This document shows, piece after piece, positions 1 to 41,790 of a stretch of DNA of 41,790 nt. Both the position numbers and the translations under genes were made by a program. The notes below the pieces were generated by a model, which saw only the letters and a list, made by a program, of their open reading frames with translations, made no database searches and was not told the DNA's origin. Numbering within the stretch: the stretch's first letter is position 1; each line of letters opens with the position of its first letter. The DNA is from Candidatus Heimdallarchaeota archaeon. Its GTDB lineage: Archaea; Asgardarchaeota; Heimdallarchaeia; Heimdallarchaeales; Heimdallarchaeaceae. The DNA is taken from contig JAGXNV010000004.1 of NCBI GenBank assembly GCA_019894795.1, positions 1-41,790 of the forward strand, in the 5' to 3' direction.

Positions 1-1
1 C

Positions 2-376
2 CCTCAACATTTGGGAATCATCCTTATGGCACTTCCATTTTCACTTTATATTCCTGGTACAGAAGACATGGGAATATTGGTTGCAGACATTCTTTCTTGG
101 TCTTTTTTTTCTCTCATTCTATTTCTTTGGTCAGATCATGAAGAAAGACAGTTAGCAAAGAAATTTGGAGAGGAATTTGTCCAATATCGTTCAAAAACTG
201 GCTCTTTTCTTCCAAGAATTATTAACAGAACAAAAGAACGAAAAAGCTTCCATGAGATAAAATATTGGAAGCGTTATCTTTTCACATTCTTTGCATATTC
301 AGGTTTTGTTGCAGTTGTGTATCTGCTAGCGTATATACTAAGTCTCCCAGGTATTGAACTGCTGAGAAATTATTGA
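2..376 (+). CDS. Isoprenylcysteine carboxyl methyltransferase / PEMT-like membrane protein, 5'-truncated by window edge
   Basis: Frame is open to the window start (PQHLGIILM before the listed TTG start); C-terminal 'DHEERQLAKKFGEEFVQYRSKTGSFLPR' resembles the ICMT/PEMT E-R-x-L-x-x-x-F-G-x-x-Y signature; hydrophobic segments. Confidence 0.6.
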   Translation, partial: PQHLGIILMALPFSLYIPGTEDMGILVADILSWSFFSLILFLWSDHEERQLAKKFGEEFVQYRSKTGSFLPRIINRTKERKSFHEIKYWKRYLFTFFAYSGFVAVVYLLAYILSLPGIELLRNY

Positions 377-494
377 AAGCAGAACGCAGTGAAAACTATG
401 AAGAACGATACAAATGAAAAAAACTCTTGATAGAGTTAATGATAAAGAGGTAGGAATGACCGATAGATTTGCTGACTTTGACACATGCAGATAG

Positions 495-620
495 TCAAAG
501 CACGATTGTGAGATTGTTGTAGAACAGGACACATATCATCAATTAAGTTTCTATCTCGCGGAAAACAAATCCTTCAAAAGACAAGATATTTATTATCAAC
601 TTAGAGAAGATTCGATGTGA
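495..620 (+). pseudogene. Decayed short gene; C-terminal part related to 35034-35279
   Basis: Open frame after TAG at 492-494 encodes ...SKHDCEIVVEQDTYHQLSFYLAENKSFKRQDIYYQLREDSM*; no credible start; shares KRQDIYYxLxED and nucleotide similarity with the second copy. Confidence 0.45.
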
Positions 621-680
621 TCTTAACCTTAAAGTTTACTTTTGCATAATTTTATATTGTAGCCTTTTCTGCTGTTCTTA

Positions 681-1439
681 ATGAAGAAGACATTCTTGAA
701 TCATGCTAGTCTTTCATCTTGTATCAATCGATCGTCTATCTCTGCCGCTGATTACAGTTCCTTCCCTACTGTTGTTCAAAATTATTTTGAGAATATCTTT
801 CCTGAGACCTTCGAACAGATATTTTTTGCCGAACTTACCCATTCAGGTGAATTCAGAACATCAGCTTCTCAACCTTGGTTTCCCATCAAAGGGATGTACT
901 ATTATCTTGGAGACATTCCCGCATTTTATTGGGAGGGTAAAATTAAACCTTTCCCCATTCTTTCAATCAAAGCTCGAGATTTTTATTACAAAGGTAAAGG
1001 TGAAGTTCGTGTTAGGTTAAATTCTATTATTCCTTTAGGTACTAGTAGAGGCCCAGAATGCGATTCTGCTTCCTTACTGCGTTATCTTTCAGAGATGCCT
1101 CTAATTCCTACAACCTTTCTTACTTTACAAAATCTCTCATATAAAGAGATAGATTCTTCTTCTGTCCAGATTACCATTCAAGATAAAGGTCTTGAAGAGA
1201 CATGTGTTTTTACTTTCAATGAAAAAGGAGAGATAACTAAGATGGAGGCCGATCAAAGAGCTCGCGGTGTCAAAAAGGGTTATTCAATGGATAGATGGAG
1301 CGGTCACTTCAGTAACTATAAGGAATTCAATGGTATCAAAGTTCCCACTGAATTCATTGCTGAATGGAATCTTCCTGAGGGTGATTTTCAATATGCCAAA
1401 TTCAAGGTCGATACTCTCGAATACAACAAATTACATTGA
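681..1439 (+). CDS. DUF6544/DUF6920-like conserved protein
   Basis: 252-aa ORF with 'QPWFPIKGMYYYLGDIPAFYWEGKI' and 'GYSMDRWSGHFSNYKEFNGIKVPTEFIAEWNLPEGDFQYAKFKV', resembling that family; family call from memory. Confidence 0.55.
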   Translation: MKKTFLNHASLSSCINRSSISAADYSSFPTVVQNYFENIFPETFEQIFFAELTHSGEFRTSASQPWFPIKGMYYYLGDIPAFYWEGKIKPFPILSIKARDFYYKGKGEVRVRLNSIIPLGTSRGPECDSASLLRYLSEMPLIPTTFLTLQNLSYKEIDSSSVQITIQDKGLEETCVFTFNEKGEITKMEADQRARGVKKGYSMDRWSGHFSNYKEFNGIKVPTEFIAEWNLPEGDFQYAKFKVDTLEYNKLH

Positions 1440-2591
1440 GTAGTCTTTCTTTACATTACTCTTCCTAATTGTATGATAAGAGCCTTCAACATATTTTTCT
1501 TGCTCAACACCTCCACGGAAAGTGTTAACATGTAATCCTTTTTCTTTTGCTATCCAATAAGCATAGAGTGGTGCGACAACACCGTATGGGATAATAGAAA
1601 ATTCTTCTTTACCATTGAAGGGTATATCAATCCATGTATGTAAATCGAAATTAGGTTCTTTATTGGACAGCACGATAGGATCGGCTTTTATAGTGTTTTT
1701 CAGGACAGGAGAAATTTCTTCTACTCTTTTCAGTGACTCTCCTTCAGGAGATATAAACATGATTGAGGTTCCCTTTTCTGTTACAAAGTAAGAAGTATGG
1801 CAATATTCTTCGAGCTCCTTGCTGAAACCTGGTAGTGAGAATTCATACATTTTGAACTCGCCAAACAAGGCATTCCCATAATTTGGTCCTGACGCAGAAT
1901 AAATCTGTCTAGAAGATACGTGTTCGATTGCTAAAGATTTGATCGCTGTGTTATTAATAATCTTCTTAACCACTGTTGGAATCTGTTCAAGTTCTGAGTA
2001 ATCTGGATCTTTCTGCAAACTCATTGCCATAAGCTGCAAGGTCATTTGAACCGCTGTATAGCTTTTTGTTTGCGGTACATCATGCTCGTACCCAACGTAT
2101 TTACTACTAATTTCTCCTTCATATGAGGCTGTTTTGAGTGTTTCAATGTTTGACGATTTAGCATAAAGAAATTTATCTGATAATTGAGCTATTGCACTTT
2201 CAGGATTGTTAGTAATAGATAAAACGTGTCCGCCTCTACTCTTTGCTGCATGAACAGTTTCAATCACTCTTGGAGTTTTACCACTTACTGTGATAGGTAT
2301 CAATAAAGTGTGTTCATCAACATAATTCAAAATTTTGTATTTGTATCTAGAAAATTCCATAGGAAAAACTGTGTGAGCATCCACACCAGATTTAGCAAAT
2401 GCATGCTCATTTGTCAAAGCAGCACAATAAGAATCTCCACATCCTGTTAGAATGACTTTGTTTATACTGTATTTTGACACAATATCAGTTACTGCTTCAT
2501 AGATTGTCTCTTTGTACTCTGAGATAAGTTTTTTCAAGATTTTAGGTTGTTCTTCTATTTCTTGTAACATGTAATCTTTCATTGTTGTCAA
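1431..2591 (-). CDS. SIS-domain sugar isomerase/deaminase-like protein (GlmS isomerase-half-like, no glutaminase domain)
   Basis: 386 aa, 'MLQEIEEQPKILKKLI', 'VILTGCGDSYCAALTNEHAF', 'ITVSGKTPRVIETVHAAKSRGGHVLSITN' are SIS-fold motifs. Confidence 0.8.
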   Translation of the reverse strand: MTTMKDYMLQEIEEQPKILKKLISEYKETIYEAVTDIVSKYSINKVILTGCGDSYCAALTNEHAFAKSGVDAHTVFPMEFSRYKYKILNYVDEHTLLIPITVSGKTPRVIETVHAAKSRGGHVLSITNNPESAIAQLSDKFLYAKSSNIETLKTASYEGEISSKYVGYEHDVPQTKSYTAVQMTLQLMAMSLQKDPDYSELEQIPTVVKKIINNTAIKSLAIEHVSSRQIYSASGPNYGNALFGEFKMYEFSLPGFSKELEEYCHTSYFVTEKGTSIMFISPEGESLKRVEEISPVLKNTIKADPIVLSNKEPNFDLHTWIDIPFNGKEEFSIIPYGVVAPLYAYWIAKEKGLHVNTFRGGVEQEKYVEGSYHTIRKSNVKKDYSM

Positions 2592-2711
2592 GTAAAGATT
2601 CTTCTTTGTTATTTTAGTTTAACTTACACTTACTTCCAGATTCTCTGTTATAACGGATTATTTTTATTGTTCTCTCTTTTTCCTAATTTGTAATTATGGC
2701 TTGGTGTAAAA

Positions 2712-4616
2712 TTGAGATTCTTTCAACCCCTTAAACAATTAGGTTATGCGCGTATATTAGCTGAAACTCGGACACATTTTCCTCTCTCACCAGGTCTACT
2801 TGCAATCGAAAAAATAGATTTAACAGATGGTTACGCTGGATCTTTCGATATACCATTCCCTCCACGGTTCGAAGATATTGATGATCACGATTACTCTTTA
2901 CATTGGTTACTACCAGAAAATAAGAGGGAGAAATATAACACTACTAAGTTTCAGTTAACGGAACAACCATTTTATCCTCCGTTTGCAGAGGAGATTTTTA
3001 TTGATAGTGATTTTGATGAATATGTAGATAGATTTCTTTTAAAAGCAGAACCTGAAGAAGAAATCTTTACACTCCCAATATCACAGATTAATAACCCCCG
3101 TATTAAAGAAATAGCTGATACCGAGAGCTCACTCTATATCCTAACAGGGTTAGCATCACTCTTAAGTAATCAACGTCGACTAACAGAGACTTTAGTACAT
3201 CTGAGAGAAATTTTATCTCCAGATATTGCATTATATTTACCCGGTCCTATAGCACCTTCATTGTATTCTTTTCTCATTTACATGGGGATAGATTTCTTTG
3301 ATAACTCCATGGCATATTATGTTTCAAATAAAGGTTATTTCCTTACAGAAGATCAAGTTTACAAGCAATCAAATCACCCTAAATGTTATTGTGTGCATTG
3401 TACAAATGATGAACCAAGTCTGTTTAAACACAATGAATCTGTGATAAAAAATACCCTTTCCCGAATAAGAGATTCAATTGAGAGAGAAACTTTTCGAGCA
3501 CAAGTTGAAAGAGATGTTCATAATAATGTTACATTCGCAGCAGCTCTCAGACGAGTTGATACACACTTCAACAGAAATCTTAGAATTCGGACACCAATGG
3601 TATCTTCTGCACCTGTAAAATGTATAGGAGAAGAATCCTTTACTCGACCGCTAATAACTGAGTTCAGGGAAAGAATTAGGGAAAGGTATAGACCTGATCC
3701 AAGTTCAAATTTAGTGATACTTCTCCCTTGTTCAGCAAGAAAGCCTTATTCTTTTTCACGCTCTCACCTGTTCTATCATAAAGCCATGAGAAAGGCAGGA
3801 AAAGGCGTATTCAAATCACTTACAGAATTGATTGTAACATCACCTCTTTCTGTGGTTCCACGTGAATTAGAAGATATTTACCCAGCAAAGTACTATGACA
3901 TTCCAGTTGCTGGCGAGTGGTCAGAAAAGGAAATTACTGTTACAGCGGAACTTCTTGTAGATGTTCTAAATCATTTTCCAAAAGATACAGTAATTGTAAA
4001 TCACATGCATGGAAGAGGATATGGGGACATAGTAGAAAGGATTAAAGAAAAACTTCCATTTGATATTAGAAATACATCAGATGATTCAAGACCTACTAGT
4101 GATGAGTCACTCAAGAAGTTAGCAGACACATTATATAATATCCAACAGACAAGAAACACAGAAGAGTCTAAAGGAATATCAAGTAAAATACGAAAAATGC
4201 AAGCTGTTGCAGATTTTGAGTATGGAGCAGGAACAGGAGAAATTTTATTTCCACTTTCAGTAAGAATCAAAGGAAAGTATCCAAGAGATCAGCAAATATT
4301 CAAAGAGAAGGAACACATAGCAACTTTCATCACAAAAAGTGGTTACTTGGCACTATTTCCAAGATATGCAAATCTAATTTTAGATAAAGCTCATAATACT
4401 CTCGAATTTGGAGCTGAGCGAGTTTCTGGAAGTAATATCTATGCACCTGGTGTGATTAAGGCAAGCGATCAAATTCACCCAAATGACGAAATCTTCATTG
4501 TTAACGACAACCAAGTAATCGCTACGGCGACAGCTTTGGTCTCAGGGGAGGATATGAATAAGATGACTTCGGGAATTGTTGCAGAAGTTAAAAAGAAAGT
4601 GAGGACTAGAAAATGA
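2712..4616 (+). CDS. arcS: Archaeosine synthase alpha subunit (TGT-like, with C-terminal PUA)
   Basis: 'LVILLPCSARKPYSFSRSHLFYHKAM' ArcS signature; C-terminal PUA-like 'VSGSNIYAPGVIKASDQIHPNDEIFIVNDNQVIATATALVSGEDM'; followed by RaSEA with ATGA overlap. Confidence 0.9.
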   Translation: MRFFQPLKQLGYARILAETRTHFPLSPGLLAIEKIDLTDGYAGSFDIPFPPRFEDIDDHDYSLHWLLPENKREKYNTTKFQLTEQPFYPPFAEEIFIDSDFDEYVDRFLLKAEPEEEIFTLPISQINNPRIKEIADTESSLYILTGLASLLSNQRRLTETLVHLREILSPDIALYLPGPIAPSLYSFLIYMGIDFFDNSMAYYVSNKGYFLTEDQVYKQSNHPKCYCVHCTNDEPSLFKHNESVIKNTLSRIRDSIERETFRAQVERDVHNNVTFAAALRRVDTHFNRNLRIRTPMVSSAPVKCIGEESFTRPLITEFRERIRERYRPDPSSNLVILLPCSARKPYSFSRSHLFYHKAMRKAGKGVFKSLTELIVTSPLSVVPRELEDIYPAKYYDIPVAGEWSEKEITVTAELLVDVLNHFPKDTVIVNHMHGRGYGDIVERIKEKLPFDIRNTSDDSRPTSDESLKKLADTLYNIQQTRNTEESKGISSKIRKMQAVADFEYGAGTGEILFPLSVRIKGKYPRDQQIFKEKEHIATFITKSGYLALFPRYANLILDKAHNTLEFGAERVSGSNIYAPGVIKASDQIHPNDEIFIVNDNQVIATATALVSGEDMNKMTSGIVAEVKKKVRTRK

Positions 4617-5683
4617 AAATCAACAAGAGTTTTGCTGAAAGGATAAATTATATCAGAGAGACAGAACTTCAATCTAGAGCTCATTCAAAGAAAATTGTTT
4701 ATTGGGAAGAAGACAGTCGTCTTCGCTCAGAACAAGGAAAAGCTCTTGTGTTCATTCTTCCTACAAGAGGGTGCTCTTGGGCGCTATCTAAAAGCGGAGG
4801 ATGTTCCATTTGTGGTTATATTTATGATAATCCACAGCAAACAGATTTTGATTCCATCTACGACACTTTTCAAGCTATCCTAAAAAACAAACTGAAGAAG
4901 GAATTTGCTTACGCAATAAAGATTTTCACAAGTGGAAGCTTTCTAGATCCCCTAGAGATACCCGAAGAACTCCAATTAAAATTCACGGAAGAGTTATCTA
5001 AATATGAACAAATCAAAGAAATAGTTGTTGAATCAAGACCTGAATACATCAAGGGATCTACTCTTCAAAAAATAGCTAAAGTGATTGATGTTTCTATATT
5101 AGAAATAGCAATTGGATTAGAAAGTACAAATAACTCTATCCTAATGAATTCTATAAATAAAGGATTTTTCTGGGAGGATTTTGAGAAAGCAACAAAAATC
5201 GTTAAAGAAAATGGTGCTAAAGTCAAAGCATATCTCTTATTCAAACCTCCTTTTGTTTCCGAATATGATTCTATGCGAGACATGTTACAGAGTGTCAAGA
5301 GAATTATTTCCTTGGAAATTGATACTATTTCCATAAATGCAGTTAGTATTCATCGTGGAACCTATCTCTCTCAATTATTTGAAAAACATCAATACAGAAC
5401 ACCTTGGTTATGGTCTCTTTTCTATGTTTGCAAAAATATCAAAGAACATTTTCCTAACCTAAGGTTGATTTGTGATATTGTTGCTGGAGGAAATATGCGA
5501 GGAGCACATAATTGTGGTGAATGTGATCAGGAAGTTATTCAAGCAATAAAGAATTTTACGATGTCACAAAATGTAGATAGTTTGGGAGAAGAGATAAGTT
5601 GTTCATGTAAAAATGAATGGAAGAGTAATCTACTACACGAAAAAATCAGCATATCAGAGCAAGTTTCACAAAAATATATGTGA
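4613..5683 (+). CDS. Archaeosine biosynthesis radical SAM protein RaSEA
   Basis: Radical SAM N-terminus 'ILPTRGCSWALSKSGGCSICGYIYDN' typical of RaSEA/TIGR01210; 4-nt overlap with arcS. Confidence 0.9.
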   Translation: MKINKSFAERINYIRETELQSRAHSKKIVYWEEDSRLRSEQGKALVFILPTRGCSWALSKSGGCSICGYIYDNPQQTDFDSIYDTFQAILKNKLKKEFAYAIKIFTSGSFLDPLEIPEELQLKFTEELSKYEQIKEIVVESRPEYIKGSTLQKIAKVIDVSILEIAIGLESTNNSILMNSINKGFFWEDFEKATKIVKENGAKVKAYLLFKPPFVSEYDSMRDMLQSVKRIISLEIDTISINAVSIHRGTYLSQLFEKHQYRTPWLWSLFYVCKNIKEHFPNLRLICDIVAGGNMRGAHNCGECDQEVIQAIKNFTMSQNVDSLGEEISCSCKNEWKSNLLHEKISISEQVSQKYM

Positions 5684-5697
5684 ATAGAATTAATAGA

Positions 5698-6690
5698 CTA
5701 TTCTTTGGATGTCTTATATTCTAACACTACATCTTTTATTCTTTTAGCAATTCTCTCAAAGACAGGGTTCATTAGGACAGCATCCACATTTTTCTTTGCT
5801 ATGGCATAGAAGAAATTACTCTCATTAAGAGGAACAAAAATTATCTGATAAACCTCTGTTACATCTATAGATTTTTCCATGCTTTCATCGTTCATCATCT
5901 CGATTATATCAGAGAGGAATTTTTCACAGATTTTTAGAGTTTTATTTACAAAACTTTCATCCAGTTTACCATTATGATAAAATAGATTTGTGGTTTCATT
6001 GTCATGTTCAACAAAAACTAAGTGGTCTATTCCTCCAATAGAGTTCAAGATATTAAATGTAACTGCACTCAATTTTTGATCTTGTGATATTTCACTCGTC
6101 TCAGCTTGTTTCTTTGTTTCTTTGACAGAGGGTTTCTTAGTTGATTCTTTTGATTCAACTTTTCTCCCTATAAGTTGAGGTAGAAACGCTATTTCATCGT
6201 AATTTATAGATGTATCAACGAACTCAAGTTCCAATGAAACGGCTTCTTTTTCTTGATCTTTGCGTTTTTGAAATGTGATTACAGAGTCAAAAATTCCTTC
6301 AACTGTCTGATTAAAAACTGCTGATGCTCCAGAGAAAACCTGCTGGGGATCACCGCTGTAGAATTTAGTTTTTGATTTTTCTACGAACACTTCAGATAAT
6401 TGACCAATTAAGGTCTCAGCAATCATTTTATCAGGTAAATTATGGTTTAGAACATAAGTGATATCTTGAATTTTAATGAAAGAGATTTTTGATCTTGAAA
6501 GTTCTATTGTTCCTTTTTTTGAGATTTGTGTATCTTCAGCAAAGGTACAAAATGCTTTTAGGACATTAGTTAAAATCTGTTGAGGACAAACATCAGGATT
6601 AAACACACTCTCTTTTAGTATATTGCCTTCTTTATCACCAAGAAAGAATCCATAGATTAAACTTGGATATTCTGAAAGAGTCTTAGTCAT
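5698..6690 (-). CDS. Uncharacterized protein, possibly two longin/roadblock-like halves
   Basis: 330 aa; N-terminal 'LIYGFFLGDKEGNILKESVF...', linker, then C-terminal 'SIGGIDHLVFVEHDNETTNLFYHNG'; weak pattern resemblance only. Confidence 0.45.
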   Translation of the reverse strand: MTKTLSEYPSLIYGFFLGDKEGNILKESVFNPDVCPQQILTNVLKAFCTFAEDTQISKKGTIELSRSKISFIKIQDITYVLNHNLPDKMIAETLIGQLSEVFVEKSKTKFYSGDPQQVFSGASAVFNQTVEGIFDSVITFQKRKDQEKEAVSLELEFVDTSINYDEIAFLPQLIGRKVESKESTKKPSVKETKKQAETSEISQDQKLSAVTFNILNSIGGIDHLVFVEHDNETTNLFYHNGKLDESFVNKTLKICEKFLSDIIEMMNDESMEKSIDVTEVYQIIFVPLNESNFFYAIAKKNVDAVLMNPVFERIAKRIKDVVLEYKTSKE

Positions 6691-6949
6691 ATTTCCTGTC
6701 GTAAATATCGCCTCGTTAAAGGTATATCAGAGTTCATTCATAAATATTATTGGTTTAGGCTAAATGCTATGATGATGTCAATGGATTAATGTCCATATTT
6801 CAAGAAAAAATTCAGAGTTTATCATATCCTATGCGGAATGAATTTAAATCTATGTTGTTTATCATTATTATCAGAACCGGTGTAACTTACTAATAATGTA
6901 ATAATGGAAAGAAAAACTGAACTCAAGAGAGATTATTTGAGAGCTAAAT

Positions 6950-9067
6950 TTGGTGAAACTACATATGGACGATTCCCAATCAAAAAATAACTTGTTTGAA
7001 TTCCTCAAACTATTACAAAAAGGGGAATTGGAAGAAATAAAAGGAATTCTTAAAATCATCCGGAATCTAAGTAGTATAATTGAAAAAACACTTAGTCCTT
7101 CTCTTGTGCTCATCAATTTTTATGAACAAGAAAGTCAAATGTTAAAGCCTTTTTCAATTTCAGGAGTAGAAGTGAAAAAAGAAGATTTAGAATTTGAGAT
7201 GGATGTTTTTGAAAGTGATAATCCATATTCAGATTTGTTTACATCATCTAACCCTGTATGGGTTCAAATAGATTCAATTTCAGATAGTTTCGTGTTAAAA
7301 GAAACACTAACTAATATTGGGATAAAAGAAGCGATTATTGTACCGTTAATATATAATGACACAACGATTATAGGCACTTTAACAACATTCATGTTTCCAG
7401 ATACAGAGAAGTGTAATGAAAAAAATTATTTTGAAATTGTAACTGATATATCTCATACTATATCTTCCCTTATCTCTTCATGGGCAGAAAAATACAGCTC
7501 ATTCCTGAAACAGCAACAAACTGAGCTTATTGTTGAAATGTCTAATCTTACCTTAGAAACAACAGAACTTGAAATTATCCTCAATAACATTCTACCCAAA
7601 ATCACAAAAAGAACACATATTAAGAATATTGGTGTTTTCATTAAAGATATTAATCAATTTACTCTGATGCAGCATATCGGTATGAATGAGGATATCATTA
7701 ATTACTTCTCCAGAACCAATTTTGAAGTATCCAATCTTCCTTATTACAATACATCAAACAAAATCGAAGATGCTGATATATCCATTTTTTCTGAACAATA
7801 TGGGATTATACTGCCAATAGGTTCAACAAATATAATATTAGGATTTTTGCTGGTGATATCACCAACTCAAGAGAATCTTTCCGAATCCAACATCCATTTC
7901 CTTAGAATTGTAGCGAATCAATTATTTCTTACTCTTCAACGTAAAAGGTTGCTAGATGACATTCAACAGATCACTCAAACTTCAGAGTATTCGTCATTCC
8001 CACTACTTCTAGTAAATAACAAATATGAAATCTTGTATCTAAATAAGCAAGCTGAAAAGACATTCAACTTGAGTCATCATGAATCTTTAGGTGCAAAGCT
8101 AGACTATTCTTTAAAACTCCAAGAAGAGAAATCCGTTCAAGTTCGAGAAAAAATAAACGATGTAATTTCTAATATTGCCAAGGGTACAATGAAGTTAGAT
8201 ATTGAAGTATCTCAGCTAGGTAAATCAGATACTAGGACATTCTTTGTGCAACTTTCTCCAACTATCAATAATTTAACAGGAGAATATTGTGTTTCTTTAT
8301 CTCTTGTGGACATATCTGAAGCTACTAAACTTCAATCTATTGCTGAAGAATATTCGAATAGATCAAGGATGTATCTTAACGTTCTTACTCATGATATTTA
8401 CAACATTCTTTTTGGGATTTCAGGATATTATGAATTATTGGATGACAAGGAGAACCAGATAATCCAACGTGTAAGTACATTAGTTAAAAGGGGTACAGCA
8501 ATAGTTCAAGATATTAGGTTACTTTCCAGTGTTCTTGATATCTCAACAAGTGCGGAAAGAATGTTTGTTCCTTTGAAAATGACTATTGAAAGAGTAATAG
8601 TGAAAATCAAAGAAGAATACTATGATAAAGAGATCAAGATAACAAACGATATCCCTCCAGAGATTAGAGTAATAGCAGGTGTATTTCTATATGAAATGTT
8701 TCTCTATACTTTTACAAGTTTATTGCAGAAAACAACAAGTTCTGATGTTTCTATTGAGATTTCAGGAGAGCAAATATCTATTGAAGATGAATCCTATTTT
8801 GAGCTAAAAATTATTGATAAAGAAGGAACACGACCTGAAATAAGAGAAGAAATTCAGAGAGCACTCAGTTTATCACCTTTTGACGAGAATGTTCGCAAAC
8901 ACTTAGGATTTATGATAGTAAATGAGATTGCTAAAAAATATAATTACACTGTAAAAATGAAAGAAGTAGATGAAAAAGATTGGAAAAAAGGTTCTGTTTT
9001 CGAGATTATAATGCCAAGAATCATTGAAACAGAAATGGACGAAGAGAATAAGGAATTTACAATCTAG
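6950..9067 (+). CDS. Sensor protein with GAF-like and PAS-like regions and a degenerate histidine-kinase core (likely start 6953 GTG or 6965 ATG)
   Basis: GAF-like segments ('EAIIVPLIYNDTTIIGTLTTFM'; 'GIILPIGSTNIILGFLLVIS'), PAS-like 'FPLLLVNNKYEILYLNKQAEKTFNLSHHE', H-box-like 'NVLTHDIYNILFGISGYYELL', terminal 'HLGFMIVNEIAKKY...GSVFEIIMP'. Confidence 0.7.
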   Translation: MVKLHMDDSQSKNNLFEFLKLLQKGELEEIKGILKIIRNLSSIIEKTLSPSLVLINFYEQESQMLKPFSISGVEVKKEDLEFEMDVFESDNPYSDLFTSSNPVWVQIDSISDSFVLKETLTNIGIKEAIIVPLIYNDTTIIGTLTTFMFPDTEKCNEKNYFEIVTDISHTISSLISSWAEKYSSFLKQQQTELIVEMSNLTLETTELEIILNNILPKITKRTHIKNIGVFIKDINQFTLMQHIGMNEDIINYFSRTNFEVSNLPYYNTSNKIEDADISIFSEQYGIILPIGSTNIILGFLLVISPTQENLSESNIHFLRIVANQLFLTLQRKRLLDDIQQITQTSEYSSFPLLLVNNKYEILYLNKQAEKTFNLSHHESLGAKLDYSLKLQEEKSVQVREKINDVISNIAKGTMKLDIEVSQLGKSDTRTFFVQLSPTINNLTGEYCVSLSLVDISEATKLQSIAEEYSNRSRMYLNVLTHDIYNILFGISGYYELLDDKENQIIQRVSTLVKRGTAIVQDIRLLSSVLDISTSAERMFVPLKMTIERVIVKIKEEYYDKEIKITNDIPPEIRVIAGVFLYEMFLYTFTSLLQKTTSSDVSIEISGEQISIEDESYFELKIIDKEGTRPEIREEIQRALSLSPFDENVRKHLGFMIVNEIAKKYNYTVKMKEVDEKDWKKGSVFEIIMPRIIETEMDEENKEFTI

Positions 9068-9326
9068 TTACAAATGTCATCTGTATAGATGATACTTCTT
9101 CTAGCGAATTCAAGAATTCTTCAAGCTTATCTTGTGCACCATCTTCTTCCGGTATGATGAATTGTCCTACAATACCTACCATACCAAAGAACAATGGTTT
9201 CTCTTCAGGATTGTTCTGCATTTTGAACATTGGATCTAAACCCTCTCTAATCGCTTTTTCGAGTTTCTTCGGGGGAATGTCCACAGATTCTGGACGAACT
9301 TCATAAACTAGTAACACTTCAGCCAT
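9057..9326 (-). CDS. ef1b: Translation elongation factor aEF-1 beta
   Basis: 'MAEVLLVYEVRPESVDIPPKKLEKAIREG...GMVGIVGQFIIPEEDGAQDKLEEFLNSLEEVSSIQMTFVTRL' matches archaeal EF-1beta; start moved to internal M (track ORF starts at 9338). Confidence 0.9.
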   Translation of the reverse strand: MAEVLLVYEVRPESVDIPPKKLEKAIREGLDPMFKMQNNPEEKPLFFGMVGIVGQFIIPEEDGAQDKLEEFLNSLEEVSSIQMTFVTRL

Positions 9327-9338
9327 GTTTAACACCAT

Positions 9339-9530
9339 TTATGGACCTTCAAAACTGCATTTTGGGCAAACATATTCGTTCGCAAAAAGCCTGCATTTTT
9401 CACAACGCACAATTATAACATCATTACAATTAGGACACGAAAAACGTGTAGTTCCTTCTTCGCTAGGACTTATGGTTTTGTTACAGCTTGTGCACCTAGG
9501 CATATCAATCATTTTACTCATAGTCATCAC
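9339..9530 (-). CDS. Small zinc-ribbon protein, HVO_2753-like
   Basis: 'MPRCTSCNKTISPSEEGTTRFSCPNCNDVIIVRCEKCRLFANEYVCPKCSFEGP': four CxxC pairs, located directly upstream of ef1b. Confidence 0.8.
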   Translation of the reverse strand: MMTMSKMIDMPRCTSCNKTISPSEEGTTRFSCPNCNDVIIVRCEKCRLFANEYVCPKCSFEGP

Positions 9531-9703
9531 TACTACGATATCTATAGAACTACGGATAAAAGGGTGTTTTAAGCTTTTTGACTTAACCCATTTTTGTAAT
9601 TAGAGAGATAGTAGAAACAAAAATAACATAAAAGTTATAATAACTACATACACAACTTATTGTAGAAGAACACATTATTCTGCACTGAAGAAGGACGATT
9701 AAT

Positions 9704-10861
9704 ATGAGCGGTTATTCTCCGACATGGACAAATAAAGGTAGCGATAAATTACGAGCTTTACAAACCACAAAAATACTAATGAATGCATTGAAAAGGATCA
9801 TTTCATCTTTTGACATAACAAAGAAAGAAAATGAAGAAGTTGTAGTATCAACAATTGCAGAAGTTGTTTTTAATTTCTTCACTCCACATAGAGATCTTAG
9901 TATTGATGAACAGTTCGATTCTTTAGTGGAATTCCTAGGTTGGAAAACAATGAATATTGAGAAAAAGGAAGAGAGCGCAATTATTAATTTAGGTGCTAAT
10001 CGTTTTATTTCATCAGATTCAACTGATTTATCTTACCTCATAATCGTATCTGGAATAATAAGAGCTCTTGGATATTTTCTGTTTGAATCTGATGTGAAAG
10101 TAGAACAAATTCCTAGCAAGTTTGAGTCCCAGCAAATGCAGTTTATTATTCAAAAAATTGAACGTCCTATTCCTTCAGTTGGTGAAAAAGTCATAGAAGC
10201 AGAAGCTAGCACTACATCCTACAAGCCTATAGTAGATTTGCAGCAAACTATCGCTCAATCATCAAAACCTCAACTCTCTACTGAGGAAGATGAAATCAGA
10301 TCTTCAATTGGATTAAATCTAGAGGACGTTTTCTCTCCCATTTTGAGAAACTATCCTATTACTATGATTTTACCCATTTTCCATCAAGTATTAGCAGAAA
10401 TCAGTACTACTTTCTTCAGCGATATGGAAGATGCCAATGTGAAAAAAGCCAAAGGAGAGTTTAATGAGAATCACACTCAGTATCTAATTGAAATTCTTCT
10501 CACAAATATCAGAGATGCTGACCAAAATATGCATGAAATATCTTCAATGATAGGTCAATATGTCATTAAAACAATTAAGACAAGTGCCTCTGAAGATTTG
10601 TTGAACTATCTACCTGATGATATTACATCCACAGTATCTCGTAGAGTAGCATACGTAGAATTTCCAGCTAGAAGCTATTGTACATATGCTCCTGGTGAAA
10701 AATGTGTAGAAGGAAAAAGAGATCTGTGTGAGTTCGTTCTTTACATGTGGGAAGGTATGTTACAAAATCTTTTACCAGACAAGACATTTACTGTTGGGGA
10801 ACGAATTCCAGCAACAAGAAGAGGTAAATTCTGCTTAGTTGAATTTTTGAAAGGCGAATGA
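9704..10861 (+). CDS. Uncharacterized protein with an apparent internal duplication; Cys-containing C-terminal domain (V4R-like by pattern)
   Basis: C-terminus 'SYCTYAPGEKCVEGKRDLCEFVLYMWEGMLQNLLPDKTFTVGERIPATRRGKFCLVEFL'; N-terminal half has a Cys-less parallel segment. Confidence 0.6.
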   Translation: MSGYSPTWTNKGSDKLRALQTTKILMNALKRIISSFDITKKENEEVVVSTIAEVVFNFFTPHRDLSIDEQFDSLVEFLGWKTMNIEKKEESAIINLGANRFISSDSTDLSYLIIVSGIIRALGYFLFESDVKVEQIPSKFESQQMQFIIQKIERPIPSVGEKVIEAEASTTSYKPIVDLQQTIAQSSKPQLSTEEDEIRSSIGLNLEDVFSPILRNYPITMILPIFHQVLAEISTTFFSDMEDANVKKAKGEFNENHTQYLIEILLTNIRDADQNMHEISSMIGQYVIKTIKTSASEDLLNYLPDDITSTVSRRVAYVEFPARSYCTYAPGEKCVEGKRDLCEFVLYMWEGMLQNLLPDKTFTVGERIPATRRGKFCLVEFLKGE

Positions 10862-10984
10862 GAAACACATAATTTTCCTCTATCAATTTGAGGAAAGCTT
10901 AAAATAGAAAAATTTCTATTGTGAGTGTGAAGTCACTCAGAAAGAGTTTTAAGAATATACAGAAAGAAATTAGATAGTGATATT

Positions 10985-11449
10985 ATGGGAAGACGAGTTG
11001 TAAAAAAAGTCTATAGGGACACCTATGCTAGGGGTCAAACAGATTCGAAAGAATTTGATGATCGATTTATTGTAAAGCTAGAATTGATATCAATGAAAAT
11101 TCTTGAAGATAGAGATTTACTAGGTAATGAATCAGAATTGTACTTCAGAGTTGGTAGAAGACCAGCATTTAGCGGAAGAATACCTAATAGAGGTACAATC
11201 AATATGGAGAAGAACGAAATCTTTAAGCCATTAGAAGGGTTAACATTGTATACAGAATTTGTAACAATGCCTCAAGGGGGAATTATTTCGGTTCCTTTTC
11301 ACCTCTTCGAGCGTGACCCTGTTAAAAATGATGATGAAATAATCAATATTGAATTATCAATACCTCTAGGTTCATCTGATTACAAAATCATAACACAAAA
11401 CTCGATCAAATTGAAACTAAAACTGTCTGGTCTAAAATCCAGACATTAG
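10985..11449 (+). CDS. Uncharacterized beta-rich protein, possibly C2-like
   Basis: 154 aa; 'FIVKLELISMKILEDRDLLGNESELYFRV' and 'GGIISVPFHLFERDPVKNDDEIINIELSI' have C2-like spacing. Confidence 0.5.
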   Translation: MGRRVVKKVYRDTYARGQTDSKEFDDRFIVKLELISMKILEDRDLLGNESELYFRVGRRPAFSGRIPNRGTINMEKNEIFKPLEGLTLYTEFVTMPQGGIISVPFHLFERDPVKNDDEIINIELSIPLGSSDYKIITQNSIKLKLKLSGLKSRH

Positions 11450-12672
11450 TTTTTTTTAAATAAAAATCTCATTCCTGTTCCAATAACAAATGGCCAAAGG
11501 CTAAGATTAGAAAGTAAGCGAAAAACAATCTTTGCTTGCTCATCAACATCACCAAATTTTGAGATTTTTTCTTTTATTTTTGGTTTATTTAGTTTAGTAA
11601 ATAGTTTCTCAACATAATCATCGTTAAGCGAATTTAGATAGTTTCTCACAATTTTCATAATTTTCAGATTAAATCCAAATTCCTTTTTCCATTTTCGTTC
11701 ATACTGTGAAAGAAACCTAGAAGAAAAATCGTTTTTCTCTAGAGCTTTCCCTACAACCTCGCCAGCGATTTTAGCAGCTAACCCACCAAAAATCACCCCT
11801 CCTCCTGTTGTTGGCTTGGTTTGTCCTGCTGCATCACCAACTACAAGGGCATTATCTGTAAAAGTTTTTTTGATGTGCGACCCAATAGGAATAGCTCCAC
11901 TCATTCTCTTTTCTATCTTTGCAGAAGAGAGTTTCTTCTTAGCAATTGGATGCTTTCGAATAATATCATCTAACTTCCTTCCTGCTGGAGGGATAGTTGT
12001 ACCCAAACCAACCTTTGCTGTCGAATCATTAATCGGAATAATCCATGCAAAGAAACCAGGAACTAAACTATTGTATTGGTAAATTTCAACAAGTTCTGTA
12101 TCGATATCTCGGACACCAGACATGATGAATTGAGAAGCAAAAATTACGTCCTTACGTGAAGGTTTTGGAAGTCCTATCTGTTCATTTAGTGATGGGAACC
12201 TACCTTCAGCAAGTATGGTTAGTTTTGAAGAAAGCATACTAGAAGAACTTTTCTTACCAAGATGATACTTGAGAGATTCTTTTTGCCGGGTAATCTGTTT
12301 TACCCTCGAAGACGTTCTTATATCAACCCCTAGGTCGGTAGCTAAAGAAGCTAAATAAGCATCAAATCTAGCCCGGTTAACTACCCAAGCAGTAGGTCTA
12401 GATTTCTGAACAACCAAAAGCTTACCAGTGGGCGAATATAATCGTGAACCTCTAATCTCACTATTTTGTATTACATCAGATGGTAGATTGAGAAGATCTA
12501 AAGATTTGAGTCCATCAATACTGAGCAGTCCTGCACAATGTTCATGGAGACCAATAACTTCTTTTGATTCAAGTAGTGTTACATCAACTTTGTTTTTTGA
12601 TGCAGATATAGCAGATAGTAAACCTGCTGGTCCACCGCCTATAACTACTAAATCTTTTTCTGACTCAATCAC
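11446..12672 (-). CDS. Geranylgeranyl reductase family FAD-dependent oxidoreductase (archaeal lipid saturation)
   Basis: 'DLVVIGGGPAGLLSAISASKNKVDVTLLE', 'VVGDAAGQTKPTTGGGVIFGGLAAKIAGE' are GGR family motifs. Confidence 0.9.
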   Translation of the reverse strand: MIESEKDLVVIGGGPAGLLSAISASKNKVDVTLLESKEVIGLHEHCAGLLSIDGLKSLDLLNLPSDVIQNSEIRGSRLYSPTGKLLVVQKSRPTAWVVNRARFDAYLASLATDLGVDIRTSSRVKQITRQKESLKYHLGKKSSSSMLSSKLTILAEGRFPSLNEQIGLPKPSRKDVIFASQFIMSGVRDIDTELVEIYQYNSLVPGFFAWIIPINDSTAKVGLGTTIPPAGRKLDDIIRKHPIAKKKLSSAKIEKRMSGAIPIGSHIKKTFTDNALVVGDAAGQTKPTTGGGVIFGGLAAKIAGEVVGKALEKNDFSSRFLSQYERKWKKEFGFNLKIMKIVRNYLNSLNDDYVEKLFTKLNKPKIKEKISKFGDVDEQAKIVFRLLSNLSLWPFVIGTGMRFLFKKN

Positions 12673-12757
12673 ATTAAGTAAAGTCGTTAACTAGTTTAAA
12701 ATAGTATGGAAAATAGTGATTACGGAATCAGATTTGAATTTTGGTTTATTTACTCCT

Positions 12758-13033
12758 TCATAATGCACCAGATTTTGAGAATAATTCTCTCAGTTTGAAA
12801 TTTTTCCCAGTTTTAATATTTTCTCGAAGTATGTGTTTTTCAAGAGATTTAAGCAGAAATTTTGTGTCATTCCGTGACTGGAAAGATGATCTAACAACCA
12901 TTAGGATTTTACCACAATCAGTGCAGATAATCTCTTTTGTTAAAAATTCTTCATTTTCTGCGTCAAATACACTAACATATCTTTGACATCTGGAACAGAA
13001 TACGGTGTCAATTTCATATAGCATTTTTCTCAC
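12758..13033 (-). CDS. Small zinc-ribbon protein
   Basis: 91 aa with CSRC...CTDC pairs. Confidence 0.6.
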   Translation of the reverse strand: MRKMLYEIDTVFCSRCQRYVSVFDAENEEFLTKEIICTDCGKILMVVRSSFQSRNDTKFLLKSLEKHILRENIKTGKNFKLRELFSKSGAL

Positions 13034-13190
13034 CCTTTATCTCTAACCATAATGTTTTGTTCAGTTTAACATAGATAATTACATTTAAAGTAAAGGTATT
13101 ATGTAAATAAATACGTGGAAAATATGTTTTATTTATAAAGTGCTTAAATACAAGGTGGTTTTTCAACAAAATTTATAGAATCAAAAAACA

Positions 13191-13874
13191 TTATCTTACA
13201 GTTTTCCTAAGATATTTTTTCTGTTTTTCTTCTAATCTTCTCATTCGTAGTAAACCCTCGTAGTACCAACAGACTATTGTTTTATTCATATTTCTAATAT
13301 TCTTCTGTTGAGCACTGTCTCCATTTTCAAATCTTCTTAAAACTAGATGTTTATCTTCAGCAAAGAGAATAATTTCCTCTGTATGGTTTGATCTCTGAAA
13401 TCTATAAATTCTACATCTCAATTGTTGTTTTTTATCTGCACGATATCGAATAGCTTTGAATCCATTAGTTTTAACGAATTCACTTATTTCTTCAATAATA
13501 TCATCTATGTGCATATACCCGAATTGCTTTTCTTCTTTAGTAATAGTATCAAAATCCAGTTTTATCTCAGTAATTTGTGTTAAGTTTTTGATTAATTTAG
13601 TCTCAATGGTTGCTCCTCTATCCTCAAAAATTTCCCACTTCATGCCGCGATTTGTCACTAGCCGATCATCTTCGTAGTAATACACAGATTCAGTCTGAGG
13701 ACTATAAGTTACCCTTTTTATTCCGTCAGGATATATTTTCTCTTTAATTTTATTAGAAATGTTGTCTCCTGACTCATCTATTATTTGTCTATATGCTATT
13801 TGATAACCCTCAGTAATGTCTATCTGTTCAAATAAAATTGGAGGTTTATCGTCATCTATCTTCTTTACAAACAA
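13191..13874 (-). CDS. Uncharacterized protein
   Basis: 227-aa ORF, good length for the frame, no recognised family. Confidence 0.55.
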   Translation of the reverse strand: MFVKKIDDDKPPILFEQIDITEGYQIAYRQIIDESGDNISNKIKEKIYPDGIKRVTYSPQTESVYYYEDDRLVTNRGMKWEIFEDRGATIETKLIKNLTQITEIKLDFDTITKEEKQFGYMHIDDIIEEISEFVKTNGFKAIRYRADKKQQLRCRIYRFQRSNHTEEIILFAEDKHLVLRRFENGDSAQQKNIRNMNKTIVCWYYEGLLRMRRLEEKQKKYLRKTVR

Positions 13875-14144
13875 GTCTCTTTCCTCATATAAATTCCATT
13901 AAGCATGTTGAATAAGTCTGAAAGAAATAGAAAACTTCTCTTCTTAAACCGGATTCAAGATTTTCAATTCTAAACCCTCTATATACAATAAAGAAGTAAG
14001 TATTATCTACGCAATATCTACTGTTTTCCACAGCTTTGAAACATTATTCAACAATACAAAATACGCAATTATTAACAATAAGCTAAGTACAGAGCGTTAG
14101 AATTAATTACAAAATGCTGTAACTTTCATACAGAAATGACAATG

Positions 14145-14154
14145 TTTATATATA
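14145..14154 (+). promoter_or_regulatory. Archaeal TATA box candidate for the 14.2-16.7 kb operon
   Basis: TTTATATATA, about 40-50 nt upstream of the first start codons (14196/14208). Confidence 0.55.
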
Positions 14155-14195
14155 CTTACAGAATAATTGAACATAACACGAATAAAGTGTAATAA

Positions 14196-14330
14196 ATGGT
14201 GAGAAACATGAGACAAAGTGAAACAATAAAAACATTGGATGATGAAATCCGCAGATTAAAAGACGAATTAAATCAGCTTCAAAGAGCAAAACGAGGTCTG
14301 AAAAGAAGAACTGATGGAGCCGTGCAATAA
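14196..14330 (+). CDS. Small basic coiled-coil protein (44 aa from 14196, or 40 aa from 14208)
   Basis: MVRNMRQSETIKTLDDEIRRLKDELNQLQRAKRGLKRRTDGAVQ*; overlaps the next ORF start at 14314; missing from the ORF track. Confidence 0.55.
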   Translation: MVRNMRQSETIKTLDDEIRRLKDELNQLQRAKRGLKRRTDGAVQ

Positions 14331-14544
14331 GGTGCTAATCTTGGATAAGCATGGCATTAAGGATAATTTTGACGATTATCAAAAGGAATGGTTGAGTGAG
14401 TTCAAAGTATCTATGGAGGAATTCAAAGCATCAATAAAGGACATGCTATCAGATTTAAAAGACAATATGAATGATCTAAAAGATGATTTAAAAGACATAT
14501 TTGACTCCGAAGAAAATTTCGAAGATGGGGGGAGTATTTTTTAA
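14314..14544 (+). CDS. Small acidic amphipathic-helix protein
   Basis: 76 aa with heptad-like 'MLSDLKDNMNDLKDDLKDIFDSEENF'; ATG overlaps upstream ORF. Confidence 0.65.
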   Translation: MEPCNKVLILDKHGIKDNFDDYQKEWLSEFKVSMEEFKASIKDMLSDLKDNMNDLKDDLKDIFDSEENFEDGGSIF

Positions 14545-14557
14545 TTAGGTGATTAAA

Positions 14558-15979
14558 ATGGTGGAAGATAAAGAAAACATGAAAGAATTAAGAGAAGAAA
14601 TTGATGAACTAAAAAATCTCATCAAGAATCTAGAGAAGAATCAAGCTAACGCTTACAAAGATATGGATAAATCAAATACAGGTTCTGGTTCAGTTTCACA
14701 AGAAGAAGAAGAAGAAAAACTCAAAAGAGTAGCTAGAAGAAAAATTGAGAAGGATATCAGAAGGAATAATCGGAGAACTGAGGAGCCCATACATGACGAA
14801 CCTTTAAGGCCCGTTATGCCTCCAAAACCTCCAAGACCTCCAATGCATTCCAAACCAGTCAAACCAGCTATGCCCCATCCAATAGTAAGACCTGTAATTT
14901 TCAAAGGGTTTGAAGGCCGAATTGATTTTGATTCTGATGATTTTAAAAAGTCCTTGAAAGAGTTTACAAAAAGAGTTGAAATAGCTGCCAAAGAAGGAGA
15001 AAAAGCTGCAAAGCATATTACAGATAAGCTTTCAAAGAAAGTTCATAAAGTGTTGGAAAGAGAAAATGAAAGATTAAGAGATGCTGTAGATATCTCAACT
15101 GAAGAATATGAGGAAATTGTTGAAGGAATTGAAGAGGCAAGGGAAGAGATGGAAGAAGCTCAACAAGACATGGAAAGAGCTAGACAATTAGTCATTGAAG
15201 CTCAGCGAGAGATAGGTGCAGCAAGACGAAGAATCGAAAGAGCACTACAAGAAGGAGATCAGAGCAGCAAGCGTGAAGCTGAAGAGGATTTAGCACATGC
15301 AACTGAAGATTTACAAAATGCAAGAGATGATATTCGTGATGCTAGAAACGAGATTTCACAAGCAAAAAGAGAATTTGCTAGATTGCAAAGAAGAGCATCA
15401 AGTATTCATGAAGCACAGTCAAAAAATGGTGGATCAAGAGTTATAAGAGAAGGAGATATAGATTTAGGTTCAACTTTTACTGAATACGCAGATAGAGTAA
15501 TTTCATCAGTTGCAAAAAACTTGGAAAGCACTATTAGAATTGCAGTAGATGGAGGTAAAAGAGCTATCAGAGGAACGGTAAGAATTGATAAAGACAAAGG
15601 CACTGTAATCAGTGAGCCTGAAAATTCGAGAGATATCGAAGATTTTGAAGAGATGATGGAGAAAGCTGCAGAGTTACTATCAGCATTAGGAGACAAAAAC
15701 AGATTACTATTGCTTAAGATACTTGAACATTCACCACAATATCAGAAAGAACTTGCTGAAGAAACAGGATGGAAAGGAGGAACGTTTAAGCATCACACAG
15801 ATATTCTGCAAGAGGTTAACTTCATCACACGTGAAGCAATCCGAGGAAGATATCTAATTACACAGTTGGGTATTGAAGCTCTTAAATTAGCAGAGTTAAT
15901 ACATTATCGTAAAGAACAACTGGAAAACTACGAGAGCGAAGATGACGACGATTCAATCGATATTGATATTGAAGATTAA
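14558..15979 (+). CDS. Long coiled-coil/proline-rich protein with C-terminal ArsR-type winged helix
   Basis: Heptad-rich 150-300 aa region, 'PVMPPKPPRPPMHSKPVKPAMPHP' segment, C-terminal 'LLSALGDKNRLLLLKILEHSPQYQKELAEETGWKGGTFKHHTDILQEVNFITREAIRGRYLITQLG'. Track ORF begins upstream at 14549. Confidence 0.8.
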   Translation: MVEDKENMKELREEIDELKNLIKNLEKNQANAYKDMDKSNTGSGSVSQEEEEEKLKRVARRKIEKDIRRNNRRTEEPIHDEPLRPVMPPKPPRPPMHSKPVKPAMPHPIVRPVIFKGFEGRIDFDSDDFKKSLKEFTKRVEIAAKEGEKAAKHITDKLSKKVHKVLERENERLRDAVDISTEEYEEIVEGIEEAREEMEEAQQDMERARQLVIEAQREIGAARRRIERALQEGDQSSKREAEEDLAHATEDLQNARDDIRDARNEISQAKREFARLQRRASSIHEAQSKNGGSRVIREGDIDLGSTFTEYADRVISSVAKNLESTIRIAVDGGKRAIRGTVRIDKDKGTVISEPENSRDIEDFEEMMEKAAELLSALGDKNRLLLLKILEHSPQYQKELAEETGWKGGTFKHHTDILQEVNFITREAIRGRYLITQLGIEALKLAELIHYRKEQLENYESEDDDDSIDIDIED

Positions 15980-15990
15980 AAGCAGGTGAA

Positions 15991-16671
15991 ATGTCGATGA
16001 GATTGAGTGTAAAAAACAGACCTTTGGAAATTTCCCACAGTTACGAACATACTTTCGATAATAATACTGTAAAAATCTCATTATCAAAGAAATCCCTATT
16101 ATTTCCAGTTTTTGATGAAAAAGAGAATAAACAAATAGGTTTTCTTCTCGAAGGACCATTAAGTATAATAGCGGATTTAATAGTTCATTCACAGGTAGGA
16201 GCCGTTGGAGAATTGATTGAGGAAACATTTTCAACAGCTATTCTATTTCCAGTAAACCTACCTTTTCTTTCCTTAGATCACGTTAAAGAATCGGCTCCTG
16301 TAGAAATTTTTGAACCATATCAAGAATTAGTAAACAAATATAATAGAGTTTATTCATTGAGTAAAATGGAGATAGCAGATTTTAACAAACACACCATAAT
16401 TGTAACACAAAAACCACGATTATTTTGGATAATAAGCCCAGATAGCGTTTTCTTACTAGGTAAGAAAGAAATTATCGGTCGAAAAGGTCAAAATAAATTA
16501 CTGTGGATTTCGAAAAAAGGTTTGATATCTGTTAGCAAAAAAGGAACATACAAAAACATCGGTGATATGTTCGAAATCAAAAGAATTAAACAAACTTTCC
16601 AAAGTGCATTTGAGAAACCATTAACAAATCTTTTTTCAAGTATACAAAATGCATTTTCAAAATTAATTTAA
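15991..16671 (+). CDS. Uncharacterized protein, fourth gene of the operon
   Basis: 226 aa, 11-nt gap after the winged-helix gene, AGGTGA-type RBS just upstream. Confidence 0.65.
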   Translation: MSMRLSVKNRPLEISHSYEHTFDNNTVKISLSKKSLLFPVFDEKENKQIGFLLEGPLSIIADLIVHSQVGAVGELIEETFSTAILFPVNLPFLSLDHVKESAPVEIFEPYQELVNKYNRVYSLSKMEIADFNKHTIIVTQKPRLFWIISPDSVFLLGKKEIIGRKGQNKLLWISKKGLISVSKKGTYKNIGDMFEIKRIKQTFQSAFEKPLTNLFSSIQNAFSKLI

Positions 16672-16703
16672 GAAAATAGAAATATTTCTCTTTTTTTTTA
16701 TTT

Positions 16704-17684
16704 CTACAATAATTTTCTAACTATACTTGCAATGTGTTTAGAAATGATAGGAGGTACCGCCTCCCCAACTTGATTAAAAGCTGAGTCAACTTTTCCAGTA
16801 AAAATGAAGCTGTCTGGAAAACTCATCAATCGAGCATGTTCTCGTACAGTTAATGGTCTGTCCTCATCAGGATGTATAAAACGTGATTTACCCATAATTG
16901 TATCAGCAACTTTTCTTGGATCTAATTTAATCCAAGTTTTCTTTTCTTCAACCGCACCTGAGAAATGAACAGCTGCTTCACCTTTCTTTATTCGGTGTAT
17001 TTTATCACTAACTCGTTTTGGAAAGGAAAGAGTAAAATGGTTCAGGAATTCATTAGGATACGATGAATCAGGAAGATTACCTATTGCTTCACCTGTAGAA
17101 ATTTCGCGCATAGTTGGAAGTTTTAATCTAATGTTGCTTATGAAAACTCTTGTTCTTTCACTCGGACACCCATGCTTTTCGGCATTAATTACATTGAAAT
17201 ATATTTTCTCGAAACCAGCGTTCGCAAATTCAGTGGTGATTAGTTCCTTACCAACACCATTCATTATTGGAACAACATTTTCAATAACAAAGTATGAAGG
17301 TGATAAGTCTCCAATTATTCTGATTGCATGAAAAATTAAATCGCCCTGGGGGTCAGCAAAAAATCTATCAAATGGATCTTTATGTCTTGCAGTGTTAGCA
17401 GAAGTAAATGGTTCACAAGGCGGTGAAGCAAGAATTACATCAGGTGAGCTTTTTAATTTAGATTGAATTTGTAAGGAATGAATATCACGGATATCACCAT
17501 TCATCATAGGGGTATTAGGGAAATTAAGATTGTAAGTTTGGACTGCCCCATCATCTATTTCTATGGCTAAGAGATCCTTGAATCCTTCTTGCAAAAAACC
17601 TAAACTAAACCCCCCAGCGCCAGAGAACAAATCTATAAAAGTAAAGGATGATTCATGAGTTTCGTCAATTGTGATATTTTTCAC
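16704..17684 (-). CDS. DNA (cytosine-5) methyltransferase
   Basis: 'FIDLFSGAGGFSLGF', 'ASPPCEPFTSAN', 'YFVIENV', 'CPSERTRVF', 'RPLTVREHARLMSFPDSF', 'QVGEAVPP' = C5-MTase motifs I-X. Confidence 0.92.
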   Translation of the reverse strand: MKNITIDETHESSFTFIDLFSGAGGFSLGFLQEGFKDLLAIEIDDGAVQTYNLNFPNTPMMNGDIRDIHSLQIQSKLKSSPDVILASPPCEPFTSANTARHKDPFDRFFADPQGDLIFHAIRIIGDLSPSYFVIENVVPIMNGVGKELITTEFANAGFEKIYFNVINAEKHGCPSERTRVFISNIRLKLPTMREISTGEAIGNLPDSSYPNEFLNHFTLSFPKRVSDKIHRIKKGEAAVHFSGAVEEKKTWIKLDPRKVADTIMGKSRFIHPDEDRPLTVREHARLMSFPDSFIFTGKVDSAFNQVGEAVPPIISKHIASIVRKLL

Positions 17685-17720
17685 CTACTGCTTGAACAAT
17701 GGAAAAATCATTAATAGTGG

Positions 17721-17792
17721 TGGGCGAGGCAGGAATTGAACCTGCGGCCTCTTCCACGTGAAGGAAGCGTTATTCCACTAAACCACTCGCCC
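17721..17792 (-). tRNA. tRNA-Val (CAC)
   Basis: Minus strand GGGCGAG...CTCGCCC acceptor, anticodon arm CTTCC-TTCACGT-GGAAG (CAC), T-arm GCAGG-TTCAATT-CCTGC, D-arm GTT...AAC. Confidence 0.9.
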
Positions 17793-17867
17793 AGATAAGA
17801 GTAATAAAAGAAGTTAGTATTTATTTTTTCTGTTCGCTTCTTAATTACCCAAAAAAAATAAGATATT

Positions 17868-18100
17868 ATGCCCCTGAGGTTAACCCTCGGTTTCATTTTA
17901 AGGGAAGAAAATCCCATATCCGCCAGTTGAGCGCCTCAGGAGCAACTGTATCCCGCTAGGGTTGACTCACCTTCATCGTATTGAGTGTCACACTCAACTA
18001 GGGAAAGAGCCCGTTGATAGCGGAAATGTAGCCTTTTCCTTGCACCTTCTTTCCTAGTCGGCATTGCCATCTCTAGAAAGTCCTCGATAAAGGCATTTTT
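17868..18100. ncRNA. Unassigned structured RNA candidate (strand uncertain)
   Basis: Nested complementarities: 17868-17872/18092-18096; 17870-17879/17934-17943; 17981-17987/17991-17997; 17997-18008/18048-18058; flanked by T-rich ends on both strands; no ORF. Confidence 0.45.
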
Positions 18101-18155
18101 AGATTCACTCTAGTTATCTTGAAGTTTTTTGTCTGTAACAAAAGAAAAGGGGAAA

Positions 18156-19223
18156 TTAAAAAGTCTTAATTTCATCAAGAACATCAATATGCTTCTCAAA
18201 ATAATTTCTTGAAGGTTTTAGTATCTCTCCAATAGATTTAGATACTGCTACTTTGACATCCATGGGATGTAAATCGCCTTTAATGTAAGATTCTTCAAAC
18301 GAAGAGTAATTATCAAAAGAGATATCACCACCAAATTTGTTATCTCTTTCAATTTTGAATGAAGAGAACATGTCAAAGAGAATGAATTGTATCATTTCAG
18401 TGATGGGGTTTCCCATAACTTGTTTGGGAGGACATTGAGCTTTTTTGATTTTTCGGAAAATATCCTCTTCACTATCATGAATGAATATGCATGTTTCAGG
18501 TTTAGATTTACTCATTTTTGCATCAATTTGTGCTGATAAATCAGGAACAGCTTCTGCATCCATTTTCTTTCCAAGTCCTTCTAAACCTGTCAAAAGAGGA
18601 GTATGAAGACAAGAAGGTTTGGGAACGCCTAATTTTTCTGCAGTGTCTCTTGCTAGCATATGGGCTTTTCTTTGATCCATTCCCCCTACTGCTAAATCAA
18701 TTTCCATATCATAAATATCTGCAACTTGCATAGCCGGATAATATAGAAATGCTGATTCCATGTCACCTTCAGTTTTTCTACCCATGATAGGCATTGTTCT
18801 TAATATCCTAGCTAAGGAATTTGCTTTAGCAACTCTTACAACTTTAGCCCAATAATCACTTCGTTCAACTAACTCAGAAGCCCAGATATATTTGATATTG
18901 GGCCCTTTAACGCCTATTGATTTAAAAGCTTTCTGAAAATATTCTCCAGCGATCTTTATTTTATCCAGATCAGCACCAAGTTTGTTGTTGATCCAACTAT
19001 GCCAATCTGCAAGAAAAACAACCGTTTCAAAACCAGCCTTTGCTAAATCCTTCAATTTATTACCACATACTAAACCTGTTCCTAGATGGAGGAAGCCGGA
19101 AAGCTCAAAACCAATGTAAGCTCGAGGTTTTTCTTTTTCAGAAATGGTTTTTTGAATTTCTTCTTCTAAGATAACTTCTTCTGCGTTCTTTGTAATTAAT
19201 TTCATTCTATCTTCAATAGACAT
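18156..19223 (-). CDS. tyrS: Tyrosyl-tRNA synthetase, archaeal type
   Basis: 'YIGFELSGFLHLGTGLV' (HIGH-like), 'FLADWHSWINNKLG', 'YYPAMQVADIYDMEIDLAVGGMDQRKAHMLARD', 'KMSKSKPET' (KMSKS). Confidence 0.9.
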   Translation of the reverse strand: MSIEDRMKLITKNAEEVILEEEIQKTISEKEKPRAYIGFELSGFLHLGTGLVCGNKLKDLAKAGFETVVFLADWHSWINNKLGADLDKIKIAGEYFQKAFKSIGVKGPNIKYIWASELVERSDYWAKVVRVAKANSLARILRTMPIMGRKTEGDMESAFLYYPAMQVADIYDMEIDLAVGGMDQRKAHMLARDTAEKLGVPKPSCLHTPLLTGLEGLGKKMDAEAVPDLSAQIDAKMSKSKPETCIFIHDSEEDIFRKIKKAQCPPKQVMGNPITEMIQFILFDMFSSFKIERDNKFGGDISFDNYSSFEESYIKGDLHPMDVKVAVSKSIGEILKPSRNYFEKHIDVLDEIKTF

Positions 19224-19394
19224 TAAATATCACCCGAGTTCTTCGAAAATATTTCAACAGTTTCTGCCCCTCTGTAATAGTAGTAAAAAACAAATTAACG
19301 AAAGTCATAAATATTCCAAGGGCATCAGCTCTACCTACAAATCTCTGATTAGCTATTAAGGTTTTTGGCTTTTAAGAAGAAAAAAGAAGAAGAA

Positions 19395-21008
19395 TTAGAG
19401 TTGTGTAAATTCTATTACACGGAGATTGGTAGGTTTCTTTGTAATTTCACCTTTTCTTGCTCCAATCACCATTCTAATTCCTTTGTTGTATGATTTTTCA
19501 AGTAGTCTTTGAGTGATTACTCCATCAATCACTAACACTTGTGCATTTTCTACACCATCTAGTGTTGAATGAATCTCACTTGCAGAGCTCCTTAGAATTT
19601 CTTTTTCAGTTTCATCAAATACGACAGCTTCAAGTTTTGTTTTAATATTCGTTACAGAAGTTGACAAGTATTCAGGTAACTGAACTTTTCTAATCTCTCT
19701 TTGTGGTGGTCTCCCACGTGGTCTACCAGAAGAAGGTCTACCAGAAGAAGGTCTACCAGAAGAAGGCCTACCAGAAGAAGGCCTACCAGAAGAAGGCCTA
19801 CCAGAAGAAGGTCTACCAGAAGAAGGCCTACCAGAAGAAGGTCTATCAGAAGAAGGCCTACCAGAAGAAGGTCTATCAGAAGAAGGTCTACTAGGAGGTC
19901 GTTTAGAATCAGTAGTTGGTTTTCTAGTAACAGCACTATCACGAGGCTGTCTTACTCTTTCAGGTTGTTTTACAGGAGCACCAGGTTTTGCAACTGGTTC
20001 CTTTATCACCGAAGAGGGTTTTGAAACGGTTGTTTTTTCCAGCTCTTTTTTAGAAGAAAATATAGATGTAATCTTCTTTGTTGGTTCTTTCTTGATTTTT
20101 AATGCTTTTCTTTTCTTTTTATCATCAAGTTTGTCTTTTTCAAGAAATTCTTTAACTGTTTTTCCTTCATCTTCCCCTGTTAAGAAAACTGTTTTTTCTA
20201 TAGATACAGCATCATTAAGAGATTTGTTTACTTGGTCCTTATTTAAATCTTCAACTTCCTTTCCTTTGGGAGCACGAGCAACATATTGTACATTTGCTAC
20301 TTGAAGCAATTCTTTAAGAATCAAATCACCACCCCTATCCCCATCAAGAAAAGCTGTAACTGTTTTCTTCTTGATGAGATCAATTAATTTGGGGGGAACA
20401 CTTGTTCCATTTACGGCAATTGTGTTATCAATTCCAAATTTTAGAAGATTAACAACATCAGCTCTACCCTCAACAAGTATAGTTTTCTTTTGTTTTTCGA
20501 ATCCAGGTCCAGCTGAAATTCCCTCATCACCCAAGTTAACAACTGGTCCAACTTTAGAGGATTTTTCAACTTCTAGAGCTAAGGACGAACTAAATGGGCT
20601 TACATTTTGATCCCATTGTCTGATAATCTCAGATGCACGGTCTACTATTGATTGTCTTTTATTGACTCGCACATCAACTATCTCTTTAAGCTGTATTTGA
20701 CAACTACATGGACCTACTCGGTCTACTGTTTCAAGAGTAGCGGCGAGTATTGCGGTCTCTGTTCGTGATAAACTGGAGGGGATAACGATCTTACCTGTTG
20801 TTTTTCCCCTGCTACTAGAATAATTAACACTAATTCTTCCGATTCTACCGGTTTTTTGAAGTTCTCGGATATCTAGATTTTCGCTTAAGAGCCCATCGGT
20901 TTGACCGTATATAGCTCCTACAATATCTGGTTTTTCAACCACTCCGTCGACTTCGAAGTTAGCTGTTATTTCATATTTTGTTGTTGAAGTATCGGTTTTT
21001 GTACCCAT
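19395..21008 (-). CDS. dnaG: Archaeal DnaG-type primase (Toprim)
   Basis: 'TKYEITANFEVDGVVEKPDIVGAIYGQTDGLL', 'ILVEGRADVVNLLKFGIDNTIAVNGTSVP', 'AFLDGDRGGDLILKELLQVANVQYVARAPKGKEVEDL'; C-terminal linker contains SS[G/D]RP repeats. Start set at internal M (MGTKTDT). Confidence 0.93.
   Translation of the reverse strand: MGTKTDTSTTKYEITANFEVDGVVEKPDIVGAIYGQTDGLLSENLDIRELQKTGRIGRISVNYSSSRGKTTGKIVIPSSLSRTETAILAATLETVDRVGPCSCQIQLKEIVDVRVNKRQSIVDRASEIIRQWDQNVSPFSSSLALEVEKSSKVGPVVNLGDEGISAGPGFEKQKKTILVEGRADVVNLLKFGIDNTIAVNGTSVPPKLIDLIKKKTVTAFLDGDRGGDLILKELLQVANVQYVARAPKGKEVEDLNKDQVNKSLNDAVSIEKTVFLTGEDEGKTVKEFLEKDKLDDKKKRKALKIKKEPTKKITSIFSSKKELEKTTVSKPSSVIKEPVAKPGAPVKQPERVRQPRDSAVTRKPTTDSKRPPSRPSSDRPSSGRPSSDRPSSGRPSSGRPSSGRPSSGRPSSGRPSSGRPSSGRPSSGRPRGRPPQREIRKVQLPEYLSTSVTNIKTKLEAVVFDETEKEILRSSASEIHSTLDGVENAQVLVIDGVITQRLLEKSYNKGIRMVIGARKGEITKKPTNLRVIEFTQL
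19720..19884 (-). repeat. 15-bp tandem minisatellite in dnaG (11 units)
   Basis: Eleven near-identical ggyctaycagaagaa units (plus strand) = SS(G/D)RP pentapeptides. Confidence 0.95.
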
Positions 21009-21503
21009 ATCCTTCACCTACTTTTTTACTTTAGTTATAAGTTGCTTAAGTATGAGAAGAAAACCGATAGGTACATCCACTAATCCCTACCCCCTCATTT
21101 ACCTTCTAAATTTAATTTAATCTTAATTTTATTACCATTGAATGCACTTTTGTATGCGTTCCTTGTGATTATGATTATGATTATGTAAAGATTGTAAAGT
21201 TCGTAATTATCGTGATAGGTGATTGTAAGTGTGATACCCATCAGACTTCTTTCAACTTTTACGCAAACTTAAGTTGTTGTTTGCTATCAAGGTATATTTC
21301 GAATACCTGTTAGTCTGATTTGTAAACTAAATTATTTAGTTCAAGGAAATATAGAGTTGGGGGCGTTAAAAACGTTCCCATATATCACAAAGCAAATTTC
21401 AAAGAAGAGAAGGCAAGATTTAATCTCCGAAGAAATTTCTGTTAGTATAGATATTTTGCTTAACTTTAAATAATTAGTAATTCAGTTTTATTTAGAGATT
21501 AAA

Positions 21504-21950
21504 ATGAGTGTAGCATTATATATTGGCATTGGAGTAACTGTATTTTTAGGAGGAGTTTCACTTATAGTTTATTTTTCATTAAAGAAGAGAAAAAAAACTA
21601 AGAACCCTGTACTAGAGAGAGCAGAGGATACCATTGTTATACTAACACAGCGAATTCATAAGATGGATAAAAGGATAAAGGTGTTTGATGAAGACGTAAC
21701 CAAGTTAGTTATCGCTAAAGAGAAGGAGGGTTCTACTCTAACAGAGCAAGATATTAATTTGGAAGATATTCAAACAAAAATTGAAAATAATAAAAAAGAG
21801 ATAAACGATCTCATTGCAGATATCAAAGATCTTAGGAACTATAAAACAGAGATTGAGAACTTAAGTAAGAGCAAAAAGCATACTGGTGGGGAAGAATTAG
21901 AGAAACTCTTAGATGTTGTAAAAGAGAAACTCCAGTATAGATTCATTTGA
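21504..21950 (+). CDS. Single-TM coiled-coil protein
   Basis: N-terminal TM 'LYIGIGVTVFLGGVSLIVYFSL' then heptad-rich segment; 148 aa. Confidence 0.6.
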   Translation: MSVALYIGIGVTVFLGGVSLIVYFSLKKRKKTKNPVLERAEDTIVILTQRIHKMDKRIKVFDEDVTKLVIAKEKEGSTLTEQDINLEDIQTKIENNKKEINDLIADIKDLRNYKTEIENLSKSKKHTGGEELEKLLDVVKEKLQYRFI

Positions 21951-22066
21951 TTCTGTAATATTTTATTTTTTTCCCATTTCTAATAATTTTCCGTTATTCT
22001 TGCTCTTAATAGAAATGCTTTTAATAACTTGTTTAATGCTGAAATTAAATAGTTGAGGCGTCCTAT

Positions 22067-22225
22067 TTGCCAGTTACAAACCCAGAATACCGTGCTATTG
22101 CTCGTTCGCATATCATGAATAGAAAAGTATGTAGAAAGTGTTATGCCACAAATCCAGCTAATGCTAAAAAATGCAGAAAATGCAGATCTCCAGAACTTCG
22201 AATGAAACGTTCAAACAAGAAGTAG
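22067..22225 (+). CDS. rpl40e: Ribosomal protein L40e (TTG start)
   Basis: MPVTNPEYRAIARSHIMNRKVCRKCYATNPANAKKCRKCRSPELRMKRSNKK*; CxxC...CxxC L40e; below ORF-track size cutoff. Confidence 0.92.
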   Translation: MPVTNPEYRAIARSHIMNRKVCRKCYATNPANAKKCRKCRSPELRMKRSNKK

Positions 22226-22350
22226 CTAGATGAGCACACCATGTTTAGTGTGTTTACATAAGACTTAAATGCAAATTAATTTCTCATTTATTTGATTGTT
22301 ATTTATATGCTAAATAAGAACTCTGAACGGTATTATAACGTGATAAGGAT

Positions 22351-23250
22351 ATGAGTGCCGAAATTGAAAAAATGAGCTTAGAAGAGAAAAAAGATCATTT
22401 AGGGACACTAAGATTGAAACGAAAAGAGTTCATTGACAAACTCCAAGAATGCAACCAAAAACGTAATGAAATCAGGAGTATTCGCGATCAGAAGAATAAG
22501 GAAGCTAAAGATTTATTTAATGAAGCTAAAGTTTCTAAAGAGCGAAGAGACCAGATAAATGAAGAAGTTCAGGTTCGCAAACAAATGCGGGACATTCTCC
22601 GTGAAGATGCAGACAAGATTGGTAAGAGACTTGTTGAATTAGGATCAAGGATAAAGGATGTAGGTGTTCCAAAAAATAGAAAGGTAGGAGAAAAAATTCG
22701 CCGTTTAGAAAGACAACTAGAAACAACTCCCTTTTTAACCAAGGAAATGGAGAAAAGTACTCTTAGTCAGCTGGAAGAACTTAGTGCTGAATTTGAAAGG
22801 ATAGAACAGTTCAAGGATTTGAGAAGTGAAGTACATGATATTCAGAATAAACTTCGATATATGCAAACTGAGATTAAAACATATCATACAAGCGTAACTA
22901 CACTCGCCAAAGAATCACAGATTCATCAAGAGAAAATGCTTGCAGCAACAAAGAAAGCAAGAAAAATAAAAGATGAATCAGACAATGCACACGCAGAAGT
23001 AATTTCACTCAGCGGTCAAATAACAGAAATTCGGAAAACACTTGATGGTTTAACTCAAGACGTTAAGAAATTGTCAAGCGAATTCGGAATTGAACTTCAA
23101 GCAGTTAGAAAAGCTAGAAAAGTTGAAGCGAAACGAGCCAGAGACGAGAAACTTGATGCTAAAGCTGAGGAAATTCTCGTCAGATTTAACGATGGAAATA
23201 AATTGACTCTAGATGAATTCAAAGTTCTCATGGAAAGAGGCCTTATCTAA
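22351..23250 (+). CDS. Archaeal coiled-coil protein (COG1340-like)
   Basis: 299 aa charged coiled coil beginning 'LRLKRKEFIDKLQECNQKRNEIRSIRDQKNKEAKDLFNEAK...'. Confidence 0.75.
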   Translation: MSAEIEKMSLEEKKDHLGTLRLKRKEFIDKLQECNQKRNEIRSIRDQKNKEAKDLFNEAKVSKERRDQINEEVQVRKQMRDILREDADKIGKRLVELGSRIKDVGVPKNRKVGEKIRRLERQLETTPFLTKEMEKSTLSQLEELSAEFERIEQFKDLRSEVHDIQNKLRYMQTEIKTYHTSVTTLAKESQIHQEKMLAATKKARKIKDESDNAHAEVISLSGQITEIRKTLDGLTQDVKKLSSEFGIELQAVRKARKVEAKRARDEKLDAKAEEILVRFNDGNKLTLDEFKVLMERGLI

Positions 23251-23369
23251 CACAAATTTCTACTTTCTCGCCAATTATTTCTTTTTGGTATAAATTTTAA
23301 TACTCGCTGTATTCACAATTCTTAAAATAGCCCATTTTAAGCAAACATAAAATAACTTAGGGGTTAAGT

Positions 23370-23873
23370 GTGAAACTACCAGTATGTCTAATTGATGTTC
23401 AAACAAACACTCTATGCAGGAAATGCAAACAACTATATCAAGAAGGTAAAATTAACGATTCAGATATGGAATTATCCAAGATATTGGTTAACCTCTCAAA
23501 AGGCAATAAAGCTATAAAGGATATCGCGTTCTACTCCTCAGTAGAGTTAGATGATGTTATTATTCTAGTTACACGAAGACAGGATGTGCCAATATTATCT
23601 CAACCTGAGGTAATGGATAGCATTTCAAAATATGCCCATAAAGAAGTAAGATTTCTAGAAAAAACAAATGACCCTCGAAGACTTGTTGAAAGTCTCATCA
23701 ATCCTATTCCTGTGACAAATGTTTCTACTTTGTATATTCCACCTTTTAGTGATAAGGAATATAAAATAGAGATTGATCAAAAATATAGAGAGGAATTACC
23801 AATACCTGAAAATGTTATCATTCAAACAGTTAAGTCTGTATTAAATACTGAAGCACATATAGAATTCACATAG
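23370..23873 (+). CDS. Archaeal NusA-like KH-domain protein (family by N-terminal pattern)
   Basis: 'MKLPVCLIDVQTNTLCRKCKQLYQEGKINDSDMELSKILVNLSKG' matches archaeal 'LPICDVCLKTGILCPxC...' proteins; KH-like middle. Confidence 0.65.
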   Translation: MKLPVCLIDVQTNTLCRKCKQLYQEGKINDSDMELSKILVNLSKGNKAIKDIAFYSSVELDDVIILVTRRQDVPILSQPEVMDSISKYAHKEVRFLEKTNDPRRLVESLINPIPVTNVSTLYIPPFSDKEYKIEIDQKYREELPIPENVIIQTVKSVLNTEAHIEFT

Positions 23874-23997
23874 AGAAGAATTAAATTCATTTCAAATCAG
23901 CAAAGTAAAGAAGGGTAGTATCATCTATCGGAGGGAAAATTTTGTTAGTCTTTTCAATCGGTACTAATTTAAACACATACTTGTTACACAATTTGTA

Positions 23998-24357
23998 ATG
24001 TCTTTCAGTTACAAACAAGTTATAGCTGTACGAACAGACCTGAAAATGTCTAAAGGTAAAACAGCCGTCCAAGTTGCCCACGGGTCTATTTCTTCCTATT
24101 TGAAAGCAAGGAAATACTATCCTGATTGGGCTGATAGATGGGTGGCAGAAGGGCAGAAAAAGGTGACAGTTAAAATAAAGTCAGAAGAGGAAATCCATGT
24201 GCTAGCAGAAAAAGCGAGAAGATTGGACATTCCTTTTGCAGTGATTAATGACGCGGGATTAACACAATTAGCTCCAGGGACAACAACTGTAATTGGGATA
24301 GGCCCCTCTTTGGAACAAAACATTGACAAGGTCACAAAAGAATTACCACTATTATAA
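23998..24357 (+). CDS. pth2: Peptidyl-tRNA hydrolase Pth2
   Basis: 'KQVIAVRTDLKMSKGKTAVQVAHGSISSYLKA', 'INDAGLTQLAPGTTTVIGIGP'. Confidence 0.95.
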   Translation: MSFSYKQVIAVRTDLKMSKGKTAVQVAHGSISSYLKARKYYPDWADRWVAEGQKKVTVKIKSEEEIHVLAEKARRLDIPFAVINDAGLTQLAPGTTTVIGIGPSLEQNIDKVTKELPLL

Positions 24358-24370
24358 GAGGTTTAACATA

Positions 24371-25624
24371 ATGAAGAACACAGATTCTTCTGAATTATTA
24401 ACACCGGTAATTACACGATCTCAGGGAATAGGTGGAAAAATCAAAAGTTACTCAGAAGATTTTATCGTATGTGAAATTATCGAGAATAATATTAAATTAG
24501 ATCCTCGAGAAGAAGAATTTGAGTTGCCAGGAAAACCTGGATTATTCCTCCATTTAGTATTGATAAAGAAGGATATTGATACGTCTGATGCATTAGATTG
24601 GATAGCAAAACTATGGAAATTAGATCGGAATGACATTAGTATAGCAGGTTCAAAGGATAAAAAAGCTTTAACCGCACAGAGGGTTTGTATCTGGGGGCTA
24701 AGAGAAAGATTCGACCGGGGTGAGCTTGAGAGAATAGATTTACCAACCATAAAAACTCTCTCTCTAAATTTAAAGCTGAAAGGTATCAGACTTGGAGATC
24801 TCTGGGGAAATGCGTTTGATATTAGTATTCGTGAAATAAGCAAATCATTAGAAGAAACAAGGGACCAAATTGAGAAATTATTTGAGGAGGTTAAGGAATT
24901 AGGGGGAGTGCAAAATGGTTTTGGTATTCAAAGGTTTGGTGAGTTGAGACCAATAACACATCATGTCGGCAAAAAATTGGTGCAAGGCGATTTCAAACAA
25001 GCTCTCAGATTATATTTAGGTAAAGTTTTTGAAGGAGAATCTGAAGAAATACAACGTGCACGGAAATCTTTTTGGGAGAACGAGAATTGTAATGAAGCTC
25101 TTGAGCTTTTTCCTTCATTTTTATCAATAGAAAGAAAAATTCTAAGATTATTGTTGAAAAATAGAATGAACTACAAACAAGTTTTCTTTGCTTTACCGCA
25201 GCAATTCAGAAAATTATTCGTGCACGCTTATCAAGCACAATTATTCAATAAATATTTGACCATCAGATGGGATGAACATTCTCAAAATTTACAAGAAAGT
25301 ATCACGGGAGAAAAAATACAAAATAACAGAATTTATGCGCCAATAATTGGACGTAAAACAGTCCTAACTGGAGATGTCCAACGCATTTATGAGGGAATCC
25401 TAAATGATGAGAGGATAGACTTTAGCATATTCCAAAATCCTGAAATACAAAAAATAGGGGGTGTAGGCACATTTAGATCAATAAGCTTCCTTCCCAGAAA
25501 TCTTCATATTAAGAGTATAGAACAAGATGATGCGAATATTTCAAAAACAAAGGCAGAAATTTCTTTTGAAATTCAAAAAGGGTCATATGCAACTGAGTTA
25601 TTACGAGAGATAACAAAGAACTGA
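24371..25624 (+). CDS. truD: tRNA pseudouridine synthase TruD
   Basis: 'GGKIKSYSEDFIVCEI', 'AGSKDKKALTAQRVCIWG', 'VQNGFGIQRFGELRPITHHVGKKLV'; start moved to ATG (track ORF 24323). Confidence 0.92.
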   Translation: MKNTDSSELLTPVITRSQGIGGKIKSYSEDFIVCEIIENNIKLDPREEEFELPGKPGLFLHLVLIKKDIDTSDALDWIAKLWKLDRNDISIAGSKDKKALTAQRVCIWGLRERFDRGELERIDLPTIKTLSLNLKLKGIRLGDLWGNAFDISIREISKSLEETRDQIEKLFEEVKELGGVQNGFGIQRFGELRPITHHVGKKLVQGDFKQALRLYLGKVFEGESEEIQRARKSFWENENCNEALELFPSFLSIERKILRLLLKNRMNYKQVFFALPQQFRKLFVHAYQAQLFNKYLTIRWDEHSQNLQESITGEKIQNNRIYAPIIGRKTVLTGDVQRIYEGILNDERIDFSIFQNPEIQKIGGVGTFRSISFLPRNLHIKSIEQDDANISKTKAEISFEIQKGSYATELLREITKN

Positions 25625-25740
25625 CCTTTAATACGTGTGTAATGTATGTAGGGAATTATTCAAATAAGGAAGATAAATTAGTGAAAATAACAGACATTAC
25701 AGGTATTTAGCTTCAGAAAATATCAGAGAGTGAATCAACA

Positions 25741-26604
25741 ATGTTTACCTTAATAGATCGTAAAGATGTTACACCAGAGAGTGTTTGGTTTAAAATTAAG
25801 GCACCAAACGTAGCTAAAGTCTGCAAAGCAGGACAGTTTGTTATTATCAGAGCTAATGACCGTGGAGAAAGAATACCTTTAACCATTGCTGATTGGGATG
25901 TAGAAGGAGGGTGGATATCAGTTATCTTCCAAAAAGTTGGGGCAAGTACTTTTGAACTTGCAGATTTATGCGCCGGTGATGATTTACAAGATTGTGTTGG
26001 ACCTTTAGGAATTCCTACACATGTTGAAGGTGCAGGAAATACTGTGGTTATTGGCGGAGGATTAGGAATAGCTATTGCAACACCAGTTGCTAGAGCATAC
26101 AAGCAAGCTGGAAACCAAACTGAAGTTATTATTGGAGCTAGAAAGAAAGAACTGTTATTCAATGTAGAAGAAATCCAAGGATTTGCTGATGAATTATTCA
26201 TCTGTACTGATGATGGTTCAGAGGGAAGACATGGTTTTGTTACAGATCAGCTACTTGAAATGATTGAAAGTGGGCAACAGATAGATACGGTGTTTTGCGT
26301 TGGACCACCAATTATGATGAAGTTTGTTGCTAAGGTAACTGAACCTTTCAACTTAAAGACTATTGCAAGTCTCAATACCATTATGCTTGATGGTACAGGA
26401 ATGTGTGGCGCCTGCAGGGTCACAGTTGGAGGAGAAACAAAATTCGCTTGCGTAGATGGACCTGATTTTGATGCTCATCTTGTCGAATGGGAAGAAACAA
26501 TGTCTCGATTATCAAGTTACAAAGAGGAAGAGAAAGAAGCGATGGAATATTATCAAGAGCATCATGAAGGATGCAAATGCGATAAGAACGGTGAAGAAAG
26601 ATGA
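25741..26604 (+). CDS. NfnA-like / sulfide dehydrogenase-type FAD/NAD-binding, 2Fe-2S subunit
   Basis: 'AGQFVIIRANDRGERIPLTIADWD', 'GGGLGIAIATPVARAYKQAGN', 'DGTGMCGACRVTVGGETKFACVDGPDFDAHLVEW'. Confidence 0.88.
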   Translation: MFTLIDRKDVTPESVWFKIKAPNVAKVCKAGQFVIIRANDRGERIPLTIADWDVEGGWISVIFQKVGASTFELADLCAGDDLQDCVGPLGIPTHVEGAGNTVVIGGGLGIAIATPVARAYKQAGNQTEVIIGARKKELLFNVEEIQGFADELFICTDDGSEGRHGFVTDQLLEMIESGQQIDTVFCVGPPIMMKFVAKVTEPFNLKTIASLNTIMLDGTGMCGACRVTVGGETKFACVDGPDFDAHLVEWEETMSRLSSYKEEEKEAMEYYQEHHEGCKCDKNGEER

Positions 26605-28040
26605 GCGCACAAAGAAAACCTCGACCTCAAATTATCAGATCAAAACTTCCAATGCCTTGTCAAGAACCATCAGATAGAGTGCAAAATTTCGATGAGGTAC
26701 CTTATGGATATAATGAAGCAGAAGCAGTATTTGAAGCTCAACGTTGCCTTCAGTGTAAAAACCAACCTTGTGTTAGTGGCTGCCCCGTTGAAGTTCCAAT
26801 CCGTGATTTTATCACTTTAATAAAAGACAGAAAATTTCTAGAAGCAGCTGCTGTAATCAAAACAAAGAACAGTTTACCGGCAGTTACAGGGAGAGTCTGT
26901 CCGCAGGAATCGCAATGTGAAACTAAATGTGTGATGGGAAGAAGACATCAACCTGTAGCTATTGGTAATTTAGAAAGGTTTGCAGCTGATTATGCTCGTG
27001 ATCATGGTGAAGAAGTCCCCGTACTTCCTCTACCAACGGAAAAATCTGTTGCGATTGTAGGAGCTGGTCCAGCAGGATTAACATGTGCAGGAGATCTGGC
27101 TCTGTTAGGACACGATGTAACTGTATATGAAGCACTACACGCTCCAGGAGGAGTATTAATCTATGGTATACCAGAATTCCGTCTACCAAAAGATATTGTC
27201 ACATATGAAATTGATTTCCTTAAGAAACTAGGTGTGAAAATCAATTTAAACTTCATTGTGGGAAACAATAAGACAGTTGATGAACTACTAGAGGAGTTCG
27301 ATGCAGTTTTTATCGGTTCAGGAGCTGGTGCTCCCCGATTTCTCAACATTCCAGGAATAAATCTGGTGAATGTGTATAGTGCAAACGAATATCTTACTCG
27401 CGTTAATCTCTTAAAAGGCTACAAATTCCCTGAGTATAAAACCCCAGTCAAAATTGGGAAAACAGTTTTGATTATAGGAGCAGGAAATGTTGCAATGGAT
27501 TCAGCTCGAACAGCTAAACGCCTTGGTGCAGAACACTCTATAATAGTTTACCGTCGAAGTAAGAAAGAATGTCCTGCAAGACAAGAAGAGGTTCATCATG
27601 CAGATGAAGAGGATATTGAATTCAGATTTCTAACTAATCCTATTAGAATTATAGGTGATGAATTAGGAAAAGTGAGAGCTGTTGAATGTCTTCACTATGA
27701 ATTAGGTGAACCAGATGAAACAGGACGAGCTAAACCGATACCAATACCAGGATCTGAGCATCTTGTAGAATGTGAAGTTGTGGTTATTGCTGTGGGAAAT
27801 GATCCAAATCCGACCATACCTCGAACAACACCAGATTTAGAGATATCACGTTGGGGTACAATTGTAACAAATAGAACTACAGGAACAACTAGTAAAGAAC
27901 GAGTATATGCAGGTGGTGACATAGCCACAGGAGCTGCAACTGTAATAGCAGCTATGGGAGCAGGAAAAGTTGCAGCAAAAAGCATACACAGACAAATAAT
28001 GGGATTAGAAAACGAAGAAACTGTTGAATCGCCTAATTGA
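26601..28040 (+). CDS. NfnB/GltA-like NADPH-dependent glutamate synthase small subunit
   Basis: 'EAQRCLQCKNQPCVSGCPVEVPI', 'VAIVGAGPAGLTCAGDLALLGHDVTVYEALHAPGGVLIYGIPEFRLPK', 'YAGGDIATGAATVIAAMGAGKVAAKSI'; ATGA overlap with the previous gene. Confidence 0.9.
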   Translation: MSAQRKPRPQIIRSKLPMPCQEPSDRVQNFDEVPYGYNEAEAVFEAQRCLQCKNQPCVSGCPVEVPIRDFITLIKDRKFLEAAAVIKTKNSLPAVTGRVCPQESQCETKCVMGRRHQPVAIGNLERFAADYARDHGEEVPVLPLPTEKSVAIVGAGPAGLTCAGDLALLGHDVTVYEALHAPGGVLIYGIPEFRLPKDIVTYEIDFLKKLGVKINLNFIVGNNKTVDELLEEFDAVFIGSGAGAPRFLNIPGINLVNVYSANEYLTRVNLLKGYKFPEYKTPVKIGKTVLIIGAGNVAMDSARTAKRLGAEHSIIVYRRSKKECPARQEEVHHADEEDIEFRFLTNPIRIIGDELGKVRAVECLHYELGEPDETGRAKPIPIPGSEHLVECEVVVIAVGNDPNPTIPRTTPDLEISRWGTIVTNRTTGTTSKERVYAGGDIATGAATVIAAMGAGKVAAKSIHRQIMGLENEETVESPN

Positions 28041-28044
28041 TTTC

Positions 28045-28488
28045 TTATTCCTCTCTTTTTATCATTAAATATGCATCACTATTATCTTGGTAATACTTTC
28101 TGATTCTTGATTCTATTCTGAAACCAAGTGATTCGTAGAGTTCAATAGCTCGTTGGTTATCAATGTTTACTTCCAGTTTTACGCTGCTAAAATCTAAAAT
28201 ATCCACACGGTTCAAGAAATGATTAAGCAGTTCTTTGCCTAACCCTTTTCCCCTATATTCGTCTAGGATTGCAAATGAAAGGATATGAGCTTGCCTGGGA
28301 ACAGGAGTATATCCTCCAATAAGAAAACCTACCATTTTACCGTCTTGCTCCATCACACAACACAATTCTGGAGCACCGAAATAGAGACTACCTATGAGCA
28401 CTTCCCCAAACGGATATGGAAAACTCCTCCGTTCTATTTCAAAAACTTGAGGAATGTCAGTCGTCATCATAGGTCGTATTTGATTCAT
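28045..28488 (-). CDS. rimI: RimI-like GNAT N-acetyltransferase
   Basis: 'MNQIRPMMTTDIPQVFEIERRSFPYPFGE', 'DEYRGKGLGKELLNHFL', 'NQRAIELYESLGFRIESRIRKYY'. Confidence 0.85.
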   Translation of the reverse strand: MNQIRPMMTTDIPQVFEIERRSFPYPFGEVLIGSLYFGAPELCCVMEQDGKMVGFLIGGYTPVPRQAHILSFAILDEYRGKGLGKELLNHFLNRVDILDFSSVKLEVNIDNQRAIELYESLGFRIESRIRKYYQDNSDAYLMIKREE

Positions 28489-28630
28489 AGAAGTCTTACA
28501 GCTCCGGAACTTAGTAATCTCTTTCGTTTAGGTTTTTTTAGTTTTCTCAATAACTATTTAATTTGATGCAAACATTTAAACTAAATATGTTGAAATTAAG
28601 TTATTCAGAAAGTTACATGAGTTGTATAAT

Positions 28631-29047
28631 GTGAGTAAGAAATTAGCTGCTGACTATGAACGAAAGTTAGTCAATAGATTCTGGGAATATGGATTTGCAG
28701 TTATGCGAGCACCATCTTCCTCAGGCACAAGTCTTATGCCAAGACCAGATGTATTAGCAGGCTCTGCAGAGAAGGGAATGATACTAGCTTTGGAGGTTAA
28801 AACTTGTAGACAAAACACATTTTATGTGCAAAAACATCAAATTGAAGGACTAATGGAATTTGCTCAAAGAATAGGAGGACGACCTTATCTAGCAGTGAAA
28901 TTTGTTGGAAAAAGAATGGATTTTCTTTTTCTAGAAGTTCCTGATGGTTTAACACATAGCAGCGGAGATAGCTATAGGGTTAAATATACTGATCTAATGG
29001 AAAATGGAACAGATTTTTTTACATTGATAAACGAAAAAAAACCTTAG
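28631..29047 (+). CDS. hjc: Holliday junction resolvase Hjc
   Basis: 'KLAADYERKLVNRFWEYGFAVMRAPSSSGTSLMPRPDVLAG...ALEVKTCRQNTFYVQKHQIEGLMEFAQRIGGRPYLAVKF'; GTG start proposed (track ORF 28622). Confidence 0.92.
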   Translation: MSKKLAADYERKLVNRFWEYGFAVMRAPSSSGTSLMPRPDVLAGSAEKGMILALEVKTCRQNTFYVQKHQIEGLMEFAQRIGGRPYLAVKFVGKRMDFLFLEVPDGLTHSSGDSYRVKYTDLMENGTDFFTLINEKKP

Positions 29048-29102
29048 AAATTAGATATAAAAGATTTAAAATAAACAAAAAAGAAGAACAGGTCGAATTC
29101 GT

Positions 29103-30191
29103 ATGAAAATCCTCAAGAAAGATTATAAACGCGGTTTCGTTGAGCTTATCCCTGAAAACGTAGGGGATCTTTACGCTATTTATCGAATCCTCAAGTCCGG
29201 AGACAAAGTTAGAGCTACTACGTCTAGAAGAATAAGAAGGAAAGATGATGATACTAGAGCAGATGCAGGCGAGCGTGTAAAAATGACTCTTGGGATTGAA
29301 GTAGAAGAATTCGCATTTCACGGTTTTGGTGATAATCTAAGATTTAAAGGAAAGGTCATTGATGGTCCAGAGGATTTGATTTCATTAGGAACTTATCATA
29401 CTATAGCATTGTCACTCATGGAAAAAATACAGATTACAAAATTTGAATGGACAGCTATGGAAAGAAAAGTTCTGGAGGAGGTTGAAAAATCTTCAATGTT
29501 AGCTCAAATAGTAATTATCACAATCGAAGACAATAATGCGTGTATTGCTCTTGTAACACAGTTTTCCGTGAAAATTTTATCAGAGTTCTCCCCATCAGTA
29601 ACAAGAAAATTCAGCGATGTTAAACAACATACGAGCGAAATGGGTTTGTTTTTTAATGATGTTCTACAGTTATTACAAGATACAAATGAACAATATTCTC
29701 CCCAAACAATCATTCTTGCTGGACCTGGTTTCACACCTGAAAATTTTCTGGCATATCTGAAGAATCGAGACCAAAAAATTGCATCGAAAACCATTTTTGT
29801 ACATTCAAGCATGGGGGGTAGAGGGGGATTAAAAGAAGTTCTTTCTCAAAAACTTCCAGAAAAAATCGCCAAAGAACAAAGAGTTGCTTATGAATTCAGA
29901 TTGCTTGATGAAGTATTCAAACGTATTGGCCAAGAAACTGGAGATGTAACATATGGTTTTGAAAATGTAAAAAACGCTCTGACAGTGGGTGCTGTTGAAA
30001 CACTTCTGATAAGTGACGATCAATTAGGCATTGAGGATCTAAAGAAAAGAAAAGAGATAGATAATCTTGTTGAGATCAACTCAGAAATGAGGGGAAAGAC
30101 AGTTTTGATGTCTGTATATCACGATTCAGGAGAACAGCTTTCTAAGCTAGGTGGGATTGCAGCTCTACTCCGCTATGCTCTCCGAGAATAA
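29103..30191 (+). CDS. pelA: Pelota (mRNA surveillance)
   Basis: 'MKILKKDYKRGFVELIPENVGDLYAIYRILKSGDKVRATTSRRIR', C-terminal eRF1-like 'KTVLMSVYHDSGEQLSKLGGIAALLRYAL'. Confidence 0.95.
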   Translation: MKILKKDYKRGFVELIPENVGDLYAIYRILKSGDKVRATTSRRIRRKDDDTRADAGERVKMTLGIEVEEFAFHGFGDNLRFKGKVIDGPEDLISLGTYHTIALSLMEKIQITKFEWTAMERKVLEEVEKSSMLAQIVIITIEDNNACIALVTQFSVKILSEFSPSVTRKFSDVKQHTSEMGLFFNDVLQLLQDTNEQYSPQTIILAGPGFTPENFLAYLKNRDQKIASKTIFVHSSMGGRGGLKEVLSQKLPEKIAKEQRVAYEFRLLDEVFKRIGQETGDVTYGFENVKNALTVGAVETLLISDDQLGIEDLKKRKEIDNLVEINSEMRGKTVLMSVYHDSGEQLSKLGGIAALLRYALRE

Positions 30192-30193
30192 CC

Positions 30194-31297
30194 TCACTTT
30201 TTTTCAAAAATCGGATCCAAGTATGTAATTATCCCATTTTCATGAGGGTATTGATGGATCACTTGAATTGCAATTATTTCACCTCTGAACTTGTTGACCA
30301 TATCATCGCTATATTTCTGAGCTACTTTCCAGTTAGTGTAGATCATGACTTTTTCTTCATCTATCTCAACAAGTTCTTCAGGAACACCAAAATTCTTGAT
30401 TAACATGTTTGCAACTTTAGTTAATCCCTCTGAATCTCGTATTATTATTCTAGCTCTTACTAGCAAGCCATCCTCCGTTATTTCATCTGAGGGTATTGCA
30501 AAATTCTTTGCTCTTCTTTTGAGACGGTTTCTTAATTGAATTCTATCCTTGTAGCTCGATGAACAATAGTGCAATGTCACTGTCTTACTAGTATTGTTTT
30601 TTAGAATTGCCAACGCTAGTTCCTCACTCCCTTTAACAGCAGCACTAACATCTGTTTTAGTGTGGAAACCCAATTTGTTCATTATCAGTAAGTTTTCTTC
30701 TGTTATCTCAAGTTCGTTCAAATTGACAAAATCCAGTTTTGTTGATTCTGCAAAATCAATGATAGTTTGAATCTCTTTCTCTTTATCAGGAATAACGGGA
30801 ATTTCAAAGCCCACATCCCACGAAAATGTTTTTGCTATTGTAATTGAATTTTTCATCTCTTCATTCAATTGTAGTCGGGGAGGGTGAAAACGTATCTCAT
30901 CTAAACCTGAAGAGTGTAATGTCTTGAGATCTGTTTGGTTGAGAGAGTATGAAGTATAAAGATGACAATGAAACGCTTTGCCAAATTTCTCTTTTAATTT
31001 CGATATATATTCTACAGTTCTATCTATATTAGAAGAAGGGTCTCCTCCTGTTATGCCAGCACCCAACGCGGAAATCATTTCCGCTTCTTCGAAGGCTTCA
31101 GAAATTGAATGAATCTGTTTCTCATTAGCAAAAATAATGTCATTTCTTTTCTCTTTTGATAAAGGACAATAGAAGCAATTTGAATCACATGTTCCTGTAA
31201 TAAATAGCACTACTTTTGAGCCTAGGGAGCATAATTGACATCCTTTTGGGATTGTTCCCTTTACTTTATTACTATACCAACTGGTGACTCTTTTCAT
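30194..31297 (-). CDS. Radical SAM protein, COG2108-like (PflA-related)
   Basis: 'KVVLFITGTCDSNCFYCPLSKEKRNDIIFANE' CxxxCxxC cluster; 'SALGAGITGGDPSSNIDRTVEYISKLKEKFG'. Confidence 0.82.
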   Translation of the reverse strand: MKRVTSWYSNKVKGTIPKGCQLCSLGSKVVLFITGTCDSNCFYCPLSKEKRNDIIFANEKQIHSISEAFEEAEMISALGAGITGGDPSSNIDRTVEYISKLKEKFGKAFHCHLYTSYSLNQTDLKTLHSSGLDEIRFHPPRLQLNEEMKNSITIAKTFSWDVGFEIPVIPDKEKEIQTIIDFAESTKLDFVNLNELEITEENLLIMNKLGFHTKTDVSAAVKGSEELALAILKNNTSKTVTLHYCSSSYKDRIQLRNRLKRRAKNFAIPSDEITEDGLLVRARIIIRDSEGLTKVANMLIKNFGVPEELVEIDEEKVMIYTNWKVAQKYSDDMVNKFRGEIIAIQVIHQYPHENGIITYLDPIFEKK

Positions 31298-31434
31298 CTA
31301 AAGAAAAAATTATTCTGCTATTAAAAAGAATCAGTTTGAGCTGATTATTATTCCAGAGAACAATCAAGACAGATATAGAAATAAGTAAAAATAGGTTCGT
31401 TTAGAGATGATTAAACTAGTGGGAAAAGATTCAA

Positions 31435-32631
31435 ATGTTAACTACACTCCAAATTGTCATTATAGTTGCACTATCATTGATGTTTCTAACAACAATTGGT
31501 GGTTTTTTCAAGTTGGAGAGGTATGGTATTAACTTCTACCTCTTTGGAGTGATGTTTAAAACAGAGTTTTTTAACAAGGTGCTATCCAAAATTGGAGAGA
31601 AATTTAAAAAACTCTGGCAGATTCTCTTTCGAATAGGACAGGTACTTACTGGAATAATAGTTGTTGGTCTTTTGGGTTATTTTTTAGTAAACCCATTCCT
31701 TATCCTATTTGATGCTCCTGGAGCAGTGGGGATGCAATTATTAATTCCGGGGATTACAATAGATTTCAAAACATCCTTATTGTTTATTGTCCCCATTCTT
31801 TTGGTTATTGTTCCTCACGAGATTGGGCATGCTGTTATGGCAAAGAGAGAAGGAATTGAGTTAAAGTCATCCGGAATATTTCTATTCTTGATTTTCTTTG
31901 GCGCATTTGTTGAATTAGTAAACGAAAGTATGGCTAAAGCAACCAAAAAAAGTCGAATAAAAGTTCTTCTAAATGGATCTGCAATTAACGCAATAACAAC
32001 TGTTTTCTTTTTAGCTCTCTATCTTTTGTCACCGCTCATTATATCTGCTGGTTATGATGAAACAGATGGCGTAATTGTAACAAAAGTATTTGAAGAATTC
32101 CCTGCTGATTTATCCAATATTGTAATTGGTGACGTAATTCAAGAAATGGGCGTAGTTAATGAGAGTGAAAGCAAGATAATTTATACGAGAATACGGAGTT
32201 CGAACGATTACAATGTTTTTGTTTATCAACAAGTTAATACGAGTTTAATATATTTATCACTGTTAGATGGGAGCAATATTTCGTTGATTCCAACACTAAC
32301 AGATCCTATATCACAAACTAATAACAGTGAAAAAATATACCTAGGAATAACAATCTACAATTATCTACCACCTAAAGCTGAATGGTTCTCTTTCTGGTTC
32401 CCATATTATTGGAGTCTTGAAGTACTTTATTGTTTAAATCTAAGTTTAATGGCCGTATTCATAAATATGTTACCATTAGTGATGACTGACGGGGATAAGA
32501 TCTTGCAAGAATTTCTAAATGTGAAGGGAGACGACGCAAACCCTAGACATAAAACAATACTGAACAGTCTTAGAATATTTTTTATTGGTATTATCATACT
32601 TAACTTAGTTCTATCAATGATAAAATTTTAG
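31435..32631 (+). CDS. Site-2 protease-type M50 membrane metalloprotease
   Basis: 'VPHEIGHAVMAKREGIELKSSGIF' (HExxH) and 'MLPLVMTDGDKILQEF' (second ligand motif); multiple TM. Confidence 0.85.
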   Translation: MLTTLQIVIIVALSLMFLTTIGGFFKLERYGINFYLFGVMFKTEFFNKVLSKIGEKFKKLWQILFRIGQVLTGIIVVGLLGYFLVNPFLILFDAPGAVGMQLLIPGITIDFKTSLLFIVPILLVIVPHEIGHAVMAKREGIELKSSGIFLFLIFFGAFVELVNESMAKATKKSRIKVLLNGSAINAITTVFFLALYLLSPLIISAGYDETDGVIVTKVFEEFPADLSNIVIGDVIQEMGVVNESESKIIYTRIRSSNDYNVFVYQQVNTSLIYLSLLDGSNISLIPTLTDPISQTNNSEKIYLGITIYNYLPPKAEWFSFWFPYYWSLEVLYCLNLSLMAVFINMLPLVMTDGDKILQEFLNVKGDDANPRHKTILNSLRIFFIGIIILNLVLSMIKF

Positions 32632-32643
32632 CGGAGTAAAAAC

Positions 32644-33576
32644 ATGAAATGTTCTTTCTGTGATGAGCAAGCATTGTATGTTCGACCATATGATAAGTTA
32701 GCATTATGTCATGAACATTTTAATGGGAAAATGCAAAAAAGAGTTCAAAAAACTATTACTCGTTATAATATGCTCAAGCGGGGAGATAGGATTGCTGTTG
32801 GTGTATCGGGGGGGAAGGACAGTATTGCGTTATTAGATATTCTACATAAAATCGAGAAGGATTTTCCTGAAAGTGAAATTGTTGCTATCACCATTGATGA
32901 AGGGATAGAACATTACAGAGAGGAAGGGATGCATTATGCAAAACTTCACGTTAGTAGACTAGGCATCGAGCATCACGTCTTTTCTTTCGAAAAGGACTTT
33001 GGTCATGATTTAGATAGTATTATCAATAAGTTAGGAGCTCGAGGCAAGGATAGAGAACTAGGAGCATGCTCTTACTGTGGGATATTAAGACGAAACATTT
33101 TGAATAAAGCAGCAAAAGAAGTTGGTGCTGATGTTGTGTTAACAGGTCATAATCTGGAAGATGAAGCAGAAACAATACTTCTTAATATTATTCGGGGGGA
33201 CATTCAAAGATTGGGAAGATTAAATCCAACTCCAAGAAAGATACATGAAAGCTTGGTTCCTAGAGCAAAACCATTTCGTGCAACACCACAAGCTGAAATT
33301 GTAATGTATTGTCTAATAAATGAACTCGAATATCAAGAAATTCAATGTCCATATGCGATTGAAGCTTATAGGGGGGATGTAAGAGAGTTCATTTTCAAGA
33401 CACAAGAAAAACAACCTATGCTCTGTTATAATATTGTTCGTGGTCAGGATAAATTACTAGCATCAATAAAAGAAATTAAACCTAAACAAGAGCTGAGAAA
33501 TTGCAAAGAATGTGGAAACGCGACCACTGGAGATTTATGCAAAACTTGTTGGTTAAAGCAACAACTTGACAACTAA
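32644..33576 (+). CDS. tRNA thiolation protein, TtuA/Ncs6 family
   Basis: N-terminal CSFC...CHEH zinc site, 'AVGVSGGKDSIALLDIL' PP-loop, 'ACSYCGILRRNILNKAAKEVGADVVLTGHNLEDEAET', C-terminal zinc ribbon. Confidence 0.92.
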   Translation: MKCSFCDEQALYVRPYDKLALCHEHFNGKMQKRVQKTITRYNMLKRGDRIAVGVSGGKDSIALLDILHKIEKDFPESEIVAITIDEGIEHYREEGMHYAKLHVSRLGIEHHVFSFEKDFGHDLDSIINKLGARGKDRELGACSYCGILRRNILNKAAKEVGADVVLTGHNLEDEAETILLNIIRGDIQRLGRLNPTPRKIHESLVPRAKPFRATPQAEIVMYCLINELEYQEIQCPYAIEAYRGDVREFIFKTQEKQPMLCYNIVRGQDKLLASIKEIKPKQELRNCKECGNATTGDLCKTCWLKQQLDN

Positions 33577-33666
33577 TACTTTTTTACCTCGCAATCACAA
33601 TTATTTTTAATAGGGAAATAATTGTAGCTTAAACCTTTATTCAAAAAAAATGAGGAATGATTGAAG

Positions 33667-34251
33667 ATGAGTGAAACAATAAAAAATTTAGCTAAAGCAT
33701 TTATCGGAGAAAGTCAAGCAAGAAATCGTTATACGATGTATGCGAAAGCAGCTAAAAAAGAGGGTTATGAACAAATAGCTGATATTTTTCTAGTTACCGC
33801 AGACAATGAAAGAGAACATGCAAATTGGAACTTTCAAATGCTTCAACAAGTCAAGAAAAAACTGAAGTTTGATGAAGAAGCTATCCATGTTGAAGCTGAG
33901 GCACCTCTAGTTTTAGATGACACAATCGCTAATCTAAAAGCTGCAATTGCTGGAGAGAACTATGAACACACTATAATGTATCCTGAATTTGCAGACATTG
34001 CAGAAAAAGAAGGATTTTCTAAGATTGCCGACAGACTTCGAGCCATAGGTAAAGCAGAAGTTCATCACGAAGAACGCTATCTTAAACTTCTAGAGCAAGT
34101 TGAAGGTAAAACAGTTTTCAAAAAAGACGAAAAAGTTAGATGGGTATGCCGTAAATGCGGTTATGTTCATGAAGGAGAAGAACCTCCAAACACATGTCCT
34201 GGTTGCAGTCACCCGCATAATTATTTCGAGATTCTATGCGAAGAATATTAA
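33667..34251 (+). CDS. Rubrerythrin
   Basis: '[47 protein letters not shown]' diiron motif; C-terminal rubredoxin '[31 protein letters not shown]'. Confidence 0.95.
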
Positions 34252-34288
34252 TCAAAGAATCTAATCTTTTTTCTTTCTCTTTTTATTT

Positions 34289-34504
34289 TTATTTTAGGAA
34301 AATGTTGTTTAAGCACTCAACAAAATTCATCCTTGCTTCCAAAATTGGTCCTTCACATAATTTATTTACAGTATCCAAAAACTGTTCAGAATCTCCCAAA
34401 TTATACAAATCTTTTCGGAACTTCTTCATGGCTGGATACGATCTTCCACAAAAAACATAAGAAAAAGAGAAATTTTTTTCATTCTGCACATTTGAAAACA
34501 GCAT
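34289..34504 (-). CDS. Small hypothetical protein
   Basis: 71-aa ORF with a plausible composition; no family recognised. Confidence 0.3.
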   Translation of the reverse strand: MLFSNVQNEKNFSFSYVFCGRSYPAMKKFRKDLYNLGDSEQFLDTVNKLCEGPILEARMNFVECLNNIFLK

Positions 34505-34544
34505 GTAAATTTATTTTAGAAACTTAGATTATTTGTAAAAATGT

Positions 34545-34882
34545 AGACAACTGAGCCGAACATAGCGACCTGAAGTTCGACATTGCGCAAGAAGCCGTTT
34601 CCTACCTTTTTGCTCCACACCGATTACCATAAGCACCACATATTGGCCTTAGAGCTGCTCACTTCCGTGCCTGACTCATTTTGACCCTATCCTTTCTAAC
34701 GATTTCCTCCGAAATCGCCTCCGAAATATGCAATCCAATGGGTCGATGCTTCGACGCTTTCCAGATAGAGCGTATCAACCATTGCAAAGCCTCAACAACA
34801 GCATTCACCCCAGCATATAGAGCATTTCTGGTGTAAGGGCGCCCTGGACCCCCGGTTAGTCGTTGCTATCGGCTCAGCCTCT
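34545..34882 (-). ncRNA. Signal recognition particle RNA (archaeal 7S)
   Basis: Minus strand contains the SRP helix-8 core 'GUCAGGCACGGAAGUGAGCAGCUC' (34651-34676 region), terminal helix CTGAGCCGA/TCGGCTCAG (34551-34559 with 34869-34877), T5 tract after 3' end, TTTAAAT TATA-like box 34909-34915. Confidence 0.85.
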
Positions 34883-35033
34883 AGTAATAGCAAAGGGATG
34901 TGGAACCAATTTAAACATTACTATTTCTGGTTAGTCTATTCACGAGTAATCTGCACTAAGTTAATAATTGACTCAGCAGAATTCCTTTATTTACAATCCT
35001 AGAAAAAGTGAAAAAAATTTATCTGATAGTAAG

Positions 35034-35279
35034 ATGGTACATGTTAAAATAGGCAAGCATGATCATGTTTTGCTATTCTTTCCTGAGGAATGTTGCAAAT
35101 ATGTGTTACAATTTCTGCAAGAAGTGAAAAATAAATAACTCACAACAAGTCTTCTTTTATTTGCAAAAGAAGAACTTATCAACTCCTTTTTGTGGCATTA
35201 TCTTAATGTCAGGTTCTACAAAAGACAAGATATCTATTATGAACTGGAAGAAGATAAAGATAAAGAAATTCGTCTCTGA
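35034..35279 (+). pseudogene. Short gene with one in-frame stop; related to 495-620
   Basis: One frame: MVHVKIGKHDHVLLFFPEECCKYVLQFLQEVKNK*LTTSLLLFAKEELINSFLWHYLNVRFYKRQDIYYELEEDKDKEIRL*; TAA at 35136-35138. Confidence 0.5.
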
Positions 35280-35321
35280 TAATGTATAAACTGTTCTACT
35301 GACACAGATACTTCTGACTCC

Positions 35322-36254
35322 TCAAAGAAAATTTGCTGTATTGTGATTAGGTAGTTTATCATGCTTACTAGCGCATTCTGAACACATATAGCCTTTATCA
35401 CAGTCAAAACAAATGTGATGTGCATCAAATACCATTTTCCCACAAACTGAACATTTAAAATCAGTTCTCATAAAACTACACTCTGAACATGCTTTCTGAT
35501 TTTCGTCATGAAACTTTCTCTCACAGAATTTGCACAGTATTCTTCCTCTTTTCTTTTTGTTTTTTACATTACAATCCCAACACATTTCATATTGTATCTC
35601 ATGATAATTTTCTTTACAAACTCTGCATAATTTCTTTCCTTGATGATTAAAATAATGACATTTCCTGCATAATGTGATAATTTTATTTGTTTTCAGGTAT
35701 TCTTCATCCTCTTGCTTTCTAATTACTTCTATCCTTTCTTTTATTTCCTTTTGATAGTTCTTTCCAACATAAGACATCACAGGTTTCTCGTTACGATACT
35801 CTTTTTTTGCGGGTTCATCAAAATTAGTTTTACACATAGGACATCTATAACGTGGTAGCATAGTCTTTCTTAATCTAATATTGGTTTTATTACATCTAGG
35901 ACAAACGTCTTTGTAAGTGATCTCTATCAGCTCAAGAGGGAGTTTACCTTGTTCTTTTAACTCATTATACAAAGCGTAAAAAACTCTTGAGCTAATATCT
36001 TGATATGTTCCCCTTCTCCTTAAATGGTGAGCGTTTAGATTTTGATTGCTTCCACATTGAAAGCACTTCTCACCAACAACTTCTTCTCTTCTTTCTTTCC
36101 ATTCCTCGCTTTTCCATGGTTCTTTACCCAATAAATCAACCTCCAATTGTGGATAGATATTTACATCACCTACAAACAATGATATATTTAAACTGTAGCA
36201 GTACATTTGCATAATTTGTAATCTAACAGTAATATTTGTGAATAATATTACCAT
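35322..36254 (-). CDS. HNH-like multi-zinc-finger protein with B-box-like C-terminus (start uncertain)
   Basis: 'CFQCGSNQNLNAHHLRRRG' and 'LCRKCHYFNH' HNH halves; inserted ribbon 'CPRCNKTNIRLRKTMLPRYRCPMC'; tail 'CFDCDKGYMCSECASKHDKLPNHNTANF'. Confidence 0.7.
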   Translation of the reverse strand: MVILFTNITVRLQIMQMYCYSLNISLFVGDVNIYPQLEVDLLGKEPWKSEEWKERREEVVGEKCFQCGSNQNLNAHHLRRRGTYQDISSRVFYALYNELKEQGKLPLELIEITYKDVCPRCNKTNIRLRKTMLPRYRCPMCKTNFDEPAKKEYRNEKPVMSYVGKNYQKEIKERIEVIRKQEDEEYLKTNKIITLCRKCHYFNHQGKKLCRVCKENYHEIQYEMCWDCNVKNKKKRGRILCKFCERKFHDENQKACSECSFMRTDFKCSVCGKMVFDAHHICFDCDKGYMCSECASKHDKLPNHNTANFL

Positions 36255-36319
36255 TTAGTAATATGAGCAGTTATTTTTTTTTCTATTACACATTTAGATT
36301 TATCATTCAATGAAATCAA

Positions 36320-36463
36320 TTAATCTTCCTTTTTTACCGTTCCACAATTCCCACAGATTATTTCTCCCCTTATTTCATCTATTAACAAAGAGTCTTTTCC
36401 ACATTCCTCACAATTTCTTTCTTCTCTTCTATTGATATTCTGTCTATGTTTTATCTCTGACAT
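36320..36463 (-). CDS. 47-aa stand-alone TFIIB/TFB-type zinc ribbon
   Basis: MSEIKHRQNINRREERNCEECGKDSLLIDEIRGEIICGNCGTVKKED*; matches TFB N-terminal 'CxxCG..xLIxDxxRGEIVCxxCGxV'; missing from the ORF track. Confidence 0.75.
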   Translation of the reverse strand: MSEIKHRQNINRREERNCEECGKDSLLIDEIRGEIICGNCGTVKKED

Positions 36464-36468
36464 TTCAC

Positions 36469-36711
36469 TCACCCTATACTTACGAAATGGGTAACAATTA
36501 CATAGATTATTCCTCCTAGAACAAGGAATATCCCTACTCTGTAAAACAGTAAAGCGAGGGAAGTTTTTCTTATCTTGGTTGTTTCTATTCTCTCCCTTTG
36601 TTTCTCGTCAAAGCTTATTTTTCTGAATAGTTCCATTATTGGTCTGATGTACACTAATAGTCCGATGAAGCAGATTATTGCTCCTGCAAAAACAGCTAGG
36701 ATAATGTTCAT
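36469..36711 (-). CDS. Small two-TM membrane protein
   Basis: 'IILAVFAGAIICFIGLLVYIRPIMELF' and 'LLFYRVGIFLVLGGIIYVIVTHFV' helices; ends 6 nt before the ribbon ORF start. Confidence 0.6.
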   Translation of the reverse strand: MNIILAVFAGAIICFIGLLVYIRPIMELFRKISFDEKQRERIETTKIRKTSLALLFYRVGIFLVLGGIIYVIVTHFVSIG

Positions 36712-36734
36712 TCTCTATTCATTGCACTCTCTGT

Positions 36735-37421
36735 TTATTTTTTCGTGTTTAAATCAGACATTTCTATCTTCCGGTCAACATAGTTTAAGGCATTTGCATC
36801 ATGTGTCGCTAGAATAAGAGTGATTTTATGATTTGTAACTAGTTCATCTAGTAATTCGTAGATATTGGTTGCATTCTCTAAATCAAGATTTCCTGTAGGT
36901 TCATCAGCTAGTATTATATCAGGATTATTTGCTAAAGCTACCGCAACTGCTACACGCTGCTTTTCACCACCGCTCAAATATGGGGGGTAGCTTTTCTTGT
37001 AGCGTCCTATATCAAACTCTTTTAGGAGTTCATCAACTCGTTTGGTTCTAGTATCTTTATCTTTGTTTGCAGCTAGCATAGGGATCTGAATATTCTCATC
37101 AACTGTGAGGAAGTCGATTAAATTGAAATTTTGGTAAACAAGCCCAATCTTATCTCGACGCAAAGCTACTAACTCGTTAATTGAAAATTTCGTGATATCC
37201 TCATCTTCTAAGAATATCTTTCCTGATGAGGGGATTAATAATCCTGCTATGCAGTGAAGTAAGGTGCTTTTACCAGTGCCACTTTTACCTACAAGGCAGA
37301 TTTTTTCTCCTGCTTTTATTTTCAAATCCACACCTCTAAGAGCAACGGTTTCGACCTGTCCTTTATAGATGTGGATAAGATCTTCAATGATTATTTTATG
37401 CTTTTTACTCATGTAGTTCAC
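36735..37421 (-). CDS. ABC transporter ATPase, LolD/MacB-like
   Basis: Walker A 'LVGKSGTGKSTLLHC', signature 'YLSGGEKQRVAVAVALA', Walker B 'PDIILADEPTGNLD', 'LATHD'. Confidence 0.95.
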   Translation of the reverse strand: MNYMSKKHKIIIEDLIHIYKGQVETVALRGVDLKIKAGEKICLVGKSGTGKSTLLHCIAGLLIPSSGKIFLEDEDITKFSINELVALRRDKIGLVYQNFNLIDFLTVDENIQIPMLAANKDKDTRTKRVDELLKEFDIGRYKKSYPPYLSGGEKQRVAVAVALANNPDIILADEPTGNLDLENATNIYELLDELVTNHKITLILATHDANALNYVDRKIEMSDLNTKK

Positions 37422-40092
37422 CTAAATATTTATCAGCTCTATTAAACGTTTTGCGCAGATCATAGTAGACTATGATTATGTTTAAAGTAATTGAAATAAT
37501 AATAAAACAAATTAAAAATATAAATGATGAAAGTGAAAAAACAGTGGAGATACTACTTACGTTGCTTGAACGAGTTAGAAGCCCAATTAATCCCGAGGAA
37601 AATATGAACATAAAAGGAATACTTACTACCGCTAGTACAAGAATCCGAGTGGAGACGGACAGACTGAAACTTAAGAACAAATGCTTGGGATTAATTCCTT
37701 TTGAAAAAAGTTGGAAAAGAGAGAGTTTCCTTTGATAAAAGATGAGATTGATCAGCTGAATATAGAAGAGTTCCAACATAAGAAAAGAAATTATGAGCTC
37801 TAACAGTATCAGTTGTTGAAAATGGATATAAGGAACAGGATACATTGAGTTAATAGCTTCAGGATCGTTAAGGAGTTTAATTTCAACAAAAGGAAAGAGG
37901 GTAGAAATAATCAGCTTAGAATCATCAATTAGTTCTTGATTATTTATTTTTATACAAACAGTATTAATCTTTTCTTTATTAAAAACTACAGCACTCCCTG
38001 GTTCTAGTTCTAGCATTCCAAACACCCATAGATCACTTAAAGTGCTTAAATAGGGTAATAACTCAATCACTGAGGAAATGGAATAGCTGATAGAAGTTAC
38101 ATTGCTAGTGGAGAGGATTAACTCGTCATTTGAAGGAGGGTAAAAAACTACTGTGTCATTAAATGAAAGGTCAAGTGATTCGCTTAAACTCTCTGATATT
38201 ATAATCTTAGACGAATTTTGTTCTAAAATTCTTACATTTTCTAATACTCTCTCATCAACATTTGAGAAAGGTTTTCCTTCAATCCATGAGTATTCTATGA
38301 AATCAGCATACTGATTTGGAAAACTGAAGAAGTAGGTAATGTTTGCAAGTGTTGTCCATTTCATCAGTGGTAGTAATTGTTCTTGAGAGAAATTATCTTG
38401 CAGAAATTCCAAGACTTCCGGTGTTATATTTTCTAAAACCATATCTCCACAAAGAGAATTATAGTGTTGTTCATGAACATAGTATTTGTAACTATCTGCT
38501 GCTATAAGAATTGACGGTGCAACAAGAAACAATAGCAATAATGATGTATATTCGAAGTTTTTGTAGGAATTGCCCCTCTTGAATAATTTATAGAAGATCA
38601 TTCCTGTATCCTTGAAAATTCTTCTTCCCATTCTTACTAGAGCAAAATGGGAGAAAAAAGTCATAATGTATCCAAGGAGCTTCTCTAAGGATGAATGAAA
38701 CATCATCACCCCAGTTATTCCGCACACTAGATAGATCCATGAAAGTATTGATTCATTGAATGAAAAAACTAGATGCAATAAGAAGAATACTAAACAAACT
38801 ATACCAAAAATCACCCCTTTAAACAAGAATTTAATTAAATCATGTTTCCACCCAATTCTTCTAGAAATAGCTTCCAAAGAATCTTCTCTTTTAACGTAGA
38901 ACTTCTTAAGTTCAGAGCGAAAGGTTATAAGTTGAAATGTGAGATTAAACAGAATCCAGCAACATAGGAGAATGCTTGATAAATAAAAGATTGAGAAGGA
39001 ATCAAACGTGAAAATGAAGGAGATTAACGTAATCAAAATAAGTCCGATGATAGCCAAGAGGATATTGAAAACAAAGAATATTCTGGAAAATAAGGAATAA
39101 ACCTTGGATTGTGGATATCCTTTTTCATCCAATTTTTCTATAAATTGTTCGAAATAACCAAACGTTAGATCTTTAGATTGGTAGATAACAATAACAAGCA
39201 AAAGAAACAAAGGTATAGTTACCAAACCATAGAAAACCAAATCTGCTTTTAGCATAGAAACTAGTGCACTAATTCGATTAAGAAAATCTGCTGTAGACCA
39301 AGAAATAATAGGCTGGTCGATAAAAGTTCCCTCATATGTTGTATTAAGTAGTAACTGTGTAGAAGTGATGAAACTATCTAATTTCGCTTTCACATCAAAA
39401 GAGTTTTTGAAATCATAGCTGAAAAGACATCCAAACAGATACAATACTTGCATATTAATTTCAGACAGTGTCAGATTATTCAAATATTCATTGAGATGAG
39501 TAGGATTTAAAAAGATAAAATTCTGCAATGCGGGATTATATAGCTCAGCGCTAACAAATTCAGGTAGTTGTGTAATCTCTTTTCCAATTGGTAATAATAA
39601 ATTACTCTGCTGAATTTCCTCCTCCTCAGTCAAAGCTATTGTTGTTAAATTGAGAGAAAAGCCTTCTGTAATGTTGTTTTCGGAAAACAAAGTTCCATAA
39701 ACATATGTTTCATTATATGGAACAGAAATAATGTCATCTGTGAAAATTATTATCGTTGAAGAATAAATATTTGTGGAGTTTATTTCTAAACTAGAGTTTA
39801 GATGTGTTATGGGAAATGCTATTCCCCCCCTCAACTTATCTATATCCCCATTATTATGAGACCACACCTCCTCTTCCCATAATGAAAGTAATGAAATTTC
39901 TTCATTGTTTGATAGAGAAATATAACCAGAAATATCACTAGAGACATTTTTAGAAGCAAAAACTGAAAGTCTAGTTTTGTTGCTTGCTCCCACAATTAAT
40001 ACAAGGAAAATGAGAAAAAGCAGAAAAATAAGCTGAGGAAGTTGACTTAGAAGGAACTTCTTATTTTTCTTAATAAAACTAATTACAAACAT
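37405..40092 (-). CDS. FtsX/MacB-like ABC permease, 895 aa
   Basis: Multiple TM segments with a large extracytoplasmic domain; overlaps the ATPase ORF by 17 nt. Confidence 0.8.
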   Translation of the reverse strand: MFVISFIKKNKKFLLSQLPQLIFLLFLIFLVLIVGASNKTRLSVFASKNVSSDISGYISLSNNEEISLLSLWEEEVWSHNNGDIDKLRGGIAFPITHLNSSLEINSTNIYSSTIIIFTDDIISVPYNETYVYGTLFSENNITEGFSLNLTTIALTEEEEIQQSNLLLPIGKEITQLPEFVSAELYNPALQNFIFLNPTHLNEYLNNLTLSEINMQVLYLFGCLFSYDFKNSFDVKAKLDSFITSTQLLLNTTYEGTFIDQPIISWSTADFLNRISALVSMLKADLVFYGLVTIPLFLLLVIVIYQSKDLTFGYFEQFIEKLDEKGYPQSKVYSLFSRIFFVFNILLAIIGLILITLISFIFTFDSFSIFYLSSILLCCWILFNLTFQLITFRSELKKFYVKREDSLEAISRRIGWKHDLIKFLFKGVIFGIVCLVFFLLHLVFSFNESILSWIYLVCGITGVMMFHSSLEKLLGYIMTFFSHFALVRMGRRIFKDTGMIFYKLFKRGNSYKNFEYTSLLLLFLVAPSILIAADSYKYYVHEQHYNSLCGDMVLENITPEVLEFLQDNFSQEQLLPLMKWTTLANITYFFSFPNQYADFIEYSWIEGKPFSNVDERVLENVRILEQNSSKIIISESLSESLDLSFNDTVVFYPPSNDELILSTSNVTSISYSISSVIELLPYLSTLSDLWVFGMLELEPGSAVVFNKEKINTVCIKINNQELIDDSKLIISTLFPFVEIKLLNDPEAINSMYPVPYIHFQQLILLELIISFLMLELFYIQLINLIFYQRKLSLFQLFSKGINPKHLFLSFSLSVSTRILVLAVVSIPFMFIFSSGLIGLLTRSSNVSSISTVFSLSSFIFLICFIIISITLNIIIVYYDLRKTFNRADKYLGELHE

Positions 40093-40098
40093 ATTTTT

Positions 40099-41790
40099 TC
40101 ACCCTATTTGTTTTTCTTCATTGCTAAGAATTAAAGTACTTACCATTTTTGTTCTATACGAAGGCAATCTACTAACAATTAAAATAAGAAAAATTGGAAT
40201 CAGAAGCACTGAAATTAAGGAGCCAATTAGAGCAATAATTGAACTGATTTCAAAATGTATTGCTTGATATTGACCAAGAAGAATTTTAGGTAAAGTCCAC
40301 TTCAACACGCCTAAAAGAGAAAAAGCAATAAAGCTGCCTAAAAATGAATAATTGAACCAAAATATGAAATACTGTGCAAAAACATTTCTTAGCGAACTTC
40401 TATAACTGAAGCCTCTTGAATATAGTTTTGCAATAGTTTGAAGATTTGAAAGGAACAGTTCAAGAATAACAGGAATTGAGATCAGTAAAATTACTAATGC
40501 AGCAGTACTTTCCAAGAAGAGAAGATAGTTTACTAAATATGATTCGCCAATTTGTGTGGTTACCGTTATTGCATCTTGTGGGATATTATACTCGTAATAC
40601 ATTATTTCCCGAAAAGAATTTATTTGGTTTGTATCCTTGAAATTCATATAGATATATTTTGCATATGTTAGATTAAGATTAGAATCAATCATTTGCAAGG
40701 GTATCATGATATGCTGATTCAAACCACTACGAGGATTTGTTGCATCGAATCGAGCAACATCAATGATCGACCCATTCTGAACATAATTCTTATTTCCCAT
40801 GAGAATACCCAATATAACAGCTTCATCTCTCATTATTCCATATTTTGCAAAACTTTCCATATCAATTACACATGAAGTTGGATCTTCTTGCATTCTTTGA
40901 AAAACTTCTTCTGTGGTTTGAAATTCGAAGATATTTACGTCTAATCCCTCTTCTAAGAAAGAAGGAAGTGTTATTGGGTCTATAATTTTTACTGTTATAT
41001 CTATTGTCTTATCTTCAGTGACTATTATTCCTTGCGCATGAAAAATGCTTGTATACACTTCAATTTCAGATCTATCTAGTAGTGTTCGGATATTTTCTTC
41101 AAATTCAGGAAGATGATTAGCCCTATCTACCCTAAGAACCATATCTGGCATGCTAATAGATCCAACACTATTTTGTTCTTCAACAATTGTTGAACCTACA
41201 AAAATCCATGTAAAACTTACACCAAAGAACAGAATGAAAATCAGAAAACCTATTTTTTTATTTTTATATATACTTCTTTTGAAAATCTTCTGATATACTC
41301 TCAGTTTCTCATTATTTTTTCTCCTTCCAAGAAACAGAACATTTCCAAACTGGAGTAAACGGTTTAATACTATTATCACCATAATTGTCAGCGAGACTAT
41401 TACTAAAATTAATCCTGAAAGAGCAACAAAAACTCCCATATAATCTTCTTTTTGACCCTCAAAAGAAACAAACAGAAGTGAAAATGTATTGAAGTTAAAC
41501 ACTTTCTGTAACCAATACAAAAGCGGAACATAATTCAACAACAAAATACCTGTGACAAACACTACTCCAGCTATCCCTAGATATTTCTTTCTAACTTTTG
41601 GTTTTTTGAGGATAAAATCAATAATTTGCTTAAAGTCTCCTTTTTCTGCACTTATTAGTGATGTTTTTTCTATATCAGGAAAACATGTTTTATATATTTC
41701 TTGTATCTGTAGAATGAACGCTAGAAGAATTAATAATATATGAAGACTAAATAAAAGCCAAAAAGTTAAATCAATTATCAATCCTAGAAC
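40099..41790 (-). CDS. Second FtsX-like ABC permease, N-terminus beyond window
   Basis: Open frame runs through 41790 without a stop (VLGLIIDLTFW...); FtsX-like C-terminal TM cluster; 6-nt gap to the next permease. Confidence 0.78.
   Translation of the reverse strand, partial: VLGLIIDLTFWLLFSLHILLILLAFILQIQEIYKTCFPDIEKTSLISAEKGDFKQIIDFILKKPKVRKKYLGIAGVVFVTGILLLNYVPLLYWLQKVFNFNTFSLLFVSFEGQKEDYMGVFVALSGLILVIVSLTIMVIIVLNRLLQFGNVLFLGRRKNNEKLRVYQKIFKRSIYKNKKIGFLIFILFFGVSFTWIFVGSTIVEEQNSVGSISMPDMVLRVDRANHLPEFEENIRTLLDRSEIEVYTSIFHAQGIIVTEDKTIDITVKIIDPITLPSFLEEGLDVNIFEFQTTEEVFQRMQEDPTSCVIDMESFAKYGIMRDEAVILGILMGNKNYVQNGSIIDVARFDATNPRSGLNQHIMIPLQMIDSNLNLTYAKYIYMNFKDTNQINSFREIMYYEYNIPQDAITVTTQIGESYLVNYLLFLESTAALVILLISIPVILELFLSNLQTIAKLYSRGFSYRSSLRNVFAQYFIFWFNYSFLGSFIAFSLLGVLKWTLPKILLGQYQAIHFEISSIIALIGSLISVLLIPIFLILIVSRLPSYRTKMVSTLILSNEEKQIG

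Follow-up and report, generated by a model that had tools for sequence, protein, structure and literature searches.

What might be the function of a compact archaeal operon in which two genes encode small helices of opposite charge, the third encodes a coiled coil joined to a winged helix (wHTH), and the last encodes an orphan protein? The question was raised by a locus of Candidatus Heimdallarchaeota, located in a stretch of 41,790 nucleotides (contig C308, hereafter the window) of a 3.07 Mb genome which is 89% complete. Heimdall archaea are among the closest relatives of eukaryotes, which arose from Asgard archaea, and the transcriptional control of Asgard genes is, to our knowledge, still poorly understood. 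An initial annotation, made from the sequence alone, had proposed a self-assembling scaffold or a nucleoid-associated complex, with the wHTH providing DNA binding or autoregulation.

The open-reading-frame check of the window located the four genes and the TATA-like box (TTTATATA, positions 14145–14152, plus strand, conserved in relatives) where they had been described. All four genes are on the plus strand. P1 (14208–14330) encodes a 40-aa basic helix and P2 (14332–14544) a 70-aa acidic amphipathic helix. They are followed by P3 (14558–15979, starting with ATG 14558), the 473-aa predicted autoregulator, and by P4 (15991–16671), a beta-rich protein with a C-terminal amphipathic helix, 226 aa long from ATG 15991 or 224 aa long from ATG 15997. 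The annotated sizes of P3 and P4 were retained, and those of the two small genes were revised. The alignment of relatives moved the P1 start to ATG 14208, as compared to the 44-aa ORF from 14196, and the P2 start to GTG 14332, as compared to the 76-aa ORF from 14314. With these corrected starts, P1 and P2 abut and do not overlap as had been thought. The pN/pS ratios among the six nearest genomes were 0.29 for P1, 0.41 for P2, 0.33 for P3 and 0.17 for P4, indicating that P1 and P2 are true coding genes under purifying selection. Their opposite charges were also verified, with a net charge of +1 to +9 for P1 and −7 to −16 for P2.

The order P1-P2-P3-P4 was found in all the Heimdallarchaeaceae contigs reaching far enough (15 in addition to the window), and P1-P2-P3 where the contig ended inside or before P4. 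This conservation of the neighbourhood agrees with the view of the initial annotation that the genes form one system. Across the class, the P3-P4 pair persisted without P1 and P2, which are family-specific helical additions of Heimdallarchaeaceae. As P1 and P2 exist in one family only and the P3-P4 pair is far wider, the small proteins cannot be the core of the system. P3 was directly 5' of P4, often overlapping it, in 30/30 P4 loci of named genomes and in 11/11 further loci. A P3 homologue was also directly upstream of P4 in 40/40 more loci from families f5, f7, f11 and f28, usually at 15 nt or less or overlapping; in one of these (L142), P3 was interrupted by a frameshift or a sequencing error. 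Family f28 probably corresponds to Thorarchaeia (many genera, 45–50% GC). Diverged second copies, present in two f28 genomes (L107 and L158), were still P3-P4 pairs. Genome G056 (L223) was an exception, with P3 present and no recognised P4 adjoining it, and profile searches of the Asgard genomes detected neither P3 nor P4 in several near relatives.

A wide P4 profile detected P4 in 91 of the 232 Asgard genomes, with few exceptions as a single copy, and in several families the majority of the genomes had the pair. The P4 tree followed taxonomy with the minimum of six changes of family label, so inheritance looks vertical. A first scan of named genomes with P4 alone gave no match. The motif-based scan of named genomes, which was the only look beyond Asgard, returned Asgard records only: 33 relatives, filed under Heimdallarchaeota, Kariarchaeota or "Asgard group" and in one case simply as "archaeon", including Candidatus Heimdallarchaeum endolithica in the window's own family (f1).

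Structure prediction covered P3 and P4 among the four products. The architecture of P3 was as first described, a coiled coil, a proline-rich segment and a winged helix, and could be further resolved. From the N-terminus, a coiled coil (residues 1–38, positions 14558–14671), also seen in P3 of other families, is followed by a Pro-rich linker, a long helical hairpin (residues 127–289, positions 14936–15424), a helix conserved in relatives (residues 305–329, positions 15470–15544), the ArsR-type winged helix, which is the most conserved part (residues 376–446, positions 15683–15895), and an acidic tail. All the families share the N-terminal coiled coil, a Pro/Arg-rich linker, the helix, the winged helix and the acidic tail. 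The long hairpin occurs as an addition in some members of the class and is absent from many relatives, among them P3 proteins of 221 aa. The wHTH was assigned to the ArsR type by Pfam, NCBIfam, PDB sequence and fold. Pfam HTH_5 matched 26/26 P3 members at E ≤ 1 (best 1.9e-8), the window P3 scoring 21.4 bits, just under the curated cut-off of 22 bits, and the P3 profile matched the solved ArsR-type regulator NolR at 3e-7. The P3 family does not conserve the sensing cysteines of the metal- and thiol-sensing ArsR regulators: 61 of 70 P3 proteins were devoid of cysteine, making classical thiol or typical metal sensing unlikely. In the same genome, a further long protein (L056, G000:C39:4384-5793) has an ArsR-type wHTH close to the N-terminus; this domain is 30% identical to that of P3, but the architecture of the protein is unlike P3.

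Two palindromes surround the TATA-like box in the window. The first, O1 (TTACA-N6-TGTAA, TTACAAAATGCTGTAA, positions 14107–14122), is exact, conserved in position among relatives, and constitutes a candidate P3 operator. The second, O2 (TTACAGAATAATTGAA, positions 14156–14171), is degenerate with two mismatches, and is exact in L033, L034, L035 and L043. In the aligned promoters, copies of TTACA-N6-TGTAA flanked the TATA box on both sides. The Heimdallarchaeaceae showed 26 palindromes in 16 promoters (at most one mismatch), compared to a mean of 0.31 and a maximum of 2 in shuffled sequences, and in families f5 and f6 P3 was also preceded by exact copies of the motif. An unbiased palindrome search in f28 revealed CTGTA-N6-TACAG in 15 of 31 promoters, as against at most 3 in shuffled sequences. 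The extended form ACTGTA-N6-TACAGT was counted 41 times in these 31 promoters (at most one mismatch; shuffles 0.23, maximum 2), typically just downstream of the TATA box and in some genomes also just upstream. At L204, a locus with a P3 relative and a membrane protein, TACA-N6-TGTA was located at about −39 from the start.

The exact copies per whole genome, 4–10 in Heimdall and 1–3 in f28, were about equal to the reversed-pattern control, and in seven f28 genomes 5 of the 12 exact copies were at this operon. In the window genome, most other copies were inside ORFs and their number was at chance level; no second regulated promoter emerged from them. This enrichment at the operon, with a chance level elsewhere, suggests that P3 regulates its own operon locally. 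In the simplest interpretation, P3 would bind the palindromes and control this operon only. The half-sites have opposite polarity in the two clades (TACA..TGTA in Heimdall versus TGTA..TACA in f28), which counts against this interpretation, as one protein family would have had to change its binding mode. The conservation of a palindrome at the operon in two deep Asgard clades strongly suggests, on sequence grounds, the DNA binding or autoregulation initially ascribed to the wHTH. The nucleoid-associated role is not supported, as the palindrome is confined to this operon.

The AF2 model of P4 was confident and beta-rich (pLDDT 82, pTM 0.78), except for the C-terminal helix, which was modelled poorly. 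P4 had no match in Pfam, NCBIfam or PDB sequence, and nothing credible in Foldseek (PDB, viral), so that its status of orphan was confirmed. The best Foldseek match, the Plk4 cryptic polo box (E 5e-4), is likewise made of an antiparallel beta sheet plus a helix; it was rejected as a different fold (TM-score 0.20, rmsd 16 Å). The invariant or nearly invariant residues G48, G53, D60, G68 and G71 (numbered from the MRL start) are all in one long hairpin. The C-terminal helix is amphipathic (muH about 0.4–0.6) and persists in relatives, and no transmembrane segment was found in P4 of Heimdall or f28.

The P3 profile search detected weaker relatives in other Asgard families. In f8, f9, f10 and f23, a coil plus wHTH protein of 180–233 aa was directly followed by a protein with a soluble part and predicted membrane spans, one in L206 and several in the others. 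The N-terminal half of these membrane proteins aligned with P4 in a profile-profile comparison (92.3% probability, score 54.3, over 117 columns only), the controls reaching at most 20.0 with 40 column-shuffled profiles and 19.9 with the reversed profile. From this alignment, P4 appears to be a detached soluble domain of the membrane protein, or the reverse. In the window, the membrane attachment of P4 would depend on the amphipathic helix, modelled by AF2 at low confidence.

The P2 profile matched the C-terminal extension of a Kariarchaeota P4 (L089) with 19.9 bits, as compared to 7.6 bits for the best of 200 shuffles and 10.1 bits for the best P3 coil. The fusion of a P2-like helix to this P4 suggests that P2 works with P4. 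P1 matched the N-terminal coil of P3 start to start in most genomes. Its origin as a copy of this coil reached 17% by profile comparison with no HMM support, and was left as a possibility.

We propose that the operon is a self-controlled regulator-partner module, with P3 as the autorepressor and P4 as a membrane-linked partner, a model to which we give about an even chance. P3 would dimerise via its coiled coil and bind the palindromes beside its own TATA box, thus keeping the operon at a low level; the choice of repression over activation is an assumption, based on the location of the palindrome next to the TATA box. P4 would be attached to the membrane through its amphipathic C-terminal helix. 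It would sense a membrane-related state as the signal, and capture or modify P3 in a putative P3-P4 complex. Repression would then be relieved, in the way SdpI sequesters SdpR. P2 probably acts on P4, and P1 possibly on the P3 coiled coil.

In Bacillus subtilis, the polytopic membrane protein SdpI sequesters the autorepressor SdpR at the membrane (PMC1626106). Our best reading is that the nearest logic would be of this kind, an ArsR-type autorepressor under a co-encoded membrane-linked partner, without membership of the SdpR/SdpI family. The two systems share a two-gene operon with the ArsR-type regulator first and its partner second, the autoregulation predicted for P3 and, in four Asgard families, a partner with membrane spans. 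They differ in several respects: P3 scored 18.3 bits against the SdpR model, whose cut-off is 100, and possesses an extra coiled coil, helix and acidic tail. Neither P4 nor the P4-like membrane proteins had an SdpI match, the Asgard pair is without a toxin gene, and the partner in Heimdall and f28 is not an integral membrane protein. The ArsR/SmtB regulators (NolR, CzrA, SmtB, BigR) have in common with P3 the wHTH fold, the sequence family and a palindrome in their own promoter, whereas most P3 proteins are without cysteine and P4 is not a recognised transporter or enzyme. A looser parallel than SdpR/SdpI is the PSP network, in which HAAS-PadR wHTH/toastrack systems associate a wHTH, a helical domain and a beta-rich sub-membrane protein (PMC11237479). 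The regulator, helical domain and beta-rich protein similarly occupy one neighbourhood here, but the P3 wHTH is of the ArsR type and not of the PadR type.

Other explanations were considered. P3 may autoregulate while P4 acts as a cytosolic ligand-binding or effector protein, any membrane link having been lost when it became a separate soluble protein. The clustering of the conserved glycines and aspartate in one hairpin, as in a binding site, and the lack of a transmembrane segment in P4 of Heimdall and f28 would fit such a soluble sensor. We consider it unlikely, although worth keeping in mind, given the P4-like domains on membrane proteins in four other families and the persistence of the amphipathic C-terminus. 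The self-assembling scaffold or nucleoid complex initially imagined, in which P1, P2 and the coiled coil of P3 would assemble and the wHTH would anchor them to DNA, is improbable. P3 is indeed largely helical and the oppositely charged P1 and P2 are conserved in the family, but these two are found only in Heimdallarchaeaceae and only part of the class has the long coil, whereas the P3-P4 pair is more widely distributed. In addition, the palindrome is operon-specific.

A role in membrane remodelling of the PSP/ESCRT kind, in which the P3 hairpin would form a PspA/Vipp1-like polymer and P4 a toastrack-like sub-membrane platform, appears slightly less probable again. It is suggested by the way PSP loci join wHTH, helical and beta platform proteins (PMC11237479), and by a weak Foldseek match of P3 to Vipp1 (6zvr, rank 43, E 0.01). 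The hairpin is missing from many P3 proteins, and PspA_IM30, PspC and toastrack were absent from the Pfam matches listed for P3 or P4 members, P4 having no toastrack model match; the P3 coil was therefore not retained as a PspA. Finally, two overlapping and apparently autoregulated genes evoke a toxin-antitoxin pair, with P3 as the antitoxin-type autorepressor and P4 as the toxin. This is very improbable for a locus inherited vertically as one copy per genome in most genomes of several families, and with a P4-homologous domain carried by membrane proteins. P4 matched no toxin family, and the plasmid search gave no match.

Returning to the regulator-partner module, we tentatively extend it, at clearly less than even confidence, to the whole of Asgard. 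The P3-P4 pair would be an Asgard-wide module, which the ancestor of the phylum may already have possessed. Its autorepressor would be coupled to a membrane-linked beta domain of an undescribed kind, sensing the state of the membrane or surface. The partner would be anchored in some lineages and peripheral in Heimdall and f28, with P1 and P2 as helpers acquired in Heimdallarchaeaceae. In this locus, a regulator that is conserved and inherited vertically comes with a defined candidate operator. Its near-constant partner belongs to an undescribed family, which homology links to membrane proteins. The locus offers a small testable case of the way in which Asgard cells may connect the state of their membrane with transcription. 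Proteins without a name in the family libraries searched also gain first relatives and a candidate role.

The wHTH matches in f12, f13, f16, f19, f20 and f26 were set aside, as they belong to other architectures without P4. In the first five of these families, the match was an Asgard protein of about 250 aa (L207, L208, L209, L210, L211, L212, L213, L215, L219, L221, L222) with recurring cysteines in a helical region (C-x5-CT, CPDxxC) and a terminal ArsR-type wHTH. In f26 (L214, L220), an ORF of about 387 aa combined an ArsR-type wHTH with a corrinoid-binding methyltransferase-like domain, recognised by eye from the GTVEGDTHDIGKNVV motif, which suggests a B12-linked regulator.

Downstream of the operon and convergent with it, a cytosine-C5 DNA methyltransferase-like gene was recognised by eye on the minus strand (16704–17684), and antisense ORFs suggest its presence in several relatives of the same genus. 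Beyond it are a tRNA-Val (17718–17792) and, on the minus strand at 19395–21017, a gene for a DnaG-like TOPRIM protein (by eye) whose C-terminal half carries a long run of RPSSG/RPSSD repeats.
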